Source: Moorella glycerini (GTDB lineage: Bacteria > Bacillota > DSM-521 > Neomoorellales > Neomoorellaceae). Taken from it: 64,000 nucleotides of DNA. The DNA lies in NCBI RefSeq assembly GCF_009735625.1, contig NZ_CP046244.1, positions 62,001-126,000 of the forward strand, written 5' to 3'. The first letter of the stretch is position 1. Every line of letters starts with the position of its first letter. Shown here one piece after another: positions 1 to 64,000 of this stretch. Position numbers and translations under genes: made by a program. The notes beneath the pieces are model-generated. The model worked only from the letters and a program-made list of their open reading frames with translations, did not search any database and was not told the origin of the DNA.

Positions 1-449
1 TTTACTTTTCCGTCCAGGTGGTCCAAAAACTCCTCCCGCAATTCACCCTGCTGGGCCAGGGAGAACTCGGTCAGGAAATCCAGGGCCTTGTCTGACCCCT
101 CCAGGAGGGCTGCCAGGACATCCTCCACCGGCAGCTGCCTGCTGGCGTGTTTCAGGCCCTGCCCGCTTACAGTACCCCTGCTGCCATCCAGCTTTTTATC
201 TTCCCCGCCAGCACCGCCCCCCTGGAGTTCCAGAAGCCTGGCCAGGGGCATTAAGTTTTCGTATTTTTTTACCAGGGTAACCCGTAAAACGTCCAGCCAG
301 CAGGCAGGAGGGGTAACATTCAATCCCCGCCAGGCATCCAGTACTTCGTCCAGGGAAACGCTTACTCCGGCTGCCCGCAGTAAGGAGGCAATGTCCAGCA
401 ATAACCCCGGGATATCCCGGCTGCAACAATCCAGCCCTTTATTTCTCAA
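1..449 (-). CDS. VWA/CoxE-type protein, N-terminal part (runs off window)
   Basis: Open frame entering from the left edge on the minus strand. I place the start at a TTG (447-449) overlapping the last 11 bases of the MoxR gene, because the protein then begins MRNKGLDCCSRDIPG and continues with the pattern L..LRAAGVSVSLDEVLDAW, which resembles the N-terminal region of CoxE-type proteins with a von Willebrand factor A domain. The VWA domain itself would lie beyond the window and is not seen. MoxR-VWA gene pairs are a known chaperone-like module in which the ATPase and the VWA protein act together on a client; no client is evident here. The start is weakly supported (purine-rich GGAGCAGGG just upstream). 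Confidence 0.6.
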   Translation of the reverse strand, partial: MRNKGLDCCSRDIPGLLLDIASLLRAAGVSVSLDEVLDAWRGLNVTPPACWLDVLRVTLVKKYENLMPLARLLELQGGGAGGEDKKLDGSRGTVSGQGLKHASRQLPVEDVLAALLEGSDKALDFLTEFSLAQQGELREEFLDHLDGKV

Positions 450-1314
450 CCCTGCTCCACCAGCCCCTTTTAGCCTGTACCAGGGTCAGGTCTTCATGGT
501 TTTTGATCAATACCGGTAACGTGGCCCTAATTACCTTCTCATCTATATCAGTTACTTGCAGTTCCTGCAAAACTTTAGCCCATTCCAGGGTTTCCGCTAT
601 GCTGGGCGGCTTTTTTAAGCCCCGGCTACGCAGGCTCTGGACGAAACCCACTGCCTGGGATGCTAACGGAGCTGGTATGGACGGCATTTTCAACTTCAAG
701 ATGGCTAGCTCTTCCTCACGGCTGGGGTAGTCCAGATAAAGATAAAGGCAACGGCGTCTCAAGGCATCGCTCAATTCGCGGCTGCGGTTGCTGGTAATAA
801 CGACTATAGGCCTGCTCCTGGCCTGAATGGTGCCATATTCGGGTATAGAAACCTGGTAATCGGAGAGGGCTTCAAGGAGAAAGCTCTCAAATTCCTCGTC
901 GCTTTTATCAACTTCATCAATGAGCAGGGTAACAGGCTGGCAGCTCAACATGGCCTGCAGCAGGGGGCGCGGTAATAAAAACTCCTCGCTAAAAAGATCT
1001 TTTTTGACCTCCTGCCAGGAACTCCTGCCTTGCGCCTGCAGGTAAAGGAGTTGCTTGTGGTAATTCCATTCATATAGGGCCCGGCTTTCGTCCAGTCCTT
1101 CGTAACACTGGAGGCGAATTAATTCGGTAGCAGTAGCCCGGGCAAGGGCTTTAGCCAGCTCTGTCTTGCCAACCCCTGCCGGCCCCTCTACCAGGAGGGG
1201 TTTACCTAAAACTTCGGCCAGGTAAGCCGCCGTCTTAATGGTATTACCGGCCAGATACCCGGCGCGATACAACTTTTGACCGGCATCCTCAGGGCTTTGG
1301 AAAAACAAAATCAA
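439..1314 (-). CDS. MoxR-family AAA+ ATPase
   Basis: 291 residues, a normal MoxR length. Walker A is GPAGVGKTE near residue 44, Walker B is LLIDEVDKSD near residue 133, and a sensor-1 motif VVITSNRSRELSDALRRRC follows, all in the MoxR order. MoxR ATPases form rings that remodel or activate partner proteins, usually together with a VWA protein encoded next door, as here (11-base overlap). Start TTG is preceded by GGAGGG with a very short spacing. A possible extended -10 promoter lies about 40 bases upstream. The family call is sure; the client is unknown. Confidence 0.9.
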   Translation of the reverse strand: MILFFQSPEDAGQKLYRAGYLAGNTIKTAAYLAEVLGKPLLVEGPAGVGKTELAKALARATATELIRLQCYEGLDESRALYEWNYHKQLLYLQAQGRSSWQEVKKDLFSEEFLLPRPLLQAMLSCQPVTLLIDEVDKSDEEFESFLLEALSDYQVSIPEYGTIQARSRPIVVITSNRSRELSDALRRRCLYLYLDYPSREEELAILKLKMPSIPAPLASQAVGFVQSLRSRGLKKPPSIAETLEWAKVLQELQVTDIDEKVIRATLPVLIKNHEDLTLVQAKRGWWSRVEK

Positions 1315-1353
1315 CGCCCTCCAAGAATGTAAATCATTTAAGCAAAATTATAC

Positions 1354-1362
1354 ATTATAGCA
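1354..1362 (-). promoter_or_regulatory. Extended -10 promoter for the MoxR operon (candidate)
   Basis: On the minus strand TGCTATAAT is a perfect extended -10 (TGnTATAAT), about 40 bases before the TTG of the MoxR gene. No good -35 is seen at the usual distance. The surrounding 175-base gap also serves the divergent nitroreductase, with a loose TTGCAA at 1423-1428 on the plus strand. Confidence 0.4.
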
Positions 1363-1489
1363 TTTTACCATGCCAGGCCTTCATGGGGGGAATAGCAAAC
1401 TCGCGCCGCAAATGGCCAGGGCTTGCAATACCTGGCAAGGTATGCTAGTTTTATTTCTGCTGGAAATTTAGCAATAGGAGGGCTGAACC

Positions 1490-2014
1490 TTGACTAAAGA
1501 CGTAATTGCTGCCATTAAAGAACGGCGGAGCATCCGCCGTTTCAAGCCCGACCCCATTCCCGAAGCTACCATCGGCCGCCTGCTGGAAGCAGCCTGCGCC
1601 GCGCCTTCGGCCGGTAACGTGGAGCCGTGGTTTTTCTATTGCATCTATAAGGACGATCTAAAAGAAGCCCTGGCCCGGGCAGCCCTGGGCCAGAAATTCG
1701 TTACCCGGGCGCCGGTCGTCATTGTGGTATGCGCCGACCCGGAAAGGGCTGCCACCGCTTACTGTGAACGGGGCCGCAATCTTTATTGCCTGCAAGACAC
1801 GGCTGCTGCCGTCACTAACCTCCTGCTGGCCGCCACCGGCTACGGCCTGGGGACCTGCTGGGTAGGGGCTTTCAGTGAAGCTGAGGTAAGCCGCGTTCTT
1901 TCTTTACCACCCAACCTGCGGCCGGTAGCCATCATACCGGTGGGTTATCCCGACCAGACGCCGGCACCGCGGCCGCGCCGTTCCCTGGAAGAGGTGGTAA
2001 GGGTTATACGTTAA
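1490..2014 (+). CDS. Nitroreductase-family FMN oxidoreductase
   Basis: 174 residues, typical of short nitroreductases. The N-terminal signature ERRSIRRFKPDPIP and the motif AAPSAGNVEPW bind FMN phosphate in this family, and GLGTCWVGAF near residue 122 is the usual C-terminal flavin contact. The enzyme probably uses NAD(P)H to reduce quinone-like or nitro compounds, or acts in flavin metabolism; the substrate cannot be read from sequence. TTG start with AGGAGGG seven bases upstream. Stands alone on the plus strand, divergent from the MoxR operon and convergent with the Mrp gene. A shared hairpin follows. Confidence 0.9.
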   Translation: MTKDVIAAIKERRSIRRFKPDPIPEATIGRLLEAACAAPSAGNVEPWFFYCIYKDDLKEALARAALGQKFVTRAPVVIVVCADPERAATAYCERGRNLYCLQDTAAAVTNLLLAATGYGLGTCWVGAFSEAEVSRVLSLPPNLRPVAIIPVGYPDQTPAPRPRRSLEEVVRVIR

Positions 2015-2026
2015 ATAAAAGTCAAA

Positions 2027-2054
2027 CTGGCCCCGGGATTCTTCCCAGGGCCAG
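2027..2054. terminator. Bidirectional intrinsic terminator
   Basis: Inverted repeat CTGGCCCCGGG / CCCAGGGCCAG with one mismatch and a 6-base loop between convergent genes. The minus-strand copy is followed by a T-rich stretch, so it fits best as the end of the Mrp transcript; on the plus strand it may also stop the nitroreductase transcript. Confidence 0.55.
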
Positions 2055-2136
2055 AAAAGCCATTAGATGTTCTTCAGGGACCTTGTAAAGGACGGCCCTG
2101 GCTTTAAAACCATTTACCGTGGCAGGAAAGTCAATC

Positions 2137-2970
2137 CTACCCGGCTATCTTCCTGACAAACTCCCTGGCCCGTTCCAGCAAGGGCCCGCAGTAATCTTCT
2201 ACCTGGCCGTGGTCGCACAGGGCCGTCAGGTCCGGATCCAGGGGCAGGGTGCCCAGCAGGGGGATACCGGCTTCTGCTGCCGCTGCTCCGGCGCGGCTGG
2301 GACCAAAGAGATAAATTTCCTTGCCGCAGTCCGGGCAGAGAGCATAGCTCATATTTTCAACCAGGCCCAGGATCTTAACGTTCATCATGGCCGCCATCTT
2401 TACAGCTTTGCGGACCACCATCTGGGCCAGTTCCTGGGGTGAACTGACAATGACCAGGCCGTCCAGGGGTAAAGACTGGAGCACCGTCAGGGGGGCGTCC
2501 CCGGTCCCCGGCGGCAGGTCTACCAGCAGGTAATCCAGGTCGCCCCAGATCACATCGGTCCAGAATTGCTTGACGGCCCCGCCGATCAGGGGACCGCGCC
2601 AGATGACCGGGTCATCTTCATGGGGCAGCAAAAGGTTAAGGGACATGATCCGGGTACCTCCGGGACTTTGGGGCGGGATCATGCCGTGACCGGTGCCCTC
2701 CGGCGGCCGGCGGACGCCGAACATCCTGGGAATGCTGGGACCGGTAATGTCGGCATCCAGGATGCCCGCCTGGTAACCGGCCTGTTGCAGGGCCACCGCC
2801 AGCAAAGCCGTTACCGAAGACTTGCCGACGCCGCCCTTGCCGCTCATGATGCCGATAACGTGCTTGATGTTGCTCAGCTCATGGGGCGGGATGCGGCCCG
2901 GCTTTTTGGCCTCGCAGGTGGTAGAGTTGCAGGTTGCCGGGTTGCAGGTTTCGCAAGCTTCTGTAGCCAA
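2137..2970 (-). CDS. mrp: Mrp/NBP35-family iron-sulfur carrier ATPase
   Basis: 277 residues. Deviant Walker A GKGGVGKSS near residue 44, the ILDADITGPSIPRMFG switch region and a CxxC (CPDCGK) near residue 216 define the Mrp/Nbp35 group, which binds an iron-sulfur cluster at the dimer interface and hands it to apoproteins. The N-terminus is a cysteine-rich tail (six Cys in the first 20 or so residues, CETC.PATC..TTCEAKK), a feature of anaerobe versions that may bind an extra cluster. This gene plausibly serves the many Fe-S proteins encoded nearby (inference). TTG start, GAGGTG seven bases upstream. Confidence 0.93.
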   Translation of the reverse strand: MATEACETCNPATCNSTTCEAKKPGRIPPHELSNIKHVIGIMSGKGGVGKSSVTALLAVALQQAGYQAGILDADITGPSIPRMFGVRRPPEGTGHGMIPPQSPGGTRIMSLNLLLPHEDDPVIWRGPLIGGAVKQFWTDVIWGDLDYLLVDLPPGTGDAPLTVLQSLPLDGLVIVSSPQELAQMVVRKAVKMAAMMNVKILGLVENMSYALCPDCGKEIYLFGPSRAGAAAAEAGIPLLGTLPLDPDLTALCDHGQVEDYCGPLLERAREFVRKIAG

Positions 2971-3100
2971 TGTTTTTCACCTCGTAATAATTATACCCTT
3001 TTGCGGTCATATGTCAATTAAGAAATAACTGCTATTTTACATCCAGTTGCAAAATGCTAAAATGGAGATAAAAAGCCTGTCCCCTCTTGAGGTGTCATTG

Positions 3101-4426
3101 ATGGACTTATTCGAACAAGCCAGCGAGGAAAGCCGGGAGGCACGGGCGCCCCTGGCGGTAAGGATGCGGCCGCGTACTCTAGATGAATTTGTCGGCCAGG
3201 AAAAGATCGTCGGGCCCGGTACCCTGCTGCGCCGGGCTATTGAGAATGACAGCCTGACCTCCATTATCCTCTGGGGGCCGCCGGGGAGCGGCAAAACGAC
3301 CCTGGCCCGGATTATCGCCCGCATGACCAGGGCCCACTTTGAGTCTTTAAATGCCGTTTTGGACGGCGTTAACGATATTCGCCGGGTAATTGCCGCCGCC
3401 CGGGAGCGGGAAAAATACTACCAGCAAAAGACGGTCATCTTTGTGGACGAGATTCACCGCTGGGCCAGGAACATCCAGGACGCCCTCCTCCCCTGCGTTG
3501 AGGAAGGGTTACTCACCCTCATCGGTGCCACGGTGGAAAACCCCATGTTCACTGTCAATGCCGCCATCCGTTCCCGTTCCAGGATCTTCCGCCTGGAGGC
3601 CCTTACCAGTGAAGCCATCCTGGCCCTCCTCCGCCGGGCCCTGGCGGATCCCGAGCGGGGCCTGGGTAAATTTAGCGTCGAAGTCCAGCCGGAGGCCCTG
3701 GAGCACCTGGCCCGGGTGGCCAACGGTGATGCCCGGGTAGCTTTAAACGCCCTGGAGTTTGCCGTCCTCACCACCCCACCGGACGAAAAGGGCCGGCGTA
3801 TCCTCACCCTGCAAGTCGCCGAAGAGGCCATCCAGCAGCGGGCCGTCCTTTACGACCGGGACGGCGACCAGCATTACGACTGTGTTTCGGCCTGGATTAA
3901 AAGCATGCGCGGTTCCGATCCCGACGCCGCCCTCTACTGGCTGGCCCGGATGATCTACGCCGGGGAAGATCCGGCCTTCCTGGCCCGGCGCCTCTTAATC
4001 CATGCCGCCGAAGATGTGGGCCTGGCTGATCCCCAGGCCCTGATGGTGGCCAGCGCCGCCGCCCAGGCTGTGGAACGGGTGGGCCTGCCGGAGGGCCGCA
4101 TTATCCTGGCCGAAGCTACCCTCTATATTGCCCTGGCCCCCAAGAGCAACTCGGTCATCAAGGCCATCGACGCCGCCCTGGCGGCAGTGGAAAAAGAAAC
4201 CGCCGGCCCGGTACCAATCCACCTGCGGGATGCCAACTACCGGGGCGCGGCCGCCTTCGGCCACGGGAAGGGCTATAAATACCCCCACGACTACCCCGGC
4301 GGCTGGGTGGAACAGCAATACCTGCCGGACAACCTCCAGGGGAAAGTTTTTTACCACCCCAGCGACTACGGCCGGGAAGGGCAAATGAAAACCGCCTGGC
4401 AACAGCGCACCGGGCGGCGGAAATAA
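3101..4426 (+). CDS. rarA: Replication-associated recombination protein A (RarA/MgsA)
   Basis: 441 residues from the ATG at 3101, chosen because GAGGTG lies six bases upstream and family members begin MDLFE...PLA.RMRP..LDEFVGQ; an in-frame TTG at 3047 would add 18 atypical residues. Walker A GPPGSGKTT, Walker B VIFVDEIHRW, and the C-terminal MgsA domain with YKYPHDYPGGWV are present. Most homologues read DEIHRFNK; here the motif is DEIHRWAR. RarA is a tetrameric clamp-loader-like ATPase acting at stalled replication forks. Its position near tcdA, 6S RNA and aspS matches the arrangement in Bacillus, though here it is on the opposite strand. Confidence 0.95.
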   Translation: MDLFEQASEESREARAPLAVRMRPRTLDEFVGQEKIVGPGTLLRRAIENDSLTSIILWGPPGSGKTTLARIIARMTRAHFESLNAVLDGVNDIRRVIAAAREREKYYQQKTVIFVDEIHRWARNIQDALLPCVEEGLLTLIGATVENPMFTVNAAIRSRSRIFRLEALTSEAILALLRRALADPERGLGKFSVEVQPEALEHLARVANGDARVALNALEFAVLTTPPDEKGRRILTLQVAEEAIQQRAVLYDRDGDQHYDCVSAWIKSMRGSDPDAALYWLARMIYAGEDPAFLARRLLIHAAEDVGLADPQALMVASAAAQAVERVGLPEGRIILAEATLYIALAPKSNSVIKAIDAALAAVEKETAGPVPIHLRDANYRGAAAFGHGKGYKYPHDYPGGWVEQQYLPDNLQGKVFYHPSDYGREGQMKTAWQQRTGRRK

Positions 4427-4435
4427 TGGGCTAGT

Positions 4436-4765
4436 TTATAAATTCTTCTCCAGCACCTGGACCAGTTTGTCTTTCGTCTGGTACCCTACCAGCCGGGAGA
4501 CAACTGCGCCGTTTTTAAACAGTAAAAGGGTGGGAATACTCATAATGCCGTAATCAGACGCTATCGAGGGATACTCGTCCACGTTGAGCTTGGCCACCTT
4601 GATTTTACCTTCGTATTCCCCGGCCAGTTGCTCCACAAGGGGAGCAATCATCCGGCAGGGGCCACACCAGGCGGCCCAGAAGTCAACCAGGACCGGGAGC
4701 TTCGCGGAGAGCACTTCTTCTTTAAAATTGGCATCCGTGAGGGTAACGATATTGTGCGCTGCCAA
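4436..4765 (-). CDS. trxA: Thioredoxin
   Basis: 109 residues, standard thioredoxin length, with the active site WCGPC at about residues 32-36, the cis-proline loop SIPTL, and the buried Asp of VDFWA. It reduces protein disulfides in the cytoplasm. TTG start with GAGAGGA upstream. It ends nine bases from the convergent rarA gene, and lies 29 bases downstream of the CsoR-type repressor gene, so the two are probably co-transcribed; redox control by a thiol-based metal or sulfur sensor is possible. Confidence 0.95.
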
Positions 4766-4794
4766 ACCTATCCTCTCCCTTCGCTTTTTTCCCT

Positions 4795-5088
4795 TTAGCT
4801 GGTGAAGCGGTTTAAAACATCAATAAGCTCATCAATTATTTCTCCATCTTCCTGATTGACTATGGCCGTCCGGACACAGCCACGGACATGGGCTTCAAAA
4901 ATCATGGTGCCGACCTTTTTCAAGGCTGCCCGCGCGGCGGCAATTTGAATGAGAATATCGACACAATACTTGTCCTCTTCAATCATGCGGTGGATACCCT
5001 TGACCTGACCCTCGATCTTCCGCAAGCGGAGCAGTAAATCATCCCGCTGGGGTGCATAGGAACTCTCCTCGCCAGGCCTCCTGCTCAC
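4795..5088 (-). CDS. CsoR/FrmR-family metal-sensitive repressor
   Basis: 97 residues of the all-helical DUF156 fold. The three copper ligands of CsoR are present in the right order: Cys in DKYCVDIL, then His and Cys in FEAHVRGC, so a Cu(I)-sensing CsoR is more likely than a persulfide sensor CstR (which lacks the His) or a formaldehyde sensor FrmR. No copper exporter lies beside it; the downstream gene is thioredoxin. GTG start with a full AAGGAGG nine bases upstream. Confidence 0.85.
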
Positions 5089-5153
5089 TTCCCTAAACCT
5101 CCTTCCCCGGGGATACCCTCATCCAGTATACCGCATTATTATAATAACGGCAA

Positions 5154-5876
5154 CTAAAAATCGGCCCGGTTCAGGATGTTCCTTACCACCAGACTGGCCA
5201 GGAGCAGGCCGGCCACGGCCGGGACAAAAACCATACTGCCGGGGGGCTGTCTCTCGCCTGGCGCCAGGTTCGGGTTGGGCCGGGTCGCCAGGGGCGGTTC
5301 TTCTGAGTAGACCACTGTCAGGCCCGTAGTGATGCCCCGGGCTTTTAGACCCCGCCGGACGGCCCGGGCCAGGGGGCACCCCCGGGTAGCGCTGATGTCG
5401 GCCACCCGTAAACGGGTGGGATCCAGGCGATTGCCGGCTCCCATACTGCTGACCACAGGTACCCCTGCCTGCAGTGCCGTAGCCAGGAGGTCTATCTTCG
5501 CTCCCACACTGTCAATGGCATCCACCAGGTAATCCAGGTCGCGCCGGACAAATTGCGGGCCTTTTCCCGGGCTGTAGGCTTCCTGCCGGGTAACTATGAC
5601 TGCCTCCGGGTTGATCTCCCGGCAGCGCCGGGCCAGGACTTCTACCTTGGGCTGGCCCAGGGTTGAATGTAGAGCCGGTACCTGGCGGTTGATGTTGCTG
5701 GGTCGAACTACATCCGCGTCCACCAGTTCCAGGTAGCCTATACCCGCGCGGGCCAGGGCCTCCACAGCAAAGGAGCCGACTCCGCCGGTACCAATTACCG
5801 CTACCCTGGCTGCCGCCAGGCGGGCCCGCCCTGCAGGACCAATGAGCATTTCCGTGCGGGACCAGCTACTCTCCAC
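5154..5876 (-). CDS. tcdA: tRNA threonylcarbamoyladenosine dehydratase (TcdA, ThiF family)
   Basis: 240 residues from a GTG at 5876, preceded by GGTGGG four bases upstream; homologues start just before the F/WSRTEMLIG motif, and longer frames would run back into the 6S RNA. Nucleotide-binding GTGGVGS near residue 29, the DADVVRPSNINRQ stretch and a PLAR.VRR motif identify the E1-like enzyme that cyclises t6A37 in tRNAs with ATP. The aspS - 6S RNA - tcdA order is the same as aspS-bsrA-yrvM in Bacillus subtilis. The start codon lies only about 14 bases past the 6S RNA terminator tract. Confidence 0.9.
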   Translation of the reverse strand: MESSWSRTEMLIGPAGRARLAAARVAVIGTGGVGSFAVEALARAGIGYLELVDADVVRPSNINRQVPALHSTLGQPKVEVLARRCREINPEAVIVTRQEAYSPGKGPQFVRRDLDYLVDAIDSVGAKIDLLATALQAGVPVVSSMGAGNRLDPTRLRVADISATRGCPLARAVRRGLKARGITTGLTVVYSEEPPLATRPNPNLAPGERQPPGSMVFVPAVAGLLLASLVVRNILNRADF

Positions 5877-5889
5877 CTTGCCCACCAAA

Positions 5890-6073
5890 AAATAAAACCC
5901 CACAAATGCCGTGCTCACCGTGTGTTTAATGAACCCGCTCTCCGCAGGTGGGTGCCTCCCTGGACGCTTTTTGCTTCCCCTCCAAGGGGGCCTGCAAGCC
6001 ACGCCCAGAGGTTGGGCTCCCTTTGTATAGGTGTTGGCTCAAAACTCCACGGTGCAACACGAACATCGCAGGG
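5890..6073 (-). ncRNA. ssrS: 6S RNA (SsrS)
   Basis: Non-coding stretch of about 184 bases between aspS and tcdA, the known location of 6S-1 RNA in Bacillus. On the minus strand the 5' end CCTGCGATGTTCGTG..CACCG pairs with the 3' end CGGTG.GCACGGCATTTGTGGGG, giving the long closing stem, with a largely open middle and a second irregular arm, the 6S layout. A run TTTTATTTTTT follows at 5890-5897, a terminator tract. 6S RNA mimics an open promoter and holds sigma-A RNA polymerase. Ends are approximate; a covariance-model search would settle it. Confidence 0.8.
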
Positions 6074-6137
6074 TAAAATTCTTTACTCCTCCTGTTGCAA
6101 GGATGATGTTAACACAAACTTAAAGGATTTGCAAGTA

Positions 6138-7949
6138 CTATGCTTTGCCAGCACTGCTTAGTTTACCCGCCGGACGGGCGGTAGTCTTCAGGTGCAGCTC
6201 CAGGAGCTGCTCCGGTACGACTGTTGATGGAGCCGCCGTCATCAGGCAGGTCCCGCTCTGGGTCTTGGGGAAAGCGATGCAGTCGCGGATGGTATCCCGC
6301 CGGGCCATGAGCATAATCATCCGGTCCAGGCCAAAGGCAATGCCGCCGTGGGGCGGGGTGCCGTATTCAAAGGCCTCCAGCAGGAAGCCAAATTTCTCCC
6401 GGGCCTCCTCCGGGGAAAAGCCTAAAAGGCTAAACATTTTTTCCTGGATATCGCGGCGGTGAATGCGGATGCTGCCCCCGCCCAGCTCGACGCCGTTTAA
6501 AACCAGGTCGTAAGCCAGGGCGCGCACTTTTAAAGGTGCGGTATCCAGCAGGGGCCAGTCCTCTTCCCTGGGCATGGTAAAGGGGTGGTGCACGGCCACA
6601 TAACGCTTTTCTTCCGGGCTGTATTCCAGTAAGGGGAAATCCGTTACCCAGGTAAAGGCCAGTTGCTCCGGCTCATAGAGGTGCAACCGCCGGCCTAGTT
6701 CCAGGCGTAAGGAGCCCAGGGCGGTAGCCGCCACCGTCTCGCTATCGGCAACAAACAGGAGGAGGTCCCCTTCCCGGCCTCCCATTCTGGCCACCAGTTC
6801 CTGGAGTTCCTCGCTGGTAAAGAACTTGGCAATGGGAGAACGGATACCCTCGGCCGTAATGGCCATCCAGGCCAGCCCTTTGGCACCAAAGACGGCCGCA
6901 GCTCGCGTCAATTCATCCAGTTCCCGGCGGGAGAAACTGGCGCCACCGGGAACGCACAGGCCCCGTACCACCCCGCCCCGGGCGGCCGCGTCGGCAAAAA
7001 CTTTAAAGCCGCACCCTCTAACCAGGTCGGATACATCGATAATCTCCAGGCCGAAGCGGACATCAGGTTTATCGGACCCAAAGCGGGCCAGGGCCTCTTG
7101 ATAGGTCAGCCGCGGCAGGGGAAGGGTAAGTTCAATCCCCAGGGTTTCCCGGAAAACATGGGCCATTAATTCTTCCACCAGGTTTAAAATATCTTCCCGC
7201 TGGATAAAGGACATCTCCATATCCAGCTGGGTAAACTCCGGCTGGCGGTCGGCCCTTAAGTCTTCGTCCCGGAAACAGCGGACGATCTGGAAATAACGCT
7301 CTATACCGGCCACCATGAGAATCTGTTTAAAGAGCTGGGGTGACTGGGGCAGAGCAAAAAATTCCCCCGGCCGCAGCCGGCTGGGCACCAGGAAATCCCG
7401 CGCCCCTTCCGGGGTGCTGCGGGTCAGCATGGGTGTTTCAATTTCCCAGAAGCCCCGGCTGTCCAGGAAAGCGCGGATGGCCCTGGTCGTCCGGTAACGC
7501 AGGTACATTATGCCCTGCATTTCCGGGCGGCGCAGGTCCAGGTAGCGGTAACGCAGGCGTAAGGCTTCGTCGACCTCAATGTTATCCTCAATGTAAAAGG
7601 GCGGCGTTTTGGCCCGGTTAAGGATGCGCAGTTCCCGCGCCTCGACTTCAATGGTGCCGGTAGCCAGTTTGGGATTGGCTGTGCCTTCCGGCCGCGGCCG
7701 CACCCTGCCGGTCACCGCCACCACATATTCATTGCGTACCTCTTCGGCTTTCTTAAAGGCCGGTCCTGCCTCCGGGTCGCAGACAACCTGTACCAGGCCG
7801 GAACGGTCGCGCAAGTCGATAAAGATGAGGCCGCCGTGGTCGCGGCGGCGGTGCACCCAGCCCATGAGGGTTACTTCTTTACCTGTATCTCCTGCCCTGA
7901 GCTCCCCGCAGCCATGGCTGCGGTGCAGCCCGGCCATAGACTCGATCAC
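6138..7949 (-). CDS. aspS: Aspartyl-tRNA synthetase
   Basis: 603 residues, bacterial AspRS length with the GAD insertion domain. N-terminal OB fold (GWVHRRRDHGGLIFIDLRD), class II motif 2 (FRDEDLRADRQPEFTQLD) and motif 3 (GIAFGLDRMIMLM) are all intact. It charges tRNA-Asp; whether it also charges tRNA-Asn cannot be told from sequence. GTG start with GGAGGAG about 12 bases upstream; an ATG four codons in is an alternative. Normally co-transcribed with hisS, but an IS110 element now sits between them, so aspS may depend on a promoter in 7950-8136. Confidence 0.97.
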   Translation of the reverse strand: MIESMAGLHRSHGCGELRAGDTGKEVTLMGWVHRRRDHGGLIFIDLRDRSGLVQVVCDPEAGPAFKKAEEVRNEYVVAVTGRVRPRPEGTANPKLATGTIEVEARELRILNRAKTPPFYIEDNIEVDEALRLRYRYLDLRRPEMQGIMYLRYRTTRAIRAFLDSRGFWEIETPMLTRSTPEGARDFLVPSRLRPGEFFALPQSPQLFKQILMVAGIERYFQIVRCFRDEDLRADRQPEFTQLDMEMSFIQREDILNLVEELMAHVFRETLGIELTLPLPRLTYQEALARFGSDKPDVRFGLEIIDVSDLVRGCGFKVFADAAARGGVVRGLCVPGGASFSRRELDELTRAAAVFGAKGLAWMAITAEGIRSPIAKFFTSEELQELVARMGGREGDLLLFVADSETVAATALGSLRLELGRRLHLYEPEQLAFTWVTDFPLLEYSPEEKRYVAVHHPFTMPREEDWPLLDTAPLKVRALAYDLVLNGVELGGGSIRIHRRDIQEKMFSLLGFSPEEAREKFGFLLEAFEYGTPPHGGIAFGLDRMIMLMARRDTIRDCIAFPKTQSGTCLMTAAPSTVVPEQLLELHLKTTARPAGKLSSAGKA

Positions 7950-8136
7950 TAATATCCACGCTCCTCCGAAATCACTAAGGCTTACAGTTCAGCCCATATT
8001 TCACTTTAGTGGAAATAATTAGTGTGCGTTATTGCTGTATAAACTTTACTCTGGCGGTATAGCTATACTAAAATGTGTCTTTTTACCATTGCATGCTTGC
8101 ACCTAGCATTTATCTTTCCTTTGGCTTTTTTTAAAA

Positions 8137-9375
8137 CTAGGCAACAGAAGGCTTTTCTTCTAGAGTTACTGTGTAACCTTGGGCTTCTATTTGCTTTACT
8201 AACCGCCTTATTCGGCGTTCTCGTTCTTCTTTGGTATAGTAGTTTGGTCCTGGATCCTGGTAATGGGCTTTATCTTTTAGGAGATGGTAGATAATTTTTA
8301 TCAGACTATGGGCGATGGCTAGCAGGGCTTTTTTCTTGCCTAGTCGTGGCGCTAATCGACGATATTTCGCGGAGAGATAGCTGTCTTTTGTTCGTATTGC
8401 GGCCCAGGAACATTGGACTAATATTGCTCTTAAGTGTTGATTTCCTTTACGGGTTTTCCCACTCTTTCGTTTACCGGCACTTTCGTTGTTACCGGGACAG
8501 ACCCCTGCCCATGAGGCTAAATGGTCAGCATCAGGAAAGGGGGTCATGTCGACGCCTATTTCGGCAATTATATCCTGGGCTGCTTCTTTTTTTATGCCGT
8601 TTACTTCAGCTAGTCTCCCCGCTTCTTCGAAAAAAGGCTCCATCCTTTTTTCGATTTCGGCATTTAGTTCTTCGATTTGTTGCTCTAAAAACTCCAGGTG
8701 CTCTAGTTGTTGTTTCAACAATAGCCGGGTATGTTCTTCTATTTTCCCCTCCAGGGCTTTTTCTAGTTCTGGTATCTTCTTGCGTAATTTCCCCCTGGCC
8801 ATTTGCGCTAGTTCTTTTGGATCTTCGTTCCCGTTAAGCATCGCTTTTAGTATCTCTCGCCCTGATACGCCCATGATATCTGTGGCTACTGAACTTAATT
8901 TGATATTGCTGTTTTCTAGCTGCTTTTGGACCCTTTGCACCTCGCGGCTGTGTTCTGCTACCAAAGCCGCCCTATACCTGGTTAACTCCCTTAATTCCCT
9001 TATTTCTTTCGGCGGGATAAAGCTTCCTGCTAGCAGGCCATGCCTTAAAAGTTCGGCTAGCCACACCGCGTCTTTGCAGTCGGTTTTCTTCCCCTTTAAG
9101 GCTTTAAAGTGTTCGGGGTTGATCAATATTAATTCTGGTATTTGGCCTTCTAAAATGTTGTATATCGGTTTCCAATATACTCCGGTGCTTTCCATGGCTA
9201 CGGCAGTAACTCCGTTTTCTAAAAGCCATCCCCGTAACCCTTCTAAGTCTTCGGTCATGGTGCCAAAGGTTCTTATTTCTTGTTTTAGTTGTTTTTCTCC
9301 TGGCGTGATCAGACACGCCACTACCTTTTTCTTGTGGACATCTAGCCCACAGCAGCGTTCATACACTACTTCCAT
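8137..9375 (-). CDS. IS110-family transposase (DEDD recombinase)
   Basis: 412 residues, full length. N-terminal RuvC-like domain with the acidic residues of GLDVHKK, AMESTGVYW and KTDCKDA; a central coiled-coil (about residues 180-250); C-terminal Tnp domain with LASWAGVCPGNNESAG and the serine of CSWAAIRT expected to be the nucleophile. The frame is intact, so the element may still be active. ATG start; the ribosome site is weak, as is common in IS elements. IS110 recombinases are guided by a structured RNA read from the element's own flank (see 9425-9604). Confidence 0.95.
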   Translation of the reverse strand: MEVVYERCCGLDVHKKKVVACLITPGEKQLKQEIRTFGTMTEDLEGLRGWLLENGVTAVAMESTGVYWKPIYNILEGQIPELILINPEHFKALKGKKTDCKDAVWLAELLRHGLLAGSFIPPKEIRELRELTRYRAALVAEHSREVQRVQKQLENSNIKLSSVATDIMGVSGREILKAMLNGNEDPKELAQMARGKLRKKIPELEKALEGKIEEHTRLLLKQQLEHLEFLEQQIEELNAEIEKRMEPFFEEAGRLAEVNGIKKEAAQDIIAEIGVDMTPFPDADHLASWAGVCPGNNESAGKRKSGKTRKGNQHLRAILVQCSWAAIRTKDSYLSAKYRRLAPRLGKKKALLAIAHSLIKIIYHLLKDKAHYQDPGPNYYTKEERERRIRRLVKQIEAQGYTVTLEEKPSVA

Positions 9376-9424
9376 TTCGTGGTTTCTTGCTTTCCCCTCT
9401 TTCTTTTTTATTTTTTATTTAACT

Positions 9425-9604
9425 ACTGCCAAGAGACACCTCCATGGTCTAAGAATCTCCTCCACGTGCTCAGCCTTCCAAGGCGGGTACTTTACCTTGT
9501 TGAGGCCTGCTTTACAGTTCGTGGTTCCTAAAGGTGTCTGGATCAGACTCCTCCTCGGGCTCCTTGTCCGGCACCAGAGCGAAATCGATCCTTTTCATGG
9601 CAGT
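9425..9604 (-). ncRNA. Candidate IS110 bridge RNA
   Basis: Non-coding 5' flank of the transposase. It is bounded by an inverted repeat ACTGCCA / TGGCAGT (9598-9604 with 9425-9431 on the minus strand), and contains a second repeat AGACACC / GGTGTCT (9533-9539 with 9434-9440), so it can fold into a closed RNA of about 180 nt. IS110-group elements encode a bridge RNA of this size at this place, with internal loops matching target and donor DNA. A -10-like TATAAG lies about 10 bases before its 5' end. Loop pairing was not established. Confidence 0.5.
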
Positions 9605-9689
9605 GTTTTAACTTATACTATCACCTATTTCATGTGTCGTGGAGGGGGCGCCAGCCCCCATGGGGGGCTCCTCTAAAATGCCGGTATTT

Positions 9690-9905
9690 CACCTGGCTTT
9701 GTTTTTGCTCGCTCCCTGGCCCTCTCGGAGCGGCCTAAGGCTCAGCCGTGAGGCGGAAAGATCGGGGTCCCCGCCTATTCGGCATCCTTGCCTTGAGAAT
9801 CCGGCCTCGGACCTCCCGTTCCCGGCCGCCCTCGCTCTTCGGCGCAACTTCGGCCGCTCAGCCGCCCGGGCCAGGTCGCTCTCGCCATACAAAAGCCAGG
9901 GGCCA
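9690..9905. other. GC-rich structured element, unknown
   Basis: Between the IS end and hisS lies a GC-rich stretch with no convincing gene. Its ends pair: minus-strand CCTGGCTTT near 9900 with AAAGCCAGG near 9692. Inside are several further small stems (CGGC..GCCG, GGCA..TGCC, GGCGG..CCGCC), and just outside are a GTCCC/GGGAC hairpin (9909-9923) and an 8-base stem palindrome AGCCCCC.GGGGGCT (about 9654-9670). It resembles a dispersed repeat or structured RNA, not a protein gene; a 67-codon frame here has no family likeness. IS110 elements often insert beside such repeats. Confidence 0.4.
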
Positions 9906-9946
9906 CTGTCCCCATACGGGACTCTTACCCTAACTTCCCACTCAAT

Positions 9947-11221
9947 TTAGCCACCACAGGTTCCCTTCACCCGGCGGCAATACTCCACTGCTGCCTCTAA
10001 AGGTACTTCTTCCTGGGCCCCGGTATCCAGGCAGCGGACCAGGACCTGCCCCCGGGAGAGTTCTTCCTCCCCGAGGATTACGGCCAGTCTGGCCGGATAG
10101 CGGTTGGCATACTTCATCTGGGCCTTGAGGCTGCGGCCCAGGTAGTCTTTATCAGCCATTAAGCCTCCCGCCCTTAAACCGGCCAGCAGGTGTACGGCAG
10201 CCCTTTCTACCCCGGCGCCGGCCGTGACTACCAGGACATCTATCCCTCTATCCGGCGTTAAATCCCGGCCCTGGGCTTCCAGGGCGAGCAAGACCCGCTC
10301 CAGGCCCAGGCCGAAGCCAATACCCGGCACCGGTTTACCCCCCAGGGCCTCCACCAGGCCGTCATAACGACCGCCGCCGCCAATGGAACTCTGGGCGCCG
10401 ATGCCTTTGACCATTATCTCAAAGGCTGTGTTGGTGTAGTAATCCAGGCCGCGTACCAGGTGCTCGTCCAGGATAAAGTCAATCCCCAGTTCTTGCAGGT
10501 ACTCCTGGACGCGCTCGAAATGCTCACCGCAGTCCGGGCAGAGGGAAGCGGCTAGCGTCGGCGCCCCGGCCACTATCTCCTGGCAGGCCGGGCTCTTGCA
10601 GTCAAAGATGCGTAAAGGATTACGCTCAAAACGGCCCTGGCAGGTGGGGCATAGATCGGTTAGGTGCGGCCGCAGGTAATCCTGCAGTTTCTCCCGGTGC
10701 CGGGGCCGGCAGGCCGGGCAGCCGACGCTGTTTAAATGCAGTTCCAGGTCCTTCAGCGCTAGGCGATTATAAAAATCCATGGCCAGGGCGATAACCTCGG
10801 CATCCAGGGCCGGGTCACGGGAACCAAAGGCTTCTACCCCAAACTGGTGGAACTGGCGCAGCCGGCCAGCCTGGGGGCGGCCGTAACGGAACATGGGACC
10901 CAGGTAAAAAAGCTTTACCGGCAGTCCCCCGGCCTCCAGGTGGTGCTCCAGGAAGGCCCGCACTACCGGCGCCGTGCCTTCCGGCCGCAAAGTCACGCTG
11001 CGCCCGCCGCGATCGGTAAAGGTATACATTTCCTTCTCCACAATATCGGTGGTATCCCCGACGCCGCGGTTAAAAAGCTCGGTATGCTCAAAAACAGGCG
11101 TCCGGATTTCCCGGTAGCCGTACAGCCGGCTGACCTCCCTGGCAGTGGCCTCCAGTAAGTACCAGCGGCCCACCTCCTCCGGGAGGATGTCTTCCGTACC
11201 CCGTGGTCGACTGGTTAGCAT
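9947..11221 (-). CDS. hisS: Histidyl-tRNA synthetase
   Basis: 424 residues, normal HisRS. Class II motif 2 ([19 protein letters not shown]), the histidine-binding motif [11 protein letters not shown] and the C-terminal anticodon-binding domain are present. The insertion domain carries cysteines in CPAC, CPTC and CPDC pairs, seen in many Clostridia and possibly zinc-binding. ATG start with AAGGGAGG six bases upstream. It follows the metallohydrolase gene by 12 bases, so both are on one transcript; no T-box leader is seen before either. Confidence 0.97.
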
Positions 11222-11233
11222 CTCAGGCCTCCC

Positions 11234-11857
11234 TTAAGTAAAAAAGGGATTATCGGCCCGCTCGGCACCAATGGTAGAAGCCGGGCCGTGGCCGGGATAA
11301 ATTTCCAGCTCGTCATCCAGGACAAAGAGCTTTTCTTTAATGGAATTAAGCAACTGATTAAAAGAACCGCCGGGAAAATCGGTACGGCCAATGGAACCGG
11401 CGAAGAGGGTATCGCCGGTAAAGATTAAACCCTCGCCCTGCAAACAAATCCCACCCGGGGTATGGCCGGGGGTATGGATAACCGTCAGGGTAATGGTCCG
11501 GCCAACGGTGATGGTGTCGCCCTCCTGCAAGAGGCGGTCGGCCCCGGGGCTGCTTACCCTGGTGCCCATTAGCACGGAAAGATTGCGCCCGGGCTCCGTA
11601 AGGAAGGGGGCATCGTCCCTGTGGATGAGGATGGCGGCGCCAGTGGCGTTCTTTATAGCCCCGTTGGCCCCAATATGGTCGATATGGCCGTGGGTATTGA
11701 TGATATAGCGGATTTTTAAGCCCGCTTCCCGGGCTGCTGCAAGAATCCGCTCTCCTTCGGCACCGGGGTCAATGACGGCCCCTTCTTTAGTTTCCTGGCA
11801 ACCGACCAGGTAGCAATTGGTGCCAATGGGACCCACAACCATGGTTTTGAGAAACAT
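11234..11857 (-). CDS. Metallo-beta-lactamase-fold hydrolase (glyoxalase II-like)
   Basis: 207 residues from ATG 11857, chosen because AAGGTGG sits four bases upstream and homologues begin MFLKTMVVGPIGTNCYLV; a longer frame to 11947 adds 30 atypical residues. Metal site THGHIDHIG, HTPGHTPGG, FTGDTLFAGSIGRTD and YPGHGP are the full set of the glyoxalase II/YcbL group. It probably hydrolyses a thioester such as S-lactoylglutathione or a bacillithiol-type analogue, but substrate is unknown. The gene commonly sits between dtd and hisS in Clostridia. Confidence 0.9.
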   Translation of the reverse strand: MFLKTMVVGPIGTNCYLVGCQETKEGAVIDPGAEGERILAAAREAGLKIRYIINTHGHIDHIGANGAIKNATGAAILIHRDDAPFLTEPGRNLSVLMGTRVSSPGADRLLQEGDTITVGRTITLTVIHTPGHTPGGICLQGEGLIFTGDTLFAGSIGRTDFPGGSFNQLLNSIKEKLFVLDDELEIYPGHGPASTIGAERADNPFFT

Positions 11858-12002
11858 TAGTCCACCTTCCCCCTGAAAACCAGTTTGATACCTGTTTAAA
11901 ACAGACATGTGCCTGCATTTCCAGCAAATAAGCAGCTGGGACCGCAAGCTCTATTCGGAAACTGTTGGAGCCAGTTTCTGCACCGCTAACTTCCCACTAC
12001 TA

Positions 12003-12461
12003 CTAAAATAACCTCTCGCTGTCCAGGAGCATGGTTACCGGGCCATCGTTTTCCAGGGCTACCAGCATGTCGGCCTGGAACTGGCCCGTCGCTACCCTGA
12101 TCCCGTATGCCGCCAGGGAGGCAATAAATTGCCGGTACAGCTCCCCGGCTAATTCCGGTGGCGCCGCAGCGGTAAAACTGGGCCGCCGCCCTTTGCGGCA
12201 GTCGCCATAGAGGGTAAACTGGGAAACGGCCAGGACCTCGCCGCCTACCTCCCGGACCGATAAGTTCATTTTACCTTCATTATCAGCAAAAATCCGCAAG
12301 TTGGCTACCTTGTCGGCCAGGTAGGCGACATCATCACCATTATCTCCCTGGCCTACCCCAAGGAAAACCACCAGCCCGGGGCCAATGGCGCCTACTTCCT
12401 GCCCCTCGACCGTCACCCGCGCCCTTTTAACCCGTTGCACGACCGCTCTTATACCTGTCAC
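12003..12461 (-). CDS. dtd: D-aminoacyl-tRNA deacylase
   Basis: 152 residues, the exact family size. Contains the SQFTLYGD motif near residue 80 and the cross-subunit Gly-Pro motif as NDGPVT near residue 140. The homodimer removes D-amino acids (and glycine) mischarged on tRNA. GTG start with GGAAGG upstream, giving [11 protein letters not shown], close to the family's usual MRAVVQRV. Lies 51 bases downstream of relA, the usual Firmicute neighbour. The 145-base gap to the metallohydrolase shows no obvious terminator. Confidence 0.95.
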
Positions 12462-12512
12462 CTGCCTTCCAGTTTAACACAAAAAACCACGAAAACAAAG
12501 CCCGTGGTCATC

Positions 12513-14669
12513 TTAACCGGGAACCACCCTTTTGACCTCCATCACATCGCGGATACGGCGGATTTTATCCATAATATAGTTCAGGTGCTCCAGGCTCCTG
12601 ATTTCAATCTTTAAGTCCACCAGGGCCTGGTCATTCCTGGTGGCCCGGGCGTGGACAGAGTTAATAATAGTTTTGGTATCTGCCACTGCGGCCATAATAT
12701 CCATGGCCAGGTTGGGCCGGTCCAGGGCCAGGGCCTCAATATGCACCTGGTAGGTGGCGTCAGCGGTACCGTCCCAGGCCACCTCAATAATCCGCTCCCT
12801 TTCCGTTTCCCGGTGGTGGTTGATATTGGGGCAGTCGGCCCGGTGGACGCTGACCCCCCTTCCCCTGGTTATATAACCCAGGATGGCATCCCCGGGCAGG
12901 GGATTGCAGCAGTGGGCCAGGCGGATGTCCAGGTTATCCATCCCCTTGACCCGGATGCCATGGGAAGGTTTGCCGTAGCCGCTCCAGGGCTTAACTGTTG
13001 TTTTAGCAACCTCCGCAGGCGGCGGTACTTCTTCTTCCCCCTTCAGACGGCCGAGTACCTGATAGGGGGTAAGGACGCCATCGCCCACCATGACATACAG
13101 GTCTTCGCTGGTGGCCACATTGAATTTCCGGGCCGCTTCCTGGAGCAAAGCGAGTTTTAGAATTTCTTCCGGGTCAAAGCCCTGCTTCTGGCATTCCTTT
13201 TCCAGCAGTTCCCGGCCCCTGGCCAGGTTTTTCTCCCGCTCTTCCTTTCTAAACCACTGGCGGATGCGGTTTTTGGCCTGGGAAGTCTTGACGATGTGCA
13301 GCCAGTCCCGGCTGGGGCGGCTGCCCTTGGTGGTTAAAACTTCAACAATATCCCCTGTTTTTAACTTATAATCCAGGGGTACAATGCGGCCGTTAACCCG
13401 GGCCCCGGTACAGCGGTGGCCCACATCGGTATGCACCCGGTAGGCGAAGTCTATGGGCACCGAACCGGCCGGCAGTTCCACCACATCCCCCCTGGGGGTA
13501 AAGACGTAGACGCGATCGGAAAAGAGATCGATCTTCAGGGATTCCATGAACTCCCGCGGATCGCGCAGCTCTCGCTGCCAGTCCAGGAGCTGCCGCAGCC
13601 AGGTCAATTTTTGCTCAAAGTCCGGGTCCGAGTTACCGCCGTCTTCTTTATAGCGCCAGTGGGCGGCAATACCATATTCGGCCGTGCGGTGCATTTCCCA
13701 GGTGCGGATCTGGATCTCAAAGGGATCACCGTTAGGCCCGATAACGGTGGTATGCAGGGACTGGTACATATTGGGCTTAGGCATGGCAATGTAATCCTTA
13801 AAGCGCCCGGGGATGGGCTTCCAGAGGGCATGGACCAGCCCCAGGACGGCATAACAATCCTTTACGGTATCAACAATCACCCGGACGGCGATGAGGTCAT
13901 ATATTTCGCTTAACTCCTTGCCCTGCTTGACCATTTTATTATAAATGCTGTAAAAATGCTTGGGCCGCCCCTGGATGTCGGCTTTAATACCACCTTCGGC
14001 TAATTTCTCCCCCAGGATCTTAACCACTTGCTGGATATATTCTTCCCGTTCCCGGCGCTTCATGTTGATGCTGTTGACCAGCTCATAATAGCGTTCAGGC
14101 TCGAGATAGCGCAGGGACTGGTCCTCCAGCTCCCACTTCAGGCGGAAAATACCCAGGCGGTGGGCCAGGGGAGCGAAGATTTCCAGGGTCTCCCGGGCAA
14201 TCTCCTGCTGCTTTTCCGGCGGGTGGTGTTTCAAGGTGCGCATGTTATGCAGGCGGTCGGCCAGCTTGATCAGGATGACCCGGATATCCTGGGCCATGGC
14301 CAGGAACATCTTGCGCAAAGTCTCCGCCTGCTGTTCTTCCTTGGTCTTGTATTCCAGGCGGCTGAGCTTGGTGACGCCGTCGACCAGAAGGGCCACTTCA
14401 TCGCCAAAGATTTCCTTGATGGTATCCAGGCTGATGGGCGTATCTTCCACCACGTCATGGAGCAGGGCTGCTGCTATAGTCACGACATCCAGCTGCAATT
14501 CCGCCAGGATGGCGGCCACATTTAAGGGGTGGGTAATATAATCTTCCCCGGAGCGCCGCTTCTGTCCCTGGTGGGCGGCAGCGGCAAACTGATAAGCGTC
14601 CTCCAGGAGCTTCAGGTCCGTTCCCGGCTGGTAACTTTTAACCTGTTGCTCCAGTTCCTTCAGGTCCAC
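12513..14669 (-). CDS. relA: Bifunctional (p)ppGpp synthetase/hydrolase
   Basis: 718 residues, full-length Rel. The HD hydrolase domain keeps HPLNVA and LLHDVVEDT (HDxxED), so hydrolysis is expected to work. The synthetase domain has SIYNKM, EIQIRTWEMH and EYGIAAHW. These are followed by TGS (VFTPRGDVVELPAGS), a helical/zinc-finger-like region with HCCNPLPGD and a C-terminal ACT domain. It controls the stringent response. GTG start with GGAGGTGAT upstream. Starts six bases after recJ ends; the apt gene found between recJ and relA in Bacillus is absent. Confidence 0.97.
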   Translation of the reverse strand: MDLKELEQQVKSYQPGTDLKLLEDAYQFAAAAHQGQKRRSGEDYITHPLNVAAILAELQLDVVTIAAALLHDVVEDTPISLDTIKEIFGDEVALLVDGVTKLSRLEYKTKEEQQAETLRKMFLAMAQDIRVILIKLADRLHNMRTLKHHPPEKQQEIARETLEIFAPLAHRLGIFRLKWELEDQSLRYLEPERYYELVNSINMKRREREEYIQQVVKILGEKLAEGGIKADIQGRPKHFYSIYNKMVKQGKELSEIYDLIAVRVIVDTVKDCYAVLGLVHALWKPIPGRFKDYIAMPKPNMYQSLHTTVIGPNGDPFEIQIRTWEMHRTAEYGIAAHWRYKEDGGNSDPDFEQKLTWLRQLLDWQRELRDPREFMESLKIDLFSDRVYVFTPRGDVVELPAGSVPIDFAYRVHTDVGHRCTGARVNGRIVPLDYKLKTGDIVEVLTTKGSRPSRDWLHIVKTSQAKNRIRQWFRKEEREKNLARGRELLEKECQKQGFDPEEILKLALLQEAARKFNVATSEDLYVMVGDGVLTPYQVLGRLKGEEEVPPPAEVAKTTVKPWSGYGKPSHGIRVKGMDNLDIRLAHCCNPLPGDAILGYITRGRGVSVHRADCPNINHHRETERERIIEVAWDGTADATYQVHIEALALDRPNLAMDIMAAVADTKTIINSVHARATRNDQALVDLKIEIRSLEHLNYIMDKIRRIRDVMEVKRVVPG

Positions 14670-14675
14670 AGGACA

Positions 14676-17432
14676 TCACCTCCCGCCTGTTATTTGCCGG
14701 TAAAATTTCCGGGCCATTTCCGTTTCAGCTAAGAGCTGGCGGTAACGCCGGGAAGCCATTAAATTGCTCCTGGCAGCTACCTCCTGGAGATGGACAGCCA
14801 GTTCCTGGCCCTGGTTTTCGACGCGGATGAGCCCCAGTTCCTCAAAAATCGCCAGGTACCATCGTTGATGATAACCTTTATTATTAATTATGTAAAGGCC
14901 ACTGCCGTTGTTAGTCCCCTTTTGCAACTGGCGGTAAAATGCCGCCAGTTCCTGGCGAAGATTTTCCGGCTGCCTGTCCCCTTCCCGGATGTTGATATAC
15001 ACTTCCGGTACCTGTTCAGCCGCCGGCAGGGCCAGTTCTATTTCTTCCTGGCTGCCGGGAGAGTAATTAAAGATTACGGCGCCTGCCGGGTAAAACCACG
15101 CCGGCATCTGCCGGCTGGCTACCAGCAGCGGCAGCCGGCCGCTCAAAGCCCCTTCCCGGGCGAGCCAGAGGTGCCGGGGATCAAGAAAAGTATCTACGGC
15201 CAGCCGCACCCCCGGCAACTCCTGCCGCAACCGGGCTGCCAGTTGCAGCATCTGCGTAGCGTCCCTTTCATAAAGGAGGACGTTTTGTCCCCTGGCCAGC
15301 AGGTCTGCCAGGAGGGGCAGCAGTTCCGGGAATACCTGCCAGGTTGCCGGATCACCGGCAGGCCGTAACACGTACCCTGCCTCCTGTTCACCAGTAACCA
15401 GGGCAGATATCAGGAAGGAGTCTTGCCGGGCTTCTGTACCTGCCGGCCAGAAGGGGTGACAGGTAATGATCCCCCTTCCCTGGCTTAAAATCCTGTTAAA
15501 ACCCGCCTGTCCCAGCCAGGGGCCCAGGGGGCGTAAGGATACTGGATTCTTTAAACATCGCTTTAAACCGTAATAGCACTGGCGGATAGCCAGGCTGGTG
15601 GCGAATAAAAGCCCCGTGACAGGCCGGTTGCCGTTTAAGACTGCCTGCAATTGCCGGCACCAGGTGGGATTGGCACCTGCCTGGCTGGTTGCCGCCACCA
15701 GTTCCTTACTTACAACCGGCAGTGCTGGTATCCTGCCGGCCGGCCGGAGGGCTGCCAGCGAAAGCTGGAGCTCCTCCCGTCCCTGGTAGTTGTCCCGCTC
15801 CAGGTAAAAGGCCAGATCCACCAGGTCACCGGGAGACAGGCCCGGCGGTAATTGCAGGTTAAAGCCAATGGCCTCCACTTGCCTGCCTTCCCCGCCTACC
15901 GTCAACTTTAAATGGGCACCATTGCTGCCGACCTGGCGGGCTGCCTTTAAGCGGGCGTTGCGGTAGACCAGGAGGGGGCGGGGATTGCCCTCGCCATAGG
16001 GAGCCAGGCCCTCCAGCTCCGCCAGTAGCTCCCAGTCCAGCTGGCTGAAAAGGACTTCCGCCTCAGGTGCTATTGCCGGAGCCGGTTGCACCTCAGTCAT
16101 CAGTGACCTCACAGCTTCATTAAAAGCGGCCTGGAAGGCCGGGATTTCTTTAGCAGCGATCTCCAGCCCCGCTGCCTGGGCATGGCCGCCAAAGGCCAGG
16201 AGGTGAGAACGGCACCTGGTAAGGATTTCATGGAGATTGATACCCGGGAGGCTGCGCGCCGAACCCCGCCCTCTATCCCCCGCCAGGGCAATTAAAACAA
16301 CCGGGCAGTTAAATTTTTCTACCAGGCGGGCGGCAACAATGCCAGTTACCCCCGGGTGCCAGCCCTCAGCCGCCAGGACCAGGCCCTGGTCGCCTGCCGC
16401 GTAAGCTTGCGCGGTCATGGTTTCGGCCTCGACGGCAATGCTCTCCTCCAGGAGCCTGCGGGCCTGGTTTTCCTTCTGCAGGTGCTGGGCCAGCTCCAGG
16501 GCTCGCTGGGGAGAAGAAGTAAGTAAAATTTCCAGGGCCGGCATGGCACTTCCCAGGCGGCCGCAGGCATTCAAGCGGGGAACAAGGCCGAAGGCCACTT
16601 CCCGGGCCGTCCACTCCCTGGCCGGCAGGCCTGCCACCTCTCCCAGGGCCTTCAGGCCGGGCCGCGCGCCTCCGGCCAGGGCTTTTAAACCCAGCTGGAC
16701 CAGGAGGCGGTTTTCTCCCAGGAGGGGTACGGCGTCGGCGATGGTTGCCAGGGCTACCAGGTCCAGGGCCCAGCCGGCGGCCACTTCCCCTTGCGGCGCG
16801 AGGCCAAAGTAATTCGCCAGGGACTGGGCCAGTTTAAAGGCCACCCCGGCGCCGCAGAGGGGAGGCAGGTCCGGTGCCAGCAGGGGGTTAACTACGGCCC
16901 TGGCTTGCGGCAATTCCGTCCCGGGCCGGTGGTGGTCGGTAATAATCAAGTCCAGCCCCTGCTGCCTAACGAAGATAGCTTCCGCCAGGGAAGTAATGCC
17001 GCAGTCCACCGTTACCACCAGGCGGCAATCTAACTCTAACGCTTTCATGAGGCCCTTCTTTTTTAAACCGTAGCCCTCGGCCAGGCGGTCGGGCAGGTAA
17101 ACTTCCGCCTCGACCCCCAGGCGCGCCAGGGTTTCCAGCATAATGGCCGTGGCCGCCAGGCCGTCAACATCATAGTCACCATGGACCATGATTTTTTCCC
17201 GCTTTTCTATGGCCTGGACCAGGCGATCCCGGGCCGCCGGCAGGCCGGGAATTTTCTCCGGCGGGATGAGATTGGCCGGGTCCGGCTGGAAAAAGGCCCT
17301 GGCCGCTGCCGCCGTAGTTATGCCCCGGTTGAGGAGAATTTGCGCCGTCACAGGGGAGATATGTAACTCCCGGGCCAGGGCCAGCCTCTCCGGCAGGTTA
17401 ACTGGAGGTATGGCCCACTGGGTTCCTGTCAA
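14676..17432 (-). CDS. recJ: Single-stranded-DNA-specific exonuclease RecJ
   Basis: 918 residues, much longer than the 570-residue E. coli enzyme. The DHH core carries HGDYDVDG (about 84), VTVDCG and ITDHHRPG, then the DHHA1 domain with GGHAQAAGLE near residue 420 and an OB fold. Roughly 350 further residues form the C-terminal region found in Firmicute and other long RecJ proteins; here it includes LLYERDATQML..LAARLRQ and GAVIFNYSP, reminiscent of a helicase-like half. TTG start overlaps the lapA stop (TTGA). Confidence 0.95.
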   Translation of the reverse strand: MTGTQWAIPPVNLPERLALARELHISPVTAQILLNRGITTAAAARAFFQPDPANLIPPEKIPGLPAARDRLVQAIEKREKIMVHGDYDVDGLAATAIMLETLARLGVEAEVYLPDRLAEGYGLKKKGLMKALELDCRLVVTVDCGITSLAEAIFVRQQGLDLIITDHHRPGTELPQARAVVNPLLAPDLPPLCGAGVAFKLAQSLANYFGLAPQGEVAAGWALDLVALATIADAVPLLGENRLLVQLGLKALAGGARPGLKALGEVAGLPAREWTAREVAFGLVPRLNACGRLGSAMPALEILLTSSPQRALELAQHLQKENQARRLLEESIAVEAETMTAQAYAAGDQGLVLAAEGWHPGVTGIVAARLVEKFNCPVVLIALAGDRGRGSARSLPGINLHEILTRCRSHLLAFGGHAQAAGLEIAAKEIPAFQAAFNEAVRSLMTEVQPAPAIAPEAEVLFSQLDWELLAELEGLAPYGEGNPRPLLVYRNARLKAARQVGSNGAHLKLTVGGEGRQVEAIGFNLQLPPGLSPGDLVDLAFYLERDNYQGREELQLSLAALRPAGRIPALPVVSKELVAATSQAGANPTWCRQLQAVLNGNRPVTGLLFATSLAIRQCYYGLKRCLKNPVSLRPLGPWLGQAGFNRILSQGRGIITCHPFWPAGTEARQDSFLISALVTGEQEAGYVLRPAGDPATWQVFPELLPLLADLLARGQNVLLYERDATQMLQLAARLRQELPGVRLAVDTFLDPRHLWLAREGALSGRLPLLVASRQMPAWFYPAGAVIFNYSPGSQEEIELALPAAEQVPEVYINIREGDRQPENLRQELAAFYRQLQKGTNNGSGLYIINNKGYHQRWYLAIFEELGLIRVENQGQELAVHLQEVAARSNLMASRRYRQLLAETEMARKFYRQITGGR

Positions 17433-17752
17433 GCTTCCTGCTCCCTTTCCAGCCGGCCTGCCCCTGCTCCCGCTCCCGCTGCCGCTTGCTCGCGGTGGGC
17501 TATGGTTTCCTGCAATCTTTTAAGCTGGCTTTTTAATTCTCTTATTTCCCGTGCCTGGCGTACCTGCCTGACGGCGCCCAGCAAAAATACCACCAGGGCA
17601 CCGAAGGCTGCCGACCCCAGGATAACCAGGACCAGGGAAATATTGCTAAATTGCCAGGATAAAAAATTAATTTCTACCGGGCCTGCATTCTGGACGGCAA
17701 AGATAGCCACCAGCAGGGCAAAAAAAATGGCCAGGAGGGAAAAAATCTGCAT
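17429..17752 (-). CDS. LapA-domain (DUF1049) membrane protein
   Basis: 107 residues. Two membrane helices (about 3-20 and 36-60) with the motif FAVQNAGPVEINFLSWQF between them, as in the LapA/YciM-partner family, then a charged coiled-coil (residues 63-90) and an Ala-Gly-rich tail. In proteobacteria LapA works in lipopolysaccharide control; in a Gram-positive its role is unknown. Overlaps recJ by four bases and is the first gene of the recJ-relA-dtd operon. ATG start, GGGGGTGG six bases upstream; a terminator just upstream separates it from the CDF gene. Confidence 0.85.
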   Translation of the reverse strand: MQIFSLLAIFFALLVAIFAVQNAGPVEINFLSWQFSNISLVLVILGSAAFGALVVFLLGAVRQVRQAREIRELKSQLKRLQETIAHREQAAAGAGAGAGRLEREQEA

Positions 17753-17771
17753 CGCGGTCCACCCCCGAAAA

Positions 17772-17792
17772 ATAGACGCTGTTCGCGTCTAT
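17772..17792 (-). terminator. Terminator after CDF transporter gene
   Basis: Perfect 8-base stem ATAGACGC / GCGTCTAT with a 5-base loop, directly after the CDF stop codon, followed on the minus strand by TTTTTC. Confidence 0.75.
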
Positions 17793-18719
17793 TCAATTCG
17801 ACTTCGAGGAACGATTTTCCTTCTCCGGGCAGGTGGTGCACACCCGGCAATCCAGCGGTGATGAACAGGGTTCGGCATGGATTAAAACATCGGTGTAAGG
17901 CAGAGCTGCTCTTATCTCATCGCCGATATGCTCGCAGAGGTCATGGACATAATCGATATGCTTGTAACGCGGCACCACCAGGTGCAGGTCTACCTGGCGG
18001 TCCCGGCCGGCCTTGCGGGTGCGTAATTTATGAAATTCAACATATTCATCGGCGTGCCGGGCGATGATTTCTTTAATTACCTGTTCTTCTTCAGCCGGCA
18101 GGCTGACATCCATCAGGGGCAGCATGGCCTCCCGGGTTAAATGGTAGGCTGCCTTGATGATCATGGCGGCCACCACCAGGGCCACCAGGGGGTCCAGCCA
18201 TTGGAAACCGGTAAAATAAAGGGCTGCCAGGCCCAGCATTACCCCGGCGGAAGTATAAACATCGGTACGTAGGTGCCAGGCGTCGGCCTCCAGGGCGATG
18301 GAATCCGTATCTTTCGCTACCCGGAAGAGATAGCGGGAAACCAGGTAGTTGACCAGGCCGGCCCCGCCCATGACGGCTATGCCGGTCAGGGGTTCATTAA
18401 TGGCATGGCCACCGCCAAAGAGCCTTTTGAGAGCTTCATAGATAATCCAGAGGGCTGCCAGGAAAATCAGCAGGGCTTCAATGGTACCCGAAATGTTTTC
18501 AATTTTACCATGGCCGTAGCGGTGCTCGGCATCGGCCGGCTTGCTGGCTTCCCGGACGGAAAAATAGGCTATGGCTGCCGCCACCAGGTCCAGGCCAGAG
18601 TGGATAGCTTCCGACATAACGCTGACCGAATGCATCCAGTAACCGGCCCCCAGTTTGCCCAGTACCAGGATGATGTTGGAAAAGATAGATACCCTGGCAG
18701 CTCTGGTCCGCAAATCCAT
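17793..18719 (-). CDS. Cation diffusion facilitator family transporter
   Basis: 308 residues. Six membrane helices with the paired metal sites HSGLD (helix II) and HLRTD (helix V), then the cytoplasmic ferredoxin-like domain (about 210-290). It exports a divalent metal such as Zn, Mn, Co or Fe in exchange for protons; the HxxxD/HxxxD site does not match the classical zinc DxxxD set cleanly, so the metal is uncertain. The C-terminus adds a cysteine-rich tail, C-x6-C-x2-C-x2-C, which could bind metal. ATG start after AGGAGG. Confidence 0.92.
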   Translation of the reverse strand: MDLRTRAARVSIFSNIILVLGKLGAGYWMHSVSVMSEAIHSGLDLVAAAIAYFSVREASKPADAEHRYGHGKIENISGTIEALLIFLAALWIIYEALKRLFGGGHAINEPLTGIAVMGGAGLVNYLVSRYLFRVAKDTDSIALEADAWHLRTDVYTSAGVMLGLAALYFTGFQWLDPLVALVVAAMIIKAAYHLTREAMLPLMDVSLPAEEEQVIKEIIARHADEYVEFHKLRTRKAGRDRQVDLHLVVPRYKHIDYVHDLCEHIGDEIRAALPYTDVLIHAEPCSSPLDCRVCTTCPEKENRSSKSN

Positions 18720-18757
18720 TCTTTAGGCCTCCTGCATCCTTATAAAAGTAAAAAATT

Positions 18758-18784
18758 GGACTTCATCCGGGAGCGATGAAGTCC
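18758..18784 (-). terminator. Terminator after membrane-protein gene
   Basis: Perfect 9-base stem GGACTTCAT / ATGAAGTCC with a 9-base loop, followed on the minus strand by AATTTTTTAC. It ends the transcript of the 162-residue membrane protein. Confidence 0.75.
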
Positions 18785-18844
18785 CTGGCACCAGGCCTTT
18801 TATTCATTGTACAACGCCGGCCGGCCTTCTGCAAGCTACCGGCG

Positions 18845-19333
18845 CTAAAAAAGTCCAAGCAAGCGCCCGCCCAGCAGCACAGCCGGTAAAAATAAAGCAC
18901 CCAGCCGTAAGCAGGGTAAAAACAATCCCACGACTAATTCAGATAGTGAATACCGTCGCGCGAAAAAAGCCGCTCCCAGGCTGCCGGTACCCCCGGCCAG
19001 GATCAATCCCCACAGAGTACCGAGAAAGATCCCGGCCAGGAGCAGGGCCGTCAAACTACCTGCTAGCAACTGTTTTCCAGCCAGGACTGCTTCTTTATGC
19101 CCCTGGTACCAGCGCCGGGCAATTCCTTCTGCTGCCATCAGAGCAGCAGCTCCCACGACCGTAGCCAGGGCGACATAAGGGGCCGCCAGCCCCGGGACCA
19201 GGCCGGTGGCGCCAAAAATTACCCCTACAGCCCAGAGGAGCAATAACCCCCGCCAGGGCCGGACCATCCCTATCGCCAGGGCCAGGGTAAAGGTTAAACC
19301 GCCCAGGAAGGGAATAGCTAAACGGATATCCAT
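18845..19333 (-). CDS. Polytopic membrane protein of unknown function
   Basis: 162 residues, very hydrophobic, about four to five membrane helices (near 3-22, 27-45, 50-68, 90-112 and 132-160) with small Gly/Ala-rich faces and a single basic loop RRWYQGHKE. No motif I can assign; it may belong to the small membrane proteins often found by secDF/yajC in Clostridia. Not in a tight operon: terminators lie on both sides. ATG start with only a weak AGGT ribosome site. Confidence 0.65.
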   Translation of the reverse strand: MDIRLAIPFLGGLTFTLALAIGMVRPWRGLLLLWAVGVIFGATGLVPGLAAPYVALATVVGAAALMAAEGIARRWYQGHKEAVLAGKQLLAGSLTALLLAGIFLGTLWGLILAGGTGSLGAAFFARRYSLSELVVGLFLPCLRLGALFLPAVLLGGRLLGLF

Positions 19334-19437
19334 TGTTAAGCATACCTGCAGGCCTATTTTTTACGTTTAGCATACCCCCGCTGCGGTTAGCTATACTGCC
19401 CGGCGTCAGGCTGATTGCCTCGAAGTTGATAAAAATA

Positions 19438-19474
19438 ATAGATAGCCTGTCACATTACCGGGCAGGCTATCTAT
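19438..19474 (-). terminator. Terminator after secDF
   Basis: Perfect 12-base stem ATAGATAGCCTG / CAGGCTATCTAT with a 13-base loop, 28 bases after the secF stop, followed on the minus strand by a T-rich tract (TATTATTTTT). Confidence 0.8.
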
Positions 19475-19501
19475 TTGAACTCCTGCTTATAACCGTTAAC
19501 A

Positions 19502-20434
19502 CTAATTGGAGGTTACCTTGCGCGTCTTGGCCTTGGTCGCAGCCTTGGTCGCCGCCGCCTGCCGGTGGTGTTCCCGGCTAAGGTTACGAAAATCGATCCA
19601 CAAGGGGCTGGCGGTAAAGATTGATGAATAAGCACCGCTGATAGTACCAATGAGCATAGCCAGGGCAAAGGTCCTGGTGGTCTCACCGCCCAGGAGCATC
19701 AACGCCAGCAGGGCGATGATGACCGTCAGAACGGTATTTATCGACCTGGTTAAGCTCTGGTTAATACTGCGATTGACCAGTTCCTCTATAGTTTCCTTCT
19801 TGCGCAGCCGCAAGTTTTCCCGGATGCGGTCAAAAATGACAATGGTGTCGTTTATAGAATAACCGATAATGGTCAGGATGGCCGCCACAAAGGTACTGTC
19901 CACTTCCCAGCGGAAGATAGCAAAGAAACCTATCGTCACCAGGACATCGTGAATCAGGGCCAGGATGGCCGCCAGCCCGGATAAAAATTCAAAACGGATA
20001 GTGATATAGATGATCATCAACACCCAGGCAATGGCCATGGCTTCGATACCTTTAATGGTTAATTCCCGGCCAATGGTGGCGCCAACCTTTTCGTTACGCT
20101 TTAAATCCAGTTGCCCCAGTTTATCGCGCAAGGCACCAATAACCTGGTCGGTTTGCTCTTCATTGAGTTCTGTTGTCCGGATCAGAAACTCATTATTGCC
20201 CGCTGCCTGGATGGAGCTGTTACCCAGGTCGAGACCGCCGAGAACCTCCCGGACCTGGCCGGCAGTAACCGGTTGCTGGAACTGGACCTGAATAATGTTC
20301 CCGCCGGTGAAATCAATGCCAAAATTAAGTACCGGCCGGTGCAGGGCCATGGCGATTAGTCCCGGAATAATTATTAGCAGCGAAAGGGCATACCACCACT
20401 TGCGCCTGCCGACAAAGTCAAAATTAAAGTTCAT
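19502..20434 (-). CDS. secF: Protein translocase subunit SecF
   Basis: 310 residues. N-terminal helix, the SecF signature FGIDFTGGNIIQVQF near residue 38, then five helices in the C-terminal half including GYSINDTIVIFDRIREN and the TAGS-like segment. Works with SecD to pull exported proteins through SecYEG using the proton or sodium gradient. ATG overlaps the secD stop by one base (TAATG), so the two are translationally coupled. Confidence 0.97.
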   Translation of the reverse strand: MNFNFDFVGRRKWWYALSLLIIIPGLIAMALHRPVLNFGIDFTGGNIIQVQFQQPVTAGQVREVLGGLDLGNSSIQAAGNNEFLIRTTELNEEQTDQVIGALRDKLGQLDLKRNEKVGATIGRELTIKGIEAMAIAWVLMIIYITIRFEFLSGLAAILALIHDVLVTIGFFAIFRWEVDSTFVAAILTIIGYSINDTIVIFDRIRENLRLRKKETIEELVNRSINQSLTRSINTVLTVIIALLALMLLGGETTRTFALAMLIGTISGAYSSIFTASPLWIDFRNLSREHHRQAAATKAATKAKTRKVTSN

Positions 20435-21720
20435 TAAATCTCACCCCTCGCTGCTACCGGAATTTGCTCTTCTTTAACCCCGTAGAGCCACAGTTTGTGG
20501 AAGGCCGGGACGCCAATCACCAGGTGCAAGAGGAAACGCGTCAGGGTGATGGCTGTAAACATGCTGGCGGCAATACCCAGGGACAGGGTAATGGCAAAGC
20601 CGCGCACCGTGCCGCTGCCCAGGAAGTAAAGGACCAGAGCTGCCAGCACCGTCGTGGCGTTGGAGTCAAAGATAGTGGTAAAAGCCTGTTTAAAGCCGGC
20701 ATCAATAGCTGCCCGTAAAGTCTTACCATTACGCAGTTCCTCTTTGAGGCGCTCGTAGATAATAACATTGGCGTCGACGGCCATACCCACCGACAGCAAG
20801 AGACCGGCTATACCCGGCAGTGTCAGGGTAGCCTTTAATGCCCAGAGAACTCCCAGGACGATCAGGCCGTAAATAATCAAGGAGAAATCGGCTACTAATC
20901 CCGGCAGGCGGTAAACAACAAGCATAAACAGGGCAATTAAAACCAGGCCAGCAATAATAGCCGTCTTGCTCTTGGCCAGGGAATCCGCTCCCAGGGTTGG
21001 ACCCACGGCCCGGCGCTCAATAATCTGCACCGGTACCGGCAGGGCACCGCCGCGCAGTAAAGCCGCCAGGTTGGCTGCCTCCTGGAAGGAAGCAAAGCCA
21101 CCCCTGATGACCGCCTCGCCGCTGGGAATGGCTTCGTCAACGTGGGGGTTAGTCAGCAGCTGGTTGTCCAGGTAGATGGCTATATGCCGCCTCGGGTCGC
21201 CCCTGCTGTAGCTGCTGACCAGCTTCTGGGTTATTTCGGCAAACTTTTTGGTGCCCTCGGCATTAAATTTCAGGGTAATTTCCGGCTCCCTGGTCTGCTG
21301 GTCAATAACGGCTTTGGCATCCTTCAAATCTTTCCCGGATACTACCACCTGGCCGTCACTGGTGCGGAACTCCAGCTGGGCCGTCTTGCCGATCATTTTA
21401 ACGGCCTCTTCCGGGTTATCATACCCGGCCAGCTGGATAATCAGACGGTCGCTACCCTCCCGCTGGATCACCGGTTCAGCTATCCCCAGCTGGTCGACCC
21501 GGTCGCGCATAACCCGTTCCAGGGCGACCATGTCCTCATTGGTCACCGCGTGTTCCGGTGTGCTCTGGGCCTGGGCGAGGATATAAACACCGCCGCGCAA
21601 GTCCAGGCCCAGTTTCATGGCCCGCATTAAAGGTTGAAAGGCTCCTATGCCTAGCGCCAGGATGGCGATCATAACAACGACGAGCTTAAAGAAGCCGCCT
21701 GCTCCTTTTCCCCCTGCCAA
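20434..21720 (-). CDS. secD: Protein translocase subunit SecD
   Basis: 428 residues, short SecD typical of Gram-positives. LGLDLRGGVYILAQA near the N-terminus, the P1 head domain in the middle, then PGIAGLLLSVGMAVDANVIIYERLKEE and the terminal helices. TTG start with GGAGGCAGGAG upstream. Separate secD and secF genes contrast with the fused SecDF of Bacillus. Confidence 0.97.
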   Translation of the reverse strand: MAGGKGAGGFFKLVVVMIAILALGIGAFQPLMRAMKLGLDLRGGVYILAQAQSTPEHAVTNEDMVALERVMRDRVDQLGIAEPVIQREGSDRLIIQLAGYDNPEEAVKMIGKTAQLEFRTSDGQVVVSGKDLKDAKAVIDQQTREPEITLKFNAEGTKKFAEITQKLVSSYSRGDPRRHIAIYLDNQLLTNPHVDEAIPSGEAVIRGGFASFQEAANLAALLRGGALPVPVQIIERRAVGPTLGADSLAKSKTAIIAGLVLIALFMLVVYRLPGLVADFSLIIYGLIVLGVLWALKATLTLPGIAGLLLSVGMAVDANVIIYERLKEELRNGKTLRAAIDAGFKQAFTTIFDSNATTVLAALVLYFLGSGTVRGFAITLSLGIAASMFTAITLTRFLLHLVIGVPAFHKLWLYGVKEEQIPVAARGEI

Positions 21721-21830
21721 AACTCTCCTGCCTCCCTTGACAAAATGCGACTGTAGGACAACCTATTATAACTCCAGCCGGAGTTACCCGTCAATTGCTG
21801 CCAATACCACTTCCACCAGTTTTTACTACT

Positions 21831-22496
21831 TTACAGCAGCCGGGCCTCGTTCACCACCAGCCCAAAATGGCAGTCGAGGAAAGCAGCGGCCCGGCGGCAC
21901 ATTATCATCCGCGTCAGGAAGATCTCAAAATACTCCATGGGCGTACTGATGGAGAGGTCAATGGTCAGTTCCAGGGTAATGGTACGCCTGGATGCATCTA
22001 CCCGTAAAAAGGAGTGCTGGACGGCGTAATTGACCCGGTCGTGGATATCAAAGGTGCTGATATCATTATTGCGCACCCGGGAACGATGGACATCGGATTT
22101 ATCCGCCAGGATGAGGGCCGCCCCTACGGTATTGACGGCCTGGCCATATTCCTCTTCATGGTTACCGATGGCGCCCACAATGGTGGCTACCTCAGCGGTG
22201 GGCATGCCCAGGCGGGTCAATATGCGGTAAGCCAGCAGGGCGCCTGTCTGGCCGTGATCCTGCCGGCTGATCACATTGCCGATATCATGCAGGTACCCGG
22301 CTATAGCCGCCAGTTCGGCCAACCTCCGGTCATAACCAAGGTGTTCAAGCACGTTATAGCTGATCTTCGCCACCAGGTTCAAATGGCGGTGGCTGTGTTC
22401 GGTAAAACCCATGGCGCCCAGGTGTTCATTACCTTTAACAATCAGCGCGTCTACTTCGGGATCCCTTTTAACATCTTCCAGGGTCACCGGAGCCAA
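21831..22496 (-). CDS. HD-domain phosphohydrolase-like protein
   Basis: 221 residues. HD superfamily metal ligands are visible: HSHRHL near residue 34, YLHDIGNV near 68, GNHEEE near 111 and LADKSD near 131. Such proteins hydrolyse nucleotides or cyclic dinucleotides, but the substrate is not clear. The C-terminal third (TITLELTIDLSISTPMEYFE) is a beta-rich extension. It sits between yajC and secD, a placement common in thermophilic Clostridia. TTG start after AGGAGG at a somewhat long spacing. Confidence 0.85.
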   Translation of the reverse strand: MAPVTLEDVKRDPEVDALIVKGNEHLGAMGFTEHSHRHLNLVAKISYNVLEHLGYDRRLAELAAIAGYLHDIGNVISRQDHGQTGALLAYRILTRLGMPTAEVATIVGAIGNHEEEYGQAVNTVGAALILADKSDVHRSRVRNNDISTFDIHDRVNYAVQHSFLRVDASRRTITLELTIDLSISTPMEYFEIFLTRMIMCRRAAAFLDCHFGLVVNEARLL

Positions 22497-22502
22497 TCCT
22501 GA

Positions 22503-22772
22503 TTATTCCTCCTGTCCCGGCACATAGGCCACCCCGCCCTTGTCCACCTCGACCTCAACCCTGTCGGCAATGCGGATCATCAAGGTTTTATCTTTGATTT
22601 TCGTTATCCGGCCATGCAACCCGCCGGCCAGGACCACCCGGTCATCCACCTTCAGGCCGTTTAACATCTCCTGGCGCCGTTTTTGTTGCTTTTGCTGGGG
22701 CCGGATCATCAGGAAATAAAGTATTCCAAAGAAGACTAACATGTAAAAAATGGTTCCCGCCCATTGCTGCAT
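22503..22772 (-). CDS. yajC: Preprotein translocase subunit YajC
   Basis: 89 residues: one N-terminal membrane helix (FYMLVFFGILYFLMI), the signature RPQQKQQKRRQEMLNGLKVDDRVV and a small beta domain. Accessory subunit of SecDF. ATG start. Its stop lies six bases before the HD gene start. Confidence 0.96.
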   Translation of the reverse strand: MQQWAGTIFYMLVFFGILYFLMIRPQQKQQKRRQEMLNGLKVDDRVVLAGGLHGRITKIKDKTLMIRIADRVEVEVDKGGVAYVPGQEE

Positions 22773-22851
22773 GAAACAACCACCATCCTTGCTTATATTT
22801 GGTCTTTAACTCCTTAACATTCGACGCAGGTATGGCTAATACCTGCCCATC

Positions 22852-25043
<2,192 letters not shown>

Positions 25044-25068
25044 ATCAATCTCTCACCTACTGCTATGT

Positions 25069-26520
25069 TTACAGCGGCGCAATCTTTAAGCGGCCGTCAA
25101 AGCGGTCCTGGTTATAATAGTGTTCAATAATTTGCTGGTAAGTATACCCTTTTTCCGCCATCCCCATGGCGCCCCACTGGCTTAAGCCTAAGCCATGGCC
25201 GTTGCCCCGGCCCTGGAAGACCACCTGGCGGAACATTTTCGGCACGCTGCGGGTACCATCCCGGCCGGCTACCATATACTCCCCGGCGGCGCCGTTGGGG
25301 GCATTCATCACCCCGCCGGCTCCCAGGGCTACCAGCTCGGCACCGTAATTCACGGCACGCTGCCCGCCGGAACCGTCGACGATGTAGACTGTAGAATCCA
25401 TCTGCACATTAAATAAAGTGCTTTTTAGAACATCCCGGCCGAAAACGGCCCGGATGCCGTCCCGGAAGGCTGAGGCCGTTCCGGTGGTCGTGCGGATGTC
25501 CATCCTGGTGACCCGGCCGGAAACCGTTTCCTCCTGTTCGTCCCTGCGCAGGCGGGAAAGAACCAGGTCAACAACATCCCCAGTTGCCCCCTGGCCCTGC
25601 CCGGCCAGCCAGGCATTAACTTTTTCCTGGACCTGCTGCCGGGTCAGGGTTATGGTCCAGGAATAATTATTGGCCGGCCAGCCGTTGGCCGCCTGGTAGG
25701 GATACCTTAAAGCCCACTCATCCTCCGGCGATGGTACCCCGCGCAGGTAGGGCAGGGGATTGCTCCAGACATTCTCGCTGTCCTCGGTATAACCACCGGC
25801 ATTGGCATGAAAGTAGGCCTCGATAACCTTGCCGTCATAGTAGATTACCTGCCCGCGGGTAGCATCAACGGCTTGAATGACTTTATCGCGGTAAGGACCG
25901 TAGTTGACCTCGGCTTCATAACCGCCATAGACCTGCGTCGTGGTATCATCGGTGACATCATATAGGGCGGCCGGTTTCAACCTGGTGACGGCATAGGAAC
26001 GGGCAATCACAGCCTGGGCCTTGAGGGCCTCGATGCCGGCACTGGCCGGCATTTCCCTGCCCACCACGCCGTAGAGGTATTGTTCCAGGTCCAGGGTATT
26101 GATGGCCATCAGGCCATTGTCCCCCTTGAGAATATTTAAGCTACCTCGATAACGCTGCCCCTGGTAGCGGAAGAGATTTAAAGCCCCGTCGTCCCTGGCC
26201 TTAAGCTGGATAGGGCCGCCGAAGGTACCCGGCAGCGGCGTGCCCTCCCGGATTAATTGCCAATCGACGCCGGTTTTTTTTACCGTCCACTTTTCTCCCG
26301 CCTTTACCGGGCTGATTTCTTTACCGCTGTAGCCATCAATTAACTGGTAACTCCCCTGCTCTACCTGGAAGTCCACCTGCGCCAGTTCGCCATCGAGCAA
26401 GACCCGGATTACTGGTGCGTCCCCTTTAGAGACGGCACCTGCCGGTATGGTTGCCAAAACCAGGAACAAAGCAACCAGGAGAGCAACCGCTAGTCCTCGC
26501 GGGAAGATTTTATTTCCCAA
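25069..26520 (-). CDS. spoIID: SpoIID/LytB-domain protein (lytic transglycosylase, sporulation)
   Basis: 483 residues. Signal peptide/anchor (about 8-29), a linker domain, then the SpoIID catalytic domain beginning LEQYLYGVVGREMPASAG, whose Glu is the expected catalytic acid, and ending GRGNGHGLGLSQWGAMGMAEKG. It cleaves denuded glycan strands during engulfment or acts as a vegetative LytB-type protein. The TTG start overlaps the rsgI end by 11 bases, so it is in the sigI-rsgI operon, unusual for the classical sporulation spoIID; it may be a SigI-regulated wall enzyme. Confidence 0.88.
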   Translation of the reverse strand: MGNKIFPRGLAVALLVALFLVLATIPAGAVSKGDAPVIRVLLDGELAQVDFQVEQGSYQLIDGYSGKEISPVKAGEKWTVKKTGVDWQLIREGTPLPGTFGGPIQLKARDDGALNLFRYQGQRYRGSLNILKGDNGLMAINTLDLEQYLYGVVGREMPASAGIEALKAQAVIARSYAVTRLKPAALYDVTDDTTTQVYGGYEAEVNYGPYRDKVIQAVDATRGQVIYYDGKVIEAYFHANAGGYTEDSENVWSNPLPYLRGVPSPEDEWALRYPYQAANGWPANNYSWTITLTRQQVQEKVNAWLAGQGQGATGDVVDLVLSRLRRDEQEETVSGRVTRMDIRTTTGTASAFRDGIRAVFGRDVLKSTLFNVQMDSTVYIVDGSGGQRAVNYGAELVALGAGGVMNAPNGAAGEYMVAGRDGTRSVPKMFRQVVFQGRGNGHGLGLSQWGAMGMAEKGYTYQQIIEHYYNQDRFDGRLKIAPL

Positions 26521-27643
26521 TTTTCTTCTCCCCTTTATCGCTATCTACCCGATCTACCTGGTTAGGGTCGGGTCGTAAAGATTTCCCTGGAATTCCGGGG
26601 GTACCGCTCTTCCCCTTCTCAGTGAACACCTCAAATCTGGTCCCTTTCTTACCCGGGGCAACCTCAAGTTCGTTACGGTTAGATGACTGCCCCGGCCGGT
26701 CTTGATTACCGGCAATATTTTCCGCCTTCTCACGCGGGCCCCGCTCGTTGCCACGCTGGTTGCCATAACTATTACCACCGGGAACCTGTTGCCCCAGGGC
26801 TCTCTTGAGGGTTGCGCCCAGTTGCTGTTCCTTTTGTAAGAGGTCTTTATCTTGCTGCAGCTTTTGCAATAACTGCTCCCAGTTAGTGTCAAACCTCGCC
26901 AGGACCCTGGCCAGGCTCTCTTTTTGCAGGTCAGCCGCCGTAACCGGGAGTCCCGCGTCCAGGGCTTCCAGGAGGATGCTGTATTTCCCCGCCGACAGGC
27001 CGGTAGCTTCAGCGTGCTGGCGGATTTCCGGCTGGACGGTAGCCGCCTCCACTACCGCCTGGACCCGGGCCTGCTGCAGGACATTCCGGGCCTCGCGGGT
27101 TAACTTCTGGCCCAGTTCATCGCCGGCCGCCAGTTTTTCCTGGCCGGCACCGGTAGCAGGGATCACTGTTACCACCATGGCTCCCTGGCGTCCGGGCAGG
27201 TAGTAACCCTGGCGCACGGCTTCCCTGGTCAGGACCTGGATAGCGATAGCTGCTTTTTCATCTTTAAGGGCAACGCCAGCCAGCAACTTTTCCCCATCGC
27301 TATTTAATCCCCGCGCACTGAGCACCCTTTCCCGGTCATCCACCGCCAGTTCAATGCTGGGATTGATGTCGATATTAATATAAAAGGCCGGTTGACCGGG
27401 GGTTGGCGGCGCCATCGCCCGGCGCGCCAGGGGGAGGACCAGAAAAAGCAATAAGATTACTGCCGCTGCTGCCATCATAGCCTGCCAGGGGGGCCTCTTT
27501 TTAACCAGGGGCAACATAACCTCTTCCCCTACTTCTGGCAGCAGCCCGGTCAGGTGGAGCGTGCGCCACTCCCCCTCAGGGGTCAAAACAATAACCTCAT
27601 TTCCCTGCCTGGCCACCACCAGCCCCCGCTCAGCGTCAAGCAT
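26510..27643 (-). CDS. rsgI: RsgI-type anti-sigma factor
   Basis: 377 residues from ATG 27643, chosen over a GTG three codons earlier because GGGGTGG lies five bases upstream. N-terminal cytoplasmic anti-sigma domain (RGLVVARQGNEVIVLTPEGEW), one membrane helix (about 56-74), then an extracellular domain beginning YINIDINPSIELAVDD. The Asn-Pro in this stretch matches the conserved self-cleavage site of RsgI proteins. The C-terminus lacks any carbohydrate-binding module and is a polar, Gln/Asn/Gly-rich tail. Holds the sigma factor encoded just upstream. Confidence 0.9.
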   Translation of the reverse strand: MLDAERGLVVARQGNEVIVLTPEGEWRTLHLTGLLPEVGEEVMLPLVKKRPPWQAMMAAAAVILLLFLVLPLARRAMAPPTPGQPAFYINIDINPSIELAVDDRERVLSARGLNSDGEKLLAGVALKDEKAAIAIQVLTREAVRQGYYLPGRQGAMVVTVIPATGAGQEKLAAGDELGQKLTREARNVLQQARVQAVVEAATVQPEIRQHAEATGLSAGKYSILLEALDAGLPVTAADLQKESLARVLARFDTNWEQLLQKLQQDKDLLQKEQQLGATLKRALGQQVPGGNSYGNQRGNERGPREKAENIAGNQDRPGQSSNRNELEVAPGKKGTRFEVFTEKGKSGTPGIPGKSLRPDPNQVDRVDSDKGEKKIGK

Positions 27644-28358
27644 CCTGACCACCCCTTTTGCTTTGACCTATGTAGTCTGCCAGGTATTCATAATCGCCCA
27701 TCAGCATGAGTGCTGCGGCGATAATATATTTGCGGTGGCGCTCCAGGGTTTTGCGGCTGGTTTCCACGGATTTTACCAGGGCTTTCAGGGGCAAAGCTTT
27801 GCGTTCCCGGAGGTACTGGCTGAAGAGGGGGTTGGCTGCCACTACCCGGGCGGCTGCCAGGGCCCGGTCACGGGCGTCCCGGTGCTGGGGGCTGGCCTTG
27901 ACCAGGTCCTTGAAGGTTATGCCAAATTTAGCTAGTTCTTCCCGGTAGCGCTCTATTTCCCGGCGCCGGTCGGCCAGTTCGTTGACCATATTTATCTCTT
28001 CCCCGCCCAGGGGATCGACGGTGGCTGCCGTTTCGTTCTCCAGGGCCTGTAAGGACAGCACCCGCCGGTGCCGCCCTTCCCGGCGAAAATAGTCAACTAA
28101 ACGGCGGCGGATAATGGTCTCGGCCAGGGTTAAAAAGTTGGAGCCACCGCCCGGGCGGAAACTATCGATGGCTTCGTTAAAGGCCATCAGGCCGACGCTA
28201 GCCTCGTCATCTTCCCCCAGGCGGATAAAATGACCCGTTACCCTGGAAACGACGGCCAGGATAAAGGGGGTAAAGCGGCGGATTAATTCCTCCCTGGCCC
28301 CGGCATCCCCGTTCCTCGCCTGAAGCAGTAACTGGTTGGGGTCTGCTTCCGGTGGCAC
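27636..28358 (-). CDS. sigI: RNA polymerase sigma factor SigI
   Basis: 240 residues from a GTG at 28358 with GGTGAGG six bases upstream; a GTG four codons earlier (28370) is the alternative. The SigI family pattern is present: NGDAGAREELIRRFTPFIL, DEASVGLMAFNEAIDSFRPGGG..FLTLAETIIRRRLVDYFRRE (region 2), and a C-terminal helix-turn-helix region (ALVKSVETSRKTLERHRKYI). SigI responds to heat or wall/polysaccharide signals. Overlaps rsgI by eight bases, so sigma and anti-sigma are coupled. Confidence 0.92.
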   Translation of the reverse strand: MPPEADPNQLLLQARNGDAGAREELIRRFTPFILAVVSRVTGHFIRLGEDDEASVGLMAFNEAIDSFRPGGGSNFLTLAETIIRRRLVDYFRREGRHRRVLSLQALENETAATVDPLGGEEINMVNELADRRREIERYREELAKFGITFKDLVKASPQHRDARDRALAAARVVAANPLFSQYLRERKALPLKALVKSVETSRKTLERHRKYIIAAALMLMGDYEYLADYIGQSKRGGQDA

Positions 28359-28416
28359 TTCTAGCCTCACCTCTCATAGTATTCGTAAGGCCTTGACGTT
28401 TTCCGACTACTGGAGG

Positions 28417-28641
28417 CTAACGGCGGAAGATTAAGTTTAAGACGATGGTCAGGATGAGGCTTAAGAGGAGGGAACTGAGTAAGGGGAAATAGAAGGTGAA
28501 GTTGCCCTTCTGGATGTAAATGTCCCCCGGCAGGCGCCCGAAGGAAAAGAGTTTACCCATCCCAAGAAGGATTAAACCCATCAGGGCAATTAGTAGCCCC
28601 ATCCCCAGCAGCATTTTGCCGAAAAAACTCCAGTCGCCCAC
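28417..28641 (-). CDS. DUF2905 small membrane protein
   Basis: 74 residues. Two membrane helices joined by the family motif FGRLPGDIYIQKGNFTFYFPL. Function unknown. Often found beside ruvB in Firmicutes, as here (64 bases downstream of ruvB). GTG start with GGGGGG upstream. Confidence 0.88.
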   Translation of the reverse strand: MGDWSFFGKMLLGMGLLIALMGLILLGMGKLFSFGRLPGDIYIQKGNFTFYFPLLSSLLLSLILTIVLNLIFRR

Positions 28642-28705
28642 GGTAGTCCCCCCGTAAAAAGCGTATTTGGTCTGGCTTTTTGGCGCTTGCTTTGTGGTAC
28701 TCTTT

Positions 28706-29716
28706 TCAAAATAAATGGTCCAGCCGGGCTATCCCCAGGTGCTCGTAGGCCCTGGGTGTGGCCATGCGCCCCCGGGGGGTGCGCTGGATAAAGCCGTGCT
28801 GGAGCAAAAATGGCTCGTAGACATCCTCTATGGTATCCGGCTCTTCACTGATGGCCGCCGCCAGGGTTTCCAGGCCCACCGGGCCACCGTTAAATTTCTT
28901 GATGAGGGTTAACAACAGGCGGCGGTCGGAGCTGTCCAGGCCTAAGGAGTCGACTTGCAGGAGTTCTAAAGCTTCCCTGGCTACCTCCCTGGTAATGATC
29001 CCCCCGGCGCGGACTTCGGCGTAATCCCGCACCCTTTTCAGCAGGCGGTTGGCCACCCGGGGCGTTCCCCGGGCGCGGCAGGCAATCTCCCTGGCCCCTT
29101 CAGGTTCAATACCTACCTGCAGGATGGTTGCCGCCCGGAGAATAATTTGCTCCAGCTCCTCCAACCGGTAAAACTCCAGGCGGGAACTAATGCCAAAGCG
29201 ATCCCTTAATGGCGAAGACAACAACCCGGCCCTGGTGGTAGCACCCACCAGGGTAAAGGGGGGTAAATCCAGGCGGATGGAGCGGGCGCCGGGGCCTTTA
29301 CCCAGGATAATATCCAGGGCAAAATCTTCCATGGCCGGGTACAGGATCTCCTCCACCTGGCGGGGCAGGCGGTGGACTTCATCAATAAAGAGGACGTCCC
29401 GGGGCTGTAAATTGGTAAGAATGGCGGCCAGGTCTCCGGCTCGTTCCAGGGCCGGCCCCGAGGTAACCCTTAAACTTACCCCCAGCTCATGGGCAATAAT
29501 CCCGGCCAGGGTGGTCTTCCCCAGGCCGGGCGGGCCGTAGAGCAGGACGTGATCCAGGGCTTCCCCCCGCTCCCGGGCCGCCTGGATAAAGATGCTCAAT
29601 GTTTCCTTGACATGCTCCTGGCCGATATATTCGGCCAGGCGGCGCGGGCGCAAGCTCACTTCCAGCTCTTCGTCTTCCCGGTGCAGGTTCCCGGCCAGCA
29701 AACGCTCTGCCGTCAA
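28706..29716 (-). CDS. ruvB: Holliday junction branch-migration helicase RuvB
   Basis: 336 residues. Walker [10 protein letters not shown] near residue 61, Walker [10 protein letters not shown], sensor 1 [18 protein letters not shown] with the trans-arginine, and the winged-helix end ([17 protein letters not shown]). The ATPase motor that drives Holliday junction migration with RuvA. TTG start overlaps the ruvA stop (TTGA). Confidence 0.98.
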
Positions 29717-30333
29717 TCAGCCCCACCTCCCCGGCCAATAGTTTTCAACACTCCCTGGAGGACGGCCGCTGTATCAGCCTCCGGCCCCAGTTCCGCCTTA
29801 ACCCTGGCCAGGACCGGGCTTATCTCATCCCGGCTGTAGCCCAGGGCCAGGAGGGCGGCCAGGGCTTCATCATTATCGCCGGCCCCGCCATCCCAGGCCA
29901 CCCTGGCCGTTGCCCTGGTCTCACCGGCCAGGCCGGATTTTAAAATGGCATCTTTTAATTCCAGGAGCAGGCGTCTGGCCTTCTTGGCCCCGATGCCGGG
30001 CAGGGCAGTCAGGAAGGCAGTATCTTCGGCAACAATAGCCCGCGCCAGCTGTTCCGGAGCCGCTGCCGCCAGGATCTGGAGGGCACCGCGGGGTCCAATG
30101 CCGGCCACCCCCAGCAAAAGGGTAAAAAACCTTAGCCCCTCGGGCCGGGTAAAGCCGTACAGCTCCAGGGCGTCTTCCCTGACTACCAGGTGGGTATAGA
30201 CAGCAACCTCTGTCCCCGGGGGCGGCCAGGATTGCGCGGGCGGTGTACGGACGAACCAGCCGATGCCCCCGGTTTCCACCAAAATACCTTCCGGCATTAC
30301 CTGGCGTAACTGGCCGCGCAAGTAACCAATCAC
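29713..30333 (-). CDS. ruvA: Holliday junction DNA-binding protein RuvA
   Basis: 206 residues from the GTG at 30333, which overlaps the ruvC stop (GTGA) and gives the normal start MIGYLRGQL; a longer frame adds 18 unrelated residues. OB-fold domain, two helix-hairpin-helix motifs ([16 protein letters not shown] and [19 protein letters not shown]) and the C-terminal RuvB-binding domain ([18 protein letters not shown]). Binds the four-way junction as a tetramer. Confidence 0.97.
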
Positions 30334-30836
30334 TGCTGCAACACCCCGGCTTCCCGCTGGCGCCAGGGAGCCAAACTGGCGTGGCAAATGGCCACGGCCA
30401 GGGCATCGGCCACATCATCGGGGTCCGGTCGACTTTTAAGCCCCAGCAGGGCCTGAACCATCCGCTGGACCTGTTCCTTAGGAGCCCGGCCGAAACCGGC
30501 CACCGCCTGTTTAACTTCCAGGGGCGTATACTCGGCAACGGGAAGGCCCGCATGAGCCGCCGCGAGCAACGCCACCCCCCGGGCCTGGCCTACCGCCAGG
30601 GCCGTGCGGCTATTTTTATTAAAAAAGATTTCTTCAATGGCCATAATATCCGGCCGGTATTTTTTTATTATCTCCTGCAGTTGGTCGTAAATCAGGGCCA
30701 GGCGCAGGCTTGCTTTTTCCCCTGCCGGCGTCCGGATGCAGCCATAGGCATAAGCCTGCAGGTGCCCCGCAGTCGCCGCCTGTACCAGGCCATAGCCGAC
30801 AATGGCTGTACCAGGGTCGATTCCCAGGATCAACAT
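30330..30836 (-). CDS. ruvC: Holliday junction endonuclease RuvC
   Basis: 168 residues from ATG 30836 (GGAGGAG eight bases upstream), giving MLILGIDPGTA. Catalytic acids: Asp of GIDPG, Glu pair in AIEEIFF, and the Asp cluster in RPDPDDVADALA. Resolves Holliday junctions by symmetrical cuts. First gene of the ruvCAB operon, separated from bofC by a terminator. Confidence 0.97.
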   Translation of the reverse strand: MLILGIDPGTAIVGYGLVQAATAGHLQAYAYGCIRTPAGEKASLRLALIYDQLQEIIKKYRPDIMAIEEIFFNKNSRTALAVGQARGVALLAAAHAGLPVAEYTPLEVKQAVAGFGRAPKEQVQRMVQALLGLKSRPDPDDVADALAVAICHASLAPWRQREAGVLQQ

Positions 30837-30905
30837 CCTTTTACTCCTCCCTGGCAATTATTCGACGTTAAAGATAGTACTTCCTTTTTTTGAGCCAAAA
30901 TAAAA

Positions 30906-30928
30906 ATCAGCGCTCTTCCAGCGCTGAT
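30906..30928 (-). terminator. Terminator after bofC
   Basis: Perfect 9-base stem ATCAGCGCT / AGCGCTGAT with a 5-base loop immediately after the bofC stop, followed on the minus strand by TTTTTATTTT. Confidence 0.85.
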
Positions 30929-30930
30929 CT

Positions 30931-31488
30931 CTAGGGGCGGAATTCATCCAGGCTGTCCAGGGCTTCCAGGACTTCTTGTTCGGAGTTAAATTCGGCCTGG
31001 CCATTTTCTATTTTTTCCCGCCAGCTAGGCGGCAGGGAAGTAAATTTCAGGTTCGTCACCCGCATTAGTGGCCCCAGGCTGCCGGCCGGGCCCTGGTAAA
31101 TGGCCACCAGGCCATCCTTGACGGCCAGGTGGCGTTTGGGAGCATCGGCAGGGCAAAGACCATCTACCTCCTGGGTTATAACCAGGCGTTCCCTCTCCCG
31201 GGTTATGCGCCAGCCCTCGGGCGGCGGGAAAAGGATGCTCAATTCTTCTTTACCGGCCCAGTTCCACTTGACCCCTGCCGGCAAAGGAATGGGTTCCCTG
31301 TGACCGCAGTCGCGGTAATATCTCTCCAGGCGCGGTTCCTCCAGCACCCGTGGTTCCAAAAGGCCCGGCACCCTTAAGATAACCGGCCTTTGCCCGGTAC
31401 TGACCCTGGCCTCCTGGAAAGCCACCAGCCCTCCAAGGAGAAAAATCACGAGGCCAATAAAAATAAAGCGCCGGCTAACGTCGCCCAC
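30931..31488 (-). CDS. bofC: BofC-like sporulation signalling protein
   Basis: 185 residues. N-terminal membrane helix (about 8-24), then a domain whose C-terminal part, DGLVAIYQGPAGSLGPLMRV..LPPSWREKIENGQAEFNSEQEVLEALDSLDEF, matches the BofC C-terminal domain. In Bacillus BofC restrains SpoIVB signalling that triggers pro-sigma-K processing. GTG start after GGAGG. Its position next to ruvC agrees with bofC-ruvAB in Bacillus. Confidence 0.85.
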   Translation of the reverse strand: MGDVSRRFIFIGLVIFLLGGLVAFQEARVSTGQRPVILRVPGLLEPRVLEEPRLERYYRDCGHREPIPLPAGVKWNWAGKEELSILFPPPEGWRITRERERLVITQEVDGLCPADAPKRHLAVKDGLVAIYQGPAGSLGPLMRVTNLKFTSLPPSWREKIENGQAEFNSEQEVLEALDSLDEFRP

Positions 31489-31559
31489 GGTGGCGCCTCC
31501 TCATAACAGGAATTACCACACCTTCTAGCTTTGCCGGCGCGGCGGGGTTTTATACCAGG

Positions 31560-32318
31560 TTATAACTCCACTTGCTCCATAATGGCAGCAGGAATGTCGG
31601 CGTTGGTATAGACTGCCTGGACGTCATCGTGATCCTCCAGGCGGTCCACCAGGCGCATGATTTTAGCGGCCATTTCCGGGTCGTCAATGGTTACTGTCGT
31701 CTGGGGTACCATTTCTATTGCGGCGCTGGTGATGGCCGCCCCGGCTTCCTGCAGGGCTTTCTTTACCCTCTCCAGGTCCTCGGGAGCCGTCTTTATTTCC
31801 AGGGCTTCGGCATCACTATCATCAACATCTTCAGCCCCGGCCTCAATGGCCTGGAGGATTAATTCTTCCCTGGTTTCTCCCACCGGGACTTCTACGCTAA
31901 TGACGCCCTTGGGGTTAAACATCCAGGCTACACAGCCGCTTTCCCCCAGGTTGCCGCCGTTGCGGGAAAAGATATACCGGATTTCGGAAGCCGTGCGGTT
32001 GCGGTTGTCAGTGGCAATATTAAGCAGCATGGCTACTCCACCGGGGCCATAGCCTTCATAAACCATTTCTTCATAGGCTGCGCCTTCAATCTCGCCGGTA
32101 CCGCGCATAATGGCCCGCTGGATATTCTCATTGGGCATATTGACTTCCTTGGCCCGGGCGATGGCTGCCTTCAAACGCGGGTTACCTTCCGGGTCACCGC
32201 CTCCCTGCCGGGCGGCGATGATAATCTCCCGCCCTATTTTGGTAAAGAGGCGGCCCCGCTTTTCATCGGCCTTGGCCTTACGATGTTTTATATTGGCCCA
32301 CTTGGAATGTCCGGACAT
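31560..32318 (-). CDS. yebC: YebC/PmpR-family protein
   Basis: 252 residues. Starts MSGHSKWANIKHRKAKADEKRG, the invariant YebC opening, with ARAKEVNMPNENIQRAI and YEGYGPGG following. Members act as transcription regulators and, as recently reported for some, as translation factors relieving ribosome stalling at proline runs. The proline-rich CAP protein encoded divergently is a conceivable client, which is speculation. ATG start, AGGGGGG upstream. Confidence 0.96.
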   Translation of the reverse strand: MSGHSKWANIKHRKAKADEKRGRLFTKIGREIIIAARQGGGDPEGNPRLKAAIARAKEVNMPNENIQRAIMRGTGEIEGAAYEEMVYEGYGPGGVAMLLNIATDNRNRTASEIRYIFSRNGGNLGESGCVAWMFNPKGVISVEVPVGETREELILQAIEAGAEDVDDSDAEALEIKTAPEDLERVKKALQEAGAAITSAAIEMVPQTTVTIDDPEMAAKIMRLVDRLEDHDDVQAVYTNADIPAAIMEQVEL

Positions 32319-32487
32319 TTTTACCCCCCTCTCACCTCTAACTGCCGTTAAAATTCTAGCATATAAGACCGCCGTTAAGCAATAAGCCTCATTGTCCCCT
32401 GCCGGAAATCACTGTAATATTTTACCTCGAAGATTGGAAGAATTTTATGTTAACTTTTTTGGCTCCTATATGGTAAAATACCATTAG

Positions 32488-32596
32488 TTACTTTAACGTC
32501 ATGGCCACCAGAAACGCCGAATTTCTTTTACGAGCTAACCTCGCAGGCGTTGGAGGGGGGGTGGATTTTTTATTGGTCCGCCGGGCGTTAAAGTAA
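32488..32596 (+). promoter_or_regulatory. Structured leader RNA / candidate riboswitch upstream of CAP gene
   Basis: The 304-base gap between yebC and the CAP gene holds a strongly structured leader. A perfect 11-base closing stem pairs TTACTTTAACG (32488-32498) with CGTTAAAGTAA (32586-32596). Inside, AACGCC (32513-32518) pairs with GGCGTT (32546-32551). The sequences flanking this inner stem, GCCGAAT and GAGCTAACCTCGCAGGC, resemble the two ends of the ydaO (c-di-AMP) riboswitch, but the usual 80-100 base middle is missing. The ribosome site AAAGGAGG begins 12 bases after the closing stem, so the fold could affect translation or read-through. A -10-like TAAAAT lies just upstream. Confidence 0.5.
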
Positions 32597-32622
32597 TTAG
32601 GTTTGTAAAGGAGGGGTTAGTT

Positions 32623-33321
32623 TTGCGGTCTAAATGCAAAACCCTGGCCGCATCCCTGGCTGTATTATTAATTGTCACCACCCTGGCTATCGTACCGGTC
32701 ACACCTGTTCAAGCTGCAACTTACTATGGTAACTATTATGCTTTCCATTTCTCACCGCAAAATTATTTATCCATCAGGTATTACCGCCCGCAACCGGCAT
32801 CTCAACCCCAACCGGCCCCGGCACCCCAACCCCAGCCGGCACCGGCTCCAGTTCCCGAACCGCAGCCGGCACCCCAACCGGCACCAGCGCCCGCACCTCA
32901 ACCTGCACCCCAGCCGGTAACCGGCAGCTACCAGTTAAGCCAGTTTGAGCAGAAGGTCGTTGACCTGGTCAATGCCGAGCGGGCTAAGGCCGGGCTGAAA
33001 CCGTTAGCCGTAGATCTGCAGCTGGCAAAAGTAGCCCGCCTCAAGGCTGAGGACATGCGGGATAATAATTACTTCGGCCATGAATCGCCTACCTACGGTT
33101 CTTTCTTTACCATGTTACAGAAATTCGGTATTACTTACCGTACCGCCGGGGAAAACATTGCCGCCGGCTATCGCACTCCCGAAGCCGTGGTTGCGGCCTG
33201 GATGGGTAGCCCCGGCCACCGCAGCAATATCTTAAACCCCAGTTTTACGGCCATTGGCGTTGGTTATGCCCGCGGCGGTAGCTACGGCAACTACTGGGTG
33301 CAGGAATTCATCGGGAAGTAG
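32623..33321 (+). CDS. Secreted CAP/SCP-domain protein with proline-rich linker
   Basis: 232 residues. Signal peptide (about 1-31, cleavage after PVQA), a short tyrosine-rich segment, a 45-residue linker of PQP/PAP repeats (about 56-100), then a CAP domain with FEQKVVDLVNAERAKAGLKPL, MRDNNYFGHESP, AGENIAAG and GHRSNILNP. CAP proteins of spore-formers (YkwD, SafA-linked types) are secreted and often wall- or coat-associated; exact function is unknown. TTG start, AAAGGAGGGG eight bases upstream. Single-gene transcript on the plus strand behind a structured leader. Confidence 0.92.
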   Translation: MRSKCKTLAASLAVLLIVTTLAIVPVTPVQAATYYGNYYAFHFSPQNYLSIRYYRPQPASQPQPAPAPQPQPAPAPVPEPQPAPQPAPAPAPQPAPQPVTGSYQLSQFEQKVVDLVNAERAKAGLKPLAVDLQLAKVARLKAEDMRDNNYFGHESPTYGSFFTMLQKFGITYRTAGENIAAGYRTPEAVVAAWMGSPGHRSNILNPSFTAIGVGYARGGSYGNYWVQEFIGK

Positions 33322-33399
33322 AGAATCCTCCACATCATCGCCGCTTTCTCTCCGCTTTTGTACCTGATTTCACAATTAAGTATGACTTAATACGTAAAG

Positions 33400-33434
33400 G
33401 CCCCTTTTAACCTGGCCGGTGGGTTAAAAGGGGC
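33400..33434. terminator. Bidirectional terminator between CAP gene and cysK
   Basis: Perfect 13-base stem GCCCCTTTTAACC / GGTTAAAAGGGGC with a 9-base loop between two convergent genes. A-rich and T-rich flanks on both sides suit termination in either direction. Confidence 0.75.
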
Positions 33435-33454
33435 TATTTAATCTGGCGATTAAT

Positions 33455-34375
33455 CTACCCGACTTTAAAAAGTTCGGTACTGAGATAGCGCTCGCCGGTA
33501 TCCGGGGCAATGGCCAGGACTTTTTTGCCGCTGCCCAGGCGCCGGGCCACCTGCAGGGCGGCATAAACGGCTGCGCCGGCAGAGATGCCTACCAGCAGGC
33601 CTTCCTCCCGGGCCAGGCGCCTGGCGGTGATGAGGGCGTCTTCGTTGGAGACGGTAATAATCTCATCGATTACCTCGCGCCGGAAGACCTGCGGGACAAA
33701 TCCGGCCCCGATCCCCTGGATCTTATGGGGCCCCGGCTGGCCCCCGGAAAGGACGGGGGAAGCCGCCGGCTCCACGGCAATTATCTTTATCCCCGGAATT
33801 TCCTGCTTTAAAACCTCACCGGCACCGGTAATGGTGCCGCCGGTACCTACGCCCGCCACAAAGGCATCCAGATCTCTGCCCATTTGCTCTAAAATTTCCC
33901 GGGCCGTGGTACGGCGGTGTACGTCGGGGTTGGCCGGGTTTTCAAACTGCTGGGGCATGAAATAATCAGGGTTTTCCCGGACTAATTCCAGGGCCTTGTC
34001 TACGGCCCCCTTCATACCCAGGTGGCCCGGTGTCAGGATAAATTCGGCGCCATAGGCCGCCAGGAGCTTGCGGCGTTCAATGCTCATGGTTTCCGGCATC
34101 ACCAGTATTAAACGGTAACCGCGGACCGCTGCTACCATGGCCAGGCCAATACCGGTATTGCCGCTGGTGGGTTCCACGATGGTGGCACCCGGTTTAAGTT
34201 TGCCCGCTGCTTCCGCAGCTTCAATCATGCTGAGGGCGATCCGGTCTTTAACGCTCGCCCCGGGATTAAAATATTCCAGCTTGGCATATACTGCCGCCCC
34301 ATTCTCCGGCAGGCGGTTTAAGCGTACCACTGGAGTCCGGCCGATTAGCCGGGTTATGTCGGTGGCTACCTGCAT
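33455..34375 (-). CDS. cysK: Cysteine synthase (O-acetylserine sulfhydrylase)
   Basis: 306 residues, fold-type II PLP enzyme. PLP lysine in [11 protein letters not shown] (about residue 43), the substrate loop [11 protein letters not shown], the phosphate loop [12 protein letters not shown] and [11 protein letters not shown]. Makes cysteine from O-acetylserine and sulfide; cystathionine synthase-like members look alike but CysK is the best call. ATG start with GGGGGAAG upstream. No cysE is present nearby. Confidence 0.92.
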
Positions 34376-34455
34376 GGTTACTTCCCCCTTAATGTATAGT
34401 ATGCTTATCGGAATTAATTACATTTTAACTTCCAGTGCAAGCTGTGTCAAGTGAA

Positions 34456-34488
34456 AAGCCACTGCACCTCAGTATTATGCAGTGGCTT
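34456..34488 (-). terminator. Terminator after cooT
   Basis: Perfect 11-base stem AAGCCACTGCA / TGCAGTGGCTT with an 11-base loop, 22 bases after the cooT stop, followed on the minus strand by TTCAC within a TTTT run. Confidence 0.75.
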
Positions 34489-34509
34489 GGCTGGCATAAA
34501 TGCCCGGAT

Positions 34510-34701
34510 TTATATGGCCTCGAGGAAAATTTTATGATCGACCAGGGCCATTTCTTTGATGCGGGCGCGCAAGATTTTCTTTTTACCAAAGATGTCTTCC
34601 ATCAGGATGCCATCTTCCCGGGGCAGGACCCGGTCCACATTTTCAAAGACCAGCTCCTCCTCCCCGTTCTCTTTCAATAGATAAGCATTGGCTTCACACA
34701 T
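34510..34701 (-). CDS. cooT: CooT-like nickel-binding protein
   Basis: 63 residues from ATG 34701 with AAGGAGG ten bases upstream, giving the family start MCEANAYL; a longer in-frame start adds 18 residues not seen in homologues. The pattern EELVFENVDRV.P.EDGI...IFGKKKILRARIKEMALVDHKI is CooT. In Rhodospirillum, CooT dimers bind nickel through the Cys at position 2 and help mature carbon monoxide dehydrogenase. No CODH genes lie in the window. Overlaps the DUF3842 gene by eight bases. Confidence 0.88.
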   Translation of the reverse strand: MCEANAYLLKENGEEELVFENVDRVLPREDGILMEDIFGKKKILRARIKEMALVDHKIFLEAI

Positions 34702-35125
34702 CTTTTCGCGTTCCTCCTTCGTAAAAGGCTTTGAGACGCCGGGCCAGGGCATCAATCAGGTGGGGTAAGGGTTCGGCTACAACACCGATTATTTCCACCC
34801 CGGCCTTATTTAGAGGCAGGAGAAATTTACGGGCCGGGCTGGCGGCAATGGCCGCCGCCATGGCCGGCGTCAGTTCCCCCAGCATGGCGTCGGCTATAAG
34901 GATGGCCACGGAACCGGTAATGGCGTCTACCCGGGGAGCGTTATAGATAATGGCCCTTTCCCCGGTGGCCCCTTCATTAGCCCCGGCCTTGAGCATGGCT
35001 ACGGTGGCGGCAGCGTTAGTCCCCAGGGCCAGAATTTCTACCTCTGGCGGCAATTCTTCCCTGAGCCTGGCGGTAATATGCCTGCCGATGCCTCCCCCCT
35101 GCCCGTCTACTACTGCTATCCGCAG
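34694..35125 (-). CDS. DUF3842 family protein
   Basis: 143 residues if translation starts at the CTG at 35125, which follows AAGGAG by about ten bases and gives the family's usual opening (M)RIAVVDGQGGGIGRHI. Alternatives are a TTG at 35155 without a ribosome site or a much longer frame. The N-terminal VDGQGGGIG loop looks nucleotide-binding; NAAATVAMLKAGANEGATGE and NKAGVEIIGVVAEPLPHLID follow. Function is unknown. Coupled to cooT by overlap, a pairing that suggests a link with metal-centre maturation. Confidence 0.8.
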   Translation of the reverse strand: MRIAVVDGQGGGIGRHITARLREELPPEVEILALGTNAAATVAMLKAGANEGATGERAIIYNAPRVDAITGSVAILIADAMLGELTPAMAAAIAASPARKFLLPLNKAGVEIIGVVAEPLPHLIDALARRLKAFYEGGTRKDV

Positions 35126-35158
35126 GTATAACCCACTCCTTGTTATGAAATGCAAAAA

Positions 35159-35211
35159 GGGCCACAGGGAACCTTGTCGACTCCAGTGTCGACTCCGACC
35201 TCCTCGTGGCC
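35159..35211 (-). terminator. Terminator after yunB, with internal direct repeat
   Basis: Stem GGCCAC / GTGGCC closing a 41-base loop that contains the direct repeat GTCGACTCC twice, followed on the minus strand by CTTTTTG. It lies between yunB and the DUF3842 gene and may be a plain terminator or an attenuator. Confidence 0.5.
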
Positions 35212-35295
35212 TTCCATCCAGCGCGGTCTCCACACCGCTTTATGATGATATATTCGCCCTCCAAAGCTCGATTCCTGCCTGGTGGACAAGAAAAA

Positions 35296-35961
35296 TTAAA
35301 ATTCTGGTGCCCGCAAAATACCTTTTATAAAGTCAGACCCCAGGGAAATATAGGTCTGGGGAACTGGCCCGACAATAATAGCCTCCGCCACCGGGATGGT
35401 AGAGGCAACCTTTACCTGTTCCCTGCTGAAGGGGGCAACTACCTGGACTTCGCTCTCTACCTGGAGGTAAATGCGGTGGCGCGTCTGGTTGATACCGGCG
35501 GCTTCAAAGGTGTCACCGACGTTGACGTTAACGGTGCCCAGGGGAATAAAACGTAGAGGCACCGGGGGTCCGTAGGCTGCCAGGAGTTTTAGCCCCAGCA
35601 CTTGCCCCAGGGGTAAGTAATAGGTTTTGCCTTCCAGCCGGGCCAGGTGCTCCTGGATGGCCAGCTGGGCCTGGGCCTGGAGGCGGCTGATGCTCAAGGC
35701 GTCGGCCTGCATGAAAACTACCCGGCCATCGCTGCTGCCCGGTTGAATCAGGCTGTTATAATTTACCTGGCCAGTTATTTTATCCAGCACTGCCTGCTGC
35801 ATGGCCTCGGTAGCTGCCCAGCGGGCCTGGGCCGCAGCTACCGTCTCCAGGGCCAGGTGCAGGCGCCATTCTAACAGGAAAAGCACCAGCAGGCCGGCTA
35901 CTATTACCAGCGCCAGGGCTCCCCATGGCCGCCGTCCCGGTCGCCGCCACCGCCGCCGCAA
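35296..35961 (-). CDS. yunB: Sporulation protein YunB
   Basis: 221 residues. N-terminal basic segment and membrane helix (about 13-31), then an extracytoplasmic domain with the YunB pattern: NYNSLIQ, SISRLQAQAQLAIQE, YYLPLGQVLGLKLLAAYGP, VPLRFIPLGTVNVNVGDTFEAAGINQTRHRIYLQV and a hydrophobic end. YunB is a mother-cell sporulation protein of unclear function. TTG start; its GGGGGTGG ribosome site can pair with an upstream CCCCC run (35967-36001). Confidence 0.88.
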   Translation of the reverse strand: MRRRWRRPGRRPWGALALVIVAGLLVLFLLEWRLHLALETVAAAQARWAATEAMQQAVLDKITGQVNYNSLIQPGSSDGRVVFMQADALSISRLQAQAQLAIQEHLARLEGKTYYLPLGQVLGLKLLAAYGPPVPLRFIPLGTVNVNVGDTFEAAGINQTRHRIYLQVESEVQVVAPFSREQVKVASTIPVAEAIIVGPVPQTYISLGSDFIKGILRAPEF

Positions 35962-36019
35962 GGCAAACCACCCCCATATAGAAGTATACTCCGGGGGCGG
36001 TTAAAATGTGAAATAACTT

Positions 36020-37246
36020 TTAGTGAGGGGCAACAGAAACCCGCAGCCGGGCAAATTTGCGTTTGCCGGCCTGGAGGACCGCCCCGTCTGGCACATCAAT
36101 CTCGGCCTCGGGATCATGCAAGCGCTCGCCGTCGAGTTTTACTGCTCCCTGGCTGATGAGGCGCCGGGCTTCACTGGTACTGGGGGCCAGGCCTGCCTGG
36201 ACCATCAGGCGTGGCAACCACATCCTGGCTTCACTAACAATTACCTCCGGCATTTCCTCCGGCAGGTCGCCCAGCTGGAAGACCTGGCGGAATTCCTTTT
36301 CCGCCTCCCGGGCAGCAGCCTCCCCGTGGTAGAGGCCGGTAATCTCCCGGGCCAGGCGCATCTTTACGTCCCGGGGATGCAGGCTACCATCGGCGAGGCC
36401 TTGTTTTATGGCCTCCAGTTCCTCCAGGGGCACGGCCGTCACCAGCTCGAAGTAAGTCAGCATAAGTTCATCAGGCAAGGACATGGTCTTGCCGTACATC
36501 TCCCTGGCCGGTTCGTTGATACCGATATAATTGCCCAGGCTTTTACTCATCTTCTGCACGCCGTCCAGCCCGGGCAGGATGGGCATCATCATGGCTACCT
36601 GGGGCTCCTGGCCGTACTCCCGCTGTAACTGGCGACCCATGAGGAGGTTGAACTTTTGGTCCGTTCCCCCAAGTTCGACATCCGCAGCCAGGGCTACGGA
36701 ATCGTAGCCCTGCATCAGGGGGTAAAAGAATTCGTGGACGCTAATAGGCCGGTTCTCCTGGTAACGGCGGGCAAAATCGTCCCGTTCCAGCATCCGGGCC
36801 ACGGTAATCTTGGCAGCCAGCTGGATAACATCGGCAAAGGTGAGCCTCGCCAGCCACCGGCTGTTAAAGGTAACCTCGGTCCGGCCCGGGTCCAGGATTT
36901 TAAAAATTTGCTCCTTGTAGGTTTCGGCATTGGCCATGACTTCAGCTTCCGAGAGCTGCCGCCTGGTTTCGGATTTACCGGTGGGGTCACCGATTCTCCC
37001 GGTAAAGTCGCCGATAATGATAATCACCTGGTGGCCCAGTTCCTGGAACTGGCGCAATTTCTGGAGTACTACCGTATGGCCCAGGTGGATGTCCGGGGCC
37101 GTTGGGTCCAGGCCCAGTTTAACCCGCAGGGGTTTCCCGGTGCTAAGGGACTTTTTTAGCTTGGCCTTTAAGTCTTCCTCCGGTACAATTTCGGCCACAC
37201 CGCGGCGTAAGACTTTAAGCTGCCGCTCAACTTCCCGTTCCAACAA
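36020..37246 (-). CDS. tyrS: Tyrosyl-tRNA synthetase
   Basis: 408 residues from a TTG at 37246. An ATG two codons earlier abuts the GGAGG with no spacing, whereas the TTG has six bases. Class I motifs [11 protein letters not shown] and [11 protein letters not shown] are intact, and a C-terminal S4 RNA-binding domain ([19 protein letters not shown]) is present; the family is the TyrRS type with HxGH close to residue 55. No T-box leader is visible in the 186-base gap before the divergent PBP gene. Confidence 0.96.
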
Positions 37247-37393
37247 AATCATCCTCCGTAAATTGCTCTTTCCTGAGCCAGCTCAAGGCGGGATTGTAAA
37301 ACAGGCGTCGATACAATTAGCGAACCTGTTTAAGTTTAGCATAAGCAGTGACTAAGCTTCAAGCTCTTATCATTCCCCTGGGGGTAAAGCTAT

Positions 37394-37401
37394 GTTATAA
37401 T
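37394..37401 (+). promoter_or_regulatory. Extended -10 promoter for the PBP gene (candidate)
   Basis: Extended -10 TGTTATAAT (TG at 37393-37394, TATAAT at 37396-37401) about 32 bases before the PBP start. No clear -35 is seen. Confidence 0.45.
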
Positions 37402-37432
37402 AAAAAAGCCGTAAAGGAGGTCATCCGGAAAA

Positions 37433-40159
37433 ATGGCACCCCCTAAAAAACGTAAACGCAGATTAAATGTCTTCCGTGCCCTGTTACTGGCCCTGCTGGT
37501 CCTGGCGGTGGTGCTGGTGGGCGCCGGCGCCGGTTTTGCCATCGGCGTCATCCGTACTATGCCTGACTGGCAGCCCGACAAGCTCCAGCTGGCCATGACT
37601 ACATTTATATATGATAAAGACGGCCAGCTGGTGGAAGAATTGCACGGCGAACAAAACCGCATTGTTGTACCCCTGGAAAAGATACCTGAAGACCTGCAAA
37701 ATGCCGTCATCGCTACCGAGGACGCCCGTTTTTATCAACACCATGGCGTTGATCTAAAAGCCATCCTGCGGGCCTTCTGGATCAATTTGCGGAGCGGCGG
37801 CATCCGCGAGGGCGGCAGCACCCTGACCCAGCAGCTGGCTAGAAATGCCTTTATTGAGAATCCTGAACGTACCTTAAAACGTAAAATTCAGGAAGCCTTA
37901 ATGGCCATTGAACTGGAACGCACCTACACCAAAGAAGAAATCCTGGAAAATTACCTCAACATTGTTTACCTTGGACCCGGTACCTACGGGGTAGAAGCGG
38001 CGGCGCGGTTATACTTCGGTAAATCTGTGTCTGACCTGGATCTTGCCGAGTCTGCCATGCTGGCCGGCTTGATCCAGAGCCCGGCCAACTATGACCCCCG
38101 TTCTAAAGGCAATGAGGAAGCTGCCAAAAACCGCCAGGCGCAAGTGCTGAACAACATGGTCAAATACGGCTATATTACCCCTGAACAGGCAGAAAAGGCC
38201 AAGGCGGAAAAACTGGAATACCGTGAAGCCCCCAAAACAAAGGCCGAAAAATTTCCTTACTTTATCGACGCCGTTGTTGATGAAGCCGGCCGCCTGCTGG
38301 AAAGCCAGGGTATTGAATCCGCCGAGCTTTACCGGGGTGGCCTGAAAATCTATACTACCCTCGACCCCAAAATCCAGGCCGAAATGGAAAAAGTTTACCA
38401 GGATAAATCCAATTTTCCTCCCGGCAGTCCCGACCGCCTGATTGAAAGCGCCATGGTGGTCCTGGACCCCCGCACCGGTGAAGTACGGGGCCTGGTAGGC
38501 GGGCGGGATTATACCACCAGGCGGGGCTTCAACCGGGCCATCCAGGCCGAACGGCAGCCTGGTTCCACCATCAAGCCCCTGGTTGTCTATGCCCCGGCCC
38601 TGGAGAAGGGTTACCCTCCCGCTTTTGTCATCGATGATGTACCGGTTACCTTCCCCGGCACGCCCAAGCCCTTTACCCCGGCCAATTACGACGGCCGCTA
38701 CCGGGGGCTCATCAGCATGCGGGAGGCCGTGCGCTGGTCCGTTAATATTCCAGCCGTTAAAATGCTCAATACCATCGGCGTAGATGCGGGCTATGAATTC
38801 GGCCGCCGGCTGGGCCTGCCCTTAAAGCCCGAGGACCGCAACCTGGCCCTGGCCCTGGGAGGCCTGACTACCGGCGTCTCCCCCCTGCAAATGGCTGCCG
38901 CCTACGGCGCCTTTGCCAACCAGGGGGTATACATTAACCCCCACCTCGTGACCAAGATTACCGATCGTAATGGCCGGGACTTAATTGTCAACAGGCCCCA
39001 GCGCCGGGACGTCATGAGCGAGCAGGTTGCCTACCTCATGACTGATATGCTGGAAACAGTCGTTACTGCCGGTACCGGTAAAAATGCCCAGATAGGCCGG
39101 CCGGCAGCAGGTAAAACGGGTACCACCTCCCTGCCTGATACCCCGGAATACAGGGGCCTTAAAGGGGAAAAGGACGCCTGGTTTGTCGGTTATACGCCCG
39201 AGCTGGTAGGAGCCGTCTGGATGGGCTATGACCAGACCGACGCCAAACACTACTTGAAGAGTGTTGCCGGTGGCGGCTACCCGGCTTTAATCTGGAAAAA
39301 AGTAATCGGCGCCGCTTTAAAGGATCAACCCGTCCAAGATTTCCCCCGCCCCGCCGGCATAATTTATGCCGATGTCGATGCCAAGTCGGGCCTCTTGCCC
39401 AGCGACCTGACGCCCAAGGAGTTTATCGTCAAGGAAATCTTTACCCAAAGCATGTTGCCCAAGAAAGTGTCTGATGTCTGGGTCCAGGTCCAGGTCTGCA
39501 CCACCACCGGCCAGCTGGCTTCGCCCAATTGCCCGGATGTAACGACCGGGGTCTTTTTAAAGCGGCCTGACGGCTATAACGGCCCGGTGAAACCGGAGGA
39601 CGCCTACCTGGAGGCGCCCACGGAAGTCTGTACTCTCCACGGCGGCGGAAGCGGTGACAGGCCAGGGCTGGTAAGCATCTGTACCGACCCCCGCCACGGC
39701 GCCGGGTTATTCCTGGCCAATATCCCGCGACCCGGGCAGGGTGGTGGCTGCCCGCCCCAGTACGTTAAGAAGGTCCAGTTACCCCCGGAAAAAGTGCCCA
39801 CCCGGTACTGTGACCTGCCCGACCACCAGCTCACCAAAGATACCTCGGGACCGGGTAACCAGGGGGTCGGACCGCCGGCACCCAACCTTAAAGGGCGGCT
39901 GGAAGTCGGCCCCAATGTCAGCCAGCCCCGGGTGATCCTGGAATGGAACGTTCCCGGCGAGGGCGAGTTCCTCTTTTCCATTGAACGTGTCGGACCCGGC
40001 TCGAGCAGCAGGAGCCTGGCCATAGTGAAGGAAACGGCGTATACTGATGCCAGCGTGAAGCCCGGCGTTACCTACTACTACCGGGTCATCGCCCTGGATG
40101 AGAAAAATAAAGCGAGCACGCCGTCCAACGAGGTCACCATTGCCGTGCCTAAAAAATAA
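37433..40159 (+). CDS. Class A penicillin-binding protein (1A family) with Fn3 tail
   Basis: 908 residues. N-terminal membrane helix (about 15-38); GT51 glycosyltransferase domain with IATEDARFYQHHGVD and GGSTLTQQLARN; transpeptidase domain with active-site PGSTIKPL (SxxK), RWSVNIP (SxN) and AAGKTGTT (KTG). After about residue 690 comes a cysteine-containing region and a fibronectin type III domain (about 815-905). Bifunctional wall polymerase and cross-linker. ATG with AAAGGAGGTCAT upstream. Single-gene transcript with its own terminator. Confidence 0.96.
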   Translation: MAPPKKRKRRLNVFRALLLALLVLAVVLVGAGAGFAIGVIRTMPDWQPDKLQLAMTTFIYDKDGQLVEELHGEQNRIVVPLEKIPEDLQNAVIATEDARFYQHHGVDLKAILRAFWINLRSGGIREGGSTLTQQLARNAFIENPERTLKRKIQEALMAIELERTYTKEEILENYLNIVYLGPGTYGVEAAARLYFGKSVSDLDLAESAMLAGLIQSPANYDPRSKGNEEAAKNRQAQVLNNMVKYGYITPEQAEKAKAEKLEYREAPKTKAEKFPYFIDAVVDEAGRLLESQGIESAELYRGGLKIYTTLDPKIQAEMEKVYQDKSNFPPGSPDRLIESAMVVLDPRTGEVRGLVGGRDYTTRRGFNRAIQAERQPGSTIKPLVVYAPALEKGYPPAFVIDDVPVTFPGTPKPFTPANYDGRYRGLISMREAVRWSVNIPAVKMLNTIGVDAGYEFGRRLGLPLKPEDRNLALALGGLTTGVSPLQMAAAYGAFANQGVYINPHLVTKITDRNGRDLIVNRPQRRDVMSEQVAYLMTDMLETVVTAGTGKNAQIGRPAAGKTGTTSLPDTPEYRGLKGEKDAWFVGYTPELVGAVWMGYDQTDAKHYLKSVAGGGYPALIWKKVIGAALKDQPVQDFPRPAGIIYADVDAKSGLLPSDLTPKEFIVKEIFTQSMLPKKVSDVWVQVQVCTTTGQLASPNCPDVTTGVFLKRPDGYNGPVKPEDAYLEAPTEVCTLHGGGSGDRPGLVSICTDPRHGAGLFLANIPRPGQGGGCPPQYVKKVQLPPEKVPTRYCDLPDHQLTKDTSGPGNQGVGPPAPNLKGRLEVGPNVSQPRVILEWNVPGEGEFLFSIERVGPGSSSRSLAIVKETAYTDASVKPGVTYYYRVIALDEKNKASTPSNEVTIAVPKK

Positions 40160-40165
40160 GGGCAA

Positions 40166-40195
40166 CCCCGGGAAATTTTTAGCCCGGGGCTTTTT
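40166..40195 (+). terminator. Terminator after the PBP gene
   Basis: Stem CCCCGGG / CCCGGGG with a 10-base loop followed by CTTTTTATT. It lies between convergent genes, and may also help end mutS2 transcription on the other strand. Confidence 0.75.
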
Positions 40196-40216
40196 ATTGG
40201 CTTCCTGCCTCATGCC

Positions 40217-42604
40217 TCATCTTCCAATATCCACTACCGTAACGCCGCTGCCGCCTTCGCCGGCCCCACCCAGGCGAAAGCCCTTGACCAGGGGGTGCTG
40301 CCGCAGGTAATCCTGCAAGGCTGCCCTTAAGGCACCGGTGCCCTTACCGTGGATTAAGCTCACCTGGTTCAATCCCGCCAGGACGGCATCATCCAGGTAG
40401 GCATCAACCCGGTGGCAGGCTTCTTCTACCGTCAGCCCCCGCAGGTCGATCTCCGGCCTGATATCGTCATTACCAGCCGCTTTTACCATCCAGCCAGGTT
40501 TAGTGTCTTCTTTTTTAGGACCATTTTTAGACCCGGCCCGGGCTACGTCTTCTAACAGCCGCAGTTCCTTTAAAGGAACGGTAACCTTCAAGGCGCCGAC
40601 CTGGACCAGGACTTCCCCCTGGTCATTGGGGGGGCTCAAGACTTCCACTGCCTGTCCCCAGGCTAGAAGGTAAACCCTGTCCCCGGCCCGGAGATTTTCC
40701 GGCGGCCGGTTTGGGGCTGCCGGCCGGTATTGAGCAAGCCCTGCATCCACGGCATCTTCCAGTTCCTTTAATTGCCGGCGCGCCCGGGTTACTGCCTGCT
40801 GCTGGCCGCGTAAACTTTCTTCAGCCATGGCCTTTTCCAGGCGGGCCATGATTTCCCTGATCTCGGCCCGGGCCCGGCGTAAGAGCCCCCGGGCTTCCTC
40901 GCGTACCTTCTCCATTTCCCTGGCGGCCTGCTGCTGCCATGCCTCTTTAGCCCTCTCCAGCTCGGCCCTGGCCGCCTCCGCCTCCCGGCGCAAAATCTCG
41001 GCTTCCTCCCGTTCCCGGGCACTCACCCGCTTGTCTTCAGCCAGGCCGGCTATCAGGCGGCTGACCCGCTGGTTTTCTTCCCCGAGGAGGCTCCGGGCCC
41101 GGTCAATAATGGCGGGTGAAAGGCCTAAACGGGAGGCAATGACAAAGGCATTGCTCTCACCCGGGGTACCGATGATGAGATTGTAGGTGGGCTGGAGGGT
41201 GCGGCTGTCAAATTCCACAGCCGCGTTTTCCACCCGCGGGGTAGCATAGGCATAGGCTTTCAGTTCGCTGTAGTGGGTGGTGGCCACCGTCCTGGCCCCA
41301 GCGCCGGTGAGGTAATCCAGGATGGCCATGGCCAGGGCCGCCCCTTCTGTAGGGTCAGTACCGGCCCCCAGTTCATCCAGGAGGACCAGGCTGCCCGGTG
41401 TTACCTCTTTTAAAATAGCGACAATCTGAGCCATGTGGGCCGAAAAAGTACTTAATGATTGCTCAATGCTCTGCTCGTCGCCGATATCGGCATAGACGGC
41501 GGCCGTAGGGTCAACCTCCGTGCCTGCGGCTGCCGGCAGGTGCAGGCCACACTGGGCCATGAGGGTAAATAAGCCCACGGTCTTTAACGTTACCGTCTTG
41601 CCACCGGTATTGGGACCGGTAATGACCAGGGTATCAAAATCTTCGCCCAGGGTGAGGCTGACGGGCACCACCCTTCCTTTAAGCAAAGGATGCCGGCCAC
41701 GGTAGATGTGCCAGCGTCCCTCATTATTCAACCGCGGCTCCACGGCCGCCATCTCCTGGCTCAAGCGTCCCTTGGCCAGGGTAAAATCCAGTTCGCCCAG
41801 GGCAGCCAGGGTAATTTCCAGCGTCTCCTGCTCCCGGCCGATGAGATTGCTTAAATGTCGCAGGATGGCCTCTATTTCCCTGGCTTCAGCAGCTTGAAGG
41901 CGGCGAAGTTCATTATTTAGCTCTACCAGGGCCATGGGCTCGATAAATAGCGTCGCCCCGCTGGCCGACTGGTCGTGAATCAACCCCGGTACCTGGTGGC
42001 GGTACTCCTGCTTGACCGGGAGGACATAACGATCATTGCGGATGGTATACAGGTTATCCTGGAGGTATTTCTGCATTTCCGCTGAACGGAGGTAGCCATC
42101 CAGGCGTTCTTTTATCCTCTCCTGGGTCTTGCGTACCTGCTGCCGTAAAGCTAAAAGCCGCGGCGTCGCCTGGTCTACAACCTCACCGTCGGCACCAATG
42201 GCCTGGCCGATGGCCTTTTCCAGGTGGCGGAAATCGCCGATCCTGGTGGCCATCTCCCGCAACACCGGCCAGTTGCCTTCCAGGCCCAGGAGGAACTGCC
42301 GCAATCTCCTACCCCCGGCCAGGGTGGCGGCCACCCGCAGTAACTCCTGCCCCTCCAGGAGCCCGCCCACGGCCGCCCGGGCCACCTCCACCCGGATATC
42401 ATGGATATTGCTCAAAGGGATATCGGGGTAACGCCGCAACACCTGCTCCGCCTCGCTGGTAGCCTGGAGGCGCCGGCGGGCCACCTCCAGGTCCCGGGCC
42501 GGCTGCAGGGAGCGGGCCAGCTCCGCTCCCAGGGGTGAGAGGCATTTCTCCTCCAGCCGCTGCAGGATTATATCCAGTTCTAATTTGCTATAAATCTTGT
42601 TCAA
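40217..42604 (-). CDS. mutS2: MutS2 endonuclease/ribosome-collision ATPase
   Basis: 795 residues. MutS core and lever domains, Walker A ITGPNTGGKTVTLKT near residue 330, LVLLDELGAGTDPTEGAALA (Walker B), a long coiled-coil (about 510-610), and a C-terminal Smr domain (DLRGLTVEEACHRVD, LIHGKGTGALR). MutS2 of this type suppresses recombination or splits collided ribosomes, depending on species. TTG start with GGAGG upstream. Confidence 0.96.
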   Translation of the reverse strand: MNKIYSKLELDIILQRLEEKCLSPLGAELARSLQPARDLEVARRRLQATSEAEQVLRRYPDIPLSNIHDIRVEVARAAVGGLLEGQELLRVAATLAGGRRLRQFLLGLEGNWPVLREMATRIGDFRHLEKAIGQAIGADGEVVDQATPRLLALRQQVRKTQERIKERLDGYLRSAEMQKYLQDNLYTIRNDRYVLPVKQEYRHQVPGLIHDQSASGATLFIEPMALVELNNELRRLQAAEAREIEAILRHLSNLIGREQETLEITLAALGELDFTLAKGRLSQEMAAVEPRLNNEGRWHIYRGRHPLLKGRVVPVSLTLGEDFDTLVITGPNTGGKTVTLKTVGLFTLMAQCGLHLPAAAGTEVDPTAAVYADIGDEQSIEQSLSTFSAHMAQIVAILKEVTPGSLVLLDELGAGTDPTEGAALAMAILDYLTGAGARTVATTHYSELKAYAYATPRVENAAVEFDSRTLQPTYNLIIGTPGESNAFVIASRLGLSPAIIDRARSLLGEENQRVSRLIAGLAEDKRVSAREREEAEILRREAEAARAELERAKEAWQQQAAREMEKVREEARGLLRRARAEIREIMARLEKAMAEESLRGQQQAVTRARRQLKELEDAVDAGLAQYRPAAPNRPPENLRAGDRVYLLAWGQAVEVLSPPNDQGEVLVQVGALKVTVPLKELRLLEDVARAGSKNGPKKEDTKPGWMVKAAGNDDIRPEIDLRGLTVEEACHRVDAYLDDAVLAGLNQVSLIHGKGTGALRAALQDYLRQHPLVKGFRLGGAGEGGSGVTVVDIGR

Positions 42605-42662
42605 TGTATTGCCTCCATTTTACTCCGGCCCATCCCCTGGAAAAACAAAGTCCCTGATCTGG

Positions 42663-43133
42663 TTAACTGCCAGACCGGGAACTTGTTTTATCGCCAATGC
42701 CCCTTTCTAACTCTGCTAGTTTATCTTGCAGGTCCCAAACTTCCAGGCCGGTGATAATTGTAAAATGTTTGGGGTTGGTTGTTAAAAGCGGTACCTGGAG
42801 TTGCAAGGCCGTGACGGCAATTACCGCATCAGCCAGGCTGGCAGTAAATCCCTGAGCCCGCAGTCCCCGCGCCAGCAATCCGGCCCTGGTGGCCAGTTGC
42901 TCGTCAAGAGGAATTACCTTGACGCCTGTAAAAAAATGGCGTGTTGGCTCTATTTCCCGTTCCTTCGCTCCCTGCCAGATCTCGGTAACACTCACCGCCG
43001 CAACAGCCATCTGGCCTTCATCAACTAAAGAATTAAAAAGTTCCATCATGCCTGTTATATTACGAAGATGGGCAATGATTGGCCCTGTATCCAGCAAGCA
43101 GACGAATTTGCCCTTGGATACATCTTCAATCAA
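42663..43133 (-). CDS. PIN-domain toxin (VapC-like ribonuclease)
   Basis: 156 residues from a TTG at 43133 that overlaps the antitoxin stop and has GGTGGAAG five bases upstream. PIN acids: Asp in CLLDTGPII, Glu in SVTEIWQG, Asp in SLADAVIAVTA and the C-terminal TTNPKHF. VapC toxins cut tRNA or rRNA; the target here is unknown. Forms a toxin-antitoxin pair with the overlapping RHH gene. Confidence 0.88.
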   Translation of the reverse strand: MIEDVSKGKFVCLLDTGPIIAHLRNITGMMELFNSLVDEGQMAVAAVSVTEIWQGAKEREIEPTRHFFTGVKVIPLDEQLATRAGLLARGLRAQGFTASLADAVIAVTALQLQVPLLTTNPKHFTIITGLEVWDLQDKLAELERGIGDKTSSRSGS

Positions 43134-43374
43134 TATTCTTCCACCCACCCCTGGTCTCTTCCACATATTTCGTAATATCGGTGATAGTTTGTAGTTCCGG
43201 GTGGTCTTCTTGCCGCCAGGACCCGACACTTTTCTTAAAGCCCCTACGGGCGCGATCCCGCGCTACATACTCTTGCATCCCGGCAGTAATATAAGCACTG
43301 AGGTTTGAAGTCAAATGTTTCAATTCTTTTACTAGATCCTCCGGCATGGTAATGGATATTTTAACGGTTTTCAT
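43126..43374 (-). CDS. Ribbon-helix-helix antitoxin (CopG-type)
   Basis: 82 residues from ATG 43374 (GGGAGGTGG upstream). N-terminal ribbon-helix-helix, MKTVKISITMPEDLVKELKHL, followed by an acidic, flexible C-terminus of the kind that wraps the toxin. Expected to bind and repress its own promoter, where a palindrome overlaps the -35 box. Confidence 0.85.
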   Translation of the reverse strand: MKTVKISITMPEDLVKELKHLTSNLSAYITAGMQEYVARDRARRGFKKSVGSWRQEDHPELQTITDITKYVEETRGGWKNID

Positions 43375-43394
43375 GCCCCCCACCTCCCCATCCT

Positions 43395-43425
43395 ATAATA
43401 CTACATAATAATCATACTTGCAAGT
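43395..43425 (-). promoter_or_regulatory. Promoter and operator of the toxin-antitoxin pair
   Basis: On the minus strand, -35 TTGCAA (43418-43423) and -10 TATTAT (43395-43400) are exactly 17 bases apart, 21 bases before the antitoxin ATG. The -35 lies inside a perfect 10-base palindrome ACTTGCAAGT (43416-43425), a likely operator for the RHH protein. Confidence 0.7.
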
Positions 43426-43435
43426 AATACCAGAT

Positions 43436-46021
43436 CTAAACCACTCCCCGGAAATAATGACCGCGGGTAATGCCGGCAGGAGCCAGGGCTTCCGCTTCCC
43501 CGGCCAGTGCCGCCAGGATCTCCCCTGCGTCCCCGTTCTCCAGGGCGGCCAGGGCCTCGCGATACAGGCCCGTCACCCGCCGGATATAGCCGGGCGCCTT
43601 TTCCCGTGCTTCGATCCGCACCCAGTCAAGACCCAGGGCGGCAATCTCCTCCAGGTGGTCGATGAGGCTCATTTCCCTGGCATTATATAAATAAAAACGG
43701 CACTGCCGGTCGGTAGTGACAGGGAATACCAGGCCCAGGCGGTCTTTTAAACCGTAACGTCCCCGCCGGCAGGGAGCAGTGCAGGCCCGGCCCGGCCTTT
43801 TGCCCCCCAGGCGCGCCCCCAGGACGCAGTGAGCCGAAACCATAAGGGGTAAAGCCCCGTGGACAATGGCTTCCACCGGCAAAGGGGGGTCCAGTTCCCG
43901 CAGTTGTTCCAGGTTCATTTCCGTGGAAAGGGTTACCCCTGCAAGCCCTGCTACGGCTAAGGCTTTGAGAGACCAGGTATTGAAGGCATTGAGGGGATAG
44001 TCGCCCCACCCCCCCAGGCCGTACTCCTTTAAGATTTGCAGGCCGCCAAGGCCGGCAATGAGGAAAAGGCTTGCTCCGGTAGCCGCCAGCCTTTCAAGTT
44101 GCCGGGCCACGGCTGCAGCTTCAGTCTCATGCCAGATCCGCGGCAGGGCCGGGATGACTGCCGCCCCCTTTTCTCCCGCTGCGGCCATTAGCTCCTGCAG
44201 GGCAGCAGGGTCCGGGGGTTCCCGGTCCTGCCAGGTTTCACCGGCGAGATAAACCCGCCCGGCCCCGGCCGCCAGGGCGGCCCGGGCTCCTTCCAGGTCG
44301 CCCACGGCCACCGCCAGGCGCGGCACCCCTCGTAAGTCCTGCCTGCCGGGACCGGCTGTACCTTCGTTCCAGGGGCCGCGCCCCTTGCCTGTCTCTAACC
44401 CGGCCCCTGGCCTCCCCCGCCCCTGCCGGGGTAGGAGCTGTTCCAGGCCTTCCTCAAATTCTGCTGCCGGCGGCACCCGTTGCGGAAAGATTGCCAGGCG
44501 TACTTGACGTAACTTTTCTATAGCTTCCCGGCGGGCGCGGTTTAACTCGCTTAAGGGCACCATCACCGGCCCTGCCAGGCTGGTAATGAGTTCTGCCAGC
44601 CGGTAGGGGGTATTGCCCAGGCGGCCCAGGTGCTCTGCCAGTACAGCTTCATCCAGGGGGTGCCGTTCCGCCGCCGCGGCGGCTATAGCAGTCCGGGCCT
44701 GGACCCGGTGCCCCTGGGGATCGATAACCTCCAGCTTTAAAGGTTCTCCCGGCCGGGCCGCAACCTTCATGGCCAGGGGCAGGCGTCTCTCTTCCCGGGG
44801 TGAGGTATAGGTGCGCCGGACTTCCTTCAGGAGTTCCACATCGCTGGTCTTAAAAATGCGGTCCCCGGGCCTGGTTGACGGGGGCAGTTCCAGGGCTACC
44901 GTAGTCCCTGCCGGGGCGAAGGTTACCTCCCTTCCTCCCTGCCAGATATGGCGCACCACCAGTCCTTGATGGCCGCCCCGGCTCACCCAGACTTCCAGGC
45001 CGTCCCCCTGGCGGAGGGGGGCTTCCAGGTGGACCAGAAAGCGCTCCCCCTGGCGGCGGGCGGCCCGGCCCAGGTAAAGGCCGCGATTGCTGGGCCGGCC
45101 ATAGCTCATCAGCTCAACCCCCGGGTCCCTTTCCAGGTAGCCCGGGGTAAAGTCGCGGTTGAAGATCTGGGCCACCGCCCGCTCCTCTTCCGGCAATACC
45201 TGGAAACCTCCCGGGTCGGCCAGGTAACGGTCAATGACCCGGCGGTAGGCCCTGGTAACTACGGCCACATACTCGGGACGCCGCATCCGCCCTTCAATCT
45301 TAAAAGCTTTCACACCGGCAGCTATTAACTGCGGTACCCGGTCCAGGGTATAGAGGTCACGGGTGCTTAACAGGTGTTCCGGTTTCAACTCCAGCGGCCT
45401 TCCCCTCTCATCGACCAGGGTATAGGCCAGGCGGCAGGGCTGGGCGCAACGGCCGCGGTTACCGCTGCGGCCTCCTACCATGCTGCTAAGCAAACACTGG
45501 CCGGAATAAGAAAAGCAGAGGGCGCCGTGGACAAAGGCTTCCAGTTCAATATCCACCTGGCGGCTGATGGCCCTGATATCGGCCAGGGATAACTCCCTGC
45601 CCAGGACGACGCGCCGGAAACCCTGCTCCTGCAAAAACTTAGCCCCAGCGGCGCTGGTTACCGTCATCTGGGTGCTGCCGATGAGGGGCAGTTCAGGGAG
45701 GAGCCTCCTGGCGAGGACCGCCAGTCCCAGATCCTGGACAATGATGCCGTCCACCCGGGCTTTACCCAGGAAATAGAGGTACTCCAGGGCTTCCGCCAGT
45801 TCCCTGTCGGCCAGGAGAATATTAACGGTCACGTAAACGCGGGTGCCGCGCTCATGGGCGTAGTCAATGGCCGCCAGGATTTCTTGCCGGGAAAAATTTT
45901 CCGCTCCCTCCCGGGCATTGAATTGCTTCCCGCCCAGGTAAACAGCGTCAGCGCCATTACCTACTGCTGCCTTTAAGGCCTCCGGGCTACCGGCCGGGGC
46001 CATGAGTTCCACCCTTGCCAT
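43436..46021 (-). CDS. Double-length U32 family protein (RlhA-like)
   Basis: 861 residues. The first half is a complete U32 module: ELMAPAGSPEALKAAVGNGADAVYLGG, then the four-cysteine region VHGALCFSYSGQCLLSS...GRCAQPCR. A DUF3656-like middle follows. From about residue 585 a second, diverged U32-like module has DLEGARAALAAGAGRVYLAG and VHGALPLMVSAHCVLGARLGG..GRACTAPCRRGRY. RlhA, a U32 protein, hydroxylates 23S rRNA C2501 in E. coli with an Fe-S cluster; peptidase activity is doubtful. ATG start with GAGGTGG upstream. Confidence 0.88.
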   Translation of the reverse strand: MARVELMAPAGSPEALKAAVGNGADAVYLGGKQFNAREGAENFSRQEILAAIDYAHERGTRVYVTVNILLADRELAEALEYLYFLGKARVDGIIVQDLGLAVLARRLLPELPLIGSTQMTVTSAAGAKFLQEQGFRRVVLGRELSLADIRAISRQVDIELEAFVHGALCFSYSGQCLLSSMVGGRSGNRGRCAQPCRLAYTLVDERGRPLELKPEHLLSTRDLYTLDRVPQLIAAGVKAFKIEGRMRRPEYVAVVTRAYRRVIDRYLADPGGFQVLPEEERAVAQIFNRDFTPGYLERDPGVELMSYGRPSNRGLYLGRAARRQGERFLVHLEAPLRQGDGLEVWVSRGGHQGLVVRHIWQGGREVTFAPAGTTVALELPPSTRPGDRIFKTSDVELLKEVRRTYTSPREERRLPLAMKVAARPGEPLKLEVIDPQGHRVQARTAIAAAAAERHPLDEAVLAEHLGRLGNTPYRLAELITSLAGPVMVPLSELNRARREAIEKLRQVRLAIFPQRVPPAAEFEEGLEQLLPRQGRGRPGAGLETGKGRGPWNEGTAGPGRQDLRGVPRLAVAVGDLEGARAALAAGAGRVYLAGETWQDREPPDPAALQELMAAAGEKGAAVIPALPRIWHETEAAAVARQLERLAATGASLFLIAGLGGLQILKEYGLGGWGDYPLNAFNTWSLKALAVAGLAGVTLSTEMNLEQLRELDPPLPVEAIVHGALPLMVSAHCVLGARLGGKRPGRACTAPCRRGRYGLKDRLGLVFPVTTDRQCRFYLYNAREMSLIDHLEEIAALGLDWVRIEAREKAPGYIRRVTGLYREALAALENGDAGEILAALAGEAEALAPAGITRGHYFRGVV

Positions 46022-46068
46022 TGTACCACCTCAAGGCATATTATACCGCCAGGAAAGGCAATAAAAAA

Positions 46069-46100
46069 CGCCGGCAGCGAATATTTTACCGCTCCCGGCG
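46069..46100 (-). terminator. Terminator after the small unknown gene
   Basis: 11-base stem (one mismatch) CGCCGGCAGCG / CGCTCCCGGCG with a 10-base loop, 28 bases past the stop, followed on the minus strand by TTTTTTATT. Confidence 0.75.
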
Positions 46101-46127
46101 TAAAATTGCCGTCTGCAGTTAACCATC

Positions 46128-46313
46128 TTAGTTTTGGTCCACCCGGCACAGGGCTTTATCATGGGGCGAATAATCAGCCCCCATATACCAGTCCCAGTTG
46201 GACCGCAGGCAGTTATAACGTTCATCCAGGCGGGCATAGGCTTCATTTAACTCGGCAACTGTAAGGGTAGGCAGTGCCTGTTTGTATTCTACCTTGGCTA
46301 AAACCTGGGCCAT
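46128..46313 (-). CDS. Small hypothetical protein
   Basis: 61 residues from ATG 46313 with GGGAGG eight bases upstream (an overlapping TTG two codons earlier is possible). Soluble, with two predicted helices around TLTVAELNEAYARLDERYNCLRSNWDW and an aromatic-rich end. I do not recognise a family. A good ribosome site and a clean terminator right after it argue that it is a real, independently transcribed gene, though a comparison with relatives would be needed. Confidence 0.6.
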   Translation of the reverse strand: MAQVLAKVEYKQALPTLTVAELNEAYARLDERYNCLRSNWDWYMGADYSPHDKALCRVDQN

Positions 46314-46501
46314 CGTCAACGCCTCCCTTGGAAAATTCCTTTTGCTAGAGTTATTTTACCATACTTTTTTAACAGTTGCGTCATTCTTCGCCTACAAGGT
46401 CGTTTCCCCCTCCCCAGTGGTTAAAAATCCCCCCTGAACGGTTTTTTGTACTTCCCTTCACTATCTTTAAAGATGCAAATCCCGTGCCAGGCCATAAAAA
46501 A

Positions 46502-46538
46502 ACGGCCTTCGCGCCTTGAGAGGCCTTGCGAAAGTCGT
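46502..46538. terminator. Terminator in the 46314-46646 gap
   Basis: Stem ACGGCCTTCGC / GCGAAAGTCGT with an inner GCC/GGC stem, and T/A runs of six or more on both sides, so it can work in either direction. On the minus strand it ends the sigma-54 activator transcript. The rest of this 333-base gap holds the promoter region of the small gene and no convincing coding sequence. Confidence 0.7.
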
Positions 46539-46646
46539 CTTTTTTACAAACCTGGAATCCGGTGTAATAATACAATTATTTGTATCCCTAGACCCTGATA
46601 GCCTAAAAAATACGGCTTTATGCCTATCCATATTTTTGTATCATGT

Positions 46647-48893
46647 TCAATTTTTTGTATTAGCTATTTTATTCGTGGGCCGCAGGTTATAGCGTTTGAT
46701 CATTTCATTAAGGGTGCTGCGCTTCAGGCCCAGGATTTCTGCAGCCCGGGCCTGGACCCACTGGCTTTCTTCCAGGGCCTGCACGATCAGGCTGGTTTCA
46801 TAGGCCGTCACCGCTTCTTTGAAGCTCATCCCCCTGGTATAGGCCCAGCCCGAAGTACCTGTTGCCAGATTACGGAACTGGCGCGGCAGGTCGCCGAGTT
46901 CGATTTTTTTCCCTTCGGTTAAAATTACCGCCCGCTCAATGACATTTTCCAGTTCCCGCACGTTGCCTGGCCATTCGGCCCGGACCAGGGCGTCCATGGC
47001 CTCGCTGGTAAAGCCGGTAACCTCTTTGCCCAGGCGCCGGCTGATTTTTTCCAGGAAATGGCGGGCAAGCAAGGGAATATCGTCCCGCCGTTCGCGCAGG
47101 GGCGGCAGCCAGATGCTGATAACATTGAGGCGGTAGAAGAGTTCAGGCCGGAAGGAACCTTCCCTGACGGCCTTCTCCAGGTCGCGGTTGGTGGCCGCCA
47201 GGACGCGGACATCCACCCGGGTGGGCCTCGTTTCTCCTACCCGCAAAAATTCCCCTTCCTGGAGGACCCGTAAAAGTTTACTCTGCAGTCCCAGGCTGAT
47301 ATCGCCGATTTCATCCAGGAAAATGGTTCCCTCATGGGCTTCTTCAAAGAGCCCCTTTTTGGCCGTCACCGCCCCGGTAAAGGCGCCCCGGGCATGGCCG
47401 AAAAGCTCGCTTTCCAGCAAAGTTTCCGGCAGGGCGGCACAATTGATGCTAATGAAGGGCGCCTCACTGCGGCGGCTGTGGTAGTGGATGGCCCGGGCCA
47501 CCAGCTCCTTACCGGTACCGCTTTCCCCCCGGATGAGGACAGTAGCATCAGTTTTGGCCACCTTTTCAATCAGGCGATAGACTTCCTGCATGGCGACGCT
47601 ATTACCCACCAGCTGGCCAAACTGGCCCTGGAAGACCTTGAGTTCCTGGCGCAGGTGCAGGTTGCTTTTTTCCAGCTGGGCAATGAGATAGGGCAGGCAC
47701 ATGCGGTTTTCGGCCAGGCCGTGGTAGACGGCAATAGCCTTCTCCCGGCAGGAAGGATAGCCACAGGCACCACAGTTAAGCTCGTCTTCCGGCGTCAGCT
47801 TGCCCAGCTCCGCCAGGATACCCCGGATGTCGGCCTCGCTGGGGCGGGGGAAGAAGATGGTTTTATCATGGAATTCCCGGCGTAAGTTTATACCTTCCAG
47901 GTTCATGGGTTTGGGTTTAGCCTGTTCCAATCCCTGGCGGGTAAATTCGGCTACAATTTTACGCCGGCGGAAGGAGGAAAATTTATTTTCCTGCATAGGG
48001 CCGTTGATACAGCCCTTGCAAAAGAGCATATCGACCATCTGGGGGACCATTTTACCCTCGTTAACGGCCTTCAAAAATTCCAGGCAGTCCTCCCGGCCTT
48101 CCACCACCAGGACCTGGTTGGCCAGGATATCGGCATCAATCCCGGCACTCCTGAGCAGGCCGCCGCCTACAGGGTACAACCGGCCCAGGTAGGCCGGTTC
48201 ACTGTCAAAGTCGAGGTTGCCGCAAGAAGAGACGTCGATTTGCCGCGCCGCCAGCATTTCCTTAAGTTCAGGAAAGGTAAGGACGGCGTCGATGGCCCCG
48301 GCCACCTCTTCCTCGCGGGCCTCACTTTTTTTGGCCACGCAGGGACCGATGAAGACCAGGCGGTTGTCGGGTCCCAGCTTTGTTTTAAGATAACGGCCCA
48401 GGGCGATCATGGGTGATACTACCGGCACCAGCTGGGGTAAAAGGCGGGGATAATACTTGCTTACCAGGTTTACTACTGCCGGGCAGGGGGTACTGATGAG
48501 TCCCTGGCGTTCCCCGGCTTCCTGGAGGTAGCGGCGGTATTCCAGGGTGACCAGGTGGGCGCCAAAGGCCACTTCATGGACTTCGGCAAAGCCCATTTGC
48601 TTCAAGGCCGCCACCACCTGGCCCGGCCAGGCCGGGTGAAATTCGGCCACAAAGGAAGGAGCCAGGCAGGCAATGGTCCGACCGGAGGCCAGCAATTGCT
48701 CCACTTTGGCAATTTCCTGTTCCACTAGCTTGGCCTGCTGGGCACAGACCTGGACACAGTGGCCGCAGGCTATACACAGTTCGGGGACCACCCGGGCCTG
48801 GCCCTCAACTACTTTAATCGCTTTGACCGGGCAGTTACGGATGCAGGCGTAACACATCCGGCATTTACCTGTGATGGTTTTCACTATTTCCAT
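46647..48893 (-). CDS. Sigma-54-dependent activator with hydrogenase-like sensor domain
   Basis: 748 residues. Two [4Fe-4S] ferredoxin motifs (Cys 11/14/17/21 and 40/43/46/50); a [FeFe]-hydrogenase large-subunit-like domain (about 70-330) with TPCPAVV (C137), GPCVAKK (C185) and FCKGC (C292, C295); a 4Fe-4S Fes-type motif CGACGYPSC (C374, 377, 382, plus C399); an AAA+ domain with GESGTGKE (456-463) and the sigma-54 contact loop GAFTGA (503-508); a Fis-type helix-turn-helix at the end. Probably senses H2 or redox state and activates sigma-54 promoters, plausibly of hydrogenase genes. A -10-like TATAAT lies about 45 bases upstream, next to a TCGCC.GGCGA palindrome. Confidence 0.92.
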   Translation of the reverse strand: MEIVKTITGKCRMCYACIRNCPVKAIKVVEGQARVVPELCIACGHCVQVCAQQAKLVEQEIAKVEQLLASGRTIACLAPSFVAEFHPAWPGQVVAALKQMGFAEVHEVAFGAHLVTLEYRRYLQEAGERQGLISTPCPAVVNLVSKYYPRLLPQLVPVVSPMIALGRYLKTKLGPDNRLVFIGPCVAKKSEAREEEVAGAIDAVLTFPELKEMLAARQIDVSSCGNLDFDSEPAYLGRLYPVGGGLLRSAGIDADILANQVLVVEGREDCLEFLKAVNEGKMVPQMVDMLFCKGCINGPMQENKFSSFRRRKIVAEFTRQGLEQAKPKPMNLEGINLRREFHDKTIFFPRPSEADIRGILAELGKLTPEDELNCGACGYPSCREKAIAVYHGLAENRMCLPYLIAQLEKSNLHLRQELKVFQGQFGQLVGNSVAMQEVYRLIEKVAKTDATVLIRGESGTGKELVARAIHYHSRRSEAPFISINCAALPETLLESELFGHARGAFTGAVTAKKGLFEEAHEGTIFLDEIGDISLGLQSKLLRVLQEGEFLRVGETRPTRVDVRVLAATNRDLEKAVREGSFRPELFYRLNVISIWLPPLRERRDDIPLLARHFLEKISRRLGKEVTGFTSEAMDALVRAEWPGNVRELENVIERAVILTEGKKIELGDLPRQFRNLATGTSGWAYTRGMSFKEAVTAYETSLIVQALEESQWVQARAAEILGLKRSTLNEMIKRYNLRPTNKIANTKN

Positions 48894-49010
48894 GACATAC
48901 CACCCTTAACCGCACCATTTTTCTTTATCTATTATACAATACATATCGCCGGATGGCGAGACGGATTTTTGAATTAGCGCCGATGATATTTAATATAGCT
49001 TGGCAAAAGA

Positions 49011-49041
49011 AAAGCTACCTTAAATTAAGAAAGGTAGCTTT
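49011..49041 (-). terminator. Terminator after the small XRE gene
   Basis: 11-base perfect stem AAAGCTACCTT / AAGGTAGCTTT with a 9-base loop; the minus-strand end is followed by TTCTTTTG. It lies 55 bases past the stop. Confidence 0.7.
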
Positions 49042-49096
49042 AAAATAAGGAGGTTACACTGGGTGTACGCCATTGACTAAACAGGTAGGGTTATCA

Positions 49097-49303
49097 CTAT
49101 TCGTGATTATTATTGCTAAAAAACAACTCATCTACCGTCAGGCCGAAAAAATCGGCCAGTTTTTTCATGGTGTCCTTCCTGGGGTAACGCTGGCCCCTTT
49201 CAATCATGGCATAGGCGCTCTGGGTTATCCCTACAGCTATCGCCACCTTCTTCTGGGTGAGGCCGCGCTCCCGGCGTAACTGGTACATTTTTTCATTTCG
49301 CAT
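49097..49303 (-). CDS. XRE-family DNA-binding protein (Cro-like)
   Basis: 68 residues from ATG 49303; an ATG four codons earlier lacks a well-placed ribosome site. Almost entirely one helix-turn-helix domain: LRRERGLTQKKVAIAVGITQSAYAMIERGQRYPRKDTMKKLADFFGLTVDELF. Divergent from the second XRE gene, with shared operators between them and a further site overlapping its own 3' end. Confidence 0.9.
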   Translation of the reverse strand: MRNEKMYQLRRERGLTQKKVAIAVGITQSAYAMIERGQRYPRKDTMKKLADFFGLTVDELFFSNNNHE

Positions 49304-49346
49304 AGAGATCACCATATATGGTTAGGAAAAACTCCTGTTAGTAATA

Positions 49347-49375
49347 ATTTAATCACGTTTTGCAATTTATGTCAA
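49347..49375 (-). promoter_or_regulatory. Sigma-A promoter for the small XRE gene
   Basis: On the minus strand, consensus -35 TTGACA (49370-49375) and -10 TTAAAT (49347-49352) are 17 bases apart, about 45 bases before the gene start. Confidence 0.75.
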
Positions 49376-49392
49376 GGGATCACGGGTTAATT

Positions 49393-49439
49393 TATCACAA
49401 TTAGTGATATAATATTGTTTGCTATCACAAAGAGTGTTA
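49393..49439. promoter_or_regulatory. Tandem palindromic operators in the XRE intergenic region
   Basis: Two related inverted repeats: TATCAC-N5-GTGATA (49393-49409, perfect) and TATCAC-N5-GTGTTA (49423-49439), centres 30 bases apart. The first overlaps a plus-strand -10 TATAAT (49408-49413). A third copy, ATCAC-N5-GTGAT, lies at 49093-49107, at the end of the small XRE gene. They are probably binding sites for one or both XRE proteins. Confidence 0.7.
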
Positions 49440-49521
49440 AATTGGCAGTAGTTAGCTGACTTCCGGCAACGATGTTATCGCTGCCCAATCTTATAGCTTA
49501 TAAGTCAACTGGGGGTCTATC

Positions 49522-49995
49522 ATGAAATCCCTTGGCGAAAGATTAGCAGCTTTACGGAAAGAAAAAGCCTTAACCCAGGCTGAAATGGCCCGCCGGCTCA
49601 ATATGGGCCAGAGTACCATTGCCATGTATGAAAGGAATAAGCGTTCCCCCGATGCCGAAACTCTGCAGAAGCTGGCGGATTTTTTTAAGGTATCCGTCGA
49701 TTTTCTCCTGGGACGGGTTGATTCTCCCCATCCAGTAGTCTATGAACCCCAGGATGAAAAGCAGCGCAAAACAACCTTGCTTCTCCAGGAACCCGGGGTC
49801 AGGACTTTTCTTGCCGATCCCCTGTTTGAAGATTTATTTAAACGCCTCTCTGAACTGACACCCCAGGAGAAGGCCAAACTGGCCCGGTATTGGAGCCAGG
49901 CCTTGAAGGATATAGAAAAAGAAAGGCTAAGGCTACGACAGTCCGGTGGCCGGGACCTGCCGGCAGGTCAAAATAATGATAGAGAGCATCCTTAA
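49522..49995 (+). CDS. XRE-family transcriptional regulator
   Basis: 157 residues. N-terminal helix-turn-helix (LAALRKEKALTQAEMARRLNMGQSTIAMYERNKRSPDAETLQKLADFFKVSVDFLLG), then a charged helical region (about 105-140) likely to dimerise. ATG with GGGGGT upstream. The frame continues after the TAA stop for 28 sense codons with a protein-like sequence before a second stop at about 50081, so the gene may once have been longer. Confidence 0.88.
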   Translation: MKSLGERLAALRKEKALTQAEMARRLNMGQSTIAMYERNKRSPDAETLQKLADFFKVSVDFLLGRVDSPHPVVYEPQDEKQRKTTLLLQEPGVRTFLADPLFEDLFKRLSELTPQEKAKLARYWSQALKDIEKERLRLRQSGGRDLPAGQNNDREHP

Positions 49996-50085
49996 CGTTG
50001 CACCGCCCCCTACCCAGAGAAAATTCACCTTGAGGCGATCGACGCTTTCCTTTCCATGATGACCAGCCTGGCCCAAGTATAAAGC

Positions 50086-50113
50086 GCCCTCCAGAAACCT
50101 TCCTCTGGAGGGC
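50086..50113. terminator. Terminator between XRE gene and SGNH hydrolase gene
   Basis: Perfect 9-base stem GCCCTCCAG / CTGGAGGGC with a 10-base loop between convergent genes. The plus-strand end is followed by ACATCTATTTT; it may act on both transcripts. Confidence 0.65.
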
Positions 50114-50144
50114 TACATCTATTTTCGGCGGAGCACCGGTCCGT

Positions 50145-50735
50145 TCAGCCTTGCTGCTTTAACTGCCGGAACAAATCAACGGCCACCCCGGCCATGACCC
50201 GGTAACCCTGGCGGCCGGGGTGGGCGTCGTCAACAAAAAATTCCCTTTTACCCCACCCCGTTGCCGGCTCCAGGAGGGGGGTATAAAAGTCCAGCAACTT
50301 TAATCCCTGGGACAAGACCAGGTCCCGGCAGGCCTCGCGGTAACCCTCAAGAAGCCCGGCCATCTTCTCCAGGAAAGGGAGGGGGATATCTGAACCCGTC
50401 TGGCAGAGGGGCGGTGGCAGGGCCATTACCGGCTGGATGCCCGCCCGGAGGGCCTTATCCACCATGGCCCGGAGATTGTTGCTTACTTCCGTAACGGCAA
50501 ATCCCGCCCAGGCGTCATTGGTTCCTCCCATAATAGTTACTACCCGGGGCTTGAGCCGGACAACATCCTGGTCGAAACGGGCCAGCATTTCACCTGTCGT
50601 TTCGCCGCTTATACCCTGGTTTACCACCACCAGGCCGGTTTCCCTGGCCGCCAGCTCCAGCCAGGAAGCCTCCGGGCCAAAGGGATAGCCCCAGGTCAGG
50701 CTGTTGCCCATGCCTACGAGATCAACCGCGGTCAT
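50145..50735 (-). CDS. SGNH/GDSL-family hydrolase
   Basis: 196 residues from ATG 50735; a GTG five codons earlier is too close to its AGGG. The four SGNH blocks are present: GMGNSLTWGYPFG (Ser), NQGISGETT (Gly), GGTNDAW (Asn) and DDAHPGRQGY (Asp and His). Esterase or lipase of the TesA/acyl-hydrolase type; no signal peptide, so cytoplasmic. Substrate unknown. Monocistronic, with its own promoter about 100 bases upstream. Confidence 0.88.
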   Translation of the reverse strand: MTAVDLVGMGNSLTWGYPFGPEASWLELAARETGLVVVNQGISGETTGEMLARFDQDVVRLKPRVVTIMGGTNDAWAGFAVTEVSNNLRAMVDKALRAGIQPVMALPPPLCQTGSDIPLPFLEKMAGLLEGYREACRDLVLSQGLKLLDFYTPLLEPATGWGKREFFVDDAHPGRQGYRVMAGVAVDLFRQLKQQG

Positions 50736-50833
50736 GGTTATAACAATCACACCCTCAGCCCCAACTAATGAGGTTTTTATAGAATGCTACCCTTTGTTTT
50801 TTGTAGCCCATACTTTATTTCTTTTTTAATCAC

Positions 50834-50862
50834 AGTATAGCAGCAGGCTCCTCATTGAGCAA
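50834..50862 (-). promoter_or_regulatory. Promoter for the SGNH hydrolase gene (candidate)
   Basis: On the minus strand TTGCTC (50857-50862) and TATACT (50834-50839) are 17 bases apart, downstream of the BMP-gene terminator and about 100 bases before the hydrolase start. Confidence 0.5.
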
Positions 50863-50906
50863 GACCAAAACCCAGAATGAAAGTTTTATGGGTATGTAAA
50901 CTAAAG

Positions 50907-50928
50907 GAGGCAGGGTTTTCCCTGCCTC
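50907..50928 (-). terminator. Terminator after the BMP lipoprotein gene
   Basis: Perfect 9-base stem GAGGCAGGG / CCCTGCCTC with a 4-base loop, 15 bases past the stop, then CTTTAGTTT on the minus strand. It ends the rpiR-ubiD-BMP operon. Confidence 0.8.
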
Positions 50929-50943
50929 GCTATAACCTTAAGG

Positions 50944-52017
50944 CTATCTCTTTTCTATCGTGACTTTGCCCGTCTTGGTATCTAAATCAACCTTAACCTT
51001 GCCATTTTTAATATCTTCGGGAACCTGTTTGATCTTCTTAACAATATCCGCCGGTAGCTTCTGCTCAAAGTCATAGAGGGGAGCCAGGTAAACGGCGCCT
51101 TCCTTCACGCCTACCATATAAACGGCGGGCTGGTACTTGCCTTCCATTACAGTCTTCGCCAGGTAGATCATGGCTTTACCGATGTTCTGGACGCCACTGG
51201 TGACAACGGTATCCGGTGCGACGCTGTGCTGGTCGAAACTGCTGCCAATAGCATAAACCTTTTTCTCTTTCGCTGCCTGGATAGCCCCCAGGCCGGCCTG
51301 GTTGGCATTGCCTAAAACAACATCCGCTCCTTGATTGATCATACTGAGAGCAACTTCTTTCATTTTGCCTACGTCACTGAAGCTGCCAATAAAGGTACTT
51401 AAAACTTCGACATTCGGATCGATATATTTGGCCCCCTGCTTGAATCCCTCTATCCCCAGTTTAATTGGGGTTGTCTCTTCACCGCCAATGGCCGCCACTT
51501 TTTTGCTTTTCGTTAGAATAGCTGCCGCAGCGCCCTCCAGGAAACCCATTTCGGCGCTGTTAACTGAGAAAGAGGAGATATTTTTATCGCTAAAATACCC
51601 ATTGGTGACAATAAAGATGGTTTTGGGAAATTGGGGCGCAACCTTTTTGGCAGTATCAACAAATTCAAAGCCGTGGGCGAAGATAAGGTTGTATCCCTGG
51701 GTAGCGTACCCCCTTAAAACTTCTTCCTGATCGGATTTGCTGACGTTTTCCGAATAGGCCGTTTGTATACCCAATTCTTTTTCTACCGCTTTGACGCCGT
51801 TATAACCGGCGGCATTCCAGCCATTGTCATTAATCGGCCCATTGAGGACCAGGGCTACTTTAAAATCCCCGGGCTTGCCCCCCGCTCCCGCCGGAGAACT
51901 CTGGCCACCGCTACCGGCCTGCTTGGAGTTGCCGCCGCAACCGCTAAAAACAAGGGCCGTAGCAAGGAGCAAAACCAGTAAACCTGCCAGAAGCAAAGAC
52001 CTCGACTTAACCTTCAC
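50944..52017 (-). CDS. BMP/PnrA-family substrate-binding lipoprotein
   Basis: 357 residues. Lipoprotein signal peptide ending VFSGC (Cys 27), a Gly/Ser linker, then the BMP fold: KVALVLNGPINDNGWNAAGYNGVK, YNLIFAHGFEFVD, INQGADVVLGNANQAGLGAIQAAKEK and VVTSGVQNIGKAM. These proteins bind nucleosides or similar compounds for an ABC importer; no permease or ATPase gene is next to it here. GTG start with GGGGAGG upstream. Last gene of the operon; its start overlaps the decayed M20 gene. Confidence 0.9.
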   Translation of the reverse strand: MKVKSRSLLLAGLLVLLLATALVFSGCGGNSKQAGSGGQSSPAGAGGKPGDFKVALVLNGPINDNGWNAAGYNGVKAVEKELGIQTAYSENVSKSDQEEVLRGYATQGYNLIFAHGFEFVDTAKKVAPQFPKTIFIVTNGYFSDKNISSFSVNSAEMGFLEGAAAAILTKSKKVAAIGGEETTPIKLGIEGFKQGAKYIDPNVEVLSTFIGSFSDVGKMKEVALSMINQGADVVLGNANQAGLGAIQAAKEKKVYAIGSSFDQHSVAPDTVVTSGVQNIGKAMIYLAKTVMEGKYQPAVYMVGVKEGAVYLAPLYDFEQKLPADIVKKIKQVPEDIKNGKVKVDLDTKTGKVTIEKR

Positions 52018-52544
52018 TATTCAGGACCTCCCCGTGTTCCTGGCCGCACAGCCGGCGGGCCAGGTAAATATAGACGTTGGTCACCCTCACAAAATCATCA
52101 AGGCTGATAGGGTAGCGCCGTTTTGGCCCGTAAATTACAGCTGGTATACCCGCTTCATTAAAAGCATTACTTCACGCCACATGCTGGAATAGGGTGGGTC
52201 GGCCAGTTCCAGGGGCGTACCGGTAACCTCCCTGTGGGCCGCCTCCAGGGCCTTCACAACCGGCATGACCCCTTCACTTTCATAGCCGCGGCGGTAAAGA
52301 AATAATTCCACCTCACCCCGGGCACCAATTGAGTCAATCAGTTCCTTGAGTTCTTCCTGCACCTCCCCTGGTTTTTGTTTGGGATTCAGGCGGGGCTGAA
52401 GCCCACCTTCCAGGCTTTAATCCCCTGCTCCTGAAACCATCGGTACACATATTCACCGGCCTCCCCTTCCCGGCCATAGGGGCTGGGGATATTGCCGAGC
52501 TGCAGCAGCAGGTCCAGTTATTCCTGGCGGTTTACCGTCGGCAT
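52007..52544 (-). pseudogene. Decayed M20-family metallopeptidase/deacylase
   Basis: Starts with ATG 52544 behind GAGGTGAG, so it was once a real gene. The N-terminal fragment reads LDLLLQLGNIPSP.GREGEAGEYVYRW but has a stop at codon 9. The catalytic middle (some 250 residues in normal members) is missing. The C-terminal part continues in one frame as ELKELIDSIGARGEVELFLYRRGYESEG, then shifts frame to NEAGIPAVIYGP...SLDDFVRVTNVYIYLARRL up to a stop at 52007. It sits between ubiD and the BMP gene. Confidence 0.85.
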
Positions 52545-52548
52545 CTAC

Positions 52549-53895
52549 TCACCTCTTCAGGCCGGGCAGGATTTTATCCAGATCCACCCGGGGGTAGCGG
52601 ACGCGCTTGTAGTCGTCTCTGAGGTTCAGGGCCAGGGTGGCGTCAATGGCGAACTTGGTATGGGTACCGTCGGGGCCGGTGGTGGGGTCGTTCTCCATGC
52701 CCTGGGCATAGGGAACGGTAAAGATATCCCTCTGGGCGTCGACGCGGGTGGCGATGGCCCAGAGGATATCGCTCGGCTGGTAGATGTCAACGTCAGTGTC
52801 GACGACCACGGCCACCTTGATATTGACGTGGGTCATCAAAGCCGCCAGGGCGATATTCTTGGGCTCGCCCTCGTTCTTTTTATCGATGGCAATGACCGCC
52901 ATAAAGCCGCCGCTATAGGGGGTAAGATGGACGGCCCGCACATTGGGCGAGGCGTGTCTGGTCATATTTTGGAGCATTATTTCTCGCGATAGGACATTGC
53001 CCAGGTAAATATGTTCAAAGGAACCCGGCACGATGGTCCGGAATATGGGATTATGGCGGTAACTTAAAGCCGTAACTTCAAAAACAGGATTCTGGTATAC
53101 TTCACCAAAATGGCCCGTAAACTCGGCCAGGGGCCCCTCGGTCTCCCGCTGGTGAGGCGGGACAAAACCTTCTATGATGATCTCTGCTCCGGCGGGCGCG
53201 AATAAATCTACCGTAGTACACCTGCTGACAGGTAAAGGCTGGCCATTAATTGCCCCCGCCAGTTTGGCCTCATCTTCTTCAATGCGAAAGCCCGCAGCGA
53301 TTTCCACAGCCGGGTCAACGCCGATGGCCACGGCCACGGGCAGGGGCTCGTCGCGTTTTTCCATTTCCTGATAAAACCAGGCAATATGGCGCCAGGCGTT
53401 CATCATGATGCCAAACTTCCGGGGTCCTTTCAGCTGCAGGCGATTGTAGGAGTAGTTCTGCCTGCCGGTCACCGGGTCTTTGCTAATCATTATTCCCGCG
53501 GTCACGTAAGGCCCGGCATCCCTCTCGTTATGCCAGGGAATCGGCAGTTGCTCTTCCAGGTTGATCTCCTCGCCCATGAAGACGTGCTGTTGCCAGGGTG
53601 GATTGTCCACCACCACCGGGTCAATGAGGTTAGCCAGGGCCTGCTCCAGTTTCCGGCTGATCCCGGCCGGTTCCGTATCCAGAGCCAGGGCTATACGTTC
53701 CACATTCCCCAGCAGGCCGCCCACAATGGGAATTCCCGAGGGGTGGGCAACGTTCTTGAACAAACCTACGGGCCGGTTTTGCTGCAGCATGGTGTCCAGG
53801 ATACTGGCCAGCTCGAAGTTGAGCTGGACCTCTCTGTCAACGGCGACCAGTTGACCGGCAGCCTGTAGCTTTTGCAGGTACTCCCTGAACTCCAA
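52549..53895 (-). CDS. UbiD-family decarboxylase
   Basis: 448 residues. UbiD pattern: NPPWQQHVFMGEEINLEEQLPIPWHNERDAGPYVTAGIMISKDP, then YSYNRLQLKGPRKFGIMM, and the catalytic region RETEGPLAEFTGHFGEVY with its conserved Glu. These enzymes use prenylated FMN to (de)carboxylate aromatic or unsaturated acids; the substrate is unknown, and no ubiX (prenyl-flavin maker) is in the window. TTG start after GAGGAGGAGG. Probable operon with the flavoprotein upstream. Confidence 0.92.
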   Translation of the reverse strand: MEFREYLQKLQAAGQLVAVDREVQLNFELASILDTMLQQNRPVGLFKNVAHPSGIPIVGGLLGNVERIALALDTEPAGISRKLEQALANLIDPVVVDNPPWQQHVFMGEEINLEEQLPIPWHNERDAGPYVTAGIMISKDPVTGRQNYSYNRLQLKGPRKFGIMMNAWRHIAWFYQEMEKRDEPLPVAVAIGVDPAVEIAAGFRIEEDEAKLAGAINGQPLPVSRCTTVDLFAPAGAEIIIEGFVPPHQRETEGPLAEFTGHFGEVYQNPVFEVTALSYRHNPIFRTIVPGSFEHIYLGNVLSREIMLQNMTRHASPNVRAVHLTPYSGGFMAVIAIDKKNEGEPKNIALAALMTHVNIKVAVVVDTDVDIYQPSDILWAIATRVDAQRDIFTVPYAQGMENDPTTGPDGTHTKFAIDATLALNLRDDYKRVRYPRVDLDKILPGLKR

Positions 53896-53951
53896 TATTT
53901 CTCCTCCTCCTCAAAATGCTTTTGGTGGGGATATGTCCCTGTATCCAGGGA

Positions 53952-54569
53952 CTAAACGCCGGCCGCTACTTTACCGGCCTGCAGGAGCAGGGCCACTTCG
54001 GCCACCCGGCGCGCCAGGCCGCGGACGGTTTCCATGCCAATGGCATCCTCGCCGACCCCTTCTATCCTGTCCCGGGACCAGACCTTGCCGCCGGCATAAC
54101 CGCCAATTTCCCCGCCCACCACTACCAGCCCCCGGGTCAAGAGATAATTGATAATTATATTCACCGTAACCTCCTGGCCACCGTTGCGGGTACCCCCCAC
54201 GGCAATGGCACCGCCGGCCTTATTGCGCAGTGCCCCGGGGAAGACGTGATGAATGGGGCGCAGGCGACTGAAAAAGGCGGCCAGCTGGGGCGTGGGCCCC
54301 ATAACGTAAACCGGTGAAGCCACCAGGAAGGCATCGGCGGCTATAAAGGTATCAAATAGCTCCTGCATATCGTCCTTGACGTGGCAGCGGGTCTTATGGC
54401 TTTTGCAGTAATTACAGCCGGTACAGGGCTGGATCCTCTTGCCCCGCAGGGTTATAAGTTCACTTTCTATTCCCGGTAAAGTCGCCGCTTCCCGCAACGC
54501 CTCCTGCAGGACATACTCCGTCGCCCCTTTGCGCGGGCTGCCGCAGAGACCCAGAAGTTTAAGGACCAA
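53952..54569 (-). CDS. Iron-sulfur flavoprotein (NADPH-dependent FMN reductase family)
   Basis: 205 residues. Flavodoxin-like start LGLCGSPRKGATEYVLQEAL binding FMN phosphate, then the compact cluster motif CTGCNYCKSHKTRC (C-x2-C-x2-C-x6-C) typical of Isf-type proteins, and SPVYVMGPTPQLAAFFSR. It is likely a dimeric FMN/[4Fe-4S] electron carrier. It could feed reduced flavin or electrons to the UbiD system (inference from co-location). TTG start, GGAGG eight bases upstream. Confidence 0.9.
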   Translation of the reverse strand: MVLKLLGLCGSPRKGATEYVLQEALREAATLPGIESELITLRGKRIQPCTGCNYCKSHKTRCHVKDDMQELFDTFIAADAFLVASPVYVMGPTPQLAAFFSRLRPIHHVFPGALRNKAGGAIAVGGTRNGGQEVTVNIIINYLLTRGLVVVGGEIGGYAGGKVWSRDRIEGVGEDAIGMETVRGLARRVAEVALLLQAGKVAAGV

Positions 54570-54616
54570 AGCTATCGCCTCCAGTTTTCCTCTCTCTTTG
54601 ACCAGGCTACTTTTAT

Positions 54617-55492
54617 TTATTTACCTTTTTTTCTTTTACCGCCATTATTTAAAGGAAAACAATCGTTATCAATAATTTCTTCGGTGATCTTTAAAGGTTG
54701 ATGGACACGGGGCAGTCCTAGTTTAATCATTAGCAAGAACAGGCTGTCGATAATACAGAGCTGGGACACCCTGAACTCCATGGTCCCGGTAAACTCGGAT
54801 AAATAGCTGGCTGCCCCATAAAGGCTCAAATCACTCATCCTGGCTATAGGTGAACTGGAGTTATTGGTCAGGGAAATAATCGTCGCGCCGGTTGCCCTGG
54901 CAATTTTTAAGGCCTCGACGATGCTTTTACTGGCCCCGCTAAAGGAAAAGGCCCAGGCCACATCCCCCGGCTGGCATAAAGCGACGCGGAATTTTTGTTC
55001 CCGCTGGTCCTGGGGCAGGTGGCAGTTCAGGCCCAAGCGCAGTAATTTATGATAGGCATCCAAGGCAGGCACTAGGGCCCCCCCACTGGCCAGGAGGGTA
55101 ACCTGCCTGGACTGGAACAGCGTTTCGGCCACCTGGACCAGCGTGGGGATATCCATTCCCGCCAGGGTAGTCTGGATGGCGTTTATCTCCTTATCTTGTA
55201 CTTTTCTAATGATACTTTGGGGATCATCTGTTTCAGTAATACCGTAGCTCTGGCCAGGTGGTATGGTAAGGGCTTCCCGGGCGAGATTCAGGCGCAGGTC
55301 GCGATAACTTTTTAAATTTAACCGCTGGCAGAGACGGATCACCGTTGTTTTACTGGTCTGGGCTTTGGAGGCCAGTTCAGCAATGGTCATACGGGCGCAG
55401 GCAGCCGGGTCGTGGAGAATAACATCCCCTACTGCCCTTTCGGAAGGCGGTAGTTGTTCCAGAATTAACTGTAAGCCGGCAATAACCGCCAA
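54617..55492 (-). CDS. RpiR-family transcriptional regulator
   Basis: 291 residues. N-terminal HTH (LPPSERAVGDVILHDPAACARMTIAELASKAQTSKTTVIRLCQRL) and a C-terminal SIS sugar-phosphate-type domain (about 125-260, SFSGASKSIVEALKIARATGATIISLTN). First gene of the operon with the flavoprotein, ubiD and BMP genes, which it likely controls together with itself. TTG start, AGGTGA nine bases upstream. Confidence 0.9.
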   Translation of the reverse strand: MAVIAGLQLILEQLPPSERAVGDVILHDPAACARMTIAELASKAQTSKTTVIRLCQRLNLKSYRDLRLNLAREALTIPPGQSYGITETDDPQSIIRKVQDKEINAIQTTLAGMDIPTLVQVAETLFQSRQVTLLASGGALVPALDAYHKLLRLGLNCHLPQDQREQKFRVALCQPGDVAWAFSFSGASKSIVEALKIARATGATIISLTNNSSSPIARMSDLSLYGAASYLSEFTGTMEFRVSQLCIIDSLFLLMIKLGLPRVHQPLKITEEIIDNDCFPLNNGGKRKKGK

Positions 55493-55507
55493 GATAAAAT
55501 CACCTGC

Positions 55508-55544
55508 GTAACTTTGTTACTTATATTGTCGTTTTACTTCGTAA
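55508..55544 (-). promoter_or_regulatory. Promoter and palindromic operators upstream of rpiR
   Basis: Two palindromes, GTAACTTTGTTAC (55508-55520) and TTACTTCGTAA (55534-55544), share the half-site GTWAC/TTAC with 3-base spacers. On the minus strand a -10 TATAAG lies between them with TTAGTT 17 bases upstream. Their place over the promoter fits autoregulation by the RpiR protein. Confidence 0.6.
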
Positions 55545-55626
55545 CTAATTTACTATTATTCGCCATTAAATTTGTTTCTCCTTCTTCGTTTTGTTAACTT
55601 GATTAAATTTTCCGGGATTAATAGCA

Positions 55627-55666
55627 AAAACCTTCCCGGCTCCTTAATAAGAACCGGGAAGGTTTT
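55627..55666 (-). terminator. Terminator after hydA
   Basis: Perfect 13-base stem AAAACCTTCCCGG / CCGGGAAGGTTTT with a 14-base loop, 20 bases past the hydA stop, ending in T5 on the minus strand. It closes the hydrogenase operon. Confidence 0.85.
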
Positions 55667-55685
55667 GTTAGTCAAGCTTACCTTA

Positions 55686-57407
55686 TTAGTATTTCCCCCT
55701 TGACGTGTAGTGGGTATGGAGGAGGTGATGGGATTTTTCGCTTAAAGGTTTGCCCAGGAACTCGCGGTAGAGGGCCTGGACGGACGGGTTCTCATGGGAC
55801 TTGCGCAGGGGCATCTCGACGTCGGCCTGGTAGATGCCCTTGATGCGCTGCTCCCTGATAGCGGTATTGGTCGGGATGGGCTGCCCGCCGCCGCCGATGC
55901 AGCCGCCGGGGCAGCACATGATTTCAATAAAGTGGTACTGCTCCCCGGCCTTGACCCGCTCTAAAAGCTGCCGGGCATGGCCCAGGCTGTGGGCCACCGC
56001 CACCCGGACTTTGGTGCCCTCGATATCCACGGTGGCTTCCTTGATGCCGGTCAGGCCCCGGACATCGTGGAAGTCCAGGGCGGGCAGCGCTTTGCCGGTA
56101 ATCAGCTCATAAGCGGTGCGCAGGGCCGCCTCCATGACGCCGCCGGTGGCGCCGAAGATGACCGCCGCGCCTGTGGATTCGCCTAAAGGATCGTCGTACT
56201 GCTCTTCCGGGAGGCTATTGAAGTCAATGCCGGCCTCCCTGATCATGCGGGCCAGTTCGCGGGTAGTGAGGACATAGTCTACATCCCGGTAACCGCTATC
56301 AGTCATCTCCGGCCGCTGGCACTCGAACTTCTTGGCCGTGCAGGGCATGATGGAGACGACCACCATCCTGGCTGGATCTATACCCGCCTTCTGGGCATAG
56401 TAGGTCTTGGCCACGGCGCCGAACATCTGCTGGGGCGATTTACAGGTCGATACGTTAGGAATAAATTCGGGGTAGAAGTGTTCCATGAACTTGATCCAGC
56501 CCGGGCTGCAGGAGGTGATCAACGGCAGGGGGCCACCCTTGGTAAAGCGCTCAATAAACTCGGAGCCCTCTTCCATAATGGTCAGGTCGGCGGTAAAGTC
56601 GGTATCGAAGACCCGGTCAAAGCCCAGGCGCCTTAAAGCCGCCACCATCTGGCCGGTGTTGATGCTCCCCGGTGGCAGGCCGAATTCCTGGCCGATGGAC
56701 ACTCGCGTGGCCGGCGCCGTCTGGACGACGACGAATTTTTCCGGGTCGGCCAGGGCCGCCCAGACCTCACTGGTATAATCTTTTTCGTATAATGCCCCAA
56801 CAGGGCAGACCAGGGTACACTGGCCGCACTCGACGCAGGCGATGTTCAGGAGTTTATCCTGGAAGGCCGGGGCAATGATGGTATCAAAGCCGCGGCCCAT
56901 GGGGGCAATGGCCCTGACACCCTGGACCTTTTCGCACACGGCCACGCAACGGCGGCAGAGGATGCACTTGTCAGGTTCGCGAATCAGGGCCGGTGTGGAA
57001 TCGTCTATGGGGTACTCGCTTTTTCTGCCCTCAAAGCGGACCTGCCGGATCCCCAATTCCTGGGCCAGGGACTGCAGTTCGCAGTTCAGGTTGCGAATGC
57101 AGGTGGGGCATTCCATCTTATGGTTGGAAAGGAGTAGTTCTACATTAAGGCGCCGGGCCATCCTTACCCGCGGGCTGCTGGTCTTTACCACCATGCCGTC
57201 GGCTACCGGGGCTACACAGGAGGCCATCAGGTTCCTGGCCCCTTCCACTTCCACCACGCAGACCCGGCAGGCGCCGATCTCGTTGATGCCCTCCAGGTAA
57301 CAGAGGGTGGGAATGTGGATGCCGGCCTTCTCGGCGGCTTTCAAAATCGTCGTACCGGCCTCGACTTCCACCGGGATATTGTCAATGGTTAGTTTCACAG
57401 TACTCAC
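55686..57407 (-). CDS. hydA: [FeFe]-hydrogenase catalytic subunit HydA
   Basis: 573 residues. [2Fe-2S] Cys 36/47/50/64; His-Cys3 cluster H96/C100/C103/C109; two [4Fe-4S] sites C148/151/154/158 and C191/194/197/201; H-cluster motifs TSCSPGW (C300), MPCTAKK (C356) and a third motif MCCPGGC (C499, C503). The third motif usually reads MACPGGC, so C498 is an extra cysteine. Catalytic subunit of a cytoplasmic, electron-bifurcating hydrogenase that couples H2 with ferredoxin and NAD(H). GTG start, GGAGG eight bases upstream. 23 bases after hydB. Confidence 0.95.
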   Translation of the reverse strand: MSTVKLTIDNIPVEVEAGTTILKAAEKAGIHIPTLCYLEGINEIGACRVCVVEVEGARNLMASCVAPVADGMVVKTSSPRVRMARRLNVELLLSNHKMECPTCIRNLNCELQSLAQELGIRQVRFEGRKSEYPIDDSTPALIREPDKCILCRRCVAVCEKVQGVRAIAPMGRGFDTIIAPAFQDKLLNIACVECGQCTLVCPVGALYEKDYTSEVWAALADPEKFVVVQTAPATRVSIGQEFGLPPGSINTGQMVAALRRLGFDRVFDTDFTADLTIMEEGSEFIERFTKGGPLPLITSCSPGWIKFMEHFYPEFIPNVSTCKSPQQMFGAVAKTYYAQKAGIDPARMVVVSIMPCTAKKFECQRPEMTDSGYRDVDYVLTTRELARMIREAGIDFNSLPEEQYDDPLGESTGAAVIFGATGGVMEAALRTAYELITGKALPALDFHDVRGLTGIKEATVDIEGTKVRVAVAHSLGHARQLLERVKAGEQYHFIEIMCCPGGCIGGGGQPIPTNTAIREQRIKGIYQADVEMPLRKSHENPSVQALYREFLGKPLSEKSHHLLHTHYTSRGKY

Positions 57408-57430
57408 TTTCTTCGCCTCCTATCTTCCGC

Positions 57431-60400
57431 TTATTCCCGCACGTCGCAGCGCAGGCAGCGGGACGCCTCGGCCACAGCCGCATCCAGGTCATAGCCCAGC
57501 TCTACCTCGGCAAAGCCCGCCAGGCGTTCTGCCAGGTCGAGGCTTGCCGCCACTTCCCGGGCCGTCTTTTCTTCGATAACCGGCGCCGTCCGCTGGCGTT
57601 TAATTTCCATCTCAGGCACAATCACGCCGTCGCCGCCGAGATACCGGTCAATGGCGGCCGCCGCCCGCTTACCGGCAGCAATGGCGCCGATGACGGTATC
57701 CGGGCCAGCCACACAGTCACCGCCGGCAAAGACACCGGGCAACCGGGTGGCACCGGTCTTCTCGTCAGCCACCACCGTACCGGTACGGCTTACTTCTACC
57801 CCGGCCGGGATACTCGCAGGATCCACCGTCTGGCCGATGGCCGCAATGACAACGTCCACCGGCAGGGTGAAGTCGGCTCCTTCGATGGGTACCGGCCGCC
57901 GCCGGCCGCTGCGGTCGAATTCACCCATGCGCATGCGGGCGCAACGTATGGCCGTAACCCTGCCGTTTTCGCCCAGGATGGCCACCGGGCTGGCCTGGCA
58001 GTTGATCTTGACGCCTTCTTTTTCCGCCTCGTGGATCTCCTCGCGCAGGGCCGGCATATCGTCCTTCTGGCGCCGGTAGATGATGTGCACCTCTTTGGCC
58101 CCCAGGCGCAGGGCCGAGCGGGCGGCGTCCATGGCCACGTTACCGCCGCCGATGACGGCAATCACTTTATCCTTTAACTCCGGCGCCTGGCCTAAGTTAA
58201 GCTGCCGTAAGAAGGTAGCCCCGGCATAAACACCCTCCAGCTCTTCGCCCGGTACCCCCAGCTTCTGGTCCTTATGGGCACCGACGGCCACAAAGACGGC
58301 TGCATACCCCCGGGCTTTAAGGTCGTCCAGGCTGAAGTCACGGCCCAGGGCCTTACCGGTCTGCAGGTCCACACCCAGTTCCAGAATAGTATCAATCTCC
58401 GCCTGGAGGGTTTTCTTCGGCAGGCGGTATTCGGGAATGCCCACGGCCATCATGCCGCCGGCCACCGGCAGGGCTTCAAAGACGGTCACGCTGTAGCCCT
58501 TCAGGGCCAGGTAGTAGGCTGCCGTCAGGCCCGCCGGGCCGGAGCCGATCACGGCGACCTTTTTGCCGTTGGGCGGCTTAATTTCCGGCCGTGGCCGCTG
58601 GCCGTTGAGCTTCATAGCATAATCGGCAGCAAAGCGCTTCAACTCGCGAATGGCCAGGGGCTGGTCGATCTTGGCCCGGTTGCACTTGCCCTCGCAGGGA
58701 TGGTTGCAGACCCGCCCACACACTACGGGGAAGGGATTCTCCCGCCGGATAACTTCGTAGGCCTCGGCAAAGCGCCGCTGGCGGATGAGGTCGATGTAAA
58801 TGGGCACATCCACGTTGGCCGGGCAGGTATTCTGGCACGGCGAGTTAAAGAGGGCCGCGCAGACGCTGGCCGGGCAGCGGTGCTCGCGGATGTGGGCCAG
58901 GTATTCATCCCGGAAGTATTTAATGGTACTCAGGACCGGGTTGGGCGCTGTCTGGCCCAGGCCACAGAGGGCCGTGTCCTTAATCTGCTGGCCCAGCTCC
59001 ACCAGCAGGTCGATATCTTCTTCTTTACCCTGGCCTTTGGAAATACGGTCCAGGATTTCCAGCATGCGGGTGGTACCGATGCGGCAGGGGGTACACTTGC
59101 CGCAGGACTCGTCTTTGACAAAGTCCAGGAAGAACTTCGCCAGGTCCACCATGCAGGTGTCTTCGTCCATGATAATCAACCCGCCGGAACCCATAATGGT
59201 CCCCAGGGCTGTCAGGGATTCATAGTCAATAGGGGTGTTCAAGTATTCCGCCGGGATGCAGCCGCCGGAAGGCCCGCCCGTCTGGGCCGCCTTGAACTTC
59301 TTGCCGTCGGGAATGCCGCCGCCGATGTCGTAGATGACCTCGCCCAGGGAGGTGCCCATAGGAATCTCCACCAGGCCGTTGTTGTTAATCTTCCCGGCCA
59401 GGGCGAAGACCTTGGTCCCCTTGCTCTTTTCGGTACCGATGCTGGCAAACCATTCCCAGCCCTCGCGGATAATGGTCGGTATATTGGCCAGGGTCTCCAC
59501 GTTGTTGATGACGGTGGGCTTGCCCCAGAGGCCGGATACGGCCGGGAAAGGCGGCCGCGGCCGCGGTTCACCCCGGCGCCCCTCGATGGAGGCCAGTAAT
59601 GCCGTTTCTTCGCCGCAGACAAAGGCGCCGGCGCCCAGGCGGATATCGATGTCAAAGTCAAAGCCCGAGTTAAAGAGGTTCTTGCCCAGGAGGCCCTTCT
59701 CCCGCGCCTGCTCGATGGCTATCTTCAACCGGTTCACGGCAATCGGGTATTCTGCGCGTACGTAGATATAACCCTGGCTGGCACCGATGGCGTAACCGCC
59801 GATGGCCAGTCCCTCCAGGACGGCATGGGGATCACCCTCCAGGATACTGCGGTCCATAAAGGCCCCCGGGTCGCCCTCGTCGGCATTGCAGACGATATAT
59901 TTAACCGGTCCCGGTGAGCGGTGAGCAAACTCCCATTTGAGGCCGGTGGGGAAACCGCCGCCGCCCCGGCCGCGCAGGCCGGACTTTTTGATGACCTCGA
60001 TAACCTCACCGGGGGTCATGGTAGTCAGGACTTTACCCAGGGCCTGGTAACCGTCCCGCGCGATATATTCATCAATGGATTCCGGATTTATAAGGCCGCA
60101 GTTGCGCAGGGCAATGCGCACCTGGTGTTTGAAGAAAGGAATTTCTTCAAAGGCCTGGACGGCTGCTTCCGTCTCCGGCTGCTTGTAGAGCTTGCGCTCC
60201 AGCACCCGGCCCTTGATAAAGTGCTCTTCCACCAGTTCCGGGACATCCTCCGGGTGCACCTGGGTGTAGAAAACCCCTTCCGGGTAAACCATCATATTGG
60301 GCCCAAAGCGGCAGAAACCGAAACAACCGGTGTCGACGACCTGGATTTCCTTATCCAGGCCGCGGGCCTTGAGCTCCCGGATAAGGGCCTCTTTAGTTGC

Positions 60401-60466
60401 CGGGCTTTCCGAAGCCGTACATCCGGTGCCGGCGCAGACCAGGACGTGGGCACGATAAAATTCCAT
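57431..60466 (-). CDS. hydB: HydB-like flavoprotein: NuoF fused to a GltD-type oxidoreductase
   Basis: 1011 residues, about 400 longer than usual HydB. Residues 1-100 are a thioredoxin-like [2Fe-2S] domain (C11, C16, C48, C52). About 110-520 is NuoF with [27 protein letters not shown] (FMN/NADH) and a [4Fe-4S] motif [11 protein letters not shown]. From about 550 comes a cysteine-rich linker ([25 protein letters not shown]) and a GltD/NfnB-like FAD-NAD(P) module with [26 protein letters not shown] and GVFAGGDC. The C-terminal [12 protein letters not shown] ends it. An electron-bifurcating diaphorase with a second flavin site seems likely. ATG; GGGGAAGAG upstream. Confidence 0.92.
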
Positions 60467-60838
60467 TTACTCTTCCCCCCTGTTAACAACCCATTCGCTG
60501 ATCACAATCCCGTTAACTACATGCTGGGCGACAATCTGCCGCGCCTTATTGGCATCCACTTTGCCGTAGGTCACCCGCGGCTTCCCCGGCAGGATGACGT
60601 CCACCAGGGGTTCCTGGGCGCAGAGGCCGATGCATCCCGTCTGGGTTACGTCCACATTGGTGAGGCGGCGCTTGCCCAGCTCATCAAGGATAGCGCTCAT
60701 AACCTCCCGCGCGCCCGCGGCAATGCCGCAGGTGCCCATACCGACGACAATTTTAGCCTTTTGACCCGCCTCCCGCAGGCGGATGGCTTCCAGCTGGGTT
60801 TCTTTAATCTTTTGCAGTTCTTCCAGGGACTTGATCAC
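60467..60838 (-). CDS. Thioredoxin-like [2Fe-2S] ferredoxin
   Basis: 123 residues. Coiled N-terminus, then VGMGTCGIAAGAREV and VTQTGCIGLCAQEPLVDV: four cysteines in the pattern of the NuoE C-terminal / thioredoxin-like ferredoxin fold (first pair with only one visible Cys, then C-x3-C). Small subunits of this kind accompany HydABC-type hydrogenases. GTG overlaps the ATPase stop by four bases and its end abuts the hydB ATG, so translation is coupled. Confidence 0.85.
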   Translation of the reverse strand: MIKSLEELQKIKETQLEAIRLREAGQKAKIVVGMGTCGIAAGAREVMSAILDELGKRRLTNVDVTQTGCIGLCAQEPLVDVILPGKPRVTYGKVDANKARQIVAQHVVNGIVISEWVVNRGEE

Positions 60839-61389
60839 TTGCCTTCACCTCCGTACAATTCTGCCACTCCTTTATTGATATAGCGCTGGATCCAGTCCAG
60901 GACCGGCCCGCAGTTTAAAGGTACCTCGCCCAGGTGCAGCTGCAACCAGGCGGAAGAAAACTTGAATTCCTTTTGCCCCCGGCGGTGGTGGTAAACAAGT
61001 TCTACCGGTTCTTCCCGGCTCAAAGCAGCGGCGATGGTCGCTCCCATATCACCCAAGGGCGGCAGGTCCGGGTGGCTCAGTTTCATGGTAGCCACCACCC
61101 GGGTCCCCTGGCCCGGCCGGGATTCCAGCGTAACGTTTCCCCCACACTGGGCCGCCGTAGCCTGGAAGAGGGGCAACCCCAGGCCTACCTTCCGGGTAGT
61201 CCGTGTGGTGTAAAAGGGGTCCAGGGCCTTTTGCAAGGTTTCGGCCCCCATACCGCGGCCGTCATCCCGGACCTCAATGGTCAACAGGTCCCGGTCCTCA
61301 TCCTCTTCAATGGTAATGAGGATCTGTCGCGCCCCGGCGGCCAGGGCATTTTCCAGGAGATCCAGAATATGCAGGGCCAGTTCTTCCAT
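60835..61389 (-). CDS. Free-standing histidine-kinase-like ATPase
   Basis: 184 residues. GHKL fold alone: N-box HILDLLENALAAGA, G1 DDGRGMG, and FYTTRTTRKVGLGLPLF (G2 and lid); it has no dimerisation/phospho-His domain and no sensor. After residue 110 comes a small domain of unknown type. Such ATPases recur between hydC and hydB genes in Clostridia; it could phosphorylate a partner, or act like an anti-sigma factor kinase (inference). ATG four bases after hydC; weak ribosome site. Confidence 0.85.
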   Translation of the reverse strand: MEELALHILDLLENALAAGARQILITIEEDEDRDLLTIEVRDDGRGMGAETLQKALDPFYTTRTTRKVGLGLPLFQATAAQCGGNVTLESRPGQGTRVVATMKLSHPDLPPLGDMGATIAAALSREEPVELVYHHRRGQKEFKFSSAWLQLHLGEVPLNCGPVLDWIQRYINKGVAELYGGEGK

Positions 61390-61393
61390 GGCT

Positions 61394-61867
61394 TTACTGG
61401 TACTGCTTTAATACGGCTACCGCCGTATCCGGCTTCAACAGCCCGTGGGCGCGCTTGTTGACGGTCATCACCGGACCCAGGCCGCAGGCCCCGAGACACC
61501 GGACAACTTCCAGGGAAAACTTGCCGTCGTCGGTGCTGTCCCCGGCTTTGATGCCCAGTTCCTTCTCTAGGCGCTCCAGGATCTCCGGGGAGCCCTTGAC
61601 GTAGCAGGCCGTACCCTTGCAGACGGAAACCTGGTATTTGCCCTTGGGCTTGACGGTAAAATGGTGGTAGAAGGAAATGACGCTGTAGACTTCCGTCAGG
61701 GACACTCCCAGACCTTCGGCTATAGCCACCTGGACCTGGCGGGGCAGGTAGCCGATGAGATCCTGGGCCTGGTGGAGAACCTCGATCAAATCGGATGGCC
61801 GGCCGCGGTGGGCGGCGATAATCTTATCGAGCTCCTCCCATTTGGCTTCGCATTGACAGGCTTCCAT
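61394..61867 (-). CDS. hydC: HydC / NuoE-type [2Fe-2S] subunit
   Basis: 157 residues. Helical N-terminus (QAQDLIGYLPRQVQVAIAEGLGVSLTEVYSVISFYHHF), thioredoxin-like ferredoxin domain with CKGTACYVKG and CLGACGLGP (C-x4-C, C-x3-C). Electron-entry subunit of the bifurcating hydrogenase. ATG with AAGGAGG nine bases upstream. The 57-base gap before it carries no evident terminator. Confidence 0.93.
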   Translation of the reverse strand: MEACQCEAKWEELDKIIAAHRGRPSDLIEVLHQAQDLIGYLPRQVQVAIAEGLGVSLTEVYSVISFYHHFTVKPKGKYQVSVCKGTACYVKGSPEILERLEKELGIKAGDSTDDGKFSLEVVRCLGACGLGPVMTVNKRAHGLLKPDTAVAVLKQYQ

Positions 61868-61924
61868 AACACAATACCTCCTTGAAAGAATGGTTTTTAC
61901 AGAATACCGAACTCAAAATGTTAT

Positions 61925-62680
61925 TTATCTGAAATTATCCCTTTGGCCTACCACCACCTTAAATTGCTGTCGTCTTAAGGATTGATGAAGTGACTTCAGA
62001 TTGATTTCCTCCACGAAATCAAATATGGTAACCCGGCGGCCGATATCTTTTAAGTAATGGGCATCAGAAGCGACCGTCAGGGGCCAACCGGCCAGGGTCG
62101 GAAATTGCTTTAAGGCCTCATCGGGATATAGCAGGCCCAGCTCCATGGCCGCAAACGGCAGTCCTTCTGGTATCAACCCGAGGTGGCCCAACAGGCCGTA
62201 TGATGGCCGGTCCACATGGGCCGGTATACAAACGCCGCCACGCCCGCTTACCTCCCTGACCACCTCTTCCAACCCCATGTCGACACTTGTCAGGAGAAGC
62301 CTTTTTTCCCGTCCTATCTCCCTCCCGGCAGCATCCAAAAGCAACTGGCAACCGAAATACTCTTCCCGGTTTTCTTCGGCAGGTAGACGTTGGTATACTA
62401 TTGATTGCCATTCCAGGGCCTCTGCCGCACTATTGAAGAGGCAAACCAGATGCACGTCTTCCCTTGTCTGAACTTCCAAACCCGCGAGAACTATAAGCCC
62501 CGTCCCCCGGGCGGCTTCCTGGACGGCCGCTATATTCCCGGCGCTGTTGTGATCGGTAACGGCTATAAGCTGCAGTCCCGCCATAATGGCGGCGGCCACA
62601 ATCCGGGGCGGCGTCATCTCTTCCCCGGCGCAGGGCGACAGGGCGGTATGGATGTGGAGATCGGCACGGTAGAAGGTCAT
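61925..62680 (-). CDS. PHP-domain phosphoesterase
   Basis: 251 residues from ATG 62680, giving MTFYRADLHIHTALSPCAG; a longer frame adds 16 residues with no ribosome site. Metal ligands: DLHIHT, VTDHNSAGN, LAGLEVQ (Glu), CIPAHVDRPSYG and the final ASDAHYL. PHP proteins hydrolyse phosphoesters, including nucleotides; a 5'-phosphatase-like YciV member is the nearest type. Probably part of the hydrogenase operon; its role there is unknown. Confidence 0.9.
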   Translation of the reverse strand: MTFYRADLHIHTALSPCAGEEMTPPRIVAAAIMAGLQLIAVTDHNSAGNIAAVQEAARGTGLIVLAGLEVQTREDVHLVCLFNSAAEALEWQSIVYQRLPAEENREEYFGCQLLLDAAGREIGREKRLLLTSVDMGLEEVVREVSGRGGVCIPAHVDRPSYGLLGHLGLIPEGLPFAAMELGLLYPDEALKQFPTLAGWPLTVASDAHYLKDIGRRVTIFDFVEEINLKSLHQSLRRQQFKVVVGQRDNFR

Positions 62681-62684
62681 ATGC

Positions 62685-63023
62685 TCACTTCTCATTAAGG
62701 AGCTGATAAAGCCGGCCGGCCATTTCAAAAGTAGAATGGGGGGTTTGCAGAAGGGGAAGGCCTTCTGCCTCGGCCTTGCGGCAAACCTCCGGCGGAATGC
62801 CCCTGCCGCCGGTGAATACCACCCCCGCTGCTCCGGTCAGAAGGGCAACGGCCACTACGTTCATATGGGTCTGCAGGGTTAGCCAGAGACATCCGGGCGT
62901 ACCGTTGGCCATAAAATCGCTGATCAGGTCGGAACAGTAACCGCCGATAACTTCCCTGTCCAGGGCCTTTTCCCCTGCTAATACTTGTAAATGCAGGCGT
63001 TCAACGATTTCCCGAAGGCGCAT
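62685..63023 (-). CDS. DRTGG-domain protein
   Basis: 112 residues from ATG 63023 (AAGGGGAG eight bases upstream). The DRTGG fold is visible: LREIVERLHLQVLAGEKALDREVIGGYCSDLISDFMANG, then WLTLQTHMNVVAVALLTGAAGVVFTGG and LPLLQTPHSTFEMAGRLYQLL. DRTGG domains are of unknown function and are found next to CBS domains or HPr-kinase-like proteins; small stand-alone ones accompany hydrogenase clusters in Clostridia. Overlaps the upstream gene by 23 bases. Confidence 0.88.
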   Translation of the reverse strand: MRLREIVERLHLQVLAGEKALDREVIGGYCSDLISDFMANGTPGCLWLTLQTHMNVVAVALLTGAAGVVFTGGRGIPPEVCRKAEAEGLPLLQTPHSTFEMAGRLYQLLNEK

Positions 63024-64000
63024 CTTCATCTCCCCTTTCCGGCCGGGCCATGGACGGCGGCAATTTCCGCGCCAGCTCCACCACCTCTTCCGCCAGGACC
63101 CGTACCCGCTCGCGCAGTACGAAAACGCAGTCCGTATCCTGGGCCTCACCCTGGACGATATCTTCGGCAAGGGCGCGACAGCTGGGCGAGCCGCAGGAAC
63201 CGCAGTCCAGTCCCGGAAGCATGGCCTGTGTGGCTTCCAGGCGCCGCATCTTTTCAATAGCGGTGGCCAAATCGTCGTCCAATTGCAGGGCTGGCCGGGG
63301 ATAAACCGGCTCCGCCCTCAGGTCTTTTTCCGTCACCGGGAGATCCATAGATCTTGACGGTAGGTCGCGGACCAGCTGCCGCAACTCCAGCTTTGCCAGG
63401 TAGGGATTTTGTACCATCAGGGCTCCACCGACACATCCACCCGGACAGGCCTGGGCCTCGATGTATTCAATATCCTGGAAGTCGCCCGCTTCTATACGGG
63501 TCAAGACTTCAATAACGTGATGAATGCCATCGACCTCCAGGAGGCGCCGACCGCCAATGCTGGCGTTTTCGCCGCCGCTGTGCCCCCAGCCGTAACCGGT
63601 TGCCCCGGCGCGGGAGGGATATGGAAGGGCGGAAGAAAGGCCCTTGAGTATGTCGCCATAAACGGTCGCCAGGGGAATAACTCCATCGGGACCTACCCTT
63701 TTTCCCTGGGGCTGGCGCGCCGCCGTAATCTTAGCCGGACAGGGGGAAATAAAGAAGGTGCCGACGGCTTCTAACGGTAGGCCGGTGGCTTTCATCCCCT
63801 CCAGCCGGGCCAAGCGGGCTGCCAAATCAACGGGGGTGACCAGGGGCAAAATCTGCTCCACCAGGGAAGGAAAACGGACTTGTATTAGGCCTACTACTGC
63901 CGGGCAGGCCGGGGAAATAAGCGGCCTTTTCCCGCCGTAATTATCCAGGTAGCGTCTGGTTGCCCTGGCCACCATTTCCGCCGCCAGGGCCACTTCGTAA
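63001..64000 (-). CDS. [FeFe]-hydrogenase-like Fe-S protein, partial (N-terminus outside window)
   Basis: 333 residues visible; the true start is beyond position 64000, since the frame is open through YEVALAAEMV to the edge. H-cluster-like motifs: SPACPAVVGL, SPCPAKITAA and QACPGGCVGG. Then a 4Fe-4S Fes-type motif CGSCGSPSC..(about 30).C and a coiled-coil end. The layout parallels the sensor half of the sigma-54 activator at 46647-48893, without an output domain. Likely a sensory or accessory hydrogenase-like protein of the cluster. Confidence 0.88.
   Translation of the reverse strand, partial: YEVALAAEMVARATRRYLDNYGGKRPLISPACPAVVGLIQVRFPSLVEQILPLVTPVDLAARLARLEGMKATGLPLEAVGTFFISPCPAKITAARQPQGKRVGPDGVIPLATVYGDILKGLSSALPYPSRAGATGYGWGHSGGENASIGGRRLLEVDGIHHVIEVLTRIEAGDFQDIEYIEAQACPGGCVGGALMVQNPYLAKLELRQLVRDLPSRSMDLPVTEKDLRAEPVYPRPALQLDDDLATAIEKMRRLEATQAMLPGLDCGSCGSPSCRALAEDIVQGEAQDTDCVFVLRERVRVLAEEVVELARKLPPSMARPERGDEDAPSGNR

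Follow-up and report, generated by a model that had tools for sequence, protein, structure and literature searches.

In Moorella glycerini, a compact leader with riboswitch-like ends lies between yebC and a gene for a CAP-domain protein. The original prediction considered three identities for it: a reduced ydaO (c-di-AMP) riboswitch, a degenerate one, or a new class. Which of these is it? The leader features the elements claimed for it (Table 1): the 11-bp closing repeat is exact, the inner stem AACGCC/GGCGTT and the flanks GCCGAAT and GAGCTAACCTCGCAGGC are in place, and the gene 3′ of the leader does encode a CAP domain. The promoter matches at 9 of 12 positions in a promoter scan, with an extended −10, and its TTTTATGTTAAC box is also a conserved element in front of the orthologous CAP genes. 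When 32440–32640 was shuffled 300 times with dinucleotides preserved, comparable inverted repeats did not exceed 10 bp, compared with the 11 bp observed. The fold of the whole leader beats chance only mildly (z −1.9; 8 of 200 shuffles equally good), hence folding alone is no proof of an element.

Table 1. Features of the leader and the CAP gene, numbered within the window (the whole 64-kb stretch of DNA that was analysed)
Feature	Position	Strand	Details
Promoter	32443–32479	+	−35-like TTAACT 32450–32455 within the conserved TTTTATGTTAAC box; 18-nt spacer; TG-extended −10 TAAAAT 32474–32479
Outer helix 5′ arm TTACTTTAACG	32488–32498	+	Near the predicted RNA 5′ end; duplex z = −5.0 in Moorella glycerini
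CCACC, putative 5′ arm of the P1 terminator extension	32505–32509	+	Like design in the paralogous aptamer G000:C1:2444536-2444682
Kept 5′ end of the ydaO aptamer	32513–32533	+	P1 AACGCC 32513–32518, followed by GAAT and the first part of the next hairpin; RF00379 alignment and orthologues
Deletion junction	32533–32534	+	71-nt core of M. mulderi absent; junction identical in M. stamsii
Kept 3′ end of the ydaO aptamer GCTAACCTCGCAGGCGTT	32534–32551	+	P1 3′ strand GGCGTT 32546–32551; RF00379 alignment and orthologues
GGTGG, A, and TTTTTT	32560–32571	+	Extended P1 (3′ arm) with U-tract, putative intrinsic terminator; paralogous aptamer likewise, with T8
Outer helix 3′ arm CGTTAAAGTAA	32586–32596	+	Exact complement of the 5′ arm
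CAP-domain protein gene	32623–33321	+	TTG start; Shine–Dalgarno GGAGG 32610–32614; PF00188, 95.5 bits

The aptamer ends and the missing core

At gathering thresholds, Rfam yields no match at the leader; the sole match in the window is a 6S RNA elsewhere (RF00013, 114 bits, 5893–6077, minus strand). A permissive search with the ydaO model, the check proposed along with the original prediction, aligns RF00379 to 32505–32564 at 16.6 bits, below the gathering cut-off of 38. In this alignment, P1 with its conserved flanks (CGCCGAAU ... GCUAACCUCGCAGGCG) and both ends are matched, and 81 core model positions are bridged by 7 nt—which bears out the ydaO-like ends lacking a centre. The closing stem lies outside the ydaO aptamer. 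Two further sub-threshold Rfam matches at the leader, CRISPR-DR61 and sR19, are most likely due to chance.

The comparison set consists of 11 Moorella genomes: the own genome (G000) and the congeners G001–G010, among them M. stamsii DSM 26217 (G002), Moorella mulderi DSM 14980 (G003), and M. sulfitireducens SLA38 (G004). When searched as DNA, the leader splits at query position 94 into two adjoining matches in several congeners, with 97% and 98% identity and 70 bases between the matches in M. mulderi and 84–88% identity on the two sides in G001. Complete aptamers occupy the orthologous CAP-leader locus in eight of the ten congeners (G001 and G003–G009; 65–96 bits in Rfam). The spacing from CGAATTTC to GCTAACC is 8 nt in the own genome and M. 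stamsii versus 79 nt in M. mulderi, and the deletion deduced from the two sequences is 71 nt. The deleted segment, AAGCGGGGGAACC...GCACCCGCCA (ending in CCCGCCA), takes in the pseudoknot strand along with the central helices; as compared with M. mulderi, the leader lacks the RF00379 core, namely the GCGGGGGAACC pseudoknot strand, GGGGUNAAUCC, GUAGGGCUA...GCCCG, and ACCCGUCA. A genus-wide pattern search found the shortened form at one locus in two of the 11 genomes—the own genome and M. stamsii—and did not find the same junction elsewhere in these genomes.

As judged by sequence, descent from the RF00379 family is secure. The leader is very likely a ydaO-type c-di-AMP riboswitch minus its ligand-binding core, removed by the 71-nt internal deletion, with the CAP gene probably uncoupled from the signal. 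It is an evolutionary relic and no new riboswitch class. From among the three original options, the degenerate ydaO is the one that stands, given the full orthologous aptamers and the deletion shared with M. stamsii.

Two further leaders of the genus deviate from the complete form. The M. mulderi leader (L067) is otherwise intact, with P1 changed from AACGCC to AACCCC and one P1 pair broken; this aptamer copy may also be weakening. In G010, no aptamer was found at the CAP-leader locus by Rfam or in the sequence, and the leader (L075, G010:C1:1772400-1772950) keeps the hairpin CCGCGAT...ATCGCGG around TCAC/GGTGA. Here the sensor was probably lost a second time, independently, and the platform helices stayed.

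Predicted switching of the intact and the deleted form

The ydaO-type c-di-AMP riboswitches are described as OFF switches, in which a terminator results from binding of the ligand (PMC9960051). The ancestral element of the CAP leader would likewise have been a c-di-AMP OFF switch, in which the ligand stabilises P1 and P1 extends through CCACC/GGTGG into a terminator ending with six U. In the leader, P1 runs on as CCACC/GGTGG and is directly followed by A and T6 (32565–32571). A like extension, TTCCACC/GGTGGAA with T8, recurs in the paralogous aptamer L003 of the own genome, and the intact leaders of G005, G006, and G009 are predicted to adopt the extended-P1 fold as far as the U-tract. Because of these three observations, the liganded aptamer would, on the simplest reading, itself sit on the terminator stem, an expression platform mechanism that we infer from folding only. 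The CCACC/GGTGG plus AACGCC/GGCGTT stem followed by T6 is not listed by a simple scan for short-loop terminators. The GGTGG arm is GGGGG in G001, and the U-tract is interrupted in G008 and G009.

In solved ydaO structures, the folded aptamer has two pockets, in which two c-di-AMP molecules are bound (PMC5393176). The residual hairpin of the deleted RNA has a predicted energy of −16.9 kcal/mol and a 27-nt loop, and two competing folds of the deleted RNA up to the U-tract come out almost level, the terminator fold at −20.8 and its rival at −21.6. The deleted RNA could still form the terminator hairpin, but without a ligand pocket. Since the pocket-forming core is lost and the competing folds are close in energy, termination would be expected to be low, partial or none, at a fixed level independent of c-di-AMP. 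On this model, c-di-AMP probably no longer controls the CAP gene, while four intact ydaO elements and a c-di-AMP synthase are retained in the cell. The four complete c-di-AMP aptamers elsewhere in the own genome (84–105 bits), together with one diadenylate cyclase domain, make it very probable that Moorella glycerini produces c-di-AMP.

The outer helix and alternative readings

When the outer arms were aligned with MAFFT, RNAalifold gave no consensus pairs, with three species apparently misregistered, and a per-species duplex test was used in its place. The arms are complementary in all 11 species, where between 0 and 38 of 500 shuffles pair equally well (z −1.6 to −5.0). In G010, the arms differ in sequence and the pairing is kept, and the helix hence survives both sensor losses—the core deletion and that of G010. 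The 5′ arm is close to where the RNA is predicted to begin, and the 3′ arm is downstream of the U-tract. A role as antiterminator is doubtful because transcription must have passed the U-tract before the helix can form. The outer helix probably has an aptamer-free job such as 5′-end protection of the read-through mRNA; that it is a 5′-end mRNA stabiliser is a guess.

The persistence of this helix bears on what followed the loss of the core. After the deletion, the leader may have come under selection in the role of a simple 5′ stabiliser or of a constitutive attenuator instead of drifting neutrally, which is a serious possibility that we would stop short of favouring. The outer helix is present in 11 of 11 species, including the aptamer-less G010 with its different arms CCGCGAT/ATCGCGG, and the own genome and M. 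stamsii differ at 1 of 78 and 3 of 150 positions in the leader and at 12 of 150 in the adjoining upstream stretch. However, recombination among species could also give low divergence, and the deleted form is represented by two sequences only. Selection of this kind is compatible with the deletion reading, as it concerns the time after the loss.

The near-constancy of the leader in the two deletion-bearing species, with both ends preserved, would also suit a minimal yet working c-di-AMP aptamer, in which the retained P1 and the GCUAACCUCG strand bind the ligand without the core. We consider this very improbable: the deletion takes the partner strand of CCUCG along with the core-building central helices, which makes a functional reduced ydaO unlikely, and the relic strand CCTCG reads CCTCA in M. 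stamsii. This change might fit an aptamer strand no longer in use; a single change proves nothing.

Slighter still are the prospects of a new riboswitch class that uses a ydaO scaffold for another ligand, as might be suggested by the retention of the outer helix and the hairpin in two species after the deletion. A conserved, distinct structure across diverse species was not found, the form being confined to one locus in 2 of 11 genomes; its two nearly identical sequences offer no covariation, the 27-nt loop consists of ydaO relic sequence only, and nothing but the deletion sets the leader apart. Both the new class and the minimal aptamer were rejected on comparative grounds, namely the split matches, the complete orthologues, and the 2-of-11 distribution. 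Least probable of all is the loss of the core by misassembly or a sequencing artefact: the core is structured and G-rich, but an assembly error was rejected because the separate draft genome of M. stamsii DSM 26217 has the identical junction, and M. mulderi has the core.

Allele history, related elements, and significance

Since the deletion is common to two species while M. mulderi retains the aptamer, the deletion allele was probably exchanged or sorted within the species group, as far as the sequences tell; two independent deletions with an identical junction seem less likely. Close species share 97–98% identity in a nearby 10-kb stretch. Near the locus, the informative sites of the own genome, M. 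mulderi, and M. stamsii alternate blockwise among all three pairings, indicating apparent interspecies recombination that extends into the CAP gene. Within 31151–34300, the pairing blocks include one rich in M. mulderi–M. stamsii sites (31845–32400) and one rich in own–M. mulderi sites (33021–33273).

The paralogous aptamer L003 (G000:C1:2444536-2444682, minus strand) is a complete c-di-AMP aptamer with no evident sense gene downstream. It features a sigma-A-like promoter (TTAACA, 17 nt, TACAAT) and the P1-extended terminator GGTGGAA-T8. Nine of 11 Moorella genomes have an aptamer of this type (also L147, L150, L156, L160, and L091–L094) that runs in antisense orientation into an amidohydrolase (deaminase-like) gene at its 3′ end, with the amidohydrolase stop codon at or near the 3′ end of the aptamer. 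The aptamer possibly gives rise to a c-di-AMP-controlled antisense or short RNA. The TTTTATGTTAAC box occurs in four copies in the own genome: one in the leader promoter (32443–32454), one in the promoter of the antisense aptamer (G000:C1:2444734-2444745), and the other two around the beginning of an unrelated coding region (G000:C1:1033270-1033358). It lies upstream of CAP genes even in relatives without the riboswitch, and is perhaps the site of a shared regulator.

Compared with the ydaO/yuaA (kimA) leader RF00379, the Moorella leader has P1, GAAU after P1, the GCUAACCUCG-AGGC 3′ strand, and the G-rich tail, and its orthologues are complete members; it differs by the lack of the 71-nt core and the ligand pocket and by its score under the cut-off. 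Cell-wall hydrolase genes are known to be preceded by ydaO-type riboswitches, as in nlpC of Corynebacterium glutamicum and rpfA of Streptomyces (PMC9960051). These systems likewise tie a c-di-AMP aptamer to the gene of an exported or envelope-related protein; however, they are intact, with that of nlpC shown to be responsive, whereas the Moorella core is deleted in two species. In the "ghost aptamers" of singleton glycine riboswitches (PMC6944388), too, an aptamer decays and helices with another role stay. Unlike the Moorella leader, which has no working aptamer left and lost it by one clean deletion, the ghost scaffolds a working aptamer. A literature search on Moorella c-di-AMP riboswitches and decayed aptamers found no directly comparable case.

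At this locus, Moorella may have removed the sensor at least twice—by the 71-nt core deletion and by the loss of the whole aptamer in G010—and kept the 5′-end helix as a selected stand-alone regulatory or mRNA-stabilising element of the CAP gene, so that a riboswitch turned into a fixed-level attenuator or stabiliser; we regard this broader scenario as tentative and rather doubtful. The identification strikes one candidate from the possible new riboswitch classes. In its place stands a natural riboswitch deletion mutant: a near-identical species pair with and without the sensing core, in which promoter, platform, and gene are the same. This pair lets one ask what a c-di-AMP aptamer adds to the control of the CAP gene, and how riboswitches vanish.
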